Assembly (NCBI RefSeq): GCF_001650905.1
Contig: NZ_LXYG01000006.1
Coordinates: 1-64,000, forward strand
Reading direction: 5' to 3'
Origin: Balneola sp. EhC07
GTDB taxonomy: Bacteria; Bacteroidota; Rhodothermia; Balneolales; Balneolaceae
DNA length: 64,000 nt
The position numbers and the translations under genes were made by a program. Of this stretch, positions 1 through 64,000 are shown piece by piece. Each line of letters starts with the position of its first letter. The stretch's first letter is position 1. The notes under the pieces are model-generated. The model was not told the origin of the DNA. It did no database searches and saw only the letters and a list, made by a program, of their open reading frames with translations.

Positions 1-16
1 TTTAGTTAAGGTGGTA

Positions 17-42
17 TTAAAGATTATTTAAGAAATCTTTAA
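17..42. terminator. 9-bp inverted repeat at the left edge, possible terminator or operator
   Basis: TTAAAGATT (17-25) and AATCTTTAA (34-42) are exact reverse complements around an 8-nt loop, followed by an A-rich stretch. It could end a gene to the left of the window or be a second protein site in the promoter of the alpha-glucan locus. The AT-rich stem makes either reading weak. Confidence 0.3.
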
Positions 43-57
43 AAATATGTTGAAAAA

Positions 58-71
58 TGTAAGCGCTTTCA
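58..71. promoter_or_regulatory. LacI-family operator (cre-like palindrome) in front of the alpha-glucan locus
   Basis: TGTAAGCGCTTTCA matches the degenerate LacI/GalR-family cre pattern TGWAARCGYTWNCA at every position and is centred on the palindrome AAGCGCTT. It lies 40 bp before the ATG of the first gene of a locus that encodes its own LacI-family protein at 12322-13311. The likely role is carbohydrate-responsive control of the genes to the right. A weaker, 11-of-14 resemblance lies exactly 100 bp downstream at 158-171, inside the first gene. Binding is inferred. Confidence 0.65.
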
Positions 72-111
72 TTATCATTATTGCACCTTGGTAAAAAACT
101 GTTAGCAATCA

Positions 112-1785
112 ATGCGTGATCATTTAATTTTATTATCCGGTTTGCTGTTTCTTTTTATGGGAGCGCTTTCCTGTAAGGAAAAAGTTGATGAAAATGTATT
201 GGCGCAAATTAACGATTACTCGATTACCAAGATTCATTTCGAGAATGCTTTCAAGGAATATTATTATCGCACCGGAAGAGCTATAAGTGCAAACCCTTCT
301 ACTAAACTTTCCGTTTTAAATGCAAAATTCGATAATTACGTACTAGCTACCTATGCTGAAGACAGAGGCTTCGACAGAACGGAGGAAGCTTTTCAAAAAA
401 GAGGGGAGATTGAAAGAAGAGTTTTAAACGAAGAGTATTTGAATCAGGTTATTCTTAAAGATGTGCAAGTAAGTAATTCTGAACTTAATGAGTACTTCAT
501 TCGGTTCAATACTACATTAAGAGCTTCGCATCTATTTGCCCATGATCATGAATCAGCTGATCAGTTATATAAGAGGTTACAAAACGGCGAAAAATTTGAG
601 GAATTAGCAAAAGAAGTATTTCAGACTCCTTATCTGGCAAACAATGGTGGAGATGTAGGACGTTTTACTACTGATGAAATGGATATCGCTTTTGAAGAAG
701 CTGCTTTTGGATTAAAGATCAACGAAATTTCAAAGCCTGTTCCTACTGCTCAGGGATATAGTATAATCAAGCTAACTAACCGTTTCACAAAGCCTATTCT
801 CACAAAAAATGAATTCGCTATTAAAAAAGCTGAAATTGCTTCTTATGTCTATAAAAAGAAGAAAGAGCTTGCAACCAGAGAACATTTATATAATTTCAGA
901 GATAATTTAGAATTCAATTCTGAGGTTTTTGAGGCACTTTGGGCTAGAATGAATGAGAATTACTCCGCTGCAATTTCTAAGGATCCCGAGTTCTTATCTA
1001 ATCTGGCATCAGATAATACTTTGGCTGTTTTTAACGATTTTGAATTTACTCTTGATGATTTTGCTGTAGAGTACAGATTTACTCCATTAGCTCAAATCAA
1101 TGCAATAGAAGGGAAGCAGGGTTTCGAAAACTTCGTAATCGGGACTGCATTAAGAGCTTATTTATATAAGAATGCAAAAGATGCAGGAATAGATGATCAG
1201 GAAATTGTGAATGAGTCGATTCAGGAAACTTTTAATACATATCTGGCTCAAAGCGCGGTTAAGGATCTTAGAAGTTCCATTTCAAACTCAGATCAGGAAT
1301 TGCGAACCGCTTATCAAAACAACAGTGAACGCTTTTATAAGCCCATAGAGGTTAATCTTTCCAGAATAGTTGTTGATACAGAAGAAAAAGCAAATTTTTT
1401 AATCTCTGAACTAAAGAGTGGAGCTGATTTCAAAGCACTAGTGGAAAAGCACACCATTATAAATGAAGACTTGCTTACAAATGGGGAGTTGGGTTTTGAA
1501 AGCATCAAGAATTATGGCTCTTATGCTCCTAAAATTTCTGAATTAAAAGTAGGCGAGATATCAGAAGTGATCAATTATCAAACAGGTCAATACACCATTT
1601 ATAAAATGAATGGAAAAATCGAAGGTCGCTATTTGACATTTGATGAAGCCAAAGAGTCAGTTGATGCGTTTTTGTCGAATAAGAAATTGAAAGACTTAAA
1701 GGACAAGACAATTAAGGATGTTAAAGAAAAGCATAATGCTCTTATTGATATCGAAAAATTAAATGAAGTTACTATTCAAATTTGA
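112..1785 (+). CDS. Lipoprotein parvulin-type peptidyl-prolyl isomerase (PpiC/SurA-like)
   Basis: A probable periplasmic foldase/chaperone of the parvulin (rotamase) family, anchored as a lipoprotein. The N-terminus is a hydrophobic signal ending in a lipobox (ALSC, Cys21). A first PpiC domain spans about residues 135-225 with the typical GGDVGRF stretch (179-185). A second, more degenerate one lies at about 410-505. The linking region is helical and SurA-like. The 557-residue length fits two-domain SurA-type proteins. It is the first gene after the LacI operator, 8 bp before the TonB receptor start, so a dedicated role in outer-membrane folding or secretion of the proteins encoded behind it is plausible. 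Such lipoproteins are also general envelope chaperones, so the dedicated role is inference. Confidence 0.85.
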   Translation: MRDHLILLSGLLFLFMGALSCKEKVDENVLAQINDYSITKIHFENAFKEYYYRTGRAISANPSTKLSVLNAKFDNYVLATYAEDRGFDRTEEAFQKRGEIERRVLNEEYLNQVILKDVQVSNSELNEYFIRFNTTLRASHLFAHDHESADQLYKRLQNGEKFEELAKEVFQTPYLANNGGDVGRFTTDEMDIAFEEAAFGLKINEISKPVPTAQGYSIIKLTNRFTKPILTKNEFAIKKAEIASYVYKKKKELATREHLYNFRDNLEFNSEVFEALWARMNENYSAAISKDPEFLSNLASDNTLAVFNDFEFTLDDFAVEYRFTPLAQINAIEGKQGFENFVIGTALRAYLYKNAKDAGIDDQEIVNESIQETFNTYLAQSAVKDLRSSISNSDQELRTAYQNNSERFYKPIEVNLSRIVVDTEEKANFLISELKSGADFKALVEKHTIINEDLLTNGELGFESIKNYGSYAPKISELKVGEISEVINYQTGQYTIYKMNGKIEGRYLTFDEAKESVDAFLSNKKLKDLKDKTIKDVKEKHNALIDIEKLNEVTIQI

Positions 1786-1793
1786 AGCAGTGT

Positions 1794-4745
1794 ATGAACA
1801 TTAAAAAGCTACTACCGGTATTATTTCTATTAGTTAGTGTTGGGGTGCAGGCGCAGTCAGGAAAAATTACAGGTAAAATTCTTGATGCTGAAACCGGAGA
1901 GCCACTGATAGGTGCAACAGTTGGTATAAAAGGGTCTACAAAAGGTGCAGTTGCCAATATCGATGGTAATTTTCTGATGTTAAATGTAGCCCCGGGCACT
2001 TATACGTTGGAAGCAAGATACATCGGTTATGCTACTCTGGCTGTACAAGAAGTAATTGTAAGAACTGATCTAACTACGGAACAGGATTTCAGGTTAGAAC
2101 TGGAAGCATTTGAAGGTGAAGAAATTGTGGTAGTGGCAACTCGTCAACCTGTTTTAAAAGATGTGACCAGTTCTGAATCCAGAGTAAGCAGCGAAGAAAT
2201 TAAAAAATTACCTGTTCAGGAAGTTTCAGATGTGATTGGTTTACAGGCGGGAGTTAATGTTGATAATGGAGGTGGAATCCATATCAGAGGTGGACGAACT
2301 TCAGAGGTTTCCTATGTTGTGGATGGAATCAGGGTTACAGATGATTATGACAGATCAAACGGTGTAAGAATTGAAAATGAATCTGTGCAGGAATTACAAG
2401 TTATATCAGGTTCTTTTAATGCAGAACATGGTCAGGCACTTTCAGGAATTGTAAATGTAGTTACCAAATCGGGAGGCAGCCAGTTCGATGCTTCTGTAAA
2501 TGCTTGGACAGGTAGCTATATGGCAACCTCGCAAAGTGGTATATACGATGGTATTGGAACGGGTTTTAATAATTTAAATCCAAACAGAATGTATAACCTG
2601 TCTGCTTCTGTATCAGGTCCTATTATAAAAGACAGACTTACATTTTTTGTAACAGCCCGAAGATTTGAGAACGAGGGGCATTTAACCGGTAGAAATGCTT
2701 TTTCATCTCACGGACAATTCAGAGATACGTTGGCACTGGGAACAGATTTTGATTCCTACAGAACTATATACAATGAGAGAGTCGACTTTGATAAGCCTTG
2801 GTATTCTATAGATACAGTAAATTTTCAAGGTACCGAACAATTGATTTTAACAGATGACGGAACCAGAGATAGTTCTTTAGTAAACATGAATAACTTTCAA
2901 AGTTCCAGTTTTCAAGGAAATCTGGAGTATCGTTTTTCAAAGTTTTTGAAATTTAACTTAATAGGCTCATATGGTCTTGAAGAAGGGCAGGGATATGATC
3001 ACCAAAACAAATTAGTTCCCCTTGGCAGAGGTACGAATTATAGAAATAATTATGCTTTAAATTTCAAAACTACCATTACTCCTTCGGCAAAAACTTTCCT
3101 GACCGTTAATCTTGCTAACAGATACAACGAGCAAAAGAGCTACTTGTATGAAGATCCATGGGATCCGCGATACTTTAATTTTGATCGAGTTTCAGATTTT
3201 TACTCACCGGGCGAACGCAGTATACCGGGTGCGGCACAGTTTAGTTTTTACGGTACTGATAACAACAGATTTTTCAGATCGACAGATACATTTATCGGAA
3301 AAGCAGAAATTTCAAGCCAGGTAAGCGAGAACCATTATGTTAAAGCAGGTATTAACCTTCAGTTTGATGAAGTCAGTTTCGAAAATATCTCACTAGTTCC
3401 TTTTACTGATCCATCCATAAGTTTACCGCCCGGCACACCTGACGATATTAAACCATTTGTAAAACTAGGCTATCCGGAGTTGAATACACCCGGTTATCAA
3501 AAGTATTCGGAGTCGCCGAGAAATTTTAGTGCTTATGTTCAGGATAAGATCGAGTTTGATAATCTGATCATAAATGTTGGATTAAGATTCGATTACTTTG
3601 ATCCAAATTCCAGAGTGGTTTCTGACCTTGAAGATCCTGATATCACTTCACCTACAAAACAAGAAAATCAGTACAGAGATCAAAACGGGAATGGGCAGCA
3701 AGACCCGGGCGAACCTGATGTTACTTTAGAAGAACGCCAGGAATATTGGTACAAGGATACCAGTGTTAAAACTCAGTTAAGTCCGAGAATCGGTGTAGCT
3801 TACCCGATCAATGATCGTGGAGTTTTGTATTTCTCTTATGGTTACTTCTTTCAGGTGCCTTCTTATAGCTTCATGTATACAAACAGCAGAGTATTTGTGG
3901 GTGAAAGAAGTGGGAATTTAGGTTTATTCGGAAATCCTGATCTGAGACCAGAACGATCTACTCAGTATGAGTTAGGTTTAAAGCAGGAAATTTTTGACGG
4001 TACAGCAATTGAGCTTACCGGTTATTATAAAGACACCAGAGATTATGTTTCAAGCCGACCTCAGGTTACAGGAGCAGCTTCTACAAATTACGGTATTTAT
4101 TTTAACAGAGACTTTTCAAAATCAATTGGCTTTACGTTCGCATTCAATCAATTTGTAAGTCAACGTTTTAACTTTGGTCTGGATTACACATTCAGTTCTG
4201 TTGAAGGAAGTAATTCGGATCCAAACTCAGAGTATTTTGATATTGTTAATGCAGGAACTCAAATTGATTCAACAAATCAAACTTCATCAACAACAAAGTT
4301 GATCCAGCCTCTCAATTGGGATAGAGCTCATATAGTAAATGGTTCAATGTTTTATTCCGGAAATAATTGGGGAGCTAATCTGGTAACCAAATTCAGTACA
4401 GGTACACCATATACACCACAAACAGACATTCCGGGTGTAGAAATTGGTGTTGGAGCAAGTACAAGAGACCTAAGAAACACTTCACGTCTACCGGCACGAC
4501 TAACGGTGGATCTTAATACATATAAGAACTTCAATTTACCAAACGGTTCCAGTATGGAGCTTTTTCTGAATATTTATAACCTGCTCGACAGCAAAGTAAT
4601 TAATAGTGTGTATGGAGATTCAGGAGAGGCAACGGCTCCATTACCAATAAACACGGTTAGTTCTGCCGATCCCGGATTTTATTCAAATCCGACTTTCTAT
4701 GCAGAACCAAGAAGAATTCAACTAGGACTTTCAATCTCTTTTTAA
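1794..4745 (+). CDS. TonB-dependent receptor with N-terminal carboxypeptidase-regulatory-like domain
   Basis: An outer-membrane active transporter, here probably for alpha-glucan oligosaccharides. I chose the ATG at 1794 over a TTG at 1782 because it gives a clean signal peptide ending QAQ. A CarboxypepD_reg-like domain follows (about residues 23-105, with ETGEPLIGATVGIKGS). A plug (about 115-225) contains GGGIHIRGGRTSEVSYVVDG. A beta-barrel fills the rest and ends in aromatic Phe (SISF). The 983-residue length is usual for SusC/Oar-type receptors. It starts 8 bp after the parvulin gene and ends 3 bp before the next secreted protein, so the three are surely one transcript. No SusD gene follows, unlike classic Sus loci. 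Substrate is inferred from the GH13 genes downstream. Confidence 0.9.
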   Translation: MNIKKLLPVLFLLVSVGVQAQSGKITGKILDAETGEPLIGATVGIKGSTKGAVANIDGNFLMLNVAPGTYTLEARYIGYATLAVQEVIVRTDLTTEQDFRLELEAFEGEEIVVVATRQPVLKDVTSSESRVSSEEIKKLPVQEVSDVIGLQAGVNVDNGGGIHIRGGRTSEVSYVVDGIRVTDDYDRSNGVRIENESVQELQVISGSFNAEHGQALSGIVNVVTKSGGSQFDASVNAWTGSYMATSQSGIYDGIGTGFNNLNPNRMYNLSASVSGPIIKDRLTFFVTARRFENEGHLTGRNAFSSHGQFRDTLALGTDFDSYRTIYNERVDFDKPWYSIDTVNFQGTEQLILTDDGTRDSSLVNMNNFQSSSFQGNLEYRFSKFLKFNLIGSYGLEEGQGYDHQNKLVPLGRGTNYRNNYALNFKTTITPSAKTFLTVNLANRYNEQKSYLYEDPWDPRYFNFDRVSDFYSPGERSIPGAAQFSFYGTDNNRFFRSTDTFIGKAEISSQVSENHYVKAGINLQFDEVSFENISLVPFTDPSISLPPGTPDDIKPFVKLGYPELNTPGYQKYSESPRNFSAYVQDKIEFDNLIINVGLRFDYFDPNSRVVSDLEDPDITSPTKQENQYRDQNGNGQQDPGEPDVTLEERQEYWYKDTSVKTQLSPRIGVAYPINDRGVLYFSYGYFFQVPSYSFMYTNSRVFVGERSGNLGLFGNPDLRPERSTQYELGLKQEIFDGTAIELTGYYKDTRDYVSSRPQVTGAASTNYGIYFNRDFSKSIGFTFAFNQFVSQRFNFGLDYTFSSVEGSNSDPNSEYFDIVNAGTQIDSTNQTSSTTKLIQPLNWDRAHIVNGSMFYSGNNWGANLVTKFSTGTPYTPQTDIPGVEIGVGASTRDLRNTSRLPARLTVDLNTYKNFNLPNGSSMELFLNIYNLLDSKVINSVYGDSGEATAPLPINTVSSADPGFYSNPTFYAEPRRIQLGLSISF

Positions 4746-4748
4746 ACA

Positions 4749-7700
4749 ATGAATAAAAACACGTTAAATATTAAAAGCTTATTCATTTTACTTACGGTAT
4801 CGCTGTTTCCTGTAATTATAGTGGCTCAGGATTATACTCCAAGTGATGAAAGATCTTCTTTTGAAGACAGAAAAAAGTCTACAATGGATGCCAACAGATT
4901 GAGAGCATCTTATTTCAATACCGGTCATGCAGGTCGTAGAAATAGTACAAGCTTAGATGAGTTGATCTATGAATTTCCTAGGAATACAAATCGTGAGTAT
5001 ATGTATTTCATGAGTGTTCACTTTGGAACAGAAGTAGAAGCTCAAAACAGCTCTGATATTCTTCAGGTAGTTGATGTAGCATCGTTCAAAACAAATAGAG
5101 ATGGTAGTCAGAATTGGTCTCTTAATCCAATAGAAGGCTATTCACGAGATGATTCCAAAGAATTGGCAAGAAGTGACAGAGGTCCGGGTTCTCCTCTTGG
5201 CAATACCTGGCCTGATTCCTGGCCGGATAAGTTCAAGGATGGAGGAGATGGATGGGCAGGTTCATGGAATGGTTTCTTTGGTCGCGATCAGTTTAATGCA
5301 GATATAGAATTTTATTACAAAGCCGGAGACGACAGATATACACGTTACAGTAATTCCGGAGCATTCAAACCAGACGATACAGACCCAACCAGAGGTGGTT
5401 TAGCGATAGTGATGGATACAAGAGTATTAGCTTGGTCTCAAATCCTGATCAATTCTGTACACTTTAACATTTTTGAGATAACTAATGACGGTAGTTATGA
5501 TTATCCGAGAATGTCATTCGGGCTTTGGATAGCTGATTTCGTTGCCGGTGGAGGACCAACAGATCAGCCTGTATTCGATAACCTGAGAGCAATTGCTTAT
5601 TTAACAGATACAGACCGAAACAACGCACCATCTTCATTCGATGGATTACCTATTGGTGAAATGGGACTCAGTTTTCTGGAAACGCCCGGAAATGCAGGCG
5701 ATGGTATTGATAACGATGGTGACAGTGATACTTACGATGTAGAAAATGCTCAGTTTTACGATCCTGACAATGCAGACCTTTTTAGTTTATTGTTAGAATC
5801 AAATGGAGGGTTTTATTCAAGTGAAACGCTCAGAGATACAGTAGTTAGAGAATTTATAGCCACAGACTTTGATTCCAGAACCATAAATATTGGGGATAAA
5901 ATTGTATTGATCGATGAGAATGGAACCAGAATCGTTAAAGAATATGATGGTAATTCATTTCAGTCTCAGGGAGTTACATATAATCTAGGCGCTTCATTTT
6001 CAGTTCAGGAGGAAACATTGCCTCTTTCAGATCCTAACTTTGGAGTACATATTGATGGGTTAGATAATGATTTCGATGGATTAATAGACGAAAATACACC
6101 AAACCATCTTGAGAAAACTACTTTTGTTAATGGAATTTCCATTACTAAACCGGTAAGATTTATTAATTATTTATACTTCAATGATGGAGATAGCCTTCAA
6201 CAAGGATTAATTGTATCCAATCAGGAAATCAGAGATAGGATGTCATCTGATCAAGATTTTGAGGATCTGGTAAACGATACCTATGACGGAAGACTTCAAA
6301 ATCATTTTACCAGTGCTCCAATGATCGATGAAGGCAGAGGCGATTCTTTCGATAATGATAATGACTGGAATGAAAATTTTGATGACGTTGGAATAGAAGG
6401 TGATCCTGACTCCCCAAGTGATGGACAAGGAGATGGAAAAGCGACTTCAGGAGCGGGTTCTAATTTCCCCGGAGAACCAAATATTGATAAAACTGATGTT
6501 AGTGAAACTGATCTTATTGGGGTTTCCAGAGCTATAATATTTTCAGCAGGAGCACTCCAAGTTAATTTAGACTCTGATATTTGGTTTAACTATTTGATAC
6601 CCGGTGAATTTGATGTAGTTGGAGATCCGGGAACAGATCAGGATATTTATGTTTCTTCAGGTCTTTTTCCTTTAAGAGTTGGTGAATCTCAAAGTTTTGC
6701 TGTTGCGGTTTCTGCAGCTGCTTCTACTTCTCCAACAGGGACTGCTGCTCAGGACAGAGCTCAGCTTAATAATAATTTAGATCAGGCACGTGTCGCATAT
6801 GAAGCAGATTACCAGTTTGCAGTAGCACCTGATCCACCGGTTTTAACCGCTGTACCCGGAGATGGAAAAGTAACTTTGTATTGGGAGACAAATTCAGAGT
6901 CTTCATTCGATCGTTATTTAAATAATATCTCAGGAAATGGTTTCGATTTTGAAGGTTATAAAGTTTACAGATCAACCGATCCATCGTTTGAAGATATTTT
7001 TAATGTTACGGATGCTTATGGAAATGCTACATATTATAGTGATATAGCCATTTTCGATAAAAATAACGGCATCCAGGGATTGCATCCAGTAGATGTAAAT
7101 GGTGTTAAATTTGACTTGGGTAATGATAGTGGACTCCGCAGATCATATGTTGATACAGATGTTGTAAATGGTAAGACCTACTATTACGCAGTAACAGGAT
7201 TTGATTTTGGATATGTTCCGGCGGGAATTTCACCTTCGGAATCTCCAATTCAAATCAGTCAAGGTCCTGATGGATCGATCACTTATGGTGTAAATGTAGT
7301 TCAGGTTCGTCCGTCACGTTCACAAGCCGGTTATATTGCTCCGGATAAACCACAAGCTACAATTGTACAGGGCTCTCCGGGAGGTTCAGTAACAGTGGAT
7401 ATTATTGATCCGTATGAATTAAAGCCTGATAATTTATATGAAGTTACTTTTGAAGATACACTTATCGATGGTGGTTCTGATCCGGATACTTTGAGAACTG
7501 AAAACTTTACTCTTCGAAATGTAACGGAAGGAGCTAATGATACATTAATTGCACGTTCACCAAATGTAAACGGGGGCAATAATCCTATTACGGAAGGTTT
7601 TTCACTTGCGCTTACCAATATTGAGTCTTTTGGAGTAAATGAGTCCAGGTCAGGCTGGAATGAGACAGGAAACCCAAAACCACATGAGTACTTTTTTGCT

Positions 7701-8567
7701 ACTCAAAGTGTGTCTAAAGTTTCTGATTATGAGTTAGTAATTGGAGCAAATATAGGTTTTGGTCAATCCACAGAACGTACTATTGAAATAGCTCCCGGTT
7801 CTTTTTTCAATGCTCCTTCTCAGCCTACCAATTTTAAAATATTCAATACTTATACAGAAGAAGAAGTTGATTACGCTTACTTAGATTTGAATAGAGACGG
7901 GACTCCATTTTCACCAAGCAGGTGTGATCCTACTACTAATGCACCTAACAATTACGTTTCTCCGGATCCGGGTATTTTATCTGCCGTTGCGGGACTAAAT
8001 GGACAATGTTCTGATATTGTATATGCAATTGAAGATGCTCGAGACTTTCAGGATACACTTACTTATCGGTTTGAACTAAGGGCACAAATATCGAATAACA
8101 ATCTTACAACTAGAAACCCGCAGTCAGGGGATACGTTGGAAGTATTCACTACTAAACCATTTTCAAGAAACGATCGATTCCAGTTCAGAATGGATCCTGA
8201 AAATCTACCAAAAGTTGACGCAGATTCTGCAAAAAGTGCTTTGGATGAGATTTTAGTAATTCCGAATCCTTATAAAGTTTCCAGTATTTATGAACAGGAA
8301 GCAGCAGGAGGCAGCAGGCAGCAAAACAGGGAGATCCATTTCACTGGTTTACCGGTTCCATCAAATCTAAAGATTTTTACTTCATCGGGAGTTTTAGTGA
8401 GAGAAATTGAGGTAACATCAAGAAATGTTCGGGGAGATAACGGAGGAACCTATATATGGGATCTGTTGACTAAAGATAATCTGGAAATCGCTTATGGAAT
8501 TTACATATACCATGTGGAAGCTAACGGTGTAGGAAACAAAACCGGTAAATTTGCGGTGATCAAATAA
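4749..8567 (+). CDS. Large secreted Fn3-containing protein with PNPY-type C-terminal domain
   Basis: Signal peptide at residues 1-27 (ends VAQ). The body is mostly beta, with Asp-rich loops of DGxDNDxDG type (near GDGIDNDGDSDT, IDGLDNDFDGLIDEN and DSFDNDNDWNENFDD) that resemble calcium-binding loops. A fibronectin III domain lies at about 695-800 (begins PDPPVLTAVPGDGKVTLYWE). The last ~90 residues (VIPNPYK ... GIYIYHVEANG ... GKFAVIK) resemble a T9SS/FlgD-like sorting domain with PNPY instead of PNPF. It lies between the TonB receptor and the PorV-like gene, 3 bp from one and overlapping the other by 1 bp. It occupies the place where SusD would stand, so a surface glycan-binding partner of the receptor is plausible. 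Exact function is unknown. Confidence 0.7.
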   Translation: MNKNTLNIKSLFILLTVSLFPVIIVAQDYTPSDERSSFEDRKKSTMDANRLRASYFNTGHAGRRNSTSLDELIYEFPRNTNREYMYFMSVHFGTEVEAQNSSDILQVVDVASFKTNRDGSQNWSLNPIEGYSRDDSKELARSDRGPGSPLGNTWPDSWPDKFKDGGDGWAGSWNGFFGRDQFNADIEFYYKAGDDRYTRYSNSGAFKPDDTDPTRGGLAIVMDTRVLAWSQILINSVHFNIFEITNDGSYDYPRMSFGLWIADFVAGGGPTDQPVFDNLRAIAYLTDTDRNNAPSSFDGLPIGEMGLSFLETPGNAGDGIDNDGDSDTYDVENAQFYDPDNADLFSLLLESNGGFYSSETLRDTVVREFIATDFDSRTINIGDKIVLIDENGTRIVKEYDGNSFQSQGVTYNLGASFSVQEETLPLSDPNFGVHIDGLDNDFDGLIDENTPNHLEKTTFVNGISITKPVRFINYLYFNDGDSLQQGLIVSNQEIRDRMSSDQDFEDLVNDTYDGRLQNHFTSAPMIDEGRGDSFDNDNDWNENFDDVGIEGDPDSPSDGQGDGKATSGAGSNFPGEPNIDKTDVSETDLIGVSRAIIFSAGALQVNLDSDIWFNYLIPGEFDVVGDPGTDQDIYVSSGLFPLRVGESQSFAVAVSAAASTSPTGTAAQDRAQLNNNLDQARVAYEADYQFAVAPDPPVLTAVPGDGKVTLYWETNSESSFDRYLNNISGNGFDFEGYKVYRSTDPSFEDIFNVTDAYGNATYYSDIAIFDKNNGIQGLHPVDVNGVKFDLGNDSGLRRSYVDTDVVNGKTYYYAVTGFDFGYVPAGISPSESPIQISQGPDGSITYGVNVVQVRPSRSQAGYIAPDKPQATIVQGSPGGSVTVDIIDPYELKPDNLYEVTFEDTLIDGGSDPDTLRTENFTLRNVTEGANDTLIARSPNVNGGNNPITEGFSLALTNIESFGVNESRSGWNETGNPKPHEYFFATQSVSKVSDYELVIGANIGFGQSTERTIEIAPGSFFNAPSQPTNFKIFNTYTEEEVDYAYLDLNRDGTPFSPSRCDPTTNAPNNYVSPDPGILSAVAGLNGQCSDIVYAIEDARDFQDTLTYRFELRAQISNNNLTTRNPQSGDTLEVFTTKPFSRNDRFQFRMDPENLPKVDADSAKSALDEILVIPNPYKVSSIYEQEAAGGSRQQNREIHFTGLPVPSNLKIFTSSGVLVREIEVTSRNVRGDNGGTYIWDLLTKDNLEIAYGIYIYHVEANGVGNKTGKFAVIK

Positions 8568-9589
8568 TGAATGCTATGAGAAAAATATTCTACACTGGTT
8601 TAGTTGTATTGTTGTCAGGAATTGGGAGCAGTAGTTTTGCACAAATTTCAAAAGTAGGTACAACATCAAGTCATTTTTTAGAGATGCCGGTTGGTGCCAG
8701 ATCTTCTGCAATATCTGCATTTGCAGCCGCTGTAAATGACCCTTCTGCAATGGTATTAAATCCGGCAGGTTTGGCAGAATTAAATGGTCAGGAAATACAG
8801 ATCGAGTTCACCGACTACTATTTGGATTTTACCCATAGTTACATAGGTATCGGATTACCAACAAAAAAAGGAGTGGCCGGAATTCATGTATTAGCAATGA
8901 ACTATGGTGAGTTTGAAGAAACTACTGAACAAGCACAAGGCAAAACCGGGAGAACTTTTGGAGCATATTCAGTTTCGGTTGGAGGTTCTTATGCACAAAA
9001 ATTAACAGATAAATTATCGGTAGGTGGTACCATAAAATTCCTGCATGAACAAATTGAAGATGTATCAGCTTCAGGACTGGCCTTTGATGTTGGTACCTTA
9101 TTTATTACTCCTTTTGATGATATCCGATTTGGAGTAAGTGTTACAAATATCGGTTCAAAAATGCAGCTAACCGGAAATGGATTGATTACAGAATGTAATT
9201 TAGACGAAAGCAGCTCCGGAAATAGTGATACTGATTGTAATTTAGCTACCGGAAAATACGATTTACCATTAATGCTCAGAGTTGGTTTTGCCTGGGATGC
9301 TTATACAAGCGACGATATAAGAGCTACATTGACTCTTGATGGTAATAACCCATCAAATAATGTACAGAGCATTAGTGTGGGAGGAGAAATTTCGCTGTTA
9401 AATGATACGGTATTTCTTAGAGGAGGAATTCCTTATATCGGTCAAAATAACAGCAAAGAGACATTCAATGCCGGGATAGGGGTTAAATATCAGGTAGACA
9501 GTTCTTTAAAACTTGGTTTTAACTACGCATATCACGGATATGAATACATAGGCGACGTTAACAAACTTAGCCTTCAGATTTATTTTTAA
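8567..9589 (+). CDS. PorV/PorQ-family outer-membrane beta-barrel protein
   Basis: A 340-residue outer-membrane protein of the PorV/PorQ type, a FadL-like barrel that in T9SS helps shuttle or attach cargo on the cell surface. A signal peptide ends SSFAQ. Just after it come the family-typical stretches GARSSAISAFAAAVNDPSA and LNPAGLAEL. Beta-strand-rich sequence then runs to a C-terminal Phe (SLQIYF). The start overlaps the previous stop by one base (TAATG). An in-frame ATG at 8576 is a possible alternative. It stands just before a gene whose product carries a T9SS sorting domain, suggesting a cargo-specific attachment or export factor. This is not the main T9SS machinery, which is absent from the window. 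Confidence 0.8.
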   Translation: MNAMRKIFYTGLVVLLSGIGSSSFAQISKVGTTSSHFLEMPVGARSSAISAFAAAVNDPSAMVLNPAGLAELNGQEIQIEFTDYYLDFTHSYIGIGLPTKKGVAGIHVLAMNYGEFEETTEQAQGKTGRTFGAYSVSVGGSYAQKLTDKLSVGGTIKFLHEQIEDVSASGLAFDVGTLFITPFDDIRFGVSVTNIGSKMQLTGNGLITECNLDESSSGNSDTDCNLATGKYDLPLMLRVGFAWDAYTSDDIRATLTLDGNNPSNNVQSISVGGEISLLNDTVFLRGGIPYIGQNNSKETFNAGIGVKYQVDSSLKLGFNYAYHGYEYIGDVNKLSLQIYF

Positions 9590-9621
9590 TACTACTAAAC
9601 AATAACAACAAAACAAGGTAC

Positions 9622-12255
9622 ATGATGAATAAAGCTACTAAACTTGTGCTAACATGTTTGCTGATGATCTTCGGGATCTCTGCAACATCTATGGCCCAGG
9701 TAACAAAAATACGTGACGCACGTGGTATGGATGGCCAGGAAGTTACGATCGTAGGTATCATGAATACGCCAGACTACGGTTTTAATGACGGACAATTTTT
9801 TGTTCAGGATACAACCGGAGGTATAAACGTATTTTATGATGATGTAGGAGGAGCGAACAATCAGGATAGTTCAGCATTTTTAGGTTGGACAAAAGGTGAT
9901 ACTCTTCAAATTACTGGAACAATTGGTTCATTTGGACAACAAGTACAAATTGCCCCAAGTTCTGTAACCATTTTAGGTGCAGGAGATGCTTCAAGTGTTC
10001 CTGTAACAACAATAGCACAAGCAGACCTTAGTGTGGATTCCAAATATCAAGGTATGTTAGTGAAAATAGAATCAGTTGGCTTGGCTGATGGTGAAACATG
10101 GCCGGCTGATGCTCAAACATCTTCAGGAGTAAGTTTAGATGTTGCTACGGCTGACAGTGCATTTATATTAAGGATCGACAGAGATGAATCCTATTATGAC
10201 GGTGCGCCAGCTCCTACAGAAGCGTTTAATTTAACAGGTTTACTTGCCAGATTTAATTCTGATGTACAGGTTATGCCGTTTGACTCTACCGATATTCAGA
10301 ACATCGTTAAAGTTACTTTCATGGTTAATACTTCAACGGCAGCTGATACTGTAATGGAAGACCATTATGTTGGTGTGTTTGGTGCAATTTCAGGTCCAAA
10401 CGGTGCAGGAAACCCATACTTAGGTCAAACTATTGATTGGAATAACTCTACTGATATCGTTGCTGAGAATCAGGGTGGTGACTATTGGTCAGTTACTTTT
10501 GATATGGCAGCTGGTGATACTTATAACTACAAGTATTGGTTAGGTTCAGATAAAGATACAGAACTTCCCGGAGGAGGATGGGAAAGTGGAGATAACAGAG
10601 TTTTCACTTTAGATTTTGATCAAGCTTCTGACTCGGTTGCTCCAATGAATTGGTATGAAACCAGAATGGCTCCATTTACTTCAGAAGAAGACAGTGTTTC
10701 TCTTTTCTTCAGAGTTAATGTTGGTGCTCAGGTTCAGGATGAATCATTTGATCCGGAGACATTTAAAGTTGGTGTTCGTGGAAACGGCGCTTTCTTTACC
10801 AATGACTGGGGAACAGGAGACTTCCTTGAAAAAGGTGGACAAACAGGTGATAATTTATTCTATGAAGGTGTTGTAAGAGCTCAGAAAGATTCTGCTGCAG
10901 CAATTGATGGCTCCATAGAATATAAATTTGTTTTTGAAGCACCTGATGGAGCAGTAACCTGGGAATCAACAGATAACAGACCAATAACTGTTCCTGCTCA
11001 GGATTCTACAGTTCACTGGGTGTTTTTCAATAATACTCCTCCTACGGATGCTGTAATTGTAAACACAACACTTAGCTTTGAAGTTAATGTTGGAATTTTG
11101 GAAGGACTGAATCTTTTCAACTCAAGTATTGATACAGTATCTGTAAGAGGTACATTCAATAGCTGGGGAGAGAATAGAATGAATTTCAATCAGGTGCTGG
11201 GTACTTATGAAGCAAACAACTTGCCTTACACAAAAGCTGAAGGAACTGAAGAGAAATACAAATACTACATTAAGTGGGATGCTCGAAGAGATTCTTCTGA
11301 AAGTGAGTTTTTCTTAGAAGGTATTCAATCGGCAAATACAGGTTGGGAAGAGCCTGGTGTAACCGGTGGTGCTGACAGAACTTTTACCGTTGAGAATAAA
11401 GACAATCAGGATAAGCTTTCTGAATTCTATAATGGTGTGGAACCGGAAGCATTGTTAACTGCAAACAATGTTGAGTCAGGTGCTATCAGCGTTACTTTTA
11501 GTATTGATATGTCCCCTGCACTTCAGCATACAACTCCGTTTGTTCCTGCATCTGATTCAGTTTATCTTTTTGTAGATACTCCATTCTTTGCATTAACAAA
11601 TGGAATTACAGTTCCTGGTGATACTGGTGAGAACTTTATCACAACTTCGGATGCTGAAAAAGAAAGACTTCAGTTTACTGATGGTGATGGAGATATGGTT
11701 TACGAGCTAACTCTGGATCTGGTATTACCAACTCTAAACCATATTGGTTTCAGAATAGCTTATGGTGAGCCAACTTCAGCTGATGGTTCTCTGGTTGTTA
11801 ATGGCGGTGGATTTGATGCCGGTCGTAGACATTACCAATACATTTCACCTCAAGTAGATGCGCAAGGTAATGTAACATGGGCTTCATCATTTACTTTCCC
11901 GGAATTAACGTGGAAAGCATCTGATCTTCCATGGGAGACTACACCTGATTACCAAACTGTTTCTAACGAAGAAATAGTTGGTAATGTGGAATCATTCAGA
12001 TTAGATCAAAACTATCCAAACCCGTTCAACCCAAGTACAAACATTAGCTTCAACCTGCCAACTGCTGCAGATGTGTCTCTAACTGTGTATAACGTTCTTG
12101 GACAACGTGTTGCTACATTATTAAATAACAGAAAATATACTTCTGGTAGCCATACACTTAGTTTTGATGCAAGTAACCTTGCTTCAGGTATTTATATCTA
12201 CCGTATTGAAGCAGGTTCTTATGTAAGTCAAAAGAGAATGACTTTAATCAAATAA
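9622..12255 (+). CDS. SusE/F-like multidomain alpha-glucan-binding protein with T9SS sorting domain
   Basis: Secreted protein of 877 residues with a signal peptide ending SMAQ. It begins with an OB-fold-like domain (about 27-225). At least three tandem E-set/CBM20- or SusE/F-like modules follow, starting near residues 229, 358 and 482, the last with GTFNSW as in starch-binding CBM20/48 domains. A further beta module starts near 622. The C-terminal T9SS type A domain (about 790-877) has NYPNPFNPST, VYNVLGQRVATL and GIYIYRIEAG. It is therefore predicted to be anchored or released on the cell surface and to hold starch-like glucans near the receptor. Genes in this position in Sus loci are lipoproteins; the T9SS route here is different. 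Two ATGs (9622, 9625) are possible; AAGG lies just upstream. Confidence 0.8.
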   Translation: MMNKATKLVLTCLLMIFGISATSMAQVTKIRDARGMDGQEVTIVGIMNTPDYGFNDGQFFVQDTTGGINVFYDDVGGANNQDSSAFLGWTKGDTLQITGTIGSFGQQVQIAPSSVTILGAGDASSVPVTTIAQADLSVDSKYQGMLVKIESVGLADGETWPADAQTSSGVSLDVATADSAFILRIDRDESYYDGAPAPTEAFNLTGLLARFNSDVQVMPFDSTDIQNIVKVTFMVNTSTAADTVMEDHYVGVFGAISGPNGAGNPYLGQTIDWNNSTDIVAENQGGDYWSVTFDMAAGDTYNYKYWLGSDKDTELPGGGWESGDNRVFTLDFDQASDSVAPMNWYETRMAPFTSEEDSVSLFFRVNVGAQVQDESFDPETFKVGVRGNGAFFTNDWGTGDFLEKGGQTGDNLFYEGVVRAQKDSAAAIDGSIEYKFVFEAPDGAVTWESTDNRPITVPAQDSTVHWVFFNNTPPTDAVIVNTTLSFEVNVGILEGLNLFNSSIDTVSVRGTFNSWGENRMNFNQVLGTYEANNLPYTKAEGTEEKYKYYIKWDARRDSSESEFFLEGIQSANTGWEEPGVTGGADRTFTVENKDNQDKLSEFYNGVEPEALLTANNVESGAISVTFSIDMSPALQHTTPFVPASDSVYLFVDTPFFALTNGITVPGDTGENFITTSDAEKERLQFTDGDGDMVYELTLDLVLPTLNHIGFRIAYGEPTSADGSLVVNGGGFDAGRRHYQYISPQVDAQGNVTWASSFTFPELTWKASDLPWETTPDYQTVSNEEIVGNVESFRLDQNYPNPFNPSTNISFNLPTAADVSLTVYNVLGQRVATLLNNRKYTSGSHTLSFDASNLASGIYIYRIEAGSYVSQKRMTLIK

Positions 12256-12274
12256 TTTTTCTCTAATAAGTCTT

Positions 12275-12300
12275 CGCAGATGCTTTGACCGGCATCTGCG
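12275..12300 (+). terminator. 9-bp perfect GC-rich hairpin between the binding-protein gene and lacI
   Basis: CGCAGATGC (12275-12283) pairs perfectly with GCATCTGCG (12292-12300) around an 8-nt loop, 19 bp after the stop and 22 bp before the lacI start. What follows is TATTTAATCT rather than a T-run, so it is not a canonical intrinsic terminator. It may attenuate transcription or block 3' decay, giving more of the upstream surface-protein mRNA than of the regulator and enzymes. Confidence 0.45.
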
Positions 12301-12321
12301 TATTTAATCTGATACAGAAAT

Positions 12322-13311
12322 TTGGCATCAACTATATACGATATTGCAGAAAAAGCAGGAGTAAGCATAGCTACTGTCTCCAGAGTTTTTAACAGGAGAG
12401 AGAGTGTTTCTGAACGAACACGAAAAAAAGTTATGGCTGTTGCAGAGGAAGTAGGATATCATCCTCAGGCTAATGCTCAAGGTCTTGCAAGCAGAAAAAC
12501 GAATAACATTACCGTTGTTGTTCCTGTGATCTCTAACTATTTCTTTATGGAAGTTTTAGGAGGTATACAGGATAAGCTTAATAGCTTCGATTACGAACTC
12601 ACTATTTTCAATATCAGTCCCAGTAAGGATACGTTTTCTCAGGTAGAACATGTGTTAAAGAGAAGGGCTTCAGAAGGGTGTTTATTCATTTCAATTCATT
12701 TAGAGCAGGAAGAATGGCATCAATTAAAGCGCTACAATATTCCGATTACTTTGATAGATGAATATTATGAAGGATTTGATTCTGTAAGTGTCGATAACAC
12801 CGAAGGCGCTTATAAAGCAACAAAATATCTATTAAACAGAGGTTTAGACCGGGTGGCAATGCTTTCAGCGTTAGTTACATCTAAACCTATCCAAAGCAGG
12901 ATAAAGGGTTTTAGAAGAGCCTATGAAGAAACGGGAAAAGCTTTTTCGCCTTCATTGATCGTAGCCGGAGATTCCACTTACAGAGATGGTTTTACTGAAA
13001 GAGGAGGATACGAGGCGATGGTTAAGATCCTAACCTTGAAACCTGAAGCAGAAGCATGTTTTTGTGCTTCTGATATCCAGGCAGTTGGTGCTTTAAAAGC
13101 TATGCAGGATATGGATAAAAGTATTCCTCTCATCGGTTATGATGATATTGAACTGGCTGAGTATATGGGGCTTTCCACTATTCGTCAGCCTATGAGAGAT
13201 ATGGGATTTTTTGCCACTCAAAATCTGATCGACAGATTAGAAAATCCAAAAAAAGCAGTTTCACAAACCGTTTATACACCAGAATTAATTTTAAGAGACT
13301 CCACTGAGTAA
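12322..13311 (+). CDS. LacI/GalR-family transcriptional regulator
   Basis: DNA-binding regulator of 329 residues. The N-terminal LacI helix-turn-helix and hinge helix (about 3-55) read IYDIAEKAGVSIATVSRVFN, followed by the usual sugar-binding periplasmic-protein-like core (about 60-325). The start is TTG at 12322; it gives the standard family beginning and no in-frame ATG fits better. It ends 7 bp before the first amylase gene. The likely target is the palindrome at 58-71, which would make this the local controller of the alpha-glucan locus. The effector is unknown; a maltooligosaccharide or phosphorylated sugar is the natural guess. Confidence 0.9.
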   Translation: MASTIYDIAEKAGVSIATVSRVFNRRESVSERTRKKVMAVAEEVGYHPQANAQGLASRKTNNITVVVPVISNYFFMEVLGGIQDKLNSFDYELTIFNISPSKDTFSQVEHVLKRRASEGCLFISIHLEQEEWHQLKRYNIPITLIDEYYEGFDSVSVDNTEGAYKATKYLLNRGLDRVAMLSALVTSKPIQSRIKGFRRAYEETGKAFSPSLIVAGDSTYRDGFTERGGYEAMVKILTLKPEAEACFCASDIQAVGALKAMQDMDKSIPLIGYDDIELAEYMGLSTIRQPMRDMGFFATQNLIDRLENPKKAVSQTVYTPELILRDSTE

Positions 13312-13318
13312 CTTTTTT

Positions 13319-16231
13319 ATGAAAAATTTTTTAAAAACAACATCAGTATTTCTAACACTTTTGTTTTTACCTGTAATCACTTTATCACAGGTTGTTACAT
13401 TCGAACCTTCTTTTGCAACTCAGAACGATACATTAACTCTTACTTTTGATGCGACCGAAGGAAATGGTGGTTTAGAAGGTTTTACCGGCGATGTTTACGT
13501 ATTTACGGGGTTAATTACGGATAAAAGCTCAACACCTTCTGACTGGAAATATGTTCAATCAGGATGGGATTCTTATCCTTCAAGGCTAAAGACAACGTCG
13601 CTTGGAAATGATAAATGGGAATTTAAATATCCTTCTTCAATTAGAGAGTTTTATAATGTTTCCGCTTCAGATGAAGTTCTGGAAATAGCAATGTTATTCA
13701 GAGGAACTAATGATGGAGCGGGTGATCCGGATGCAGTTGGTAGAGGTGCAGGCGGATCGGATATTTTTTTAGAATTATTTAAAAATGAAGTTTCTGTTCA
13801 GTTTTTAAACCCTGCAGAAAAGTCCAAGATCATAAAGACCGATGAACTCTTTGAGATTCAGGGAATAGGAAATTCCCCGGCCGGAAACCTAAATTTGAGT
13901 TTGAAACTGAATGGTACTGAAGTTGCACAAACTTCTGTTTCTGATACAATCAGTTACGCATTTTCGTCAGCATCTGAAGGGAATTATAAATTTGATCTTG
14001 TAGGTGATGACGGGGCAGGAGAAGAGGATTCAACGTCTGTAAATATCATCGTTACAGACGGTGCAGTTATGGAAGCAAGGCCTGCCGGACTTGAAGATGG
14101 AATCACTTATGGAGAAAATGGAAGCTCAGTTACCCTATCTCTATTTGCTCCGGGCAAGAAGGAAGTTTTTGTAGTTGGAGATTTCTCGAATTGGGAATTA
14201 AATTTCAACTACCAAATGAAAAAAGACTCTCTGAAAGCAGATAGCGTTTGGTTCTGGACAGAAATTACCGGATTAACTCCGGGAGAAGAGTATGGTTTCC
14301 AATATGAAATTGATGGAAGTTTAAGAATCGCTGATCCTTATTCAGAATTAGTACTTCATCCAAATGATGATAACTTCATTTCTGAATCCATATTTCCAAA
14401 TTTGAAAGAATATCCAAACGGAAAAACCACAAACTATGTGGGAGTTCTCTTTCCCGGAAAAACCCCATACCAATGGGAAGCAACTTCTTACGAAAGACCT
14501 AAAAAAGAGGATCTGGTAATCTATGAGCTTTTGGTAAGAGATTTTCTGGCAGATCACAGCTATTCATCTTTAATTGATACATTGGACTATCTGGATAGGC
14601 TGGGAATAAATGCCATTGAGCTTATGCCGGTAAATGAATTTGACGGAAACGAAAGCTGGGGGTATAACCCAAGTTTTCATCTAGCATTAGATAAATATTA
14701 CGGTACTCCCGATAAATTCAGAGAGTTTGTTGATGAAGCGCATAAAAGAGGAATAGCAGTTATTTTGGATGTAGTGATGAATCACGCTACAGGACAAAAT
14801 CCTTTGTATCAAATGTACGAGTTTGGTAGTAACCCATACTTTAATACAGAGGCAAAACATGAATTCAATGTGTTTAATGACTTCAATCATCAGTATTCCG
14901 GGACTCAGTACTACAATAAGAAAATGATCGAACATTGGATCAATGAGTATAATATTGATGGTTTCCGATGGGATCTGACCAAAGGATTTACACAGAATTG
15001 TAGTCCGGCAGGGAATGGCTGTACAAGCTCTTATCAACAAGACAGAGTCGATCTTTTAAAAAAGTACGCTGATTACCAGTGGGCTACTGATCCTGATTTT
15101 TACGTGATCTTTGAACATTTGGGAACTTCAAATGAAGAAAAGCAGTGGGCTGATTACCGTATCGATGAAGGAAAAGGAATCATGCTTTGGGGAAAGATGA
15201 ATCAACCATACAATGAAGCAACGATGGGTTACACAACTAACTCAAATCTATATGGAGTACTTTCAGAGTCTCGAGGGTTTCAGGAAGAAAGATTGATCGG
15301 GTATATGGAGAGTCACGATGAGCAATGGTTGATGTTCAAAAATATCAGTTTCGGGAATTCATCCGGCGATTACAACATAAGAAATCTGAACACAGCTCTT
15401 GGAAGACAAAAACTTGCCGGTGCTTTTTTCTTTACACTTCCGGGACCCAAAATGATATGGCAGTTTGGTGAAGTTGGATATGGATACGGAGACAATGGAG
15501 AGCAATGTTTAAACGATTCTGAAGATTGTCCGGCTAGTGCTCCGGGCAGAGTTGCAAATAAGCCAATTCGTTGGGACTATTGGAATACCAAAGGAACTGA
15601 ACGGGTAAAGCTCTATAAAACCTGGGCTGCACTTATCAACTTAAGAAACAGCAGTCCTGCTTTTACAGAACCGGAAAGTACTAACTACGCTTTATCCAAT
15701 CGTATAAAAAGAGTAATTCTCGAGCATTCAGACACTGATGTGGTTGTAGTTGGAAATTTTGATGTTGATGCAATCACAACAACAGGAGATTTCCCGCAAA
15801 CAGGAACATGGTACGATTATTTTGAAGGATCAGAGTATGAAGTAACTGATTCCGAACAAGCAATTCGATTAGAGCCGGGTGAGTTCAAGGTGTATACAAC
15901 TAAGCAATTTGATACTCCTGAAACGGGAATAGCAACTTCAACTGAAGAGCTGCCAAGCGAAGGCCCTGAATCATTTAAGCTTTACAACAACTACCCAAAT
16001 CCATTCAATCCATCTACAAACATCAAGTTTGATGTTGCAAAGACGGGAGTAGTTAAACTGGAAGTGTTTGACATACTTGGAAGAAAAGTCGCCACACTTT
16101 TTGATGGAAAGAAATCGGTTGGTACACATACCGTAACTTTTAATGCATCATCACTTTCAAGTGGGGTTTATTTCACCCGATTTACAGCCGGAAATACTGT
16201 ACAAGTTCAGAAAATGACATTACTAAAATAA
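13319..16231 (+). CDS. Secreted GH13 alpha-amylase-type enzyme with CBM48 and T9SS sorting domain
   Basis: Extracellular alpha-glucan hydrolase of 970 residues. After the signal peptide (ends TLSQ) come a beta domain (about 25-155), an Ig-like domain (160-246), a CBM48/E-set domain (265-345, with VVGDFSNWE), the GH13 barrel (about 395-790) and a T9SS type A tail (about 885-970, with NYPNPFNPST and VYFTRFTAGN). GH13 regions are complete: DVVMNH (484-489), nucleophile Asp552 in GFRWD, acid/base Glu599 in IFEH and Asp667 in ESHDEQ. This arrangement recalls branching-enzyme-like GH13 subfamilies, but secretion suggests hydrolysis. It follows lacI by 7 bp. It is the only enzyme of the locus predicted to reach the cell surface by T9SS. 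Exact linkage specificity cannot be read. Confidence 0.88.
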   Translation: MKNFLKTTSVFLTLLFLPVITLSQVVTFEPSFATQNDTLTLTFDATEGNGGLEGFTGDVYVFTGLITDKSSTPSDWKYVQSGWDSYPSRLKTTSLGNDKWEFKYPSSIREFYNVSASDEVLEIAMLFRGTNDGAGDPDAVGRGAGGSDIFLELFKNEVSVQFLNPAEKSKIIKTDELFEIQGIGNSPAGNLNLSLKLNGTEVAQTSVSDTISYAFSSASEGNYKFDLVGDDGAGEEDSTSVNIIVTDGAVMEARPAGLEDGITYGENGSSVTLSLFAPGKKEVFVVGDFSNWELNFNYQMKKDSLKADSVWFWTEITGLTPGEEYGFQYEIDGSLRIADPYSELVLHPNDDNFISESIFPNLKEYPNGKTTNYVGVLFPGKTPYQWEATSYERPKKEDLVIYELLVRDFLADHSYSSLIDTLDYLDRLGINAIELMPVNEFDGNESWGYNPSFHLALDKYYGTPDKFREFVDEAHKRGIAVILDVVMNHATGQNPLYQMYEFGSNPYFNTEAKHEFNVFNDFNHQYSGTQYYNKKMIEHWINEYNIDGFRWDLTKGFTQNCSPAGNGCTSSYQQDRVDLLKKYADYQWATDPDFYVIFEHLGTSNEEKQWADYRIDEGKGIMLWGKMNQPYNEATMGYTTNSNLYGVLSESRGFQEERLIGYMESHDEQWLMFKNISFGNSSGDYNIRNLNTALGRQKLAGAFFFTLPGPKMIWQFGEVGYGYGDNGEQCLNDSEDCPASAPGRVANKPIRWDYWNTKGTERVKLYKTWAALINLRNSSPAFTEPESTNYALSNRIKRVILEHSDTDVVVVGNFDVDAITTTGDFPQTGTWYDYFEGSEYEVTDSEQAIRLEPGEFKVYTTKQFDTPETGIATSTEELPSEGPESFKLYNNYPNPFNPSTNIKFDVAKTGVVKLEVFDILGRKVATLFDGKKSVGTHTVTFNASSLSSGVYFTRFTAGNTVQVQKMTLLK

Positions 16232-16246
16232 TTTAGAAAGCATAGC

Positions 16247-18595
16247 ATGAGGAAATTAACCGGGTTAGTAGTACTGTTTTTGATTTGGGGGTGCTCCTCA
16301 GAAAGTAATATCAATTACGGAGATCAGATCGTTGGATTGGGATCTCCAATAACTTTAGGATATGATTCCACGGTTGTGACCATGGAAGACTATTTTATGG
16401 ATCCATCAACAATCGATGATGTTTCTACACCTTCTTCAATCACTTATTATTTGACTGATGATAACTCAGAATTAGTTTTGAAGGGAGATATTTCCGGAAA
16501 GCTTGATGTCATTTCTTTTCATGATGGTGATGTTTCCTATGATATACTACTCAAGAAAACTTCAAAACAGGAAGTAACTTTCAGTATAGAAGACAAAGGC
16601 TATGATCTTGTACAGGTAAAAGGGGAGATGAATGCCTGGAATCCTAATGCTTCTGATTTCAAAAAAGAAAATGGCAATTGGACTTTCAGCATGTTGGTGA
16701 ACGAAGGTTTGTATCAGTATCTGTATGTAATCGATGGAGAGGAAATGAAAGACCCATCTAATTCAGAAACTGTTTCAAATGGGATGGGCGGATTTAATAA
16801 TCTGCTTATAGTTGGTAATACTGATGCTGAAAAGCCGAAATTAGATACATATGATTTTTCAGACGAACGAGTGTATTTGCAGTCTGATGAAGCCGATAAT
16901 GTAATCGCTCTTTGGGAAAATCATCAACTGAAAACAGAATTTAAGGATGATATTATCAGAGTGTATTTACCCGAGAATTCTGATCTTGAAGGGAGAACGC
17001 ATATTCGCGCATGGACTTTCAATGAAAGCGGGATATCTAACGATGTACTTATTCCTTTGGAAAACGGTAAGGTTCTGGATGATTCTGAAAGTCTTACCCG
17101 AAAGGACGTAAGAGCCTGGAACATGTATTTTGTGCTTATTGATCGATTTAAAGATGGGAATCCATCAAACACCAGAAAAGTTGATGATCCTGATATACAT
17201 CCAAAAGCCAATTATTATGGTGGAGATCTTGCAGGAATTACACAAAAGATCAAAGATGGATATTTTGAAAAGATCAATGTAAATGCACTTTGGCTTTCAC
17301 CAATTTCCCAAAATCCGGAAGACGCATGGGGATTATGGGACAAAGGCGGTGTAAAAACTAAATTTTCGGGTTATCACGGATACTGGCCAATCTCATCTTC
17401 TAAAATTGATGATCGATTCGGAACATCAGAAGAGTTTAAAGAATTACTTAGCGTAGCCCATGAAAACGGAATGGCAGTGATTCTCGATTATGTAGCCAAT
17501 CACGTTCATAAAAATCATCCGGTTTATCAAAGAAATCCTGAATGGGCAACAGATCTGTATCTACCCGACGGAAGAATGAATACGGAATTGTGGGATGAGC
17601 AGCGTCTAACAACTTGGTTTGATACTTTTATGCCTTCACTGGACTTTTCAAATCCTGAAGTAATAGAAACCATGACGGATTCAGCACTATTCTGGGTTGA
17701 AGAATATGAATTGGATGGTTTTCGTCATGACGCCACAAAGCACATTCAGTTAGAGTTCTGGAGAACATTGACCAGAAAAGTAAAAGAAGAAATTGTAGTT
17801 CCTGAAAACAGACAAGTATTTCAGGTGGGAGAGACTTACGGAAGTCGTGAGTTGGTAGCCAGTTATATCAATTCCGGAATGCTTGAAAGTCAGTTCGATT
17901 TCAGCATGTACGATGCAGGATTGAATGCATTTGGCCAGGACCTTTCTTTTGAAGGATTACAGAGCCAACTTCAGGAAAGCTTCAATTACTTTGGTTATCA
18001 CAATATGATGGGAGTTATTTCAGGAAATCATGACAAACCTCGATTCATAACGCTAACCAGTGGCGAAGTAAAATGGAATGAAGATTCTAAACTAGCAGGA
18101 TGGACCAGAGAGATCGGTTCACCTCAGGCATTTGCTTATGACCGACTGAGTTTACTTCTGGCTTTTAATCTGACTATTCCCGGAATTCCGGTTACGTATA
18201 TGGGCGATGAATTTGGAATGCCCGGTGCTAACGATCCTGATAACAGAAGATGGATGCGATTTGAGGATTCTGAATTAAGTCAGCTTGAGTTAAGGAACAG
18301 AAGTATCTATTCAAAATTGTCGGAGTTGAGAACTTCAGAAATGTCCATTCTTTTTGGAGATTTTCAATTCCATAAAGTTGAAGATGATGTTATGGCATAT
18401 TCCAGAGCATATTTTGCTCAGCAAACCATTGTAGTTTTCAACAAAAGCAAAACACAACAACAAGTTTCAGTTGACCTGAGACCGGGTTTTGATTATTCAA
18501 GTTTGGCAAATCATTTTGGTAATTCTTTTTCAGTTGAGGGGAATACTTTGACTGTGACTTTACCTTCAAATTCATTCGAAATTTTAACGCTTTAA
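16247..18595 (+). CDS. Lipoprotein GH13 alpha-amylase / maltodextrin-degrading enzyme
   Basis: Envelope lipoprotein of 782 residues with a lipobox WGC at Cys16. An N-terminal CBM48/AMPK-type module (about 107-190; GEMNAWNPNASDF) is followed by another beta region and a GH13 catalytic barrel from about 290. The catalytic set is intact: DYVANH (414-419), nucleophile Asp495 in GFRHD, acid/base Glu529 in QVGET and Asp596 in SGNHD. The C-terminal beta domain ends the protein. It starts 15 bp after the T9SS amylase. SusG-like surface amylase or periplasmic cyclomaltodextrinase-like enzyme are both possible; which membrane face it occupies cannot be decided from the sequence. Confidence 0.87.
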   Translation: MRKLTGLVVLFLIWGCSSESNINYGDQIVGLGSPITLGYDSTVVTMEDYFMDPSTIDDVSTPSSITYYLTDDNSELVLKGDISGKLDVISFHDGDVSYDILLKKTSKQEVTFSIEDKGYDLVQVKGEMNAWNPNASDFKKENGNWTFSMLVNEGLYQYLYVIDGEEMKDPSNSETVSNGMGGFNNLLIVGNTDAEKPKLDTYDFSDERVYLQSDEADNVIALWENHQLKTEFKDDIIRVYLPENSDLEGRTHIRAWTFNESGISNDVLIPLENGKVLDDSESLTRKDVRAWNMYFVLIDRFKDGNPSNTRKVDDPDIHPKANYYGGDLAGITQKIKDGYFEKINVNALWLSPISQNPEDAWGLWDKGGVKTKFSGYHGYWPISSSKIDDRFGTSEEFKELLSVAHENGMAVILDYVANHVHKNHPVYQRNPEWATDLYLPDGRMNTELWDEQRLTTWFDTFMPSLDFSNPEVIETMTDSALFWVEEYELDGFRHDATKHIQLEFWRTLTRKVKEEIVVPENRQVFQVGETYGSRELVASYINSGMLESQFDFSMYDAGLNAFGQDLSFEGLQSQLQESFNYFGYHNMMGVISGNHDKPRFITLTSGEVKWNEDSKLAGWTREIGSPQAFAYDRLSLLLAFNLTIPGIPVTYMGDEFGMPGANDPDNRRWMRFEDSELSQLELRNRSIYSKLSELRTSEMSILFGDFQFHKVEDDVMAYSRAYFAQQTIVVFNKSKTQQQVSVDLRPGFDYSSLANHFGNSFSVEGNTLTVTLPSNSFEILTL

Positions 18596-18604
18596 AAAAT
18601 AAAT

Positions 18605-19963
18605 ATGCTTAAGCGAACTTTACTTTTATCCATTTTTGTAGCCTCGGTATTTGCGGCTTGCACTCCGACAGAAAAGCCGGTTGAGAAAAAACCAAGTCAG
18701 GTAGTACATCCTGAATGGAGTAAAAATGCGAATATTTATGAAGTGAATATCCGTCAGTATTCTGAAGAAGGAACATTCAAAGCTTTTCAGGAAGATCTTC
18801 CGCGATTAAAAGAAATGGGTGTTAAGATCTTATGGCTGATGCCTATTCATCCGATTGGAAAGATCAACAGAAAGGAAACTGAAGAAAGCAGAGGGAGTTA
18901 TTATTCTGTAGCTGACTACAAAAAAGTAAATCCTAATTTCGGTACAGAAGAAGACTTTAGGAATTTGGTTGACGCAGCCCATGAGCAAGGCTTTAAGCTG
19001 ATCATTGACTGGGTTGCTAATCATTCAGCTTGGGATAATCCATGGACAGAAAACAAAGATTGGTATGAGTTGACAGAAGATGGGAACTTCATGCCTCCAA
19101 GGGGAACAGATTGGTCTGATGTTATTCAGTTGAATTATGAAAGTGAAGAAATGCGTGCAGCAATGTTAGATGCTCTCGAATTTTGGGTTAGAGAATTTGA
19201 TATAGACGGATATCGTTGTGATGTTGCAGGAATGGTTCCAACAGATTTTTGGGAAAACGCCAGAGTAGAATTGGACAAAATTAAGCCGGTATTTATGTTG
19301 GCTGAAGATGGAGAGCCTGAATTACTTCACAAAGCGTTTGATATGAATTATGCATGGGAATATGCTCATGTAATTCGTGAGATCGCTAAAGGAGAGCAAA
19401 CATTCGAAGATCTGGACTCACTTTTTGAAAGAGATAGTAAACGATTTCCTGACAATGCATACCGAATGTATTTCACTTCCAATCATGATGAAAATTCATG
19501 GAATGGAACCGATCCTGAAATGTATGGTGATAATTTTGAGAATTTTGCAGTGTTGTCTGCTACCGTGAAAGGAATGCCACTGATCTACAACGGGCAAGAA
19601 AGTGATCTGGATAAACGATTGGAGTTTTTCGAAAAAGACGAAATAGAGTGGAAAAACTATAAGTATGCTGACTTCTATAAGATGTTGCTGACTTTGAATA
19701 CAGAAAACGAATCACTTTGGAACGGGGATTTTGGTGGAGAAACGATCAGAGTTGAATCACCTGAAGGCACTTATGCTTTTAAAAGAAAGAAAGGAGATCA
19801 TGAGATTTGGGTAGCGATCAACAATAATTCTGAGACTTCTACAATTAGTTTCCCTGAGTGGAATCAAGACAAGCTTAATGTATATGGAGAATTGGTTGGT
19901 ATGTCGGAATTTTCTTCAATAGAGTTGCCGGCGAATGAATGGATCATTATTTCAACAAATTAA
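18605..19963 (+). CDS. Compact lipoprotein GH13 enzyme (alpha-amylase family)
   Basis: A 452-residue GH13 enzyme with little beyond the barrel and a small C-terminal beta domain. The signal ends in a lipobox (FAAC, Cys19), so it is envelope-anchored. Catalytic residues are present: DWVANH (135-140), nucleophile Asp206 in GYRCD, acid/base Glu234 in MLAEDGE and Asp295 in SNHDENSW. It follows the larger lipoprotein amylase by 9 bp and precedes the sugar transporter by 22 bp. That suggests it trims maltodextrins to the small sugars the transporter takes. Alpha-amylase, maltogenic amylase or alpha-glucosidase activity all remain possible. Confidence 0.87.
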   Translation: MLKRTLLLSIFVASVFAACTPTEKPVEKKPSQVVHPEWSKNANIYEVNIRQYSEEGTFKAFQEDLPRLKEMGVKILWLMPIHPIGKINRKETEESRGSYYSVADYKKVNPNFGTEEDFRNLVDAAHEQGFKLIIDWVANHSAWDNPWTENKDWYELTEDGNFMPPRGTDWSDVIQLNYESEEMRAAMLDALEFWVREFDIDGYRCDVAGMVPTDFWENARVELDKIKPVFMLAEDGEPELLHKAFDMNYAWEYAHVIREIAKGEQTFEDLDSLFERDSKRFPDNAYRMYFTSNHDENSWNGTDPEMYGDNFENFAVLSATVKGMPLIYNGQESDLDKRLEFFEKDEIEWKNYKYADFYKMLLTLNTENESLWNGDFGGETIRVESPEGTYAFKRKKGDHEIWVAINNNSETSTISFPEWNQDKLNVYGELVGMSEFSSIELPANEWIIISTN

Positions 19964-19985
19964 AAAAAATAAAAGGGATACTTAA

Positions 19986-21353
19986 ATGTCTGAACAGCAA
20001 CAAGATACTAAGCCACGTCTGAGTTTTTGGCAAATATGGAATATGAGTTTTGGGTTTTTGGGAATCCAATTCGGATTTGCACTTCAAGGTGGATTCATGT
20101 CCCGGATTTTCCAAACACTGGGTGCTGCTAAAGATGATATCCCTTTACTTTGGATAGCGGCTCCGTTAACCGGGTTATTAGTCCAGCCAATTATCGGATA
20201 TTTGAGTGACCGTACCTGGAGTGTAAAGTTTGGTCGCCGCAGGCCTTATTTCCTGATTGGAGCAATTCTTAGTTCAATTACATTATTGTTTGTTCCTCAT
20301 TCACCTATTCTTTGGGTTGCTGCAGGTTGTTTATGGATTCTGGATGCATCCATCAACATTAGTATGGAACCTTTCAGAGCACTTGTCGCTGACAAGCTTC
20401 CGGAATCACAACGTTCTTATGGATTCGTGGTGCAAACGCTGATCATTGGTATCGGTACCTGGATTGCCAGTAACTTGCCTTGGATGGTAAGTCAGCTTGG
20501 TGTTGCAAATGATGCTGCTCCCGGAGTAGTTCCAATGTCAGTAAAAGTTGCATTCGGAATAGGCGCTTTTGTTTTTATTTCAAGTATTATGTGGACGATT
20601 TTCACTACTGATGAATATCCTCCGGAAGACATGGAAGCTTTCGAGAAAGAGAAAAAAGAAAACTCAGGTTTTTTTACCGGAGTAAAAGAAATTTTTTCAA
20701 ACATCGGTAGTATGCCGGTTGTAATGAGAAAATTAGGTGTTGTTCAATTTTTTAGTTGGTTCGCTTTCTTTACAATGTGGAGCTTTGCGGTTCCGGCACT
20801 GACAGAACATGCTTTTTTAGCTCCCGTTCCAATGCCCGATGCAGTAGATTTTGATACAGCCAATGTGGCCTATAACAATGCTGCAAATCTTGTTGGTTCT
20901 TATATGGGGACCTATGGATTGTCTTCCATGTTTTTTGCCTTACTTTTGACTTTTGTTACCAGCAAGATCAGGATCAACAGAAAGTTGGTTCATTTTGGAT
21001 CGCTTTTAGTTGGTGGAGCAGGATTTATAAGTATGTACTTCGTTTCTCCTGAAAATACCGGAATGCTGAATTTGAGTTTTGTTTGTGTGGGAATCGCTTG
21101 GGGAAGTATTCTCTCCATGCCATATGCTATGCTTTCGAGTAGTATAGATCCAAAGAAGATGGGTTTGTATATGGGACTCTTTAACATGTTTATAGTAATT
21201 CCACAGATCATTGCAGCTTTAGGTGGAATCAACTTCCTCTATAAAACGATCTTTGGAGAAGCTACGATAGGAACCATGCTTCTTGCCGGAGTTTGTTTAA
21301 CAATCGCCGCCTTTAGTAACTTCCTTATTACAGAAGAGGAAGCTATTAAGTAG
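19986..21353 (+). CDS. MFS sugar transporter of the SLC45/GPH-like type
   Basis: Inner-membrane carrier of 455 residues with about twelve hydrophobic segments. The loop after the second segment has the MFS signature in its GPH/SLC45 form ([19 protein letters not shown]). SLC45 relatives carry sucrose or maltose with protons, and homologues are common next to GH13 genes in Bacteroidota. Here the likely substrate is maltose or short maltodextrins made by the preceding enzymes. The ATG at 19986 follows the lipoprotein amylase by 22 bp. After its stop comes the paired palindrome of the toxin-antitoxin unit, which may also slow readthrough. Confidence 0.88.
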
Positions 21354-21369
21354 CAGTAGTCCTGATTTG

Positions 21370-21407
21370 AATAGTTGCAACTTTTATTTAAATTGGTTGC
21401 AACTATT
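21370..21407. promoter_or_regulatory. Paired palindromes, probable antitoxin-bound operator
   Basis: AATAGTTGCAAC (21370-21381) and GTTGCAACTATT (21396-21407) form an exact 12-bp inverted repeat with a 14-bp AT-rich centre. Each arm contains its own palindrome GTTGCAAC, and the two are 22 bp apart (about two helical turns). This is the usual layout for cooperative binding of two ribbon-helix-helix dimers. It ends 16 bp before the antitoxin ATG, so autoregulation is the natural reading. As RNA it could also fold as a weak terminator for the transporter gene. Confidence 0.65.
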
Positions 21408-21423
21408 ATTTTAAGTGATCATT

Positions 21424-21702
21424 ATGGCAAAGAAAGACAAAGATATTGTTTGGTTTGGGATGAAGTTAACTCCCGAGGAAAAGCAGAAGATCGAATTACT
21501 TGCTGAAAGAAAAGGTATTTCTAAAAAAGAAGCCGTAATGAATGCTGTAAATGAACAGGTTACAGAATACGAGGTCGTAGCTAAACCGGGATCAACATTA
21601 GAAAAACTGGCTCCATATGTGGGGATAATCAAAGACGGTCCCGTAGACCTCTCTACAAATCCTAAATACATGGAAGATTTTGGCAAAGACAGTCTTTCTT
21701 GA
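21424..21702 (+). CDS. Ribbon-helix-helix antitoxin of a type II toxin-antitoxin pair
   Basis: Small protein of 92 residues from the ATG at 21424 (a GTG at 21415 would add three residues). The N-terminal half reads as an RHH DNA-binding fold (WFGMKLTPEEKQKIELLAER then GISKKEAVMNAV). The C-terminal half is Pro/Gly-rich and acidic and would wrap the toxin. Its last 23 bp overlap the PIN gene in another frame, the normal VapBC-like arrangement. The role is to neutralise the PIN nuclease and repress the unit through 21370-21407. The family name VapB is inferred from fold and partner, not from a search. Confidence 0.8.
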   Translation: MAKKDKDIVWFGMKLTPEEKQKIELLAERKGISKKEAVMNAVNEQVTEYEVVAKPGSTLEKLAPYVGIIKDGPVDLSTNPKYMEDFGKDSLS

Positions 21703-22102
21703 TACAGGACCTCTTGTTGCTTTATTCAGAGAAAGGGATCAATTTCATCAATGGGTGAAAATAGAGCTTAGTAAAGATGATTTCAGATTTATAACCTGTG
21801 AAGCTGTTTTAACTGAAACACTGTTTCTGACAAATAACTTACCTGAAGTTCTGGATTCAATATCAGGAATGATTGAAAGTGGCATGATGGTAGTGCGATC
21901 CGCTATAGCTTCAAATCCAAAAGCAGTCTTCGAAAAAATAAACAAGTACAATGATCTGAAAACCTCATTAGCAGATATAAGTCTTCTTGTATTGTACGAA
22001 GAGCAAAAGGATTCAGACATATTTACCACCGACTCTGATTTTCTGATCTATCGAGATTCTCAAGGAAAAAAACTCAACCTGATTTCACCTTATTTAAAAT
22101 GA
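21680..22102 (+). CDS. PIN-domain toxin (VapC-like ribonuclease)
   Basis: A 140-residue PIN-domain endoribonuclease. Metal-binding acidic residues are in the usual places: Asp8 in FLDTGPL, Glu46 in AVLTETLFL, Asp99 in SLADISLL, and Asp118/Asp120 in FTTDSDF. The start is TTG at 21680, inside the antitoxin gene, which gives the canonical MAKTVFLDTG beginning. Its stop TGA overlaps the pullulanase ATG by four bases, so pullulanase translation is probably coupled to it. It looks intact. The RNA target is unknown. Confidence 0.85.
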   Translation: MAKTVFLDTGPLVALFRERDQFHQWVKIELSKDDFRFITCEAVLTETLFLTNNLPEVLDSISGMIESGMMVVRSAIASNPKAVFEKINKYNDLKTSLADISLLVLYEEQKDSDIFTTDSDFLIYRDSQGKKLNLISPYLK

Positions 22103-24384
22103 AAGCACTCTACTCTATTATTATAGCATTAATTTTTTCAGGTAGCTTATATAGTCAGGAAAATGATGAGATTTTTTCTGCTTTTATTGAAGACGAATAC
22201 ACTATTTCTGTAAAGTTTGCAGGAGAGGTTGATGAGGATCATCATTTGAAAATTGAATTATATAATGATTCTGATCGAATTACTAAAGTGCCATTCAGAG
22301 TTTCAACCACTGAGTACTCGATAAAAACTAATATTAAATTAGATTTCACTAAAAAATATATAGTTAAAGTCGGTGATACAGAAAAACAGGCTCAACCTCA
22401 CTGGAAAGCTATTGATAAGCTTTATACATATGATGGGGAATTAGGCTCATTCTATAATTGGAACAAAACGGACTTTAAATTATGGGCTCCACTTGCTTCA
22501 AACGTCGTTCTGAATTTGTATGAGAAGGGATTGGATGAAGAACCATATGAAACAGTTGAATTAAGTAAAAAAGAGAAGGGCGTCTGGCATACTTCTGTTC
22601 CGGGAAATCTGAAGGGAAAGTATTACACCTATTCTGTAACTAATTACGGAGTAACTAAAGAAGTAATGGATCCCTATGCCAAATCAATGGCAGAAACTGT
22701 ACGAAAGACATTTTTTACTCCCAGGGGCGCAATTGTAGATCAATCTTCTACAGGACCAAGTTTAGACTTCGCACAAATTGAAGGATATGAAAAAAGAGAA
22801 GACGCCATTATTTGGGAAGCTCATGTTTGGGATATTACCGTAGATCCTGATATTCAAACAAAAGCTCCTTATGGAACATACGATGCATTTTCTGAGCGAC
22901 TTGATTACATCAAAGATCTTGGAATAACTCATATTCAATTGCTTCCCGTGCTCAGTTACACCTATTCAGATGAAATAGACCGGGAGCGAAATTTGAACTA
23001 TGAATTGGGAGCAAACTATAACTGGGGTTATGGACCCGATAATTATTTTGCTCCGGAAGGAATGTATTCCGTCGATCCAACCGATCCGGAATTGCGAATC
23101 AAAGAATTGAAAGAACTGATTAAAAGCATCCATGAAAAAGGAATGGGTGTTACTTTGGATGTGGTTTATAATCACACCGCCAGACTGGAATTTTTGGAAG
23201 ATATCATTCCCGGCTATTATCATTTCATGGATGCGAAGGGTGTCGCAAAACAAAGTTATGGAGGAGGACGTCCTGGTTCTACTCACGCAATGGCGAGAAA
23301 ACTGATTGTCGATTCAATTCTCTACTGGACAAAAGAATATAAAGTGGATGGTTTTCGATACGACTTGATGGGAGATCTTGATGCTGAAACTATTCAAATT
23401 GCATACGATGAAGCCAAAAAGATCAATCCGGATATTCTTATGGTTGGAGAGTGCTGGAGAACCTTTGCCGGAGATGATGGAGAATCTGTTACTCCAGCCG
23501 ACCAGGACTGGATGGATCAAACCAATAGTGTTGTATGTTTTTCGGATGAGATCAGAAATGAATTGAAATCCGGTCATGGTATTGAAGGCGAGCCAAGGTT
23601 TGTTACAGGCGGTGCAAGATCGATCCAAAACATCTTCAATAATGTAATTGCCAAACCTGATAACATGACTGAAGATGATCCCGGAGATGTGCTACAGTAT
23701 GTAACTGTGCACGATGGACTTACTCTTCATGATATGATCGCTTATTCTATCAAAAAAGATCCGAAAGATCATCAGGAAGAAATTCATAAAAGGATCAGGT
23801 TGGCGAATGCGATTGTGTTAACTAGTCAGGGAGCTGCCTTTTTACATGCCGGTCAGGAATACGGGAGAACCAAACAGTGGTTTTCTACAACTCCACCGGA
23901 AAGGGAATTTATGAAAGCAGATGAGTTTGAATATCCTTACTTGATAAGAAACTCCTACGACGCTTCAGCTGCTGTGAATATGTTTGATTGGGATAAAGTG
24001 ACTGAGGAAGGAATTCACAAACGGACCATGGAATATACAAGCGGTCTTGTTGCTTTGAGAAGATCCACAGATGCATTCCGATTAGGAAATGAAAAGCTAG
24101 TCTCAGAAAATATAACATTGATAGAAAGTAAAGACATCAAAGAAGAAGATCTGGTTCTGATATTCAAAGCTGAATCTACTACAAACGAGATCTATTATGT
24201 TATTGTGAATGCAGATTCAGAACAAAGAATGATCTCTTTAAATATTGATTTTTCTTCAGGGACTGTATTGGTCGACTCTGATGAAGCAGGAACAGAAGCT
24301 GTATCTGAAGTATCAGGGATTCAGATCAATTCGGATTCAATTATAGTCGATCCACTTACATCTGTAGTAATAAAAGCCAAGTAA
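22099..24384 (+). CDS. pulA: Secreted type I pullulanase (GH13_14-like debranching enzyme)
   Basis: Debranching enzyme of 761 residues that hydrolyses alpha-1,6 links in pullulan, amylopectin and glycogen. The signal peptide ends LYSQ (residue 20). An N-terminal beta domain and a CBM48 domain (about 110-205) are followed by the GH13 barrel. Catalytic residues: DVVYNH (354-359), nucleophile Asp422 in GFRYD, acid/base Glu451 in VGECW and Asp539 in VTVHD. The type I hallmark YNWGYDP appears as YNWGYGP (307-313), with Gly in place of Asp. The gene starts inside the toxin stop codon. It has neither lipobox nor T9SS tail, so a periplasmic location is most likely. Confidence 0.9.
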   Translation: MKALYSIIIALIFSGSLYSQENDEIFSAFIEDEYTISVKFAGEVDEDHHLKIELYNDSDRITKVPFRVSTTEYSIKTNIKLDFTKKYIVKVGDTEKQAQPHWKAIDKLYTYDGELGSFYNWNKTDFKLWAPLASNVVLNLYEKGLDEEPYETVELSKKEKGVWHTSVPGNLKGKYYTYSVTNYGVTKEVMDPYAKSMAETVRKTFFTPRGAIVDQSSTGPSLDFAQIEGYEKREDAIIWEAHVWDITVDPDIQTKAPYGTYDAFSERLDYIKDLGITHIQLLPVLSYTYSDEIDRERNLNYELGANYNWGYGPDNYFAPEGMYSVDPTDPELRIKELKELIKSIHEKGMGVTLDVVYNHTARLEFLEDIIPGYYHFMDAKGVAKQSYGGGRPGSTHAMARKLIVDSILYWTKEYKVDGFRYDLMGDLDAETIQIAYDEAKKINPDILMVGECWRTFAGDDGESVTPADQDWMDQTNSVVCFSDEIRNELKSGHGIEGEPRFVTGGARSIQNIFNNVIAKPDNMTEDDPGDVLQYVTVHDGLTLHDMIAYSIKKDPKDHQEEIHKRIRLANAIVLTSQGAAFLHAGQEYGRTKQWFSTTPPEREFMKADEFEYPYLIRNSYDASAAVNMFDWDKVTEEGIHKRTMEYTSGLVALRRSTDAFRLGNEKLVSENITLIESKDIKEEDLVLIFKAESTTNEIYYVIVNADSEQRMISLNIDFSSGTVLVDSDEAGTEAVSEVSGIQINSDSIIVDPLTSVVIKAK

Positions 24385-24447
24385 TTTCAGAAATATTCTT
24401 TTTGAAATAGCTTAATCATTGAAGACAGATTTGCTTAATTTCAGGTC

Positions 24448-24975
24448 ATGAAATTAGATACCAAATACTTCCCGGCATTTATGGCGGTAGTAGCTGTGCT
24501 TACTGCTTTAGCCATCGTTTTTTCTTCATTGAGATACAAAGAAACTCAAAAAGAGCGATTTATTGAAGCCATTCAGGAAAGTGATTCTTTACTAACAAAG
24601 CAGTTGCTGCTTATTAATGAAAGTGATTCTGTTTCTATCGATCAGTACAAAGGAAATGACATTGTTGTGGTTTTCTGGTCAAGTTGGTCCGAAAAATCCG
24701 ATCTGCTACTTCAGGAAATCTATACTCTTCAGGATCAAACGGATTCGCTGGTAGTTATCTCAGCTTTGGTTCTGGATGCAACCGATGATATTTCTAACAC
24801 TAAGTTCCTAGATGGTTTTGTGCACATAGATGGAGCTTCCTTATATAATGAACTCAAGGTTCCCGGAATCCCCTCTTATGTACTATTAGATAAAAAAGGC
24901 GCTTTGAAATACGCTCACGTTGGATATCAGGAGAATGCAGGGTACAGTTTATTGAGCAGTAAAATCACCGAATGA
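24448..24975 (+). CDS. Membrane-anchored TlpA/thioredoxin-like protein lacking redox cysteines
   Basis: A 175-residue protein with one N-terminal membrane segment (about 8-28) and a periplasmic thioredoxin fold. The strand before the active site (VVVFWSSWSEKS) and the cis-proline region (VPGIPSYVLLD, Pro142) are recognisable. Both active-site cysteines are serines (Ser81, Ser84), and there is no other cysteine. It therefore cannot be a dithiol reductase. A binding, scaffolding or chaperone role is possible. It overlaps the aminotransferase gene by four bases (ATGA). Confidence 0.75.
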   Translation: MKLDTKYFPAFMAVVAVLTALAIVFSSLRYKETQKERFIEAIQESDSLLTKQLLLINESDSVSIDQYKGNDIVVVFWSSWSEKSDLLLQEIYTLQDQTDSLVVISALVLDATDDISNTKFLDGFVHIDGASLYNELKVPGIPSYVLLDKKGALKYAHVGYQENAGYSLLSSKITE

Positions 24976-25820
24976 GTAGTTTTGTAAATATAAATGGAAC
25001 GTTGTTTCCTGAAGAAGAAGCTTCACTTCCTGCTACTTCAAGAGCAGTTTCTTATGGTGATGGATGTTTTGAAACGTTTGTAAGCTACAAAAGTAAATTC
25101 CTGCATTTTGAAGATCATTTTTCCCGACTCCAATCCGGTTTGAAGTACCTGGAAATGAATCTTAATCTTACAAAAGATCAACTAAAGTCAGAGATCCAAA
25201 AGTTATTGGAAGAGAATGAACTTGAAGACGAAGATTCTGTAGTGCGGATTCAATGTTTCAGAGAAGGAAGTCCAGGCTATTTTGATATTTCTGATCGTTC
25301 AGGGTTCATTATTTCAAATCGATCAATTCCGGAACGATCGGATTCGATCAATCTAAAAACAGTTTCGATTTCGACTATTCCTTCCATCGCTTTAGAAAGA
25401 AAAGTGAAACTCAGCAATTCCATCAATTATATCAAAGCTACTCAGGAAGCCAAAAAGAAGGGCGGGAATGATGCATTGATGCTTACTATTGATAAAAATA
25501 TCAGCGAGACAAGCATTTCAAATATTTTTTGGGTAAAAGGAAATCAAGTTTCAACACCATCTGTAAATTGCGATCTTTTGCCCGGTGTAACCAGATCGAT
25601 ATTAATTACATTAATTGATCAGGATTCGGAATTACAGTTAATCGAAGGAGCTTTCGGGCTGGAAGATATTTATAGTGCTGAAGCTGTTTTCTGTACTAAT
25701 TCAGTAATGGAGATGAAGTCTGTATCTAGTGTAGATGATCATTTGTACAAAACCGAACATTCTGTGTTTGAGAAGCTAAAAGATGATTTTAAAGTGTATA
25801 AAGAAAAGTGGCTTTGTTGA
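24972..25820 (+). CDS. PLP-dependent class IV aminotransferase, probable 4-amino-4-deoxychorismate lyase
   Basis: A 282-residue fold-type IV PLP enzyme (ADC lyase, D-amino-acid and branched-chain aminotransferase family). By alignment in my head with D-amino-acid aminotransferase, the PLP lysine is Lys146 in ERKVKLSN. The phosphate-binding and substrate loops read ISETSISNIFWVKG and LLPGVTRSIL. The next real gene on the same strand is folC, so the folate pathway (PabC making p-aminobenzoate) is the best guess. A D-alanine or branched-chain aminotransferase cannot be excluded. Confidence 0.75.
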   Translation: MSSFVNINGTLFPEEEASLPATSRAVSYGDGCFETFVSYKSKFLHFEDHFSRLQSGLKYLEMNLNLTKDQLKSEIQKLLEENELEDEDSVVRIQCFREGSPGYFDISDRSGFIISNRSIPERSDSINLKTVSISTIPSIALERKVKLSNSINYIKATQEAKKKGGNDALMLTIDKNISETSISNIFWVKGNQVSTPSVNCDLLPGVTRSILITLIDQDSELQLIEGAFGLEDIYSAEAVFCTNSVMEMKSVSSVDDHLYKTEHSVFEKLKDDFKVYKEKWLC

Positions 25821-25821
25821 A

Positions 25822-26174
25822 CGACCTTTAGAATTATTTTCACCAACTCTGTCATCCCGATTTCAGCGAAGTGATGGATAGCTACTTCGCCGTCTGTCGG
25901 GCTTTGCACGGCTGACGGATTTTGGTTGTTTAGGAAGGAATAAGACCCGCCCGGCTAAGAAGCAGTTTCTTGGGGCTATGTACTTTTGTGCCGACAAAAG
26001 TACCAAAAGCTCCCGACAAGAATTATTGGCGCGAACTTCATTACATCGACTAATCATTACAAAAGGTCTTCGGACGTGTGATACATATTCAAGAATCAGC
26101 CTGAGTGTAATGATTGCTCCTGGGGAGCCGTCGATTTCATTGCGTTCTTGTCTCGCCAATAATTCTAAAGGTCG
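25822..26174. repeat. Non-coding 353-bp element with 17-bp terminal inverted repeats
   Basis: CGACCTTTAGAATTATT at 25822-25838 is repeated exactly as its reverse complement at 26158-26174. The inside is more GC-rich than the flanks and contains smaller palindromic pieces such as TTTTGTGCCGACAAAAG. Both strands carry short open frames, but no frame reads like a protein. It resembles the miniature inverted-repeat elements or repeat remnants often seen between genes in Bacteroidota. No clear target-site duplication is visible. Confidence 0.55.
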
Positions 26175-26252
26175 GTTTTGATTGTATTATTTTGATGCTG
26201 ATTATTTCATGTCAGAACCTTTTTGATAAACACAAAATCACATTAATAGGTC

Positions 26253-26273
26253 ATCCTGAACTTGTTTCAGGAT
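26253..26273. repeat. REP-like palindrome ATCCTGAA-cttgt-TTCAGGAT
   Basis: An 8-bp perfect stem with a 5-nt loop, within a stretch reading TCATCCTGAACTTGTTTCAG. Palindromes of this wording are familiar interspersed elements in many bacterial genomes (general recollection, not checked). It is in the non-coding gap before folC. Confidence 0.5.
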
Positions 26274-26351
26274 CTTCGCGAGGTTCATTTCTAGTTGAAT
26301 ATCCAGTCCATCAACCAGCGTTTACAGTTTTAATATTGCTGAAATAAGTAT

Positions 26352-26521
26352 GCCCTTAGTATTTAACATAGGTTCACTGACTCTACGCTGAATAATTCCA
26401 AAGATCTTCGTTCTTTTAGATATAATTTCTAAGCTCCTCATTTTAAGGAATTATTCCTGCTCCGTAGACGCATACGCATCATGCTCTCTTCTCCGTCTTA
26501 AATACTAAGGGCGGTTTTTTT
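26352..26521 (+). other. Long folded element ending in a T-run, possible structured RNA
   Basis: GCCCTTAGTATTTAA (26352-26366) pairs exactly with TTAAATACTAAGGGC (26498-26512), followed by GG and seven T. Inside, TCTACG (26382-26387) pairs with CGTAGA (26463-26468), and AATAATTCC (26391-26399) with GGAATTATT (26447-26455). The ~160-nt segment can thus form one long interrupted hairpin with a terminator-like end, about 95 bp before folC. It could be a small RNA, a leader element or a palindromic mobile element. No coding frame fits. Confidence 0.4.
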
Positions 26522-26615
26522 GAACTATCAATACTAAAATTGTCAACGAAATAATTAACTTATCAAATACTCATCTTACCTTAGAATCTTATGAAATGAT
26601 CCTTAATTTCCTTAA

Positions 26616-27863
26616 ATGAACACATTCAACAACATTAACGAGGTATGGGAATACCTGGATAAGATCCCGAAATTTCAGGATAAGGGAGCGTCAGCATCGA
26701 ACTTTGAATTAGAGCATATCACTAAATTCTGTAAATCGATTGGTGATCCTCAAAACTCATTTCCATCCATTCATGTTGCAGGAACCAATGGAAAAGGAAC
26801 TACATGTCATTTATTGGAAACGGTTTACAGAAAAGCAGGTTACAAAACCGGATTGTTTACATCTCCACATTTATTCAGATATCACGAACGATTTCGAATT
26901 AACGGAGAAGAAGTTCATGATGAGCTGATCCTGAAATTTTTCCAATCCTATTCAAAAGAACTGGAAGAAGTTCCGTTGACTTATTTTGAAATAAGTACCG
27001 CGTTGGCTTTTTGGATATTTGCAAAAGAAGAAGTTGATATCGCAATTATTGAAACCGGATTAGGAGGGAGGTTAGATTCCACAAATATCATTCATTCCGA
27101 GCTTTCTATCATAACGAGCATCGGTTTGGATCATCAGGATATTCTGGGGACAACAGAAGCGGAGATCGCAAAAGAGAAAGCAGGGATAATCAAACCAGGT
27201 AAACCTGTTATACTGGGAAATATTTCAGATGAAAATTCCAGAGTGATTTCAGAGATTGCGAACGTGAACAATGCAGAAATGATCAAGACTTCAGAATTAA
27301 ATCCTGAGTTCAATAAAGGCTTATTCTCATTAAAAAATGAATCACTTTCTGTTCAAACCCGGCTACTGGAAGAAGTTAATAAATGGAATCTTGCTGCAGT
27401 TTATCAAACGGTAAAAGTTTTAGAGGATAAACTCCCGGTTTCTAAAAATGCTCTGGCGGAAGCCTTTGAAGAGTTCAAAGGCGTTCCGGCTCGGTTTGAG
27501 AAGCTGGATGAAAACAAGAATTGGTATTTTAGCGGAGCTCATAACGTTCAGGCACTTACATCCACACTCAAGACAATGGATGGATTTGGGGGGGAGCAAG
27601 GAGTCATAATCTTTTCTCTGATGAAAGATAAATTAGTGACTGAAGTCATTGAAACTATTAAAGAACGAAGTCATAAATTCTATTTCGAATTAAATGCAGA
27701 GCGGGCAGCCTCTTTTAATGAGATAGAGCAGAAAATTTCAGCAAAAAAAATAGACGAAAACTCCTACAAAAGTATTTTAAAGGAATTTGAGACTTCATTA
27801 GTTATTTTTACAGGAAGTTTTTACTTTTACAGTACAGTTAAGCGATGGGTTAGTAATTGTTAG
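26616..27863 (+). CDS. folC: Folylpolyglutamate synthase / dihydrofolate synthase
   Basis: Cytosolic ligase that adds glutamate to dihydropteroate and to folates using ATP. The family P-loop is GTNGKGT at 56-62, then FTSPHLFRYHERFRING, the Mur-ligase-type ETGLGGRLDSTN and GLDHQDILG. The 415 residues match the family. The ATG at 26616 gives the normal short N-terminus before the P-loop. It follows the probable PabC gene on the same strand, separated by the ~800-bp non-coding stretch, so joint transcription is uncertain. Confidence 0.95.
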   Translation: MNTFNNINEVWEYLDKIPKFQDKGASASNFELEHITKFCKSIGDPQNSFPSIHVAGTNGKGTTCHLLETVYRKAGYKTGLFTSPHLFRYHERFRINGEEVHDELILKFFQSYSKELEEVPLTYFEISTALAFWIFAKEEVDIAIIETGLGGRLDSTNIIHSELSIITSIGLDHQDILGTTEAEIAKEKAGIIKPGKPVILGNISDENSRVISEIANVNNAEMIKTSELNPEFNKGLFSLKNESLSVQTRLLEEVNKWNLAAVYQTVKVLEDKLPVSKNALAEAFEEFKGVPARFEKLDENKNWYFSGAHNVQALTSTLKTMDGFGGEQGVIIFSLMKDKLVTEVIETIKERSHKFYFELNAERAASFNEIEQKISAKKIDENSYKSILKEFETSLVIFTGSFYFYSTVKRWVSNC

Positions 27864-27985
27864 TCCCATCAATCTTTCCTTACCTGATAGAACTTCGCAG
27901 GAATTATCCAAAATCGATAATGTGTAGTTCATCCCAAATTCAGTAAGAATCATTATTTATACAATAATAATATCCACAATTTTTT

Positions 27986-29653
27986 ATGTCAGATAATCAG
28001 ACCGTAAATCTAACGGCTGGGGAATTGGAATCCTTAGAGAAGAAGAAATTACCCGAGTTAAAGATCCTCGCCAAAATGATTGGTGTTAAAAGGGTGACCG
28101 GCGTTAAGAAGCAGGAATTGATTGATAATATCCGTGAAGTTTCCAGCTCTAAACCAAAAGGAATAACTGTAAAGCTACGACCTAAGAGCGAACGACCGCC
28201 GCTTCCCAAAGAAGTGATTCCTACAAAGGCAAAGGAAGAGAAAAAAGCTAAAGAAGCAAAAAAGGCTAAGAAAGAAGAAGAGTCTAAAAAAGAGGAAAAA
28301 AACGAGAACCAAGAAGAAAATGGCAGCAAGTCTTCTCAAAAGAATGACGAATTAGCTACTTATGGTGGCGACTCACACATTGTTTCTTACAAAAAGAAAG
28401 AAGAGCCTAAAGAGAATAAAAAGCCACGCCATAACAACAACCGCAACAACAATAAAAAGAAGCAGGAACATGATCTGCTTCCGGAATCTGAAGCGGAAAC
28501 GTTGGAAGAACGAATTAAAGAACTGGAGCCGGAATTAGGCCAGTATCTGTTTAATGAGGGAACGTTAGAAATTTTACCGGATGGTTACGGATTCCTGAGA
28601 TCGGTGAACTATAATTATAAAGCCAGTCCGGACGATATTTATGTATCACCCTCACAGATCAAACGATTCAGGCTTAAAAGCGGTGATTGTGTAATCGGTA
28701 TTATTCGTCCACCTAAAGTTGGTGAGCGATATTTTGCTTTACTGAGAGTAGAAGGAGTGAATGGACGAATTCCTCGTGATATGGATAATCGTCAGGAATT
28801 TGACGATATGCTCCCAATACACCCGGATGAGCGATATGTGATGGAATTTGATCCAAGTAATTATTCTACACGCTTTATTGATCTTTTTGCACCGATTGGA
28901 AAAGGACAGCGTGGATTGATCGTTGCGCAACCGAAAACCGGTAAAACCACTTTACTTCGCGGAATCGCTAATGCAGTGGCAACTAATCATCCGGACGCAA
29001 AGATCTTAATCCTTTTGATCGATGAACGACCTGAAGAAGTAACTGAAATGGAGCGCACAGTTAAAGGTGCTGAAGTAGTCGCTTCTACTTTTGATGAAAA
29101 ACCGGAAAACCATATCGATCTGGCTGAAATCACCTTCCAGAAAGCCAAGAGATTGGTAGAGAGCGGTCACGATGTTATTTTGCTACTCGACTCCATTACT
29201 CGTCTTGCACGCGCTTACAACGTAAAAGCGAGCAACAGAGGCCGAACCATGAGTGGTGGTGTAGATTCAGAAGCGTTGAAGATTCCTAGACAACTATTCA
29301 GCTCTGCCCGTAATATCGAAAATGGTGGTTCTTTAACTATTTTGGCAACAGCTTTGGTAGATACAGGCTCCAGAATGGATGATGTGATCTTCGAAGAGTT
29401 TAAAGGAACCGGTAACATGGAAATTGTTCTTGATCGTCGTATTTCTGATCGCAGAATGTATCCCGCTATTGATGTTTTCCGAAGTGGAACTCGTCGCGAA
29501 GAATTATTGGTTGCGGAAGAGGAGAGAGAAAAGGTGGTGCTTCTTCGTCGTTATATGACACAAATGAATGCATTTGAAGCCATGGAATTCTTGTTGAAGC
29601 AGATCAAAGGCACGAAAACGAATGAAGAGTTCCTGATCTCGATGAATAAATAA
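27986..29653 (+). CDS. rho: Transcription termination factor Rho with long charged insertion
   Basis: Hexameric RNA-dependent ATPase that ends transcription. The order is a Rho N-terminal SAP-like domain (about 12-55), an insertion rich in Lys/Glu and then Asn/Lys (about 75-165), the cold-shock-like primary RNA-binding domain (about 170-245, with [15 protein letters not shown]) and the RecA-like ATPase with Walker A QPKTGKTT (315-322) and [14 protein letters not shown]. The 555 residues compare with about 420 in E. coli; the excess is the insertion, which ends in an Asn-rich run. Such insertions occur in Bacteroidota Rho proteins and can strengthen RNA binding. Confidence 0.97.
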
Positions 29654-29957
29654 GGCTAAAGCCAAAATTCAATATCCAATTTCCAACATTCAAGTTCCAG
29701 TGTTCAATAATTTATTGACAAGCTACTAAAATAAGCTTGTGGTGATGATATTTTTGGTTGTTTTAAGCACTATTTACGAAACTAATTTTACGCTAGAAGG
29801 ACATTTATATCCGCCTTAATGACCATCTTGTATTTGCTGGTTATGTGTCATCTCGCGGCGTATGCCCGAGATCCGGATCAACATAAAGATTAGATTATCA
29901 ATAAACGTCTAGAAGGCTATTTAAAACTTTCATAAGAAAGAGCATTATATTTAAGCT
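29654..29957. other. 304-bp intergenic region without a gene
   Basis: Between rho and the radical SAM gene. It contains a short GGCTAAAGCC palindrome right after the rho stop, a run of near-repeats of the form CAATATCCAATTTCCAACAT, and a 7-bp stem ACAAGCT/AGCTTGT (29718-29740). None is a convincing intrinsic terminator. No coding frame stands out. It must hold the promoter of the radical SAM gene, but I cannot place it. Confidence 0.5.
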
Positions 29958-31814
29958 ATGCAATCCAAACTCCTTTTAGTTACACCACCTTTTACTCAGT
30001 TGAATACGGCATATCCGGCAACAGCTTATCTGAAAGGATTTTTGGAAGAACAAGATGTTTCAGTTTCTCATTGTGATCTGAGTATTGAGCTTTTTACTTC
30101 CGTTTTTACAGGTGAGTTCTTGGCCGACATTTTTCAGGAAGCCGAAGATCTGGGAAATGATCTCTACCCCGAAATGCGGGAAATGAAAGAACAATACATT
30201 TCACGAGTTGATAAAGTCATTGGGTTTCTTCAAAAGAACGATATCGAAACTGCTCATGAGATCTTAGAAACTGATTTTCTACCCGTTGGTCATAGACTGA
30301 AGGACGTGAACACAGAGATCAAATGGGAAGCCGGCGATGAAGGTATCATCGATAAGGCAAAGCATTATTCAACGCTATTTATTGAAGAGATAGGAGATTT
30401 TATTCAAGCGAATGTGGATGAGTTCTTTGCATTCACAAAGTACGCCGAACAGATCGCCACATCGGCCAGTAGTTTTGATCAGTTAGACGAATTTTTGAGA
30501 TATCAGCCTACGCTTATTGAAGACGAGATGTTGAATATTCTGGAAGAACAGATCGGGACCCATGCTCCAAACCTGATCGGCTTTACCATTCCTTTCCCCG
30601 GAAATTTATTTGCAGCACTACGATGCGCTCAATTCATTAAACAGTTCTATCCGGATATTCAGGTATCTTTCGGCGGTGGATATTGCAATACCGAATTACG
30701 CAGTTTAGAAGATCCAAGAATTTTCGAGATCGTTGATTTCATTTCTCTGGACGATGGGGAAGGGCCTTTGCTGAAAATGCTCGAGTATCTGGATGGAAAG
30801 GTTGAGATAGATGAGCTGGAAAGAACCTACGTTTTAGAAGATGAGAAAGTTGTTTTTAAAAACAAACTGCCGAATACTATTCATCATCATCAGGACTTGC
30901 CTGCTCCAAATTATTTAGGATTGCCTTATGATAAATACGTCTCTTTTTTGGATGTGGTAAATCCTATGCACCGCATGTGGACAGATAAAAGATGGAACAA
31001 ATTGACGATCTCACACGGATGCTACTGGAGACAATGTTCTTTTTGTGATGTGAGTCTGGATTACATTGGGAATTACCAAAATACAACAGCTGAAATTTTA
31101 GTCGATAAGATCGAAAAAATTATAGCGGATACAGGAATTTCAGGATTCCATTTTGTTGATGAAGCCGCACCGCCAAAAATGTTAAAGGCGATGTCAAAAG
31201 AATTGATAAAAAGAGACCTGTCGGTTACCTGGTGGACCAACATACGATTCGAAAAGACGTTCAATTACGAATTATGCGAATTAATGGCAAAAGCAGGTTG
31301 TATTGCGGTTACTGGAGGATTGGAAGTAGCTTCTGATAGATTGTTGGGCAAGATGAAAAAAGGAGTGGATATAGCTCAGGTTACCAGAGTAACCAATAAT
31401 TTCTCTGAAAATGGCATTATGGTTCATGCTTATCTGATGTATGGATTTCCAACTGAAACTCAGCAGGAAACCATTGACTCTTTGGAGGTTGTAAGGCAAT
31501 TATTCGAGAAAAATTGTATCCAGTCGGGATTTTGGCATCTATTTACAACAACGGTTCACAGCCCGATTGGTAAAAATCCGGATGCATTCGGTATAACAAT
31601 AACCGGACCGGAATTTCAGGGCTTTGCTCAAAATGATCTGTGGCACGAAGATCCCGAAGGAACCGAACACATCACATACACACAAGGGCTAAACCGGGCT
31701 TTACATTCTTATTTGAATAATGAAGGGCTTGAAAAAGACATTGAAGAATGGTTTGATTTTCCAGTTACTCCAACCAGTCATCCTGAGAATCTGATTGACA
31801 GTTTTTTGAGTTAG
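29958..31814 (+). CDS. B12-binding-type radical SAM enzyme, function unknown
   Basis: A 618-residue protein. The N-terminal Rossmann/B12-binding-like domain starts LLLVTPPFTQLNTAYPAT and is interrupted by a long acidic helical region; it resumes at IGFTIPFPGN and QVSFGGGYCN. A radical SAM barrel follows with cluster ligands Cys355, Cys360 and Cys363 (HGCYWRQCSFCD), spaced C-x4-C-x2-C rather than the standard C-x3-C-x2-C. Later motifs include GGLEVASDRLLGKMKKGV and MYGFPTETQQETIDSL. The wider spacing occurs in some families of this superfamily. It is flanked by non-coding DNA on both sides, so context gives no substrate. Confidence 0.85.
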   Translation: MQSKLLLVTPPFTQLNTAYPATAYLKGFLEEQDVSVSHCDLSIELFTSVFTGEFLADIFQEAEDLGNDLYPEMREMKEQYISRVDKVIGFLQKNDIETAHEILETDFLPVGHRLKDVNTEIKWEAGDEGIIDKAKHYSTLFIEEIGDFIQANVDEFFAFTKYAEQIATSASSFDQLDEFLRYQPTLIEDEMLNILEEQIGTHAPNLIGFTIPFPGNLFAALRCAQFIKQFYPDIQVSFGGGYCNTELRSLEDPRIFEIVDFISLDDGEGPLLKMLEYLDGKVEIDELERTYVLEDEKVVFKNKLPNTIHHHQDLPAPNYLGLPYDKYVSFLDVVNPMHRMWTDKRWNKLTISHGCYWRQCSFCDVSLDYIGNYQNTTAEILVDKIEKIIADTGISGFHFVDEAAPPKMLKAMSKELIKRDLSVTWWTNIRFEKTFNYELCELMAKAGCIAVTGGLEVASDRLLGKMKKGVDIAQVTRVTNNFSENGIMVHAYLMYGFPTETQQETIDSLEVVRQLFEKNCIQSGFWHLFTTTVHSPIGKNPDAFGITITGPEFQGFAQNDLWHEDPEGTEHITYTQGLNRALHSYLNNEGLEKDIEEWFDFPVTPTSHPENLIDSFLS

Positions 31815-31841
31815 GTCATTAATTTATTCCGTTTCTACGGC

Positions 31842-32012
31842 ATCGGTCAGACGGCTCCAAGCCGTCCGACCGATAAGCTAATCGAAATAGATTCAAAAAC
31901 CTCATTCAAGAGTGATGTCGAGTAATCTCTCTATCTTTGTGTGAAACTTAAGAAGCCGTATTTGGAGTAGGAGCTCCTATGTGTTTTCACAAGCAGGAGC
32001 TTGGGAAAGAGG
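31842..32012. repeat. Dispersed repeat, copy 1 (hairpin A, linker, double hairpin B)
   Basis: Hairpin A (31842-31874) has outer arms ATCGGTC/GACCGAT and inner arms GACGGCT/AGCCGTC around loop CCA. A ~90-bp linker containing CTCATTCAAGAG follows. Then comes double hairpin B: GGAGTAGGAGCTCC (31964-31977) and a CACAAGCAGGAGCTTGGG stem (31985-32008). Both B stems carry one mispaired position compared with copies 3 and 4, so this copy is slightly decayed. It fills the gap between the radical SAM gene and DUF6090. Confidence 0.8.
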
Positions 32013-32073
32013 ATAAATACGAACCTTGTCCAAAAATATTTTTAAATAGCACTAGTGAAAATTATCATATTCC

Positions 32074-32799
32074 TCACTCACTATATCTCTCATCGATTTT
32101 ATCCAGAATGATTTCACTGTTCGCTAAAAATGATTCCAAAGTTGGGATGAAGTTTTCGTAAATAAGAGCATAATGATAAGCCACGCGATTTCTGAAGGCA
32201 GGGCTTTTATGCATAAAATTTATATAATCGTCGGTGATATTTTTTTGAATAGCATCTGCAAACCAGTCATTATTATCCCGAAAGAAAGCCAGATTTTCGG
32301 TTACATTTTCCTGAATTTCATTTCGAATGGTTTCGGTATCAGCAATAATATTAGAATAGAAAAGTACGATCTTAACTATCAATGTATCTTCATCTGATGC
32401 AGTGTTTCTTTTAAAGTTAAGAAGCATATTATACGCTCTTTTATCGATAACAAAAGACCTGCGACCTGTAATTATATAAGGACAAGCCGGGCAATCCTTG
32501 ACTTCCTGTTCTGAAATCGTGCCATTCATTATTTTGAGGAAGAGGTCTTCTCTGCTTTTATAATGTTCCAGAATAAATTGTGCTTCCTTTCGATCATTTT
32601 TGATATCCTCAGCTAAAACTGAAAAAGTATTTTTTAACGCGTTGTCTTGTTTTCGCTGTTCATTCCAGTTGTTTATTGAAACTGCTATCAGGATACCGAT
32701 CACTACCAGTAATATTTCACTTAATGCATATTTCAGATAGCTTCCCGGTTTATTTCCGGAGAACATCTTTTCCCTGATATGACTGAAATAATGTGACAT
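32074..32799 (-). CDS. DUF6090-family membrane protein
   Basis: A 241-residue protein of unknown role. The family hallmark is the N-terminal segment YLKYALSEILLVVIGILIAV followed by SINNWNE (about 22-49): one membrane helix and then a soluble helical domain. A pair of cysteines (DCPACP) sits near residue 104. Proteins of this type are frequent in Bacteroidota and Balneola relatives and often occur singly, as here. It is surrounded by repeat copies 1 and 2, in the accessory patch. No function can be assigned. Confidence 0.8.
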   Translation of the reverse strand: MSHYFSHIREKMFSGNKPGSYLKYALSEILLVVIGILIAVSINNWNEQRKQDNALKNTFSVLAEDIKNDRKEAQFILEHYKSREDLFLKIMNGTISEQEVKDCPACPYIITGRRSFVIDKRAYNMLLNFKRNTASDEDTLIVKIVLFYSNIIADTETIRNEIQENVTENLAFFRDNNDWFADAIQKNITDDYINFMHKSPAFRNRVAYHYALIYENFIPTLESFLANSEIILDKIDERYSE

Positions 32800-32933
32800 A
32801 CTTCCAATTTTTTTAAAAAGCTGTAATCTAAAATGGAGAATTTTACTTTTATTTCAAAAAGGGGAGAAGTTCTACCATTTATCAGCTTGTTTACACCGTT
32901 AGGCGGGCTACAGCGAAGTGAACTCCTATAAGC

Positions 32934-32991
32934 ATCGGTCAGACGGCTCCAAGCCGTCCGACCGATTATGAATCGAGCTAAGTAGCAGATA
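32934..32991. repeat. Dispersed repeat, copy 2 (hairpin A and first part of linker only)
   Basis: Hairpin A at 32934-32966 is identical to copy 1. It is followed by the beginning of the linker (GAATCGAGCTAAGTAGCAGATA) broken off before the double hairpin. It lies in the gap after the small membrane protein gene, with AGC directly before ATCGGTC as in the other copies. Confidence 0.75.
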
Positions 32992-33032
32992 AATACCGAT
33001 AAAGCAGGAGACTTGAATTTATTTTGGAATAG

Positions 33033-33341
33033 CTATTGTTTTCTTTTCTCTAATAAATAAATAGCAAGGAAAGTCAGGAAGAATACCGAGCCGATAATAA
33101 GCAGGTTGTTTAAAAAGAATGAAATGAAAATTAATCCATTTGATTCAACCACAAATTCCCCTAAAGTTCTAAAAGCTCCCAAAAAGGATTCATCACAGGG
33201 AGGGCATGGATTTTGAGAACCTAGATTAAAGCAAAAACACTGAAACAAATAAGCAGTAACATAGAATAGAATCAGATAAGAAATAAATGCAAGAAGTCCA
33301 GCTATTTTAAGGGCTTTTATTTTTGAAGTATTCATTCTCAT
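33033..33341 (-). CDS. Small membrane protein, unknown
   Basis: A 102-residue protein with two membrane segments (about 9-33 and 70-96), and between them a Cys-rich stretch (CFCFNLGSQNPCPPC) that could bind metal or form disulfides. The start could be residue 1 or Met3. The helices and the positive tail (LLEKRKQ) support a real membrane protein, but I do not recognise a family. It is downstream of the serine hydrolase gene on the same strand, with a 42-bp gap, so co-transcription is possible. Confidence 0.5.
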   Translation of the reverse strand: MRMNTSKIKALKIAGLLAFISYLILFYVTAYLFQCFCFNLGSQNPCPPCDESFLGAFRTLGEFVVESNGLIFISFFLNNLLIIGSVFFLTFLAIYLLEKRKQ

Positions 33342-33383
33342 GATCCCTAAATAAGAAAGCAGGTTAAGTTCTACAGATTTCTT

Positions 33384-34694
33384 CTATTTATTAACGCTCT
33401 TTTTTTCGTTCTCCCAAAATTGCTGATATAACTCAGCTCTAAACTTATCATTCATTTCATATCCCGGTGGGTGAACTTCGTTATTCTGAGACATGATAAT
33501 ACCTACAAAATTGCGTTTCGGGTCGGCCCAAAAGTATGTGCTTTCGTAACCTCCGCCAATCCATAATCCGGCTTCTCCTTGATTCATTGTTCTCATGGTA
33601 TCACCGCTAACCCAAAGGTTATACCCATTATATCCATAAGGACTATCAAGTTGGGTATGTGGCGCATAAATATCTTCGACGGTTTCTCTGTTTAAAAACT
33701 GATAGCCATTCAATTCACCTCTTTGCAGCAGCATTCTAACAAAATCAGCATAACCATCAGCTGTTGCCACCATTCCTTCACCTCCTAAATACAAAGGATG
33801 ATCAGGGTCATAATCCGGTACATCAGGTCCGAATATATCTAACTCTCCTCTGGTTGCCGTTCTTAAAACAGAATCTCTTCCTGTAAACTTCGGAAGAAGA
33901 TTTTCATTGTCAGGAAGCCCATATTGTAATCCTTGAATATTCATTGGCTCAGTTACACGTTCGGTAACTAATTGACTAAGATCCTTACCTGTAGCTCTTT
34001 CAGCGACTAAGCCCAATACAGTAGTATTTGTTCCATAAAAATATTCAGAACCGGAATGTTGGATCAAAGGTAGTTTAGCCATTCGGTCTATAAGTTCATC
34101 GGAATTTCTAGCAGTGGGAAGATTTTGTTCCGCTACTAATGAATCGAGGCATGGAATACCAGTTACAGCATAATAAAAACCAGCTTCATGATTGATCAAA
34201 TGGAGTACCGTCATTACAGAATCATTCGGTACCAGCTGAATTGGGCAGCCTTGCTCTCTTGCTCCCCAATCATATTCTGTTAAACTGTTGCCTTCACTTG
34301 AAACTGCCACCTGCAGATCTTCAAATTCCGGAATGTATTTTGATACAGGATCATTCAGAGCCAGAAATCCGTCTTCCACCAGATCTAATACAACCGATAT
34401 AGTAACTATTTTGCTCATTGACCAAATTCGAATCCAGGTGTTTCCATCTACTACTGTATTAGGTGATAGCTCTTCGTTGACAGTACCATGTTCATAAAGC
34501 ACATTCCCATCCAGATCTTCTAACCGGGCATATATAAAAGGATAAAATCCTTCTTCAACGTAATAATTAAGTACATTATCTAATTTTTCAGGAGAAGAGA
34601 TTTCTATAGTGCTTTCGGTAGTCTCATTAGAACATGAAAGACTAGCAACGGCTATAAAAAAGGCAAAAGTAATAGGAAATAGATTTCTAGACAT
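33384..34694 (-). CDS. Serine hydrolase of the class C beta-lactamase / esterase family, lipoprotein
   Basis: A 436-residue periplasmic or surface lipoprotein (lipobox ASLSC, Cys21). The nucleophile motif SxxK is Ser92-Met-Ser-Lys95. The second motif aligns at YFYGTNTTVLGLVAE, where the usual Tyr-x-Asn reads Tyr-Gly-Thr. The family includes esterases, D-aminopeptidases and peptidoglycan hydrolases as well as beta-lactamases, and a role in cleaving esters or D-amino-acid peptides is more likely than antibiotic resistance. It is the most conventional gene of the accessory patch. Confidence 0.85.
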   Translation of the reverse strand: MSRNLFPITFAFFIAVASLSCSNETTESTIEISSPEKLDNVLNYYVEEGFYPFIYARLEDLDGNVLYEHGTVNEELSPNTVVDGNTWIRIWSMSKIVTISVVLDLVEDGFLALNDPVSKYIPEFEDLQVAVSSEGNSLTEYDWGAREQGCPIQLVPNDSVMTVLHLINHEAGFYYAVTGIPCLDSLVAEQNLPTARNSDELIDRMAKLPLIQHSGSEYFYGTNTTVLGLVAERATGKDLSQLVTERVTEPMNIQGLQYGLPDNENLLPKFTGRDSVLRTATRGELDIFGPDVPDYDPDHPLYLGGEGMVATADGYADFVRMLLQRGELNGYQFLNRETVEDIYAPHTQLDSPYGYNGYNLWVSGDTMRTMNQGEAGLWIGGGYESTYFWADPKRNFVGIIMSQNNEVHPPGYEMNDKFRAELYQQFWENEKKSVNK

Positions 34695-34777
34695 AGCTTG
34701 GATTTTTTAAGGCTTTCCAATTTATAGATTTCTTTCTGTTTTACAAGCTTCAATTTTTGCTTTTGATACTAATTAGC

Positions 34778-34955
34778 ATCGGGCGGAGGTCTTGAAGTTG
34801 TCTGACCGAAAATGAATCGAGCTTAGAGTAGATAGGTTCAAAAATCTCATTTATGAGTGATATGGGAGTGATCTCTCTCTTTGTGTGATTCTTATAAAGC
34901 AGTATTAGGAGCAGGAGCTCCTATGTGTTCTCCCAAGCAGGAGCTTGGGAAAGAG
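34778..34955. repeat. Dispersed repeat, copy 3 (decayed hairpin A, linker, perfect double hairpin B)
   Basis: The hairpin A part (34778-34810) has lost most pairing. The linker is well kept and contains the small palindrome CTCATTTATGAG. Hairpin B1 is AGGAGCAGGAGCTCCT (34907-34922), and B2 is TCCCAAGCAGGAGCTTGGGA (34931-34950), both perfect, both with loop AGGA, spaced by ATGTGTTC. It lies between the serine hydrolase and SnoaL-like genes. Confidence 0.85.
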
Positions 34956-34979
34956 ATGAATTTTTTTCTTTGTACTTGT

Positions 34980-35396
34980 TTATATAAAGCCTAGTTGTTT
35001 CATAACTATTTTTCTGTCAAAGATCTGAGTATGTCCATTTATCAAATTGTCTTTAAAGTGATAGATGGTAATCCCCTTAGTATTTATGGCTTTTTTAGTT
35101 GGGGGATGTTCTCCAATCTTCCCAAAATTTGTTCCTGTCAAAATCCATGTAACTGCCACGTAATTTTCGTCCTCAATTGCGGAAGTTATCTCAAAATTCA
35201 TATCAGGAAATGGCCCGAACGAACCTAATTCCATCCGATTCTTAAATTCTAAACGGGATAGTGTTTTTCCTTCCCAAAGGTCACCTGGGTCAAGATGGAT
35301 TGTGTATTGATTATGGATATATTTTTCAATTTTATCAAAATTCTTTTCATTCCAAACTTCTTCCATAAACTCCCGAAGGAAGGACTCTTTATTCAT
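34980..35396 (-). CDS. SnoaL-like / ester cyclase family protein
   Basis: A 138-residue protein with the cone-shaped alpha+beta fold of the SnoaL/NTF2-like group. It reads as an N-terminal helix (FLREFMEEVWNEKNFDKIEKYI), then GPFPDMNFEITSAI, VAVTWILTGTNFG and the substrate-loop region GITIYHFKDNLI. The group covers polyketide cyclases and many uncharacterised hydrolase-like proteins. No pathway partner is nearby. The C-terminus (VMKQLGFI) is typical of the group. Confidence 0.75.
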   Translation of the reverse strand: MNKESFLREFMEEVWNEKNFDKIEKYIHNQYTIHLDPGDLWEGKTLSRLEFKNRMELGSFGPFPDMNFEITSAIEDENYVAVTWILTGTNFGKIGEHPPTKKAINTKGITIYHFKDNLINGHTQIFDRKIVMKQLGFI

Positions 35397-35495
35397 TTCG
35401 TTTCTTTAAGTTGCTACAACGGTTTGGTTATGTGCTGTATCCCGGAGGGTATTGAGTATAGATTTTTTTGTACTTTCGCGAGTTCTATTTTTCAT

Positions 35496-35891
35496 TTACC
35501 AATTCACAGTCTCTGAATATTCTTTGTCTTTATAATCGTTGAAGTCTCTTATTTTCTTAAACTCGAAAGTCTGAATGTTGATTTCCCAAATTGCGGAGTT
35601 CCTATTCCAAGGATCTGTTAAAACTTCAACTTTTTCTGAATCCTTAGTACGAATTGAGTGCACCCATTTAAGATTCTCGTCATCTATTCTTTTCCACTTT
35701 TTTGGTGTCCAGATGGTCAAATGTTCTCCAGCTACAATTGCCCATTTGTTGTTTTTATCGATTAGACCACAACTAGGATCACCAATGAAATCGTCTTCCA
35801 TTAAAGTCTTACCGGTTGACTTTTCAGTGAGGAAGGTAGCCTCAAATTCATTTTCAAGTTTTAATCTCTCTGTTTCGTACAGAATATTCAT
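35496..35891 (-). CDS. Hypothetical protein, probably real
   Basis: A 131-residue soluble protein rich in Trp, Asp and Lys. It reads like an all-beta domain (WAIVAGEHLTIWTPKKW, IWEINIQTFEFKKIRDF). I do not recognise a family. It shares strand with the SnoaL-like gene ~100 bp downstream. Orphan proteins of this look occur near toxin, immunity or accessory genes, but no partner is present here. Confidence 0.5.
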   Translation of the reverse strand: MNILYETERLKLENEFEATFLTEKSTGKTLMEDDFIGDPSCGLIDKNNKWAIVAGEHLTIWTPKKWKRIDDENLKWVHSIRTKDSEKVEVLTDPWNRNSAIWEINIQTFEFKKIRDFNDYKDKEYSETVNW

Positions 35892-36004
35892 TTTGTTAAA
35901 TAGCCTTTTTGCATGAAGAACAACTAAGAGTAAAGTGAGCTCTATTCTCTTTATTCCTTATTTCATGTTATTCTTAAAATATTGAGGCTAATATGAATAA
36001 ATGC

Positions 36005-36212
36005 GAATTAATTACCAAGCAAAGGTCAATCAGAATCGAACTTAGAGTAGATAAGTACAAAATTCTCAGTCATGAGCGATATCCAATTGATCTCTCTATT
36101 TTGTGTTATTCTTATAAAGCAGTATTTGGAGCAGGAGCTCCTATGTGTTTTCCCAAGCAGGAGCTTGGGAAAGAGCTCAAAGGGAATTAATTACCAAGTA
36201 AGAGTCAATTAG
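36005..36212. repeat. Dispersed repeat, copy 4 (linker and perfect double hairpin B, flanked by direct repeats)
   Basis: The linker starts AATCGAACTTAGAGTAGATA without hairpin A in front, and contains the palindrome CTCAGTCATGAG. B1 is GGAGCAGGAGCTCC (36128-36141), and B2 is a perfect 10-bp stem around AGGA (36149-36172). GAATTAATTACCAAG occurs at 36005-36019 and again at 36184-36198, each followed by a similar GTCAAT-AG stretch, so the unit is bracketed by ~29-bp direct repeats. It occupies most of the 366-bp gap before trkH, which holds no gene. Confidence 0.85.
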
Positions 36213-36213
36213 C

Positions 36214-36246
36214 ATCGGTCAGACGGCTTGGAGCCGTCCGACCGAT
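36214..36246. repeat. Hairpin A with inverted loop, just after trkH
   Basis: The arms are the same 7+7 bp stems as copies 1 and 2, including the same A/C mismatch, but the loop is TGG instead of CCA. It lies 11 bp beyond the trkH stop on the minus strand and could stabilise or end that transcript. No T-run follows. Confidence 0.8.
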
Positions 36247-36257
36247 AGGCTAGAATA

Positions 36258-37778
36258 TCATTGCTTCCAAAAAGCAGGAGAGAAGATGATAAGAACGGTA
36301 AAGATCTCAAGTCGACCGATCATCATCAGCATGATCATAATCCATTTTCCAAGATAAGGCATTTTTGCAAAGCTGTCGGTGGGACCGAATTCACCCCAAC
36401 CCGGACCAATGTTCCCAAGTGCGGCGATACTTGCTCCGGCCGAGGACATGATATCATATCCGAATAGTGAAATTACAAAAGCTCCTAAACCAAATATGAA
36501 CATATACAGGATAAAGAAACTCAACACCGTTCGTTGAATATTTTGATTGATAGCCTGATCACCAATTCGGACCGGAAGAATGGCTTTTGGATGAATGATC
36601 TGTTTGATCTCCCGCCCGGTGTTGCGAATCAGGATCATCCAGCGGATCATTTTAATTCCGCCACCGGTAGAGCCCGCACTTCCTCCGGTAAAGAAAAACA
36701 GAAGCAGTAAAAATGCCCCGAAAGAATACCAGAGTTCGTAATCGTCGGTTCCAAATCCGGTAGTGGTAATAATAGCTACCGCTTGAAATGCTCCCGAACG
36801 AATAGCTTCAAGAATAGTGTATCCATCAAAAAACCAGAGAGAAAAGGAAATCCCCAGAATACCGATCATAGTGATCAGAGTGTAGAATCTGGTTTCCCTG
36901 TTTGCAAAAAAGGGTTCAAATTCCCCACGAAGCAATCGGAAATGCATAGCGAAGTTAATTCCTGCTAAAAACATAAATATGGTAATGATGGTATCGATGT
37001 AAGCAGAATCAAAGGCAGCGATACTGGTATTTTTGGTGGAAAAACCTCCGGTAGCAAGCGTGGCAAAAGCGTGATTGATCGCTTCAAACCAATCCATGGA
37101 AGGGTGGAGCCACAGAAGTAAAAACTCAGCTGCAGTAAAAGCTACATACACTACCCAGAGTAATTTCGCAGTTTCCTGAACTCTGGGCGTTAATTTATCG
37201 GCAGTAGGACCCGGTGATTCCGCTTGAAAAAGTTGCATACCACCAATTCCCAGAAGTGGGAGAATTGCCAAAGAAAGCACAATGATTCCCATTCCACCGA
37301 GCCAATGAGCGAGGGATCTCCAGAATAAAAAGCTTTTTGGAAGATCCTCAATGGCAGGGTTTACAATTCCTGTACTGGTGGTTCCACCCATAATAGTTGA
37401 ACCCGTAGTGGATAAACCACTCATAGTTTCAAAAACAGCGTCGGTATAATTTGGCAGAATACCTGAAATAGTAAAGGGGAGGGCTCCTACCAGCGAAAGG
37501 GCAAGCCAGGTTAAACTAACGACCAAAAATCCTTCACGAATTCTGAGTTCTTCTTTAGGTTTAAAGAAAAACCAAAGCAAACCCCCTAATATGAATGCGA
37601 TTCCGGCAGAAACTACAAAAGTATACCAGGTGTCCTGTCCATAGATCAGGTCAATACCTGCGGGTAACAGAAGTGCGAATCCCATAAAAAAGATGAACGC
37701 GCCCAGAATTCCCAATACAACCAAAAAATCAATGGTAGGGCGGTTAAAAGCGCTTATTACACTTTTACTTTTAGGCAT
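36258..37778 (-). CDS. trkH: Trk potassium uptake system, membrane channel subunit
   Basis: A 506-residue inner-membrane K+ channel/transporter of the TrkH/KtrB superfamily. The four pore-loop repeats are visible: SGLSTTGSTIMGG, ATLATGGFSTKN, ITTTGFGTDDY and ALGNIGPGWG, each with the filter glycine. About ten to twelve membrane segments surround them. The start codon lies inside the end of trkA (8-bp overlap), so translation is coupled with its gating partner. The product works with TrkA in the cytosolic gating ring. Confidence 0.95.
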   Translation of the reverse strand: MPKSKSVISAFNRPTIDFLVVLGILGAFIFFMGFALLLPAGIDLIYGQDTWYTFVVSAGIAFILGGLLWFFFKPKEELRIREGFLVVSLTWLALSLVGALPFTISGILPNYTDAVFETMSGLSTTGSTIMGGTTSTGIVNPAIEDLPKSFLFWRSLAHWLGGMGIIVLSLAILPLLGIGGMQLFQAESPGPTADKLTPRVQETAKLLWVVYVAFTAAEFLLLWLHPSMDWFEAINHAFATLATGGFSTKNTSIAAFDSAYIDTIITIFMFLAGINFAMHFRLLRGEFEPFFANRETRFYTLITMIGILGISFSLWFFDGYTILEAIRSGAFQAVAIITTTGFGTDDYELWYSFGAFLLLLFFFTGGSAGSTGGGIKMIRWMILIRNTGREIKQIIHPKAILPVRIGDQAINQNIQRTVLSFFILYMFIFGLGAFVISLFGYDIMSSAGASIAALGNIGPGWGEFGPTDSFAKMPYLGKWIMIMLMMIGRLEIFTVLIIFSPAFWKQ

Positions 37779-39129
37779 TGCTGAACAGCTTGGTTACTTT
37801 ATCTATGGCTTCAGGTAAGCAGAATACCATTACCCGATTTTCTGCTTGTATAACGGTTTTACCGGTAGCAATTTCTACCGATCCATCACAAAGAACTCCA
37901 CCAACTATACAGCCGTCAGGAAGTTTGATCTTTTGAATTTGTTTATCTGCCACTTTAGATTTTTCTGAAACCAACAGCTCAATTACTTCTGCTTTAATTC
38001 CCCGAAGTTCTGTTACAGAAATCACATTTCCACTTCTAACGTAGCGGTGAATTTCATTCGAAGCAGCTACTTTTTTGTTTACGACTGCATCAAGACCAAT
38101 GGTTTGTGAAAGCGGAATGAAATCCGGCTTAGAAACCAGCGCAACTGTCTTTTTAACATCTAAATGCTTCGCCATCAAACAGGAAATAATATTGGATTCT
38201 TCATCATCGGTTACCGCAATAAAAGCATCCATATCAGTTATACCTTCCGAAGCGAGGAGATCAGGATCCGTTGGGTTTCCATTAAGGATCATTGCATTTT
38301 TTAATTCAATGGCGAGTTCTTCTGCTCTTTCGTAATTAGGTTCGATGAGTTTTACTGACCAGTCCTTTTTTTCATCTCCACATAAAATACGGGCAATAGT
38401 TGTACCGATTCCGGAACCTCCGGCAATCATTATTCTATTCAGATCTGTTTCTGATTTACCTGTGGTGGCTATGATAGCAGGGATGTCTTCTGTTTTTGCC
38501 AGAATAAAAACCTGATCAAAGGTTTGGAGCTTCATGGGCCCGCGAGGCATCAGCGTTCTTCCACGACGCGCAATGGCAACTACACGAAATGTTATATCTT
38601 CGTTTTCAGATGCGTATTCGATCAGCGACTTTCCTATCAGGGGAGCGTTTCTGTCTAACCGGATTCCAACAAGCTGCATGAGGTCATCAGCCAAATTGAT
38701 CACATCGCTTGCTGCTGAACGTTTTAAAAGCTGAGCAATTTCCTGAGCGGCACTCAATTCCGGGTTGATCATTACATCGATTCCCAGATCGGTAGCTTTT
38801 AAAGGAGAATCACGGTGCGAAAACTCATCATTTCTGACTCTGGCGATCACCATTTTAGCACCCAGTTTTTTACTGATCATGGACGCGATCATATTTACTT
38901 CATCCACGCTGGTAACAGAGATCACAATATCTGCTTCAGAAACACCTGCTTTATTGAGGTCGTTAGCTGAAGTAGCATTTCCTTCTTTACATAGTACATC
39001 CAGAGTTTCTGATGCTTTTGATAACGATTCTTTGTCGCGATCTAAAATTATTACATCGTGCTTTTCTTTGGAGAGTACACTAGCAAGGTCGTACCCAATT
39101 TCTCCGGCACCAATTATTATGATCTTCAA
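37771..39129 (-). CDS. trkA: Trk potassium uptake system, NAD-binding regulatory subunit
   Basis: A 452-residue cytosolic regulator with two RCK units. The first Rossmann fold begins MKIIIIGAGEIGYDLASVLS. The second has GGSGIGTTIARIL near residue 237. Each is followed by an RCK_C domain (for example VGIRLDRNAPLIGKSLIEYA). ATP/NAD(H) binding controls K+ flow through TrkH. It is transcribed first, with trkH overlapping by 8 bp. Confidence 0.95.
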   Translation of the reverse strand: MKIIIIGAGEIGYDLASVLSKEKHDVIILDRDKESLSKASETLDVLCKEGNATSANDLNKAGVSEADIVISVTSVDEVNMIASMISKKLGAKMVIARVRNDEFSHRDSPLKATDLGIDVMINPELSAAQEIAQLLKRSAASDVINLADDLMQLVGIRLDRNAPLIGKSLIEYASENEDITFRVVAIARRGRTLMPRGPMKLQTFDQVFILAKTEDIPAIIATTGKSETDLNRIMIAGGSGIGTTIARILCGDEKKDWSVKLIEPNYERAEELAIELKNAMILNGNPTDPDLLASEGITDMDAFIAVTDDEESNIISCLMAKHLDVKKTVALVSKPDFIPLSQTIGLDAVVNKKVAASNEIHRYVRSGNVISVTELRGIKAEVIELLVSEKSKVADKQIQKIKLPDGCIVGGVLCDGSVEIATGKTVIQAENRVMVFCLPEAIDKVTKLFSNA

Positions 39130-39146
39130 AAAGAGCCTTTTTTCGT

Positions 39147-39162
39147 AATTTGTTAACGAATT
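39147..39162. promoter_or_regulatory. Near-perfect 16-bp palindrome upstream of trkA
   Basis: AATTTGTTAACGAATT is palindromic except for one base pair and lies 18-33 bp before the trkA start codon, in the 88-bp gap to the PKD gene. A dyad at this distance from the start could bind a repressor of potassium uptake. It is AT-rich, so chance cannot be excluded. Confidence 0.3.
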
Positions 39163-39217
39163 AAACTACTGTGTTTTTAAGTGAAATGAAAGATTTTGAA
39201 GAGGTATACCTGAATAG

Positions 39218-42200
39218 TTATTCGGTTATAATAACCACATCAATAGTTATTGGGCTTGATCTGGCTACCCGTTGATCAGTTACCTGAACTGTAAATCTGT
39301 TTTCACCTTTAACCAATTGAACGCCAATCTGTTTTCCGGTTCCTAGAGTAGTACCTCTTTGCTTCCATGTATAAATTACATCAGAGTCTTCCCTATTAAC
39401 AGAAGGAGCTTTAAGTATTATAGAAGGATTTGCAGGATTCCATTCAATAGTTTGTGTTTCCGGGCTTTCAGTGAAACTGAGTCGGGGAACAACCTGAAGA
39501 GAAAATTCTTGTGATACTAACTCAGAACCATTTTGTAAATATGCAAGAGTTAGAGTCTTATTACCTGGTGTTGTTGATGTCCAGGTTAGTGAGAATTGTC
39601 CCTGATTCTTAAATCTCCATGGGTTTTCCATCCGGATATCAGCTAATGATAAAGCTCCGCCAACAGCTATCAGTTTTGGAAGGTCAGGATTTGCAACAGG
39701 TAATACTTTTGGTGTTACACGAATTACAGCACTGTCTACTGAGTTGGAAAGCCCTCTGTTATCATTCTGAATCAGAACAAGTTTATGACCTTGTGGATTG
39801 GTTACTTCAAAAGTCGGGCTTGAAATTACATTTCCATCAAGTTTCCACGTTGATGTTAATACATCTTCATCTCTGTCCAACGTTGATGCATTTCTGAAAC
39901 TAACAGTCTCGTTCAGATAAACAGCTTCAGGAGCAATAATAGAAGGAGAAGGCTTACTATTTGCAAAGAATGTTTTTTCGACTGAAGCAGTGTTATTTGT
40001 TGCTGTAGTATTGTCGGTGATCTCCAGTTTAACGGTATGATCTCCGGGCTGAATTGCTTTTATGATCTCAGCAGCATTTTCACTGATCAGTTGCCCATCC
40101 ATATACCATTTGTAAGACTTAACGAATCCATCAGGATCTCTGGAACTCAAAGCGTCCAGTTTAAGATCTGTTCCGGCTGGTATATTCGTAGGTAAATTCC
40201 AGTTTATAACCGGTGGTGCATTAACCTTTATACTTTTGGTGATGCTTACGGTATTACAATTTGTTTCTGAATTAGTTTCCAGTTCAAGGCTTACAAGATA
40301 TTCGCCGGGTTCATCGAAGGTATAAGTAGTATTAAGTCCTTCAACAACTTCTTGTCCTTTTTCAGAATCAATAACCCATTTAGCAGATTTAAAACCACCG
40401 TCAGCTGATGATTCTGATCCATCCAGTGTTACTGCTTTTCCTGGAATTGTATATTCAGGAAGCTCAAAACTTGCTTCAGGGCCTTCAACTACGGTTACTG
40501 TTGCAGTTGTTTGACTGATGTTGCTGCAACGACCGGATCCTGAACCTTCAACGGTCAGTGAAACGGTATACACTCCCGGTGTAGTAAAAATATGATCGAT
40601 CACAGCTCCTGTTTTTGATTTTCCATCACCGGTATCCCAACTAAAAGATGGGAGGGAGCCGGAAGGATCTGTACTCGAAGATCCGTCAAATCTGATGCTG
40701 TTATTTACGCAAATCGTTGTATCCGATAAATTTAACTTTGCTACCGGAGAACCTTCAATGATAACAGGAATCGTCGCCACTGTTTGTTCTTCGGTAAAGC
40801 CATCATTCAAAGTAAGTTTGGCTTCATAAATTCCCGGTGTTTCATACACATAGGATGGATTAGCCTGATCAGAAGAGGCACCGTTACCAAAGCTCCAATT
40901 TACACTGAAAGGATCTCCGTCAGGGTCAAAGCTCTGTGAGCTGTTAAATAAAACCGTTTGTCCTGTACAGGAAGCGATTTCAGATGCAACCACTGCTTTA
41001 ACCGGTCTGTTGATTAAAACTCTGATGGATTCCTCTGCAATACTATTTTCAAGTCCTAAACCATCATTAACTGTAAGCCCAATGAAATGCACACCCGGCT
41101 CACTTGCTTGCCATGTAAAGGAAGATTCGTTTCGTTTTGTGCCGTCCGGTAAAGTCCATTCAAAAGTCAATGGGTTTTCATCCAGATCATAACTTGAGGT
41201 TGCATCAAGTTTTACTGAAAGCGCATTAGATCTTAAAACGGTTTCTGTAACGATCAAAGGCTGGTGATTTACTTTCAGTTCTCCCGATACAGAAGAGCTG
41301 GAGTTAGATAAACCATCATTATCCGTTACTGTTAATGTGAAAGACTTGGCTCCACTTTCTCTGAATGTTCTTTGAATTACACGGCCACGAAGTGTTACTC
41401 CGTCATTAAATTCCCACCTGTATCGAGCTATACTACCATCCAGATCGTATGATTCTGCGGCAGAGAATCTGATTTCTTTGTTTGGAGCAACATAATCTGC
41501 ATCAGAAACCCAAACAGCAGTAGGAGGGGTGTTTACCCGAACTTTTTTAGTTTTAATTCCTTCCGCAAGTTCATAACCGGAATCGTCTTTTACTCTTAGC
41601 GAGATATTTGCGTTTCCTGTTTTACTTAAGGTGGTGGTGATTGTGCTTCCTGTTCCGATTAATTCTCCTTCATTATACCACTCATAACTGGTAATCAATC
41701 CATCGCTGTCTGTACTTAAAGAACCATCTAAAGTGAACTCCTGTCCCGGAGCAACAACTACAGGTGAATTAAAATCTGCAATCGGATATTGGTTGATCAA
41801 TAAAATGTGTTCCGTGGTTCTGCTACTGTTTGAAAGTCCTTCACCATCATTTACCTGAAGAGTAACTCTGTACTCTCCCGTCTTAGAATAAGTATGTTGA
41901 ACTCTTGGTCCTGTTGCAGTATTTCCGTCTCCGAAATTCCATCTGTATGTACTTAGTGTGGATTCTGAATCGCTGCTTTGTTCTGCAGAAAAAGTTACTC
42001 TGGAACTGGAAGTTACTTTTGCAGCAGTAATTACCGGCTGTGGAGGAGTATTTATCCGAACGGTTTTAGTTAGTTCCTGCACCGAATTTGAAACACCTCT
42101 GCCATCGTCAACTATAAGTTTTACACGGTATGCACCGGGATCAGAAAATTGAAATTCTGTTACTGCTTCAGAAGCTATCAGATTATCATTAACAAACCAC

Positions 42201-43936
42201 TTGTAAGTCAATGGATTATTATTCCCATCTGTAGAACTGCCGGCATCAAAAGTGATATTATCTCCGGGAGCAGCTTTCTCTCTTAAAGTGAACAGTGGTA
42301 CCGGAGGTGCGTTAACTTCGTATCTTTTGTTAATGGAGTATAAACCGTTACTGGATCCGGAACCATCATCTAAAGTTAGATTAATTGTATATGAACCCGG
42401 GTCTGAGTGATTTACAGTTACTGTTTTACCATTTGATGCACCTGCAATACCAACTCCTCTCCACGAATAGATCAAAGAATCATTATCAGCGTCGGTTTGA
42501 TTACTTACAGTTGCTGTAACGTTTTCATTTGTTCCGATTAGCGAAGCGATATTTAACTCAGCATAAGGCTGTGTGTTAACTCGCATTTGAATTTGACGCT
42601 CATCAGTCGCGCAAATAGGATTGGAGCCACCATCAGAAACTCTAAGAGTTACATTATAAGTACCGGAAATTGTACTGGAAAACCGGAAAGATTCTGAATT
42701 ACCTCTAGGAGAACCATTTACATACCATTGGTACGTCAATGGCTTGCCTTCAATATCATAAGAATTTGAGCCTGACAGTAAAATTGTTTCAGTAGGGGAA
42801 ATAACACGTTTTGGTACTGATACTCGTGCAACAGGTGGTGAATTTATAAATACTGATTTTGTATATGTCCAATACTCCGGGAAAAGGGATCTTTGATTCG
42901 GAATCAGAACGGTGTACTGAATCTCACCGGGAGTATCAGAAGAAATGGTTGGTGTTTTACCGGAAGCCACTTGTTGATTATCCAGTATCCATCTGGAGTT
43001 GCTGATTTCCGCGTTATTAAAGTCGTTTCCTGCTAGTTCGAATGTTTTCTCGGTACATTGTTGAGTAGGCACTTCATTAATACCGAGATTGGGCTTTATG
43101 TTATTTTCACTTACAAAGGGTTCAAGTAACCAAAGAACCGGGCTATCAAATCCATATACAGTCATTGTATTAATTCGATCTGATGATCCTGTAATATTCA
43201 ATCCCCAATTGTTTTTTAGTCCAAATTTTGATGCTGGGATACCGGAACGGGACAAGTCAAAGATCTCACCAAAAGTATCTATTTTACGAACTCTGGAATC
43301 TTCCTGTCCGCTGGCAACTAGTCGGGGTGAGTCTGAAGTTTCCTGCAACAAATAAGGTTTGAGTTGAAATACAGAACTTCTTTGTGAATTAAAAAGCCCT
43401 ATTGACAGATCAACGCCAATAATTTGCCAATTTTGGCCTGATAAAATCTGTCCGGTTGGCGAACTAACCCTGAAGTTAAAACTATTTACATCATCTCCGT
43501 TGTCAGTCGAGACGCGGATTATATAGCCGTTGGATGAAGTATTATCGATATCAGATAAAGCAACCCACCTGTTTTTAAACCGCTCTTCGTTTTGGGTTGT
43601 TAACTGTGTTACTTTATTCGATGGATTAGATTTAGATCGTAGCCTTCCATTTTCAATACTGTAAACTTCATCAAAAGGGAATAGTGAAAATGAAGTGGAA
43701 GTATTGGCACCGTTTTGAGTTACAATATCTACAGCACCGCCTAAGCCTGCATCAAAGATCTCAATTTTCCCGTTTTGAGGAGTACCTGAAGGTTTGATCC
43801 AAATATCGTACTGATTTCGGCTGTCACCACTAACAATAGAAGTACTTCTACCGGATATAGAAAGATAGACTTCCTGAGCTAAAATAGAGTGCGAGACAAA
43901 TAATAAAGTAAGAACGAGTGTTAGTCGTTTTATCAT
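39218..43936 (-). CDS. Giant secreted protein with about twelve PKD-like domains
   Basis: A 1572-residue protein with a signal peptide (ends SILAQ). A ~370-residue N-terminal region of unknown fold follows, then about twelve tandem PKD/Ig-like domains of roughly 85-90 residues. They show the usual motifs (for example YRWNFGDGNTATG with HTYSKTGEYRVTLQVNDG; FDGSSSTDPSG; GVYTVSLTVEG), and the last ~150 residues form related beta domains. There is no lipobox and no T9SS tail, so the protein should be periplasmic or secreted by another route. The operon order is kinase, FecR/Ig protein (16 bp upstream) and this gene, suggesting an envelope sensor or scaffold. Ligand is unknown. Confidence 0.8.
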   Translation of the reverse strand: MIKRLTLVLTLLFVSHSILAQEVYLSISGRSTSIVSGDSRNQYDIWIKPSGTPQNGKIEIFDAGLGGAVDIVTQNGANTSTSFSLFPFDEVYSIENGRLRSKSNPSNKVTQLTTQNEERFKNRWVALSDIDNTSSNGYIIRVSTDNGDDVNSFNFRVSSPTGQILSGQNWQIIGVDLSIGLFNSQRSSVFQLKPYLLQETSDSPRLVASGQEDSRVRKIDTFGEIFDLSRSGIPASKFGLKNNWGLNITGSSDRINTMTVYGFDSPVLWLLEPFVSENNIKPNLGINEVPTQQCTEKTFELAGNDFNNAEISNSRWILDNQQVASGKTPTISSDTPGEIQYTVLIPNQRSLFPEYWTYTKSVFINSPPVARVSVPKRVISPTETILLSGSNSYDIEGKPLTYQWYVNGSPRGNSESFRFSSTISGTYNVTLRVSDGGSNPICATDERQIQMRVNTQPYAELNIASLIGTNENVTATVSNQTDADNDSLIYSWRGVGIAGASNGKTVTVNHSDPGSYTINLTLDDGSGSSNGLYSINKRYEVNAPPVPLFTLREKAAPGDNITFDAGSSTDGNNNPLTYKWFVNDNLIASEAVTEFQFSDPGAYRVKLIVDDGRGVSNSVQELTKTVRINTPPQPVITAAKVTSSSRVTFSAEQSSDSESTLSTYRWNFGDGNTATGPRVQHTYSKTGEYRVTLQVNDGEGLSNSSRTTEHILLINQYPIADFNSPVVVAPGQEFTLDGSLSTDSDGLITSYEWYNEGELIGTGSTITTTLSKTGNANISLRVKDDSGYELAEGIKTKKVRVNTPPTAVWVSDADYVAPNKEIRFSAAESYDLDGSIARYRWEFNDGVTLRGRVIQRTFRESGAKSFTLTVTDNDGLSNSSSSVSGELKVNHQPLIVTETVLRSNALSVKLDATSSYDLDENPLTFEWTLPDGTKRNESSFTWQASEPGVHFIGLTVNDGLGLENSIAEESIRVLINRPVKAVVASEIASCTGQTVLFNSSQSFDPDGDPFSVNWSFGNGASSDQANPSYVYETPGIYEAKLTLNDGFTEEQTVATIPVIIEGSPVAKLNLSDTTICVNNSIRFDGSSSTDPSGSLPSFSWDTGDGKSKTGAVIDHIFTTPGVYTVSLTVEGSGSGRCSNISQTTATVTVVEGPEASFELPEYTIPGKAVTLDGSESSADGGFKSAKWVIDSEKGQEVVEGLNTTYTFDEPGEYLVSLELETNSETNCNTVSITKSIKVNAPPVINWNLPTNIPAGTDLKLDALSSRDPDGFVKSYKWYMDGQLISENAAEIIKAIQPGDHTVKLEITDNTTATNNTASVEKTFFANSKPSPSIIAPEAVYLNETVSFRNASTLDRDEDVLTSTWKLDGNVISSPTFEVTNPQGHKLVLIQNDNRGLSNSVDSAVIRVTPKVLPVANPDLPKLIAVGGALSLADIRMENPWRFKNQGQFSLTWTSTTPGNKTLTLAYLQNGSELVSQEFSLQVVPRLSFTESPETQTIEWNPANPSIILKAPSVNREDSDVIYTWKQRGTTLGTGKQIGVQLVKGENRFTVQVTDQRVARSSPITIDVVIITE

Positions 43937-43952
43937 AATAACCCGATCGAAT

Positions 43953-45710
43953 TTACTTAACCGTATAAGATTTGGACAATGTTTCTATGCCTGTTTGATT
44001 TGCCTTAAATGTAATGGAAAGTTTGCCTTGTTGCACGTTCATTGTTACACCCCATCTTCCTTGCGAATCAGTTTTTACAGTTTTTATAGTATCGCCATTT
44101 TTTAACTCTACTTCCATTTCAGGAAAAGCACGTCCCGTTATTGTTTTTGCAGAGTTTGCGGCGGAAATATCTTCTTTTATATCCAACCCATCAAGTTTAA
44201 CTTTAAAAAGATATTCCTCAGTTAAATGTACAACACGAAGTTCTTTGCGAGTGGTATTTTGAGAGCCATCTGTTGAAGTTACATTAATAACTTGGTCATT
44301 TAATTCTAATAAAACAACTCTGTTGAATGTCCCGGAACCTGATACCTCAGTAGTTTTACCATTTACCAATACAACGGCATCGGGTTCGGTTACACCAGTA
44401 ATGGTCACAGAATTTGATAACACAAAATGAACCTTTTGGTTAAACTGATCACCAAAAATCGGAGGAGATTTAGTGTCCTGATTTCTTATTACCAAAAACG
44501 TATCAGAAAAAGGGCCTTTCAGTCCTAGGTTATCTACGGATTGTACTCTCACATAGGTTGTGCCAAGAGGAAGGTCTTCCATCAAGATTCTGGTGTTAGT
44601 TACTTCCTTCACTACTACATTTTTATCAAAATTATAAGCACTACTATATTCTACTCTATAATTGACAGCGTTGCTAACACCGATAAAATTCAGAAGAAAA
44701 TCATTTTGATAAATAATGGTGTCCAGTTTTGAAGTTAAATATTTGGGTGCGGGTAAAAGCTTTACAGGAGGCAAGGGAGCAGCATTTCCACGAATGATAG
44801 TACCTTCATCTTTTCGGATAGTTACAATAACGTTATTCGCTGAGACCTGAGCATCACCATCATAATTAGAGAGTCTTACATTCGTTCCGCCTGAGTTTTC
44901 TGCCAGGAAATTTTGTGTATTCAACTCTGTTGTCGAACTTCCTGCATTCAAAACATATTTACTTCGTTCTTTACCAACCGCGGAAAGCTTTGAAAGTAAA
45001 CCACCTTCTACCAAAGTGATTTCAGCATCAGCACTTTTATCAAGCTTATCTATTCTGGACTTTCTGATAATTGCTGTTGTATTGGGATTAACTATGATAT
45101 TACTTCCATCAGTAAAAGCTAAAGTAGCGTAACTTTCTTGTTGTGTTCTTACCCCGTGCGATTCCTCAAAAAGATCACCCACAAAAGCTTCATTCCAACC
45201 GGCAAGCAATCCAAGCCTTTTATCAACAATTCCGTTTTTGGAAATCAATTGCGCCTGGATGGCTACCAACCGATTACTATTCAGGGTTCTCTCCAAAGCA
45301 TCAACTGAGGGCTTAAGTTGTTCACTGATACCCAAAGCATTTTCTAAGTTTCCATTTCTGATCTCATCGAGAAAATCACTAAACAACTTATTGGTATCAT
45401 TTAGTTGATTAGTAGCAAAAATAGTAGCTCCTTCACCAATAAGTTTATTCGTTCTTTTTTGTTGATCTTCGAATATGATTGTGGAATTAGTGAGACTTCT
45501 GAGTTTAAGCAAATCACCACTGGATAGGGTAAAAGTATTATTGGTAATGTTATGTTCAGCAAGACTAACAACTACAGGCCAATTCAGAGAACTGCCTGCA
45601 TATCTTTGTGATATTTGCTGAAGCTTATCGCTTGAAAAAGACACAGGATCCTGAGCCTGAACACCCAAAGAAATAAAACTTATTAGGATAGTTATTATCA
45701 GTGATTTCAT
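43953..45710 (-). CDS. Secreted FecR-domain protein with Ig-like repeats
   Basis: A 585-residue protein with signal peptide (ends VQAQ). Residues about 30-70 resemble a LysM-like entry (ISQRYAGSSLNWPVVVSLAE then SSGDLLKLRS). A helical stretch follows. Then comes a FecR domain (about 183-300; GVRTQQESYATLAFTDGSN and LVEGGLLSKLSAVGKE), a fibronectin-like domain (about 340-400) and two Ig-like or carboxypeptidase-regulatory-like modules at the end. FecR domains act in the periplasm in signal transfer. Its start overlaps the kinase stop by one base, and the PKD gene follows by 16 bp. Confidence 0.75.
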   Translation of the reverse strand: MKSLIITILISFISLGVQAQDPVSFSSDKLQQISQRYAGSSLNWPVVVSLAEHNITNNTFTLSSGDLLKLRSLTNSTIIFEDQQKRTNKLIGEGATIFATNQLNDTNKLFSDFLDEIRNGNLENALGISEQLKPSVDALERTLNSNRLVAIQAQLISKNGIVDKRLGLLAGWNEAFVGDLFEESHGVRTQQESYATLAFTDGSNIIVNPNTTAIIRKSRIDKLDKSADAEITLVEGGLLSKLSAVGKERSKYVLNAGSSTTELNTQNFLAENSGGTNVRLSNYDGDAQVSANNVIVTIRKDEGTIIRGNAAPLPPVKLLPAPKYLTSKLDTIIYQNDFLLNFIGVSNAVNYRVEYSSAYNFDKNVVVKEVTNTRILMEDLPLGTTYVRVQSVDNLGLKGPFSDTFLVIRNQDTKSPPIFGDQFNQKVHFVLSNSVTITGVTEPDAVVLVNGKTTEVSGSGTFNRVVLLELNDQVINVTSTDGSQNTTRKELRVVHLTEEYLFKVKLDGLDIKEDISAANSAKTITGRAFPEMEVELKNGDTIKTVKTDSQGRWGVTMNVQQGKLSITFKANQTGIETLSKSYTVK

Positions 45711-47818
45711 TAACCTGCTTTATATTTTTTTGGGAAAGTTAGTATAAATCTACTTCCGATCTTAGCTGAAGATTCCAAAGCAATATCGCCATGATGACGT
45801 TGCATAATTTGTTTCACATATGCCAAACCTAGTCCTGTTCCTTTTTCACGAGCAGACTTGATATTGGATTTTACCCTGAAAAATTTTTCAAATACTTTAC
45901 TTTGGTCCTCAATACTAATTCCATAGCCATGATCGGTAACTGCAACTATTACGGAATCACGGGTTGATTTAAGGTCTATATCAATGACTCTTTCCGGTTC
46001 ACCATATTTTACAGCGTTACTGAGAATATTTTGAATGGCATCAAACACAAGATCTTTGTCTGCCTCTATATTAAACTTTTTTCCGGTCTCTGTAACTGAA
46101 AGAGATAAACTCTTGGAAGAAAGCAATGGTTTAGACAACATGGTAACGTTTCCAATTACTTCTTTCACATCAACGTCTGACACATTTAGAGAAGTATTTC
46201 CCGCTTCAAGTTTTTGAACTTCCAAAAAGCGATTTACTAACTCGTTCATCCGTTCTCCTGAGTTAAGAACTTCCTGCATCAGCGCTTTTGATTCTGCAGG
46301 TTCCATATCATCTGTTTCAATAATCAATCTGGATAAACCTACAACACCTGTAATCGGGTTCTTAAGCTCGTGAACGATCACATTGATCATATCATTACGT
46401 TTGATGTCTAACAAGCGATCTTCGGTCTTGTCATGAATAATTACATAGGCACCGATCTCTTCATTACTTTCATCCAGAATGGACAGATACTGGAAGTCAT
46501 AGAAGTATTCTGCGCCCTCATTGGTTGAATGAGTTAATGAAGACTGGTTTACTTTTATGGTGAAAGGGTCAGGGTAATGTAAAGCTTGGTTGGATTCTGA
46601 AACTTTGATATTGGAATGATCGAGGATCTTTTCCAGTGATGCGTTCTTGGGATTCAATTCCAGTTCTTCTAAAAATGAAACAAACTGATTGTTGATAAAA
46701 GTGAACGTTCCTTCCTCACCAATTATACCTATCAGATCTTCAGAATAGGTAACCATATATTTATTTTTCCACTCTTCTAATATGATCTTTTCAACGTTTA
46801 GTTTTTGATAACGGCTTAAGGTAGCTCTGATGTTTTCAAGGGTATCATGCATTGGCTGGAATTCAGGGAGCGAGACTTGTTTGATACGATGATCGAAATC
46901 CAGATTTCCTAAATACTCCACATCTTCTAAAAGGAGTTTTATGGGTTTATTTACACGTAAACTTACATACCAGCTAAACCCGAACATAAATAACAGAACA
47001 AAAGCCGCAGTGTAGTAAGAAAAACGCAGAAGTTGGTTAACCGGTTCAAGAATGAATGCATCATCTACAGCTACCAGATGCCAAAAAGGAATTGTTTCAA
47101 ACCTCGAAGAAAGGATATACCAGTTTTTTGAATCTATAGTTATCATCTTTTCATCTGAAAAACTGGTCTCACCAATTAAGTCATTCGGAAATTCAAAGCC
47201 AGAGGAAGGAGTAATACTTTCTCCCAGTGAGTTTGAAATGCTGGTGAAATAGGTTCCTCCAAGGGGAATGTTGGTAAGACTGTTATTCAAATTCTGAGCA
47301 TTAAAGTATAGCCGAAGTTTAAAAACATTAGAGCCGACCTGAAAAGCTCTTTCCGTAATAAAGAAATCTACAGTTTGTTCAGGGCGATTTATTAACGCAG
47401 TATTAGTGGTTTCATCAATTCGGGAGGGGTACCAGTCAATCTGTTCAACAGAGAAATCAATTGAATCATAAATAGCGCGAATCAGATCTATTTCTTCATC
47501 ACTTTCAGTGTCAGCAATTATAACTCTCATTAAGCCGGGAGTATAATTTATTGCTTTGTTAGCTAATTCGGGTGCATTTGCAGGGTCCTGAGACAGATCT
47601 TGTGCAAGTCTGATAGTGGAATTGAGCCAGTTTCTTATCGTACCGTCTGTCTGTCGCAGAGTATATTCCTGAAGCTGAGATACGATGGTAGTTCTCTCTT
47701 TGACGATCTTACCCTGATATTCGGGTTTTATAAAAACCCATATCAAAGTAATCGCTGCCATAATAAGAAGCGATGAAATCAAAAAAATTCGATCTCTGAG
47801 AGTTAGTTTTTGAAACAT
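45710..47818 (-). CDS. Membrane sensor histidine kinase (extracytoplasmic sensor, HAMP, PAS, HisKA)
   Basis: A 702-residue kinase. Membrane helices at about 11-31 and 269-288 enclose a ~235-residue Cache-like sensory domain outside the inner membrane. A HAMP linker (about 288-340), a PAS domain (about 350-465) and HisKA with phospho-acceptor His483 (VIVHELKNPITG) follow. The ATPase has its N, G1 and G2 boxes (NILSNAVKYG, DHGYGISIEDQ, GTGLGLAYVKQI). It appears fully active. No response regulator is present in the window. It is first in an operon with the FecR and PKD proteins, which probably feed it or are its output in the envelope. Confidence 0.92.
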   Translation of the reverse strand: MFQKLTLRDRIFLISSLLIMAAITLIWVFIKPEYQGKIVKERTTIVSQLQEYTLRQTDGTIRNWLNSTIRLAQDLSQDPANAPELANKAINYTPGLMRVIIADTESDEEIDLIRAIYDSIDFSVEQIDWYPSRIDETTNTALINRPEQTVDFFITERAFQVGSNVFKLRLYFNAQNLNNSLTNIPLGGTYFTSISNSLGESITPSSGFEFPNDLIGETSFSDEKMITIDSKNWYILSSRFETIPFWHLVAVDDAFILEPVNQLLRFSYYTAAFVLLFMFGFSWYVSLRVNKPIKLLLEDVEYLGNLDFDHRIKQVSLPEFQPMHDTLENIRATLSRYQKLNVEKIILEEWKNKYMVTYSEDLIGIIGEEGTFTFINNQFVSFLEELELNPKNASLEKILDHSNIKVSESNQALHYPDPFTIKVNQSSLTHSTNEGAEYFYDFQYLSILDESNEEIGAYVIIHDKTEDRLLDIKRNDMINVIVHELKNPITGVVGLSRLIIETDDMEPAESKALMQEVLNSGERMNELVNRFLEVQKLEAGNTSLNVSDVDVKEVIGNVTMLSKPLLSSKSLSLSVTETGKKFNIEADKDLVFDAIQNILSNAVKYGEPERVIDIDLKSTRDSVIVAVTDHGYGISIEDQSKVFEKFFRVKSNIKSAREKGTGLGLAYVKQIMQRHHGDIALESSAKIGSRFILTFPKKYKAG

Positions 47819-48013
47819 GTACGATTTAGTTAACTGAACAAAGGTCTGCTTTTAAACTTAAAAATACGATTAGAAAGATATCATAATTCAAAGTTATCAA
47901 AATTCAAAGTACTGAGCTTTACACTGAATTAATGAGTTAATGAAAGGATAACATTTAGTTAACAAAAGTTTAAGCTGAAAAATAGATTTTTTCACTGAAC
48001 GAAAAGTTAATCA
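47819..48013. promoter_or_regulatory. Divergent promoter region between kinase operon and winged-helix gene
   Basis: A 195-bp AT-rich gap. ATTTAGTTAAC occurs twice in direct orientation (47824-47834 and 47953-47963), and AATTCAAAGT twice, 16 bp apart (47885-47894 and 47901-47910). They may be binding sites controlling both directions. I cannot place -33/-7 elements with confidence. Confidence 0.4.
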
Positions 48014-48271
48014 TTGATTCTGGGAAGTGATTTTAATTTGAAGGCCAAAAGCATCCTAAAAAGGATGTATATCGATTCTGATGGAGAGGAGGGAGTGCGT
48101 GTTTCTGTTAAAGAAATCTCTGAAGAACTTGGTATAGATAAAACGGAAGCCAGGAATTTATTCGAATATCTGGAGTCAAAGAAATGTTTAAAGATCGAGA
48201 CCTTAGGTGGGGAATATTTATATGGACATGTTTCTCTCACAAAAAAAGGATTGGCGCGATCTCAGAAATAA
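48014..48271 (+). CDS. Small winged-helix protein
   Basis: An 85-residue protein whose middle reads as a winged helix-turn-helix (VSVKEISEELGIDKTEARNL then FEYLESKKCLKIETLGGEY and VSLTKKGLARSQ). Only TTG starts are available (48014 chosen; 48038 possible), which lowers certainty about the N-terminus. It is transcribed divergently from the kinase operon, so local control of that operon is an attractive guess. It ends right at a bidirectional terminator. Confidence 0.6.
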   Translation: MILGSDFNLKAKSILKRMYIDSDGEEGVRVSVKEISEELGIDKTEARNLFEYLESKKCLKIETLGGEYLYGHVSLTKKGLARSQK

Positions 48272-48296
48272 AAAAGGCCCCGAATCGGAGCCTTTT
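48272..48296. terminator. Bidirectional terminator between the winged-helix and metalloprotease genes
   Basis: AAAAGGC (48272-48278) pairs with GCCTTTT (48290-48296), with an inner CCG/CGG stem around AAT. A-run on one side and T-run on the other let it work for both converging genes. Confidence 0.75.
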
Positions 48297-48317
48297 AAAA
48301 TTATCTAAATGCTGATT

Positions 48318-50792
48318 TTATTTATCGGCTTCCAAAATAGCATCAATTCTGATCAAGACATCCTTTAAATGAGCTTGGGTTGCCGCATTTGTACGGAACG
48401 AAATATCATTTTGAACTGCACTTCTTAATTCTGTTAACTCATGACGCAATGCAGGTCTGATATCTGAGTCTTTGATATCAAGAGTAGGTCCTCTGAATCC
48501 TCCACCTTGAGTATCTTCCTCAAACATAGCAGCTATCGAACTCAGATATTCTCTTTGGAGGTTTCTTCTGAAAGCATCAATATTATTTGTACCTGTTTTA
48601 TAAACTTCGCTCCAGATTCCTTTTCTGATATCTTCAAGTGCTTCATGAAGCGGATATGAATCTTCATCAAATTCAGCTTGCTCTGATAAGCGGATCATTG
48701 CTCCTGCATTCATAGTGGAGCGTAAGATTCCTGACTGAAGATTTTTGATGTTGTTTGTTACACCCTGAGCTTGGATCCTGTATAGAATTTCTTCATCCAG
48801 TAACCAATCAGGTGTAGTAAAAGCATGCTCGTTCAGGAATGCCATCGCTTTTTTCTGGTATTCTTTGGAAACAGGAGTATAAACCCATCCTTCCTGATCA
48901 GAAGCTTTTCTGGATTGATAAACTCCTCCGATATTGGTAGCAACATGGCGAGCATAGCGCGACCATTGTCCGACCAATTCACCATAGATCTCTTCCAGAT
49001 CGTCATAGCCTTCGCCATCGGTAGAAGTCCAATCAATTAAGTTTGGAACTACTCTTTTTAAATTCATTAAACCATAAGTACTGGATTTAACAGGATCGTC
49101 TCCCAGATCTTCAGTTTGAGAAGAGGGATCGTAACCTGTTGAAGATGCAAATCTGTATACAGGGTCATCAGCTTTGGCTTCGATCCAGTTGTCCAATGTT
49201 TCCAGTTCATCTTCAGGTGTTTCTGCGTCAGGAATTACTCGGTATCCCCAGTTAACAGAATATTTGTCGTAAGGACCGATCTGTCTGATAAAACGAATGT
49301 TTTCATCACCGGGTTGTGCAATGTAATTCTGACGGGCGTATTCCATAATAGTTGTCGCGATTCCCCACTTCTGTGTAAATGAACCTGATCTTAAAGAATC
49401 GGTAGGGTAGGCAGAACTTGATTGCATGTTATGTGGCAACCCAATGGCATGGCCAATTTCGTGTGAAATTACACGACGCATTGTTTCACCGATCAGATCA
49501 TCATCCAGCTTAAGTTTTCTGGCTGCCGGATTTGCGGCACCTGTTTCGATCATTAAGCGATTTCTGTAAGATCTCATGTGGTTGTGATACCATACAATAT
49601 CGCTTTCAATGATCTCACCTGATCTTGGGTCAGATACACTTGGTCCCACCGCATTTCTTACTGTACTTGCAACCCATCTCACGGTTGAATACCGGATATC
49701 TTCTGCGCTCCAATCCGGATCTTCTTCTTTTGTAGGTGGAATTTTGGCTTGAACCGCATTTTTAAATCCGGCTTCTTCAAAAGCTTCATTCCAGTCTAAA
49801 ATTCCTTCAATGATATAAGAGCGATATTTTTCAGGAGTAGCCGGATCCAGGTAGTAAACAATGGGTTTTACCGGCTCAACCAATTCACCACGGGCGTAAG
49901 CTTCAGGATCTTTAGGCTCTAATCTCCATCTTCGGATATATTCTTTCTGAGCTGCTTTTTGTTCATCAGAACCATAATCAATTTGTCGAATGCTGAAATA
50001 TCCTACTCTGTAATCAGCGTACCTTTTTTGCATGGGTTCTTCTGGCAAGAGTACAAGAGATTGACTTACTTCAACCGAAAGAGTTTGAGTATATCCGGCA
50101 CTTGGGGGATTTGCAGCAACGTAAGTCATAACCTGGCGGACTTCTATATTTTCCGGGAAGCTTTTTACTGACTCCACGAAACTGCGGTCTGCATCCAATC
50201 TTCGTACCTGATAAGTCCTTCTCAAATAGGAAGGAATTCCACTTATCGCTTCCACATCTTTAGTGAAAAGATCAGTTACATCAATAAGGACTCCTGATGA
50301 ATCCTTACTTAAAGCTTCGATATCAAAAGCAGCGATTACAGGCTCATAATTATTTGCTCGAACTGATTCGTAAACAGGAAGTTCTTCATCAGCAATAGCC
50401 TCATAAGATTTTTTCCTCATTAAGATCTTGTCTTTATTTCTGGAAAAACTAACTACCTGTTCAGCAGATTTAGATCCCGCAGAACTAAAGCCTGAGAAAC
50501 CGGGAGGCACACCGGCAATTCTGCTTACCATCAACATTTCTCGATTTAAAAGGTCATTACTGATCTCAAAGAAGTATTTTCCTTCCTGCTCATAAATAGT
50601 GAAAACACCCTCATCTTTAGTGGCGCCTTTTTTGATAACTTTATCAAAGGATTTAATACCTCCTTTAGCGGAAGGTCGAGAAGTGCTTGGAGTAGTTGTT
50701 TTATTAGATGTTGATTTCTTGGCTCCTGTACAACCGGCGAAACTAAGTGCCGAAGCAAGAATCAGACTCAAAAAGATATTGCGATATTTCAT
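48318..50792 (-). CDS. Zinc-dependent metalloprotease lipoprotein (DUF5117/DUF4953 type)
   Basis: An 824-residue lipoprotein (lipobox FAGC, Cys21). The zinc site HEIGHAIGLPH is at residues 444-454 with His444, His448 and His454 as ligands and Glu445 as catalytic base: the metzincin-type long motif. N-terminal beta regions precede it and a helical C-terminal part follows. Length and layout match the large Bacteroidota family of zinc-dependent proteases of unknown substrate. It is a monocistronic gene with terminator downstream. Confidence 0.9.
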   Translation of the reverse strand: MKYRNIFLSLILASALSFAGCTGAKKSTSNKTTTPSTSRPSAKGGIKSFDKVIKKGATKDEGVFTIYEQEGKYFFEISNDLLNREMLMVSRIAGVPPGFSGFSSAGSKSAEQVVSFSRNKDKILMRKKSYEAIADEELPVYESVRANNYEPVIAAFDIEALSKDSSGVLIDVTDLFTKDVEAISGIPSYLRRTYQVRRLDADRSFVESVKSFPENIEVRQVMTYVAANPPSAGYTQTLSVEVSQSLVLLPEEPMQKRYADYRVGYFSIRQIDYGSDEQKAAQKEYIRRWRLEPKDPEAYARGELVEPVKPIVYYLDPATPEKYRSYIIEGILDWNEAFEEAGFKNAVQAKIPPTKEEDPDWSAEDIRYSTVRWVASTVRNAVGPSVSDPRSGEIIESDIVWYHNHMRSYRNRLMIETGAANPAARKLKLDDDLIGETMRRVISHEIGHAIGLPHNMQSSSAYPTDSLRSGSFTQKWGIATTIMEYARQNYIAQPGDENIRFIRQIGPYDKYSVNWGYRVIPDAETPEDELETLDNWIEAKADDPVYRFASSTGYDPSSQTEDLGDDPVKSSTYGLMNLKRVVPNLIDWTSTDGEGYDDLEEIYGELVGQWSRYARHVATNIGGVYQSRKASDQEGWVYTPVSKEYQKKAMAFLNEHAFTTPDWLLDEEILYRIQAQGVTNNIKNLQSGILRSTMNAGAMIRLSEQAEFDEDSYPLHEALEDIRKGIWSEVYKTGTNNIDAFRRNLQREYLSSIAAMFEEDTQGGGFRGPTLDIKDSDIRPALRHELTELRSAVQNDISFRTNAATQAHLKDVLIRIDAILEADK

Positions 50793-50862
50793 TTATAGAT
50801 AGTTAATGTAATTTGATTGAACGAAAGTATGTAAAAAAAGAAACCGCATTCGTAAAATGGTT

Positions 50863-52398
50863 TTATTTCTCCAGATTTCTGACCGATGCTTCACTTTCAA
50901 ATCCGAACCTGTCTATATAAGTAACTTGAATTTCCTGAAGCAGAGAAACTTCAGTTACTTTCAGAGAATCATCACTCTCTGTTTGAACTTCTATCGTATA
51001 TGGAAGTACCAGTTGTTTTCTTTTTTTACTCAGAATTCTTTCAGACCAGGTATCATCGTACTTATAATAAACTATCCAGTTGGATATTTCTGTTTCAGGA
51101 TTATTAAGTGAAACAGAAACGTTTTCTTCAGAAAAGTCATAGTTAACATCTGGTATACCGGAGTTTTTTTGGTCAAGCCACGAAAGTGATGGAACCACTG
51201 CTTTTTTTCTGTAAGGCTTGGTTTTTAACTCCGTTTGAAGGGAGTCGTTTCCTATTAACGGAGCTACACTCCAGTGCACCAAGCCGGGCGCTTCCGGGAG
51301 CATTCCTCTGGTTATCATGATATTGTTAAGTATTTCATCAGCCTGTTTCTCACCTTGGAATCGTCCGATACTGATTCCGGGCCAAACATGCCTGTTTTTA
51401 TAGTTTTGTTCTGCCCACCAACCCAACAGTACAGGAAAACTTTGCTCAACCTGATTAACAGGCCAGTATAGCTGAGGGGAGAAATAATCTATCCAACCCT
51501 CGTTTAGCCACAATTTAGCATCTGCATATAAAACGTCATATTGATCAAATCCCTGAATAGATGAAGGATGTCCTGGTCGCCAGATACCAAATGGACTCAA
51601 TCCAAACTTTACGAATGGCTTTTCTTTTTTAATTGAGGTGTAAATATTTTCAATGAATTGATTTACTGAGTTTCTGCGCCAATCTCCTCGACTTAAATCT
51701 CCGCCATTTTCAACATATTCATTCCAGCTTTTGTCGTCCGGGAAATCTTCATCATTGTTATATGAAGGGTATGGATAGAAGTAATCATCAAAATGAACAC
51801 CATCTATATCGTAGCGTTTAACAATATCCATTACTACATCGATACCATGATCCTGAGTTTCTTTCATGGAAGGGTCAAACCACCAATAACCATTTTTCAA
51901 TTCTACAACAAGATCACTTTTAGTGTTTACGAGTGAGTTATCTGAAACAATTCCTCCTTTCGGATGGTGAGCTCTGTATGGGTTTAGCCACACGTGCAGT
52001 TCCAATCCACGTTTATGTGCTTCATCGATCCAGAAATCAAGCGGGTCGTAGTAGGGAAAGGGAGATTCTCCTTGTTCTCCTGTTAGATAATAAGACCAAG
52101 GCTCCAGCTCACTTTCATATAAAGCATCAGCTTGGGGTCTTACCTGAAATATTACAGCGTTAAAATTATTATCAGCCAACAGGTCAAGTATTTCTAAAGC
52201 TTCTTCTTTCTGAACAGTAACGGGCAAGCCCGGAGAACTGGGCCAGTTAATGTTATCAACAGTAGCTACCCAGGCAGCTCTGAATTCTCTTTGTATTTCC
52301 GGGTGCGTTGGAGTAGTAACATTCTGTGTAGGTTTTAGAAACTGACAATTCAGAACTAATACAACAGAACACAGCAAAAAGAAGGTTTTTCTATACAT
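50863..52398 (-). CDS. GHL10/DUF187-family glycoside hydrolase-like lipoprotein
   Basis: A 511-residue lipoprotein (lipobox LVLNC, Cys18). Family stretches: EFRAAWVATVDNINWPS, FQVRPQADALYESELEPWS, LHVWLNPYRAHHP, DGVHFDDYFYPYPSY and FGLSPFGIWR. It is a TIM-barrel enzyme related to glycoside hydrolases; characterised relatives act on peptidoglycan-derived or other glycans, but activity is unproven for many. A C-terminal Ig-like domain (about 420-500) is also present. It is transcribed divergently from ald. Confidence 0.85.
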   Translation of the reverse strand: MYRKTFFLLCSVVLVLNCQFLKPTQNVTTPTHPEIQREFRAAWVATVDNINWPSSPGLPVTVQKEEALEILDLLADNNFNAVIFQVRPQADALYESELEPWSYYLTGEQGESPFPYYDPLDFWIDEAHKRGLELHVWLNPYRAHHPKGGIVSDNSLVNTKSDLVVELKNGYWWFDPSMKETQDHGIDVVMDIVKRYDIDGVHFDDYFYPYPSYNNDEDFPDDKSWNEYVENGGDLSRGDWRRNSVNQFIENIYTSIKKEKPFVKFGLSPFGIWRPGHPSSIQGFDQYDVLYADAKLWLNEGWIDYFSPQLYWPVNQVEQSFPVLLGWWAEQNYKNRHVWPGISIGRFQGEKQADEILNNIMITRGMLPEAPGLVHWSVAPLIGNDSLQTELKTKPYRKKAVVPSLSWLDQKNSGIPDVNYDFSEENVSVSLNNPETEISNWIVYYKYDDTWSERILSKKRKQLVLPYTIEVQTESDDSLKVTEVSLLQEIQVTYIDRFGFESEASVRNLEK

Positions 52399-52574
52399 AA
52401 ATTAATTATAAAGGGTTTTTGAAGCCGTAAAGGTTAACAAACCGGAGATAAGAGTCATTATTAAGTTTGAAGATTCCCAAATTAAACATTTAACAAAAAA
52501 ATGGAAGCGTTTTTTTATGAAAAATACCTACCTTTAAGTCTTTCAAAATTTTAAGCAACTAAATTCCCAACGTT

Positions 52575-53690
52575 ATGATTATTGGTGTACCGAAAGAAAT
52601 TAAAACACACGAAAACCGAATCGCTCTTCAACCGGGTGGCGCATTGCAAATGAAACGCAATGGACATGAGGTTTTAATACAAAAAGGCGCAGGTATTGGA
52701 AGTGGTTTTTTTGATGAAGATTATATTGAAGCAGGTGCAACCATAGTTGATGATGTAGAAGAAGTGTGGAAGCGTGCTGATATGATCATGAAAGTAAAAG
52801 AGCCTATCGCTGAAGAATATCCGCGAATGAGAGAAGGACAGGTTATTTTTACTTATTTCCATTTCGCTGCTGATGAAGCCCTGACCAAAGCGGTTGTTGA
52901 TTCAAAATGTATTGCTATTGCATACGAAACTGTAGAAAAAGCAGACGGATCACTTCCTTTGTTAATTCCGATGAGTGAAGTTGCAGGAAGAATGGCTGCT
53001 CAGGAAGGAGCTGTTTATCTGGAAAAGCCAAAAGGCGGTCGTGGTATGTTGATGGGAGGAATTCCCGGAGTACAACCTGCTAAAGTACTGGTTTTAGGTG
53101 GTGGAATAGTAGGTGTGAATGCTGCTAAGATCGCTGCAGGTATGGGAGCTGATACTACGATCATGGATATCAATATGCCAAGACTTCGTTATCTGGATGA
53201 TGTTATGCCAAAAAATATTCACACGTTCTTTTCTTCAGAAGCGAACATCCGTGCAATGTTGCCTAGTGTTGATGTGATCATCGGCGCTGTTTTAAAGCCG
53301 GGTGCAAAAGCTCCGCATTTGATCACCAGAGAAATGTTAAAAGAAATGCGTCCTGGTACTGTTCTTGTTGATGTTGCTATCGATCAGGGTGGATGTTTTG
53401 AAACATCAAAACCAACTACACATACTGATCCTGTATATTTTGTAGAGGATGTAGTTCATTACTGTGTTGCAAATATGCCGGGAGCGGTTCCTTACACTTC
53501 TACTTTAGGTTTAACAAATGTAACGCTTCCGTATGCTGTTGCACTTGCAAACAAGGGCTGGAAACAAGCTCTTAAAGATGATAAAGAATTGCTTCAGGGT
53601 TTGAATATTGCAAACGGTATCATCGTATATGATGATGTAGCAGAAGCATTTGGTATGGATTGGGAACCTGTTGATTCTGTATTGAATTGA
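52575..53690 (+). CDS. ald: Alanine dehydrogenase
   Basis: Cytosolic NAD-dependent enzyme that interconverts L-alanine and pyruvate plus ammonia. The 371 residues are the family norm. Catalytic Lys75 (KVKEP) and His96 (FTYFHFAA) are in place, the NAD fold has VLGGGIVGVNAAKIA, and DQGG is present in VDVAIDQGG. The start is MIIGVPKEIKTHENRIAL. A strong terminator lies behind it. It is monocistronic and divergent from the GHL10 gene. Confidence 0.97.
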   Translation: MIIGVPKEIKTHENRIALQPGGALQMKRNGHEVLIQKGAGIGSGFFDEDYIEAGATIVDDVEEVWKRADMIMKVKEPIAEEYPRMREGQVIFTYFHFAADEALTKAVVDSKCIAIAYETVEKADGSLPLLIPMSEVAGRMAAQEGAVYLEKPKGGRGMLMGGIPGVQPAKVLVLGGGIVGVNAAKIAAGMGADTTIMDINMPRLRYLDDVMPKNIHTFFSSEANIRAMLPSVDVIIGAVLKPGAKAPHLITREMLKEMRPGTVLVDVAIDQGGCFETSKPTTHTDPVYFVEDVVHYCVANMPGAVPYTSTLGLTNVTLPYAVALANKGWKQALKDDKELLQGLNIANGIIVYDDVAEAFGMDWEPVDSVLN

Positions 53691-53711
53691 TTGGTCCTAC
53701 TTAGAAAATCT

Positions 53712-53746
53712 AAAAGCTCTGTTGATTATTCGGCAGAGCTTTTTTT
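53712..53746 (+). terminator. Intrinsic terminator of ald
   Basis: AAAAGCTCTG (53712-53721) pairs with CAGAGCTTTT (53734-53743) around a 12-nt loop, followed by more T. The T-run overlaps the stop codon of the converging aldo/keto reductase gene. The A-run on the other side makes it possibly bidirectional. Confidence 0.85.
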
Positions 53747-54644
53747 ATGGAACTCTATGTCCTTTGGAAGCCACCCATATCTTGTACCATTGCTCTAAAC
53801 TCATCTTTATTTTTTCAGCTTGTACAGCTGAATTAATTCGTTCTATCTTACCTGAACCTACAATTGGTAGAATTTGAGCAGGATGATTTAATAGCCAGGC
53901 ATAGATCACAGAATCGATATGCTGCTGATCAAGTTCTTCAGCTACCTCTCTTAAAGTTTTTGCTAAGCGATGTCCTTTTTCTTCTTTTGGATCAAATATA
54001 GCTCCACCGGCTAAAGGGGACCATGCCATAGGTTTAATTCCTTCCTTTAAAAAGAAATCAATATTTCCGTTATCAAAATGTTCGAGATTGTAAGGTGATA
54101 TCTCAACCTGATTGGTAACCAATTTTTGATCCAAATGTGATTGCAATGATTCGAATTGCATTGGAGAAAAATTTGAAACGCCAAAGTGTTTTACTTTTCC
54201 CGATCTGTAAAGATCGTCGAATGCTTTTGCGACTTTAGCGGGATCAAAGAAAGGGGCGGGGCGGTGAAGCAGAAAAACATCAATATGATCGGTGGATAGA
54301 TTTTTTAGAGAAAGTTCAGCAGACTGAATTATGTGTTCATAGCTATAATCATAATAACCAATTGAGCGCTGAGGAAATTTATCAGATAACTTCATAATAC
54401 CGCACTTGGTAATTATTTCGATCTTATCTCTTAGAGAGGAATCTAATTTCAGTGCATCCCCGAATTTCTTTTCACATCCATAGTCTCCGTATATATCAGC
54501 ATGGTCAAAGGATGTTACTCCTAAGTCTAAGCATTGTTCTATAAAACTTAGAAGTTCCTGATCAGATAAATTCCATTCCAGCAATCTCATTTGGCCATGA
54601 ATGATTCCGGAAAGCTCTAATTCTTCAGATAATTTAATTCTCAT
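53745..54644 (-). CDS. Aldo/keto reductase (YdhF-like)
   Basis: A 299-residue NADPH-dependent carbonyl reductase of the AKR barrel family. Catalytic residues follow the family: Asp47 and Tyr52 (FDHADIYG), Lys80 (IITKCG) and His in VFLLHRPAP. GVSNFSPMQFESL and AWSPLAGGAIF are typical of the YdhF group. The substrate is unknown. It starts 12 bp after the unknown 203-residue protein, so the two form an operon. Confidence 0.92.
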   Translation of the reverse strand: MRIKLSEELELSGIIHGQMRLLEWNLSDQELLSFIEQCLDLGVTSFDHADIYGDYGCEKKFGDALKLDSSLRDKIEIITKCGIMKLSDKFPQRSIGYYDYSYEHIIQSAELSLKNLSTDHIDVFLLHRPAPFFDPAKVAKAFDDLYRSGKVKHFGVSNFSPMQFESLQSHLDQKLVTNQVEISPYNLEHFDNGNIDFFLKEGIKPMAWSPLAGGAIFDPKEEKGHRLAKTLREVAEELDQQHIDSVIYAWLLNHPAQILPIVGSGKIERINSAVQAEKIKMSLEQWYKIWVASKGHRVP

Positions 54645-54656
54645 ATTGTATCACTT

Positions 54657-55268
54657 TTAATTTCGAAATGGTTTACTGTTTAGTTTTTGACTCGCTTTAT
54701 TTCTTATTCCTTTAACAGTACCATGTTCGGATAAAAAAAGCAGATCTTCTCTTTTTACATCTGTATGATCTAACAACAGATCCTGCAGTTTTTTGTGATC
54801 GGAATTCAAAATTTCAGACCTGACTTCATCAGAGATCTTTGTTTCGAGCAATTTTATTCTGATGTGTTCCGCTTCATCATCCACCACGCCTCGTGATTTA
54901 AGAATTCTGGGATCTTCGTAAGGCGGAAGTTGTAGCATCAATTCCTCAATTTCGGATACAACTTTTAATCGGTCTTTGGAACAAAATTCATAATGAGGAT
55001 TTTCCCAATCACCAACCAGATCAAAATCCTGGGTTTTTGAGTTATAGTGCTCTTCAAGATTGATTACTCTGAGGATAAATTCACCATCGTAATCTTCTTC
55101 AGGCCTCCATTCTAAATTAATCGCTCTTTTCATGTTTCTGTTATAGGCATGTAGCAAGCTACTTCCTGAAAAGTCAGCCATATCATCCGGATGAGGATCC
55201 GTTTTCATAAACGTATTCCATTCTATAGTCCATCCTGATGTGATCCGCAGAGGTTGAAAGTTTATCAT
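54657..55268 (-). CDS. Hypothetical protein upstream of the aldo/keto reductase
   Basis: A soluble 203-residue protein, not recognised. The N-terminal half has beta character (FQPLRITSGWTIEWNTFM, EFILRVINLEEHY) and the C-terminal half is helical (EVRSEILNSDHKKLQDLLLD, KREDLLFLSEHGTVKGIRNKA). It begins the operon with the reductase. Confidence 0.6.
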   Translation of the reverse strand: MINFQPLRITSGWTIEWNTFMKTDPHPDDMADFSGSSLLHAYNRNMKRAINLEWRPEEDYDGEFILRVINLEEHYNSKTQDFDLVGDWENPHYEFCSKDRLKVVSEIEELMLQLPPYEDPRILKSRGVVDDEAEHIRIKLLETKISDEVRSEILNSDHKKLQDLLLDHTDVKREDLLFLSEHGTVKGIRNKASQKLNSKPFRN

Positions 55269-55298
55269 GTCTGAAATTAGAATTCATATTTCTTAAAA

Positions 55299-55334
55299 CA
55301 AAAAAAGCCGGATCTTTTTTAAGGATCCGGCTTT
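55299..55334 (-). terminator. Intrinsic terminator of the CARDB/T9SS cargo gene
   Basis: AAAGCCGGATC (55304-55314) pairs perfectly with GATCCGGCTTT (55324-55334). Read on the minus strand, the stem is followed by a T-rich run. It begins 17 bp after the stop of the gene at 55351. Confidence 0.9.
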
Positions 55335-55350
55335 AAAAATATGAAACAGA

Positions 55351-57957
55351 TTATTTAATGAGGGTAAGCCTTCTGGTTTTAATAAATGTACCAGACTGCA
55401 TACGATATAAATAGATACCGCTCGAATAAGAACTCATATCAAGAGTTATTTGGTACGACCCGGCCGTTTTACGTTCGTTAACTAAAGTAGAAAGCTTTCT
55501 TCCCAACATATCATACAAAGTGATAGTAACATTCGCTGTTTCAGGTACTTTATAAGTTATATTTGTAGAAGGGTTAAACGGATTTGGGTAATTCTGCTCA
55601 ATAAAATATTGTTCAGGAGTTTCAGTTTCGTCAAAAATATCCGTGGTAATGGTTGTACTGGATTCATTAGAAGCTTCACTTAGGTTTCCTGATAAATCAA
55701 ATGCTTTTACCACAAAGAAATATTGAGAACCTCCATCAGGTAAACCCGATAATTCGAATTCCTCAAAAGTTGATATTGTGATCGGAGATTCTCCTTCATT
55801 TGCATCAACTCCATCATATACACCGCTTTCTGATCCATAATACACTAAATAGCCGGCCAGATCGGTTTCTGAATTCAATGACCAATTCAAAGTAATGTTA
55901 TTCTCGTTGTCAGGCGAGATCATTGAACTCAAATTAGACGGAGCAGATGGAGCGATAAGATCAGGAATGCTTATAGAACGGTTTGCTTGCTTCGCTTCTG
56001 CGTTATCAGCATCAACCGATACTGTATATCTATTCGGTCCTGAAACGTTTTTATCCGCTCTGACCATCCATTCCACAGTAAGAGATTGTTGTCCCGGAAG
56101 TGCAGCTTCATTAATAACTGAGTCTTCACCTACTAAAGTGAGTCCGTCAAATAATGCGATCTTTACGACTACATTTTCAGCATCAACAGTTCCTTGATTA
56201 AAAATGTTTGCTGTGACTTTAAAAGGATTCCCTGCAAGACTATCTTCCTCGATCTCTAAACCACTTGGAGCAGTAACTGAAATAGGAAGAGGAGGAAGTA
56301 GATCTTTATTAGGTACAAGAGGTCTTATGATAGTGTTATTTGAACTATTTGATTCTTGAATCAGGTCTTCAGGATCAACTTGAAGAGATAATGTTCTGAA
56401 TTCAGGATCACGGGGAACAATGAAATCAACACTAATTATTGCCGAATCCTGTGCAGCAACCAGAGGAATTTCTTCAAAACCAATAACAGGGGCGGTTCCT
56501 TCGCTGGAAATATCGCCATCATAAAGAGCTACAACTACATTTTCCGCATCAACAGGTCCAAAATTTCTAACAACAAGTGAAACAGTTACTGCATCTCCTT
56601 CACCAAAAACACTATCAGGAGGAGTGAATGATAAACCATCCTCACTAATAGCCAAATCCGGAAGCTCCTGAGCAAAACTAAGCGGCATGAAATCAGCCCC
56701 AGCTCCACCATTACTCTGAAGAACAGAAGAGTTTCCTGTAGACTCTACTTTATAAACATGGTTTCCGCTTAATGTAAAGAAGTTATATCCTTCACCTGCA
56801 TTGAGCGTGCCTTCATAAACAGTGTCTTTTGTAGCGGTGTATGGATAATCTTCTTTATCACCTAAATAAGTGATCATGACTTCATTGTCATCATCAAACG
56901 AAAAGATATCCATTCTGGAGTTTATGGTTGGAACATAGAATAGCTTTCCGGCACCAATTCCTGTTTCATCCATGGCTCTTGTCATATAGAAGTAGTTTCC
57001 TGTCCAACCTGAATAAGGAATATTTGCTACTGTAACTGTTTTCTGAGCTTCGACTTCCCAATAAGTTTCCTGAGTTATAGGATAGGTAAACACTTCACCC
57101 TGTCCTAAAGTATCAGCTACTAAAGTATCTCCGGTCTCAGAATTAAAGGCGTAAACGATATTGTTGTCATGATAAGATGAAACTGTTATGCTGTTTGTCC
57201 AATTTCCGATGTGTGCCGAAAACCCATAAAATGTAGTGCCTGAAAATCTGCCATTTGCTGCCGGTACATAATAATCCTGATCACCGTACGATAAAGCTGA
57301 AACAGGTTTGCTGGCTGAAACTTGTAAATAAGTTCTGTGCGGTGTAGCAGGCAATGTGTAATGTTCACCCTTATTCAGAACTCCGGCAAAAAGTATGTCT
57401 CCGGTCGACAAGTTCTTAATATTAAAACTTGTGTTGTCCTGATAACCGAAAACGATGAAACGTTCTTCTCCCTGAAAACTTCCGACCATGTATGTATTTA
57501 AAAGGGTAGAAGTTCCTCTTCCACTTTGATCGATTGCAAAATATCCCTGAACCAGATTCGATATGGCATCACCTACTAAAGCTGTGTACGATTTACCACT
57601 ACTAATTCTGAAAATGCCGCTATTGGCGTTGAAGGTAGTAAATCCATTTGCTGCCAGTGTATCTGTAAAGACAGTATCCCCGGCAGAGCTTGTTATCAGG
57701 ATATCGGTGTCGTTGAAATAGGAAAATATAGTAATGTCATTAAAAGTATAGACCGTAGTATTAAATGTGGTTTCATCAGCACTAAAAATTCCTTTATAAA
57801 ATCTTTGAGTTTGTTCAGCATGATCGGATTGGTTTAGCTGTTGTTCTGTTGCGCCACCGGCTTGTTGAGCTGTTAACTTCTGTACGGGAGCAATGGTTAA
57901 AATCCCAAAAATTAAACCGACAAATATGCTTTTTTTAGTATCTAATATGTTTCTCAT
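55351..57957 (-). CDS. Secreted CARDB/Fn3 protein with T9SS sorting domain
   Basis: An 868-residue surface or secreted protein. The signal peptide (ends KLTAQ) is followed by a ~400-residue N-terminal beta region resembling IgGFc-binding-like proteins (repeated DTLxxGExFT-type stretches). Two CARDB domains (about 440-550 and 560-670) come next, then a fibronectin III domain (673-765) and a T9SS type A tail (about 785-868, with NYPNPFNPST and GIYLYRMQSG). It has no catalytic motif. Adhesion or matrix binding is likely. It is single, with its own terminator. Confidence 0.85.
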   Translation of the reverse strand: MRNILDTKKSIFVGLIFGILTIAPVQKLTAQQAGGATEQQLNQSDHAEQTQRFYKGIFSADETTFNTTVYTFNDITIFSYFNDTDILITSSAGDTVFTDTLAANGFTTFNANSGIFRISSGKSYTALVGDAISNLVQGYFAIDQSGRGTSTLLNTYMVGSFQGEERFIVFGYQDNTSFNIKNLSTGDILFAGVLNKGEHYTLPATPHRTYLQVSASKPVSALSYGDQDYYVPAANGRFSGTTFYGFSAHIGNWTNSITVSSYHDNNIVYAFNSETGDTLVADTLGQGEVFTYPITQETYWEVEAQKTVTVANIPYSGWTGNYFYMTRAMDETGIGAGKLFYVPTINSRMDIFSFDDDNEVMITYLGDKEDYPYTATKDTVYEGTLNAGEGYNFFTLSGNHVYKVESTGNSSVLQSNGGAGADFMPLSFAQELPDLAISEDGLSFTPPDSVFGEGDAVTVSLVVRNFGPVDAENVVVALYDGDISSEGTAPVIGFEEIPLVAAQDSAIISVDFIVPRDPEFRTLSLQVDPEDLIQESNSSNNTIIRPLVPNKDLLPPLPISVTAPSGLEIEEDSLAGNPFKVTANIFNQGTVDAENVVVKIALFDGLTLVGEDSVINEAALPGQQSLTVEWMVRADKNVSGPNRYTVSVDADNAEAKQANRSISIPDLIAPSAPSNLSSMISPDNENNITLNWSLNSETDLAGYLVYYGSESGVYDGVDANEGESPITISTFEEFELSGLPDGGSQYFFVVKAFDLSGNLSEASNESSTTITTDIFDETETPEQYFIEQNYPNPFNPSTNITYKVPETANVTITLYDMLGRKLSTLVNERKTAGSYQITLDMSSYSSGIYLYRMQSGTFIKTRRLTLIK

Positions 57958-58096
57958 GTACCCTCTTTTATTATTCTCAATTAATTAATTAGAAACAATA
58001 AATGATGAGATTGTCAAATAAAAAAGTATGAATGAGTAAAAGGGGGAGCAGAATATTTGAATTGCTCGAATTAATTAGGAAATGATTCGGAAAGAC

Positions 58097-59332
58097 TTAA
58101 CGTCCGTATGAGATAACCTTAAGGGGATCAGTTTTAGCGGCTATTCTGGCCGGAATCCACGAAGCCAATCCGCATAATACAAAAGTAACAACTGTGACTA
58201 TCAGGAAATCAAGAAGATGAGGCTCTACCGGCACATAACTCATGTAGTAATTCTCTTCAGAAAGCGGAATAATTTGAAATTCTAACTGCAAATAGGCAAA
58301 AAGCAGAGAAATTATTACTCCAAAGATCATTCCAACAAAAGAGACCAACAGTCCTTCCAGTAAAAAAATCTTTCTTACAATGGAGGATTTTGTACCAATG
58401 GTCTTAAGAATACCAATATCGCGGGTTCGTTCAAGGATCATCATTAAAACTGTTCCAATAAGATTGAACGCAGCTACAATGATCATGACACCGATCACAA
58501 GTGGGATCATTTGTTCCTGAAGTTCAACCCATGCAAAGATGGAATAAAATTTTTGTAAAATGGACTCTGAGAAAAAAGGAAATGAAAGCGAATTATTAAG
58601 TTTTTCTTCAAAAGAATTTATGGAGTTCTCATCCTTTAGTTTTAATTCAATAGCATGTGCTTCGGTTGGAGAGAGATTAAATAGTTCACGAGCTTGTTCT
58701 CTTTCAACAATTACAAAAACATCATCAAATTGGTCTATTCCGGTTTGATAAATTCCGGTGACAAGAAATTGCTTGATCTCAGGTGAACTGATCAAAGAGG
58801 GCACTTCATTGACTGTGTACGTTGTTACAATATCTCCAATACCGGCAGTTAATTGTGACGCAAGTTTTGAACCAATTACAATTCCAAACATTCCGTTTTC
58901 TTGTTCAGAAAGATCAAATTGTCCTGTATTAACATACTGGGTTAAATTTGATACGCCACCATCTTTATTTACACCTTTAAGAATAGTTCCGCTTATCTCA
59001 TCCTTGGTTTGGATCATTACCTGACCTTGTATCACCGCCTGTTTTTCAAGGATCTCAGGATGTCTTTTATCCAGATAAGTGACCAGTGTGTCGGCACGTT
59101 CCAGCGTTGTTCTTATGAAAGATTGAGATGAAACAGTGTAATGAGGCGCAAACCCCAATACTTTATTGTTGATAGTGGATTTAAAACCATGAACCACCGA
59201 TAGCGCGATCAACAATCCGGCAGAGCCAATAGCGACTCCTGTTATGGACATGATCTTAATGAACGATAAAAAGCGAGCACCTTTTCGATTGCCTTTAAAA
59301 TAACGCAGCGCTAAATACCACTCAAAATTCAT
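58097..59332 (-). CDS. LolC/LolE-type lipoprotein-releasing ABC permease
   Basis: A 411-residue inner-membrane permease from the ATG at 59330-59332 (MNFEWYLALRYF); an upstream start at 59368 would add 12 residues that look unlike the family. One N-terminal membrane helix (about 24-45), a large periplasmic MacB-like domain and three C-terminal helices form the FtsX-type layout. With a LolD ATPase it would release lipoproteins from the inner membrane. The ATPase gene is not in this window. It is 102 bp downstream of lysS on the same strand. Confidence 0.9.
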   Translation of the reverse strand: MNFEWYLALRYFKGNRKGARFLSFIKIMSITGVAIGSAGLLIALSVVHGFKSTINNKVLGFAPHYTVSSQSFIRTTLERADTLVTYLDKRHPEILEKQAVIQGQVMIQTKDEISGTILKGVNKDGGVSNLTQYVNTGQFDLSEQENGMFGIVIGSKLASQLTAGIGDIVTTYTVNEVPSLISSPEIKQFLVTGIYQTGIDQFDDVFVIVEREQARELFNLSPTEAHAIELKLKDENSINSFEEKLNNSLSFPFFSESILQKFYSIFAWVELQEQMIPLVIGVMIIVAAFNLIGTVLMMILERTRDIGILKTIGTKSSIVRKIFLLEGLLVSFVGMIFGVIISLLFAYLQLEFQIIPLSEENYYMSYVPVEPHLLDFLIVTVVTFVLCGLASWIPARIAAKTDPLKVISYGR

Positions 59333-59434
59333 AGAATTAAATTTCAAATTCCAATGTACAAATTTCAAATAACATCAAATTAAAACTATATGGCTGTAAT
59401 TTGATATTTGAGTTTTGAAATTTTCGCACAGCGA

Positions 59435-60964
59435 TTATTCCGGTTTCATTTGTGGGAAGAAAAGTACGTCTCTGATGGATGCAGAATTCGTCATAATCAT
59501 CGCTAAACGATCAATTCCAATTCCTATTCCGGCAGTAGGAGGCATTCCGTATTCCAATGCACGAATAAAATCTTCGTCGATGGTCATTGCTTCATCGTCA
59601 CCGCCTGCACGCAGCGAAGCTTGTTCTTCAAGACGTTCTCTCTGATCGATAGGATCATTTAGCTCAGTGTATGCATTTGCGATCTCTTTTCCATTACAAA
59701 TACACTCAAAGCGTTCCACCAATCCTTCTTTTGAACGATGCTTTTTTGTAAGCGGGCTCATTTCAATTGGATAATCGGTAATAAAAGTAGGCTGGATCAA
59801 TTTAGATTCTACATATTCGCCGAAGATCTCATCAATGATCTTACCTTTACCAAAGCTTTCATCAATTTCGATGTGAAGTTCTTTGGCTACTTTCTTCATT
59901 TCATCCAGTTCCATGCCTGAAAGATCTTTGCCTGTTTCTTTCTCAATGGCTTCCAGTAGGGGAATTCTTGGCCAAGGCGCTTTGAAATCAATCTTATGCT
60001 CACCAACAGTTACTGTGGTAGAACCATGAAGATCAAGAGCTACTTGTTCGATCATTTTTTCAGTGAAGTCCATCATCCAGTTGTAATCTTTGTAAGCAAC
60101 ATACAACTCAACTTGCGTGAACTCGGGATTATGAAACCTGGAAAGACCTTCATTTCTGAAATCTTTTGAGAATTCATAAACGCCATCGAAACCACCTACA
60201 ATAAGTCGCTTCAAATACAATTCGTTAGCAATTCTCAGATACAGATCCATATCCAAAGAATTATGATGAGTAACAAATGGCTTTGCTGAAGCACCACCAT
60301 ATACAGGTTGAAGTATTGGCGTTTCAACTTCCATATAACCACGGTCATTCATGAAGTTTCTCATGGTTTGTACAAGCTTTGTGCGTTTTCTGAAAGTATC
60401 ACGCACTTCAGTATTTACGATCAGATCAACATAACGCTGACGGTAACGCAATTCTTTATCCGCAAAAGCATCATACACTACTTTCTCACCATCTTCATTT
60501 TCCACTTCTTTTGGAATTGGAATAGGGCGAAGCGTTTTGGTCAGAAACTCAAATTCTTCGGCGTGCACGGTAGTTTCACCAGTACGTGTTTTGAAAACAA
60601 AACCTTTAATACCGACGATATCACCAATGTCTACCATCTTTTTGAAAACCGTATTGTAATTTTCAACACCTACATCATCACGGCGAATATAGATCTGAAT
60701 AGTTCCTTCGGAATCCTGAAGATTAAAGAAAGCAGCTTTCCCCATAATACGGCGAGTCATTACTCTTCCTGCAACGGAGACGACTTCTGACTCAGGATTT
60801 GATTCTTCATCTCTGATCAGGTTTTCATCAGCTAAGATCTGTTTACTTGAATGGGTTACATCGAAGGAGTATGGGTAAGGATTTACTCCAAGTTTGTTAA
60901 GTTCAGTAAGTTTTTCGCGGCGTATTTCTTCTTGTTCAGAATGTGTAAGTTCTTGGTTCGACAT
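59435..60964 (-). CDS. lysS: Lysyl-tRNA synthetase, class II
   Basis: A 509-residue enzyme. An OB-fold anticodon-binding domain (about 55-165; [20 protein letters not shown]) is followed by the class II core with [40 protein letters not shown] and motif 3 [19 protein letters not shown]. It charges tRNA-Lys with lysine. The start [19 protein letters not shown] is typical. Confidence 0.97.
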
Positions 60965-61064
60965 GTAATCGTTTAATTAATAAGTTGTGTTGCGAATCAG
61001 AAGCACTGAAAATACCGAATTAAGCGGAAAATTGTGGCATTAACCTTAATCTTTATTCAATCTT

Positions 61065-61685
61065 TTGGAACTGCTGAATACATCTTCAATAACTGACTTT
61101 CCTGAACATGTAATTTTGGGATATACAGAGATCAGATCCGGTTTATCTGATGAAATGCTTTCTGAAGACGAACAAAAAGAGTGGAATGGTTTCACCAATC
61201 AGCAAAGAAAAAATGAATACTTGTCAGCACGCCATCTCTTTAAAGAGATGTTGTCCGTTTCGGGATTAAATTCAGATCACGAAATATTCAAACATCCATT
61301 AGGTAAGCCATACGCTCAAAATGAAAATGAAAAACTCTTCGTGAGTTTTAGTCATTCGAAAAAACATGTTTTTTGTGCGATTTCTGAATCGGTGGATATT
61401 GGTTTAGATACTGAATGGTTGGACAGAAAAGTAGACCAAAGAGTTGTGAAGAGAATACTTGGGGAATCGGAATGGGAAGTGTTTTCTGATGAGGATCCCA
61501 TATTGCTTTGGACGATAAAAGAAGCTGCAGTAAAATGTTTGGGAACGGGGCTGAGAACAAACTTAAAAGAGCTGGAAATACAGAAAAAAAGCGAAATTGA
61601 ATTCTTAGTAAGAATTAATGATGAAAAAACATTTCAAATTTGTAGTTTCCAAGAACTGAATCACCAAATTTCTATTGCTTATTAA
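61065..61685 (+). CDS. 4'-phosphopantetheinyl transferase
   Basis: A 206-residue transferase of the Sfp/AcpT superfamily that loads phosphopantetheine on carrier proteins. Metal-binding and signature motifs: FSHSKKHVFCAI (95-106), DIGLDTEWL with Asp115 and Glu117, and LWTIKEAAVKCLGTG with Glu153. The TTG at 61065 is chosen because the first in-frame Met is too far inside. It ends at a strong terminator. No carrier-protein cluster is nearby, so a housekeeping role is likely. Confidence 0.9.
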   Translation: MELLNTSSITDFPEHVILGYTEIRSGLSDEMLSEDEQKEWNGFTNQQRKNEYLSARHLFKEMLSVSGLNSDHEIFKHPLGKPYAQNENEKLFVSFSHSKKHVFCAISESVDIGLDTEWLDRKVDQRVVKRILGESEWEVFSDEDPILLWTIKEAAVKCLGTGLRTNLKELEIQKKSEIEFLVRINDEKTFQICSFQELNHQISIAY

Positions 61686-61715
61686 AGCTTTAAAAAACGG
61701 TTCTGTAGTATGTAG

Positions 61716-61767
61716 ACCTGAAGAGACTTAATCTCATCTAATGGGATTAGTGTCTTCAGGTTTTTTT
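61716..61767 (+). terminator. Strong intrinsic terminator after the phosphopantetheinyl transferase
   Basis: ACCTGAAGA (61716-61724) pairs with TCTTCAGGT (61753-61761), and an inner stem continues around TCATCTAATGG with small interruptions. Seven T follow. Confidence 0.9.
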
Positions 61768-61797
61768 ATGCCTAAGAGTTAAATAAAATATCAGCAC

Positions 61798-62553
61798 ATG
61801 GCTTTTGCAAATATTTCCAGAGAGGAACTTGAAACATCATTGAACAAAACGGTTCCGGTTACCAGCGGACTGAAAAACATAAAGATGCTTTTTGTTCCAA
61901 CTCATATAGACCCCGATAATCCTGAAGAATTAACATCCATTTATAAGAACATTTGTTCTTCAGACTATGACACACTTGTTGTTATAGAATCTTACAATGG
62001 TGAACTTGAAAAGAAATTAAGTATTCCTTCAAATCATTCTTTTACTACTCCATTTGGTGAAGTATCTGTAAATGATAAACTCAGAAATGAGTTGTGTGAT
62101 GAAGAAGATGATTTTTATATAAATGATGGAGGCATGAGCGATGAGATGAGCTTGTATACTCAATTGATGATGTTGCAGGTATGCCAGGATAACTTTGATG
62201 TGGTAAGCATTCAAATAGGAGATTACGATCCGGCCATTATCAAAGAATTGGCATTTGCTTTGGATGAGCTGTTCAGAAATCGAAACGCTTTATTAGTTTT
62301 TTGTTGCGATCTGCCAAGTTCAAATCCATCAGAACTGGAAAAACTAAAAGGGTTGATAGAAAGCAATAATGAATCCGGCTTACACCATTATCTGAATAGT
62401 AAAGAGAAAGAAGTAGAAGGAGCCCGTGCTTTTATGACCGGAGTTCTGGTTTCAAAATACTGGGATCTTGACATTTGGTTTACCCCTGTAAATGAGAAAA
62501 CAACCTACACCGGTGGTTTTGCTCATATCCCAATAGCCCAAGCAGTAGTCTGA
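61798..62553 (+). CDS. Divergent MEMO-family protein (AmmeMemoRadiSam protein B)
   Basis: A 251-residue protein. The fold signal is the stretch VVIESYNGELEKKL followed by FTTPFGEVSVNDKLRNEL, which matches the MEMO arrangement (a Gly-Pro-Ser-His motif, then TPLG-type substrate loop). The Gly-Pro-Ser-His metal/active-site motif reads Glu-Ser-Tyr-Asn here. Role is unknown. Its stop overlaps the next gene start by one base (TGATG). Neither the AMMECR1 nor the radical SAM partner is next to it in the window. Confidence 0.65.
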   Translation: MAFANISREELETSLNKTVPVTSGLKNIKMLFVPTHIDPDNPEELTSIYKNICSSDYDTLVVIESYNGELEKKLSIPSNHSFTTPFGEVSVNDKLRNELCDEEDDFYINDGGMSDEMSLYTQLMMLQVCQDNFDVVSIQIGDYDPAIIKELAFALDELFRNRNALLVFCCDLPSSNPSELEKLKGLIESNNESGLHHYLNSKEKEVEGARAFMTGVLVSKYWDLDIWFTPVNEKTTYTGGFAHIPIAQAVV

Positions 62554-63350
62554 TGGAAAAACCTTCGATATCAATATTTGGTCTTGGAAGAATCGGAGGT
62601 GCATTAAATAAAGCTCTTTTAAGTGCCGGGTACAGCGTACATTCGAAGTTTAAAAGAGGTTCATTTCCCGATTCCATTGATGAGTTGGGAGAAATTATCT
62701 TTTTAGCCGTCCAGGATGGAGAGATAGAATTACTTTCGAAAAGAATTTCCGAATCATTTGGGACTTTTGAAGGAAGACATATTGTGCATTGTTCCGGAGC
62801 CCTGAATAGTTCAGTATTAGAGTCAGTTTCCAAAAGAGGAGCAAGAACAGCATCTTTTCACCCAATGAAAGCAGTTACACATGATGATAGTTCATTGGAT
62901 GGCGTTTGGTTTGATATGGAAGGAGATTCATCCACTCTTATGGTTTTGGAACAGTTAGCGAAAGATCTGGATGCTCACAGTTTTGTTGTTAAGCCCGATG
63001 CAAAGCCGTTATTACATGCAGCAGCAGTTGTTTCGGCGAATTACTTGGTTACGCTTTTAAAGTTGGCAACTGATATAGCAAGGATAGGAGACGTAGACGA
63101 AAAAACCGCTCTAAAAGCATTGCTTCCATTATCGAATTCTTCATTAAAAAATGTTGAAGAGAATGGATTTGAAGGTTCGTTAACTGGACCTATTTCCCGT
63201 GGAGATGTAGGAACCATACAAGAGCACCTTAAAATTTTGAAAAAAGATCCTGAGCTTTTGAGTGTATACAAGAAATTAGGTTATTTAACTCTCAATCTGG
63301 CTGAACTAGATTCAGATACAATATTAGAATTAAAAGAATTACTCAGCTAG
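62553..63350 (+). CDS. Rossmann-fold DUF2520 oxidoreductase-like protein
   Basis: A 265-residue protein with NAD(P)-binding GLGRIGG at 10-16, then a DUF2520 domain (from about 120; ASFHPMKAVTH, LLHAAAVVSANYLVTLL, TGPISRGDVGTI). It resembles ketopantoate- or F420-dependent reductase folds, but function is unknown. Translation is coupled to the MEMO-like gene. Confidence 0.88.
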   Translation: MEKPSISIFGLGRIGGALNKALLSAGYSVHSKFKRGSFPDSIDELGEIIFLAVQDGEIELLSKRISESFGTFEGRHIVHCSGALNSSVLESVSKRGARTASFHPMKAVTHDDSSLDGVWFDMEGDSSTLMVLEQLAKDLDAHSFVVKPDAKPLLHAAAVVSANYLVTLLKLATDIARIGDVDEKTALKALLPLSNSSLKNVEENGFEGSLTGPISRGDVGTIQEHLKILKKDPELLSVYKKLGYLTLNLAELDSDTILELKELLS

Positions 63351-63384
63351 ACACATAAAAGTGAATCATCAGAAACCGGTTTAA

Positions 63385-63873
63385 ATGAGATATTTGGCAA
63401 TTCTTCTTACAGTTTTACTTTTTGGATGTTCGCAACCCAAAGAGCAAAAAATACTGGTGGATACAAGCGCTACCCAATTGGTAAGTCAGATCGAGTCGTA
63501 CAAAGGGGAGAAGCCTGTCTTGGTAAATTTTTGGGCGACCTGGTGTATTCCTTGTATTGAAGAATTTCCGTACATAATGAAATTGAAAGAGAATTATAAC
63601 GACGAATTTGAACTGATCTTTGTATCGGGAGATTTTGAGGAAGCAAAAGAAGAAGCAAGAGAATTTTTGAAGGAGCAGAATGTAAATTTTACTACCTATT
63701 ATAAAACAGGGAAGGATAACGAGTTTATTCAAACCGTATCTGAAACCTGGTCGGGAGCATTACCTTATACAGTTATTTACTCCAGAGATGGTAGGATTTC
63801 AGCTGAATGGGAAGGTAAAGCAGAGTATGAACAATTTGAACAAGAGTTACTAAAAGTAATTGAAGAAGGTTAA
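63385..63873 (+). CDS. TlpA-type thioredoxin lipoprotein
   Basis: A 162-residue lipoprotein (lipobox LFGC, Cys15) with a full redox site: FWATWCIPCIEEFP, Cys54 and Cys57, and cis-Pro127 in ALPYTVIY. It acts as a periplasmic dithiol reductase, for example in cytochrome c or protein thiol maintenance. It starts 34 bp after the DUF2520 gene and is followed by a redoxin gene 4 bp later, so it likely works with it. Confidence 0.9.
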   Translation: MRYLAILLTVLLFGCSQPKEQKILVDTSATQLVSQIESYKGEKPVLVNFWATWCIPCIEEFPYIMKLKENYNDEFELIFVSGDFEEAKEEAREFLKEQNVNFTTYYKTGKDNEFIQTVSETWSGALPYTVIYSRDGRISAEWEGKAEYEQFEQELLKVIEEG

Positions 63874-63877
63874 GATC

Positions 63878-64000
63878 ATGAGAAAGCTAAATATTTTATT
63901 ATCAGTTATTTTATTCAGTCTGTTATTAATAAGTACAGGCTTGTCGCAACAAATGGAACAACTTGCGATAGGATCAGAAGCTCCTCTGATGAACCAAAGC
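63878..64000 (+). CDS. Secreted thioredoxin-like/redoxin protein, 5' part only
   Basis: The gene runs out of the window after 41 codons. The N-terminus is a signal peptide (LFSLLLISTGLSQQ), followed by LAIGSEAPLMNQ, the typical start of AhpC/TSA-like redoxins. It begins 4 bp after the TlpA stop. Confidence 0.75.
   Translation, partial: MRKLNILLSVILFSLLLISTGLSQQMEQLAIGSEAPLMNQS

Follow-up and report, generated by a model that had tools for sequence, protein, structure and literature searches.

Upstream of folC in Balneola sp. EhC07, a stretch of around 160 nt can be drawn as a long-range hairpin followed by a run of T, which raises the question of whether it is an RNA gene, a control element of the neighbouring gene or a sequence of another kind. 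The window analysed here comprises the first 64,000 nucleotides of contig NZ_LXYG01000006.1, in which an aminotransferase class IV gene, the hairpin, a gene of the Mur ligase family (consistent with folC) and then rho follow one another; the aminotransferase gene and folC, which flank the hairpin, both lie on the + strand, and the hairpin copy ends approximately 95 bp upstream of folC. In a preliminary description, three nested exact pairings and a T-run were taken to describe a folded RNA of defined length. On the + strand, to which all features below refer, the outer 15 bp pairing is present exactly as described, with the arm at 26352-26366 having an exact inverted copy at 26498-26512, and the inner pairing between 26390-26399 and 26447-26456 is also found, although it extends over 10 bp rather than the nine originally reported. 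The sequence further holds a 6 bp pairing, TCTACG at 26382-26387 with CGTAGA at 26463-26468, and a T-run at 26515-26521, 3' of the outer stem. The predicted fold of 26340-26530 (-45.6 kcal/mol) is more stable than those of shuffled sequences (-30.15 +/- 3.71 kcal/mol; z -4.16), none of the 200 shuffles being as good. Across the window no Rfam family reached its gathering score, the one other match being at chance level (E 6.2), ruling out a known Rfam RNA class for the hairpin, and at E 1 Pfam yields no match to a 98 aa ORF that lies to the left in the region, on the minus strand.

The hairpin is not confined to this locus. A 191 bp query had 26 matches in the same genome, including the window copy itself and a few short pieces, and a search of relatives found matches in nine of 58 genomes, counting the host's own. 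A covariance model (R1) built from 22 copies, the window copy among them, delimits a module with a full-length match at 26348-26513 (E 4.8e-37) and has 46 matches in the genome at E <= 0.001, which split by score into 23 of at least 115 bits and 23 of 43-71 bits. The defined length originally ascribed to the hairpin therefore holds for this repeat module, but nothing indicates it as the length of a transcript. In a survey of the phylum, in which at most nine candidates per genome were scored under strict filters, the module was present in 16 of 296 sampled genomes (again counting the host's own) at E <= 1e-4, with all of the matches listed covering the whole model; the genomes bearing it belong to six of 139 genera, all within the Balneolaceae, the family to which the window belongs. 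This is a hairpin repeat family of Balneolaceae lacking an Rfam match, which is defined here, and no description of it was found in the titles and abstract openings of the open-licence literature. The copies sampled are intergenic, no ORF of at least 100 aa runs across any of the 22 copies in the host genome and, on the basis of crude ORF calls, the genes around these copies are arranged opposite/opposite in 12 cases, same/same in four and mixed in five, with the upstream gene missing in one. When 24 loci from this genome were compared, most were found to have sequence in common far beyond the hairpin. At one locus (L033:2731-3226 and 3467-3963), two module units of around 497 bp, 90.5% identical, lie close together. 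No recurrent cargo gene was seen between neighbouring distant modules in the ORF lists of five loci (L200-L204), read by eye.

Pairing within the module has been maintained through sequence divergence. The list of 45 copies used for this comparison left out those that were matched over around 100 bases or fewer, cut by the end of a locus or identical, and the alignment (A1) contains 44 copies, L031 being excluded; from these, RNAalifold predicted 42 pairs, 28 of them changed on both sides. Over 48 matches, 45 of them distinct, the covariation score was 0.528, compared with 0.147 +/- 0.008 after shuffling (0/500 shuffles as high) and 0.046-0.110 in controls with slid partners, while 36 of 40 pairs had a change on both sides in the 48-match alignment, which was itself fitted to the model. 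The compensatory changes among homologous copies that had been proposed as a check on the hairpin are thus found. The inner helix is Watson-Crick paired in 99.1% of cases across the 44 copies and 95.7% across seven distant ones, and a local 4 bp hairpin (helix 7, at 26457-26467, with arms 26457-26460 and 26464-26467), which is conserved in the family, in 93.8% and 89.3%. The 6 bp TCTACG/CGTAGA pairing competes with this local hairpin and, at 71.6% and 40.5% Watson-Crick, was rejected as a conserved helix, though it exists in the window copy. The columns of the outer stem are 73.4% Watson-Crick in the 44 copies, its exact 15 bp match being partly private to the window copy, and the T-run is not kept elsewhere: in the 10 nt following the stem, the longest run of T is seven in four of the 44 copies, six in two, five in 17 and four or fewer in 21. 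In modules with C-type heads, loop and tail are complementary (CTTGAT/ATCAAG, CTTGAC/GTCAAG), and the complementary run averaged 4.64 across 28 distinct heads, compared with 3.27 once tails were shuffled (at most 3.93); a head pseudoknot common to all modules is ruled out, as A-type heads hold direct repeats.

The window copy sits among related sequences. A second module of the family, diverged and of a type absent from the set used to build the model, lies at 26010-26174 (E 9.5e-12) with a head hairpin GTACTTTTGT...ACAAAAGTAC on its 5' side at 25980-26003, recognised from the sequence and by comparison of heads, and between the two modules a REP-like palindrome, GTCATCCTGAACTTGTTTCAGGATCTT, occupies 26250-26276 and has the same sequence as palindromes found beside GIY-YIG genes. 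Further upstream, 25822-25976 holds a third type of hairpin interior with the outer sequence CGACCTTTAGAATTATT in common, seen also at L071, L079 and L081; to 25822-25976 the model has only a weak, partial match (E 0.98). Within this stretch, the palindrome at 25890-25918 (CCGTCTGTCGGGCTTTGCACGGCTGACGG) resembles, as judged by eye and not by tool alignment, those on both sides of a Y1 transposase gene at L067.

In the genus, many module copies are found inside longer composite elements. These measure around 370-850 bp where a module and both ends can be recognised, and comprise one or two diverged modules between 26 bp terminal inverted repeats, TGTAGATGTTAGRTAATTCRYTKACA, with ends of the form TGTAGATGTTAG...CTAACATCTACA; the right end of the element is CCGTCTTAAATACTAAGGGC...TGTCAACGAATTACCTAACATCTACA, and the left end is its inverted counterpart. 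Of the 24 hairpin loci fetched, 11 had two recognisable ends. Allowing three mismatches, the pattern GTAGATGTTAGRTAATTCRYTKACA occurs 23 times in forward and 25 times in reverse orientation in the host genome, against none for a reversed-pattern control, and the 26 nt terminal pattern has matches in seven of eight other genomes, where controls again gave none. Among distinct paired elements of every kind, 21 in number, exact 5 bp target duplications with identical flanks occur in four, compared with 2.2% of between-element pairs, and the flanks are alike at four or more positions in nine, compared with 12% between elements; 12 have three or fewer matching bases, and seven of the 21 boundaries are doubtful because an end carries six or seven mismatches or only zero or one flank base matches.

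Sites lacking the element were sought by comparing the joined flanks of eight insertions with six congeners, and twelve locus comparisons were read. A contiguous counterpart was found for three of the eight (L025, L021 and L072), the L070 site was occupied in G007, and L016, L028, L032 and L071 were undecided. At the L025 site, where AACGG is duplicated, the sequence is contiguous in G001, G002 and G004; its flanks lie on different contigs in G007, the pattern expected of an insertion that coincides with an assembly break, and in G003 and G006 there are contiguous matches of lower identity with the junction unread. At L021, G002 and G007 have a contiguous site and G001 a split one, and the site of L072 is contiguous in G007, with the match in G001 and G002 extending 13 bases past the junction. 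Removal of the element from L070 leaves an unbroken REP-like palindrome which, together with the empty sites, indicates that the family has been mobile in the genus and that some of its insertions went into REP-like palindromes. In the stretches read from other genera, no TG...CA ends were found with a module, so these ends fail to explain the spread of modules there.

What lies between the ends varies. The elements at L070, L072 and L073 (522-530 bp) contain an intact reading frame for a single-domain GIY-YIG protein, that of L073 matching PF01541 above the cut-off (E 7.3e-13), and at L075 the frame is split; two elements of 148 bp (L076 and L080) retain the ends and a palindrome, and those of G003 and G012 have other interiors between the same ends. 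Judged by the spacing of ends and the stretches read in the host genome and eight others, whose draft assemblies may lose multi-copy elements, no transposase gene lies between these ends, and no autonomous partner having the same ends was seen in these genomes. In other genera, GIY-YIG genes are frequently bracketed by inverted palindromes. Small Balneolaceae GIY-YIG genes (L090-L119, for instance L097, L096 and L111) are often flanked by inverted REP-like palindromes of the same type as that between the two window modules. Such flanks were found at eight of 28 GIY-YIG genes, against two among 56 further ORFs from those loci (Fisher p 0.002), a comparison that uses a single cut-off set by the author and includes related loci among the 28. 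The palindrome-flanked genes might be REP-associated nucleases.

The best explanation for the hairpin upstream of folC, held with a probability of about 0.65, is that it represents a single module, now worn, of a MITE-like repeat that is non-autonomous and dispersed in the Balneola genome. The elements would owe their mobility to an enzyme that works in trans on the TG...CA ends; these ends and the 5 bp duplication make a transposase of the DDE type the most likely candidate. The hairpin module may be an older, separate repeat family that was captured between such ends in the genus, and its complementarity could be kept at the DNA level by way of single-stranded hairpins, cruciforms or the copying of one arm from the other through template switching. 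The window copy is damaged at both ends: its left terminal repeat is unrecognisable and the right one degenerate, with no hit at three mismatches, leaving a right-end remnant at 26522-26562 (end approximate) that was delimited by locus comparison. This copy lacks the common head hairpin, and 15 bp of its left arm match the right arm; at L019, complementary arms extend beyond those of common copies. These two copies suggest that one hairpin arm can serve as the source for rewriting the other, and the exact 15 bp match in the window copy has apparently arisen through the left arm becoming a copy of the right. Invariant unpaired bases in the module are left without explanation by the MITE-like reading.

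These bases, along with the strong covariation and the stability of the fold, would suit a structured RNA transcribed from one strand, whether regulatory or belonging to a mobile element, an alternative that is nevertheless judged unlikely on the strand counts. In RNA, the transcribed strand tolerates G-U pairs but not A-C pairs. RNase P RNA of the same family, aligned from 22 of the 38 genomes with a match, served as the control, and a redundancy cut at 85% identity reduced the module alignment (A3) from 48 to 36 rows and the other (A4) from 22 to 17. In the 17 non-redundant RNase P RNA rows, GU:AC counts at covarying pairs were 48:11 on the RNA's own strand and 6:22 on the other (114:14 and 53:25 over all pairs); in the 36 module rows they were 15:13 on the + strand and 17:15 on the - strand, with identical counts over all pairs, and another count for the module gave 17:19. 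The 44 near copies lean to the minus strand, with 20:6 against 8:22 on the + strand at covarying pairs and 103:10 against 66:25 over all pairs, and use of the model's structure gave 77:44 on the + strand, 49 of these 77 coming from three pairs that are often not Watson-Crick; those counts that lean to a strand thus do not consistently lean to +. As the non-redundant set has no strand preference, unlike RNase P RNA, the constraint looks to be one on DNA, and the pairing of the module appears from these alignments to be kept at that level. The tens of dispersed, diverged copies and the lack of an Rfam match also count against an RNA. As a separate observation, RNase P RNA matches are 473-500 nt long in eight of the 38 genomes (G000, G002, G004, G007, G017, G028, G032 and G220, the host's own being at G000:C17:335491-335990) and 336-425 nt in the other 30; in four long ones that were aligned (L243, L245, L247 and L248), the extra sequence is one block of around 110-125 nt resembling an inserted repeat.

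The folC genes most similar to that of the window come from Balneola assemblies, and of four close relatives with related sequence before the gene, one has nearly the same copy (L009) and another a copy with the commoner interior (L012); in L010 and L011 the body is absent, and the right end and T-run are kept with other repeats inside. The missing body in two of four makes a conserved role for folC unlikely and, with the 26 matches to the query elsewhere in the genome and at the locus itself, rules out a unique sRNA or conserved folC leader. The original proposal of a folded RNA gene before folC is unsupported, given the 46 model matches, the relatives that lack the body, changes with no + strand preference and the absence of an Rfam family, and the hairpin is probably neither a small RNA gene nor a folC control element. 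It is quite unlikely that, between the aminotransferase gene and folC, this copy serves to terminate transcription or acts as an mRNA-end element: a terminator-like match at 26493-26514 is followed by T, both neighbours are on the + strand and the retained right end and T-run of L010 and L011 would fit, but the region has four such matches against 3.0 +/- 1.7 in shuffles, the T-run is unconserved in other copies and the outer stem encloses around 130 nt, unlike that of an intrinsic terminator.

Other routes of mobilization have also to be weighed. The module might itself be mobile, moved as single-stranded hairpin DNA by a HUH (Y1) transposase independently of the TG...CA ends. At L200 (1979-2429 and 3918-4370), two module units of around 450 bp, 91% identical, lie 1.9 kb apart with different flanks, which suggests that the module spreads in a genus where no TG...CA ends are seen; modules without these ends in other genera, six Y1_Tnp matches in the host genome and the DNA-level pairing point the same way. 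Yet none of the six Y1 loci has a module match within around 1.5 kb on each side, and such a mechanism is considered improbable. There is still less reason to expect that the family is mobilised by the single-domain GIY-YIG nuclease whose gene some of these terminal repeats enclose. It is the sole protein-coding content seen between these ends, the L072 element carrying it has an empty site in G007, and its genes have the excess of inverted palindrome flanks noted above; however, the gene is present in only part of the elements, the 28 loci tested for palindromes are not independent and, to our knowledge, GIY-YIG nucleases do not make 5 bp target duplications. As the gene accompanies REP palindromes and not these ends in other genera, it may be cargo. 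Similarly remote is the prospect that the elements are a new kind of mobile element of the Balneolaceae, in which the structured DNA module of around 166 nt, marked by invariant bases of its own and covariation that is symmetric between strands, would be the hairpin recognised by an enzyme acting in trans, perhaps the single-domain GIY-YIG nuclease encoded between the same TG...CA, 5 bp-duplicating ends.

On the favoured reading, as a MITE-like repeat, strong compensatory covariation of the sort usually taken to prove a structured RNA occurs here in a dispersed DNA palindrome, and counting GU against AC on each strand, with RNase P RNA as the control, provides a simple discriminator between constraint on RNA and on DNA. 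The analysis also defines a set of elements with terminal repeats, some of which carry a GIY-YIG gene, whose mobilising enzyme is accessible to experiment.

Among known repeats, ERIC and BOX elements are intergenic, long imperfect palindromes or modular repeats able to fold, and in this they resemble the Balneola repeats; they belong to other lineages and have other sequences. The likeness to bacterial MITEs extends to terminal inverted repeats, target duplication, the absence of a transposase gene, intergenic location, tens of copies and empty sites. Unlike MITEs, the Balneola elements have large, conserved hairpin modules inside and a variable interior between the same ends, and no partner insertion sequence was found for them. 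REP/RAYT systems (GTAG REPs; PMC3733652) likewise consist of dispersed palindromes, of 20-40 bp compared with modules of 166 nt here. No Y1 gene in the host genome is flanked by a module, in contrast to REP/RAYT systems, and the Balneola elements have REP-like palindromes in and beside them, which are used as insertion targets.
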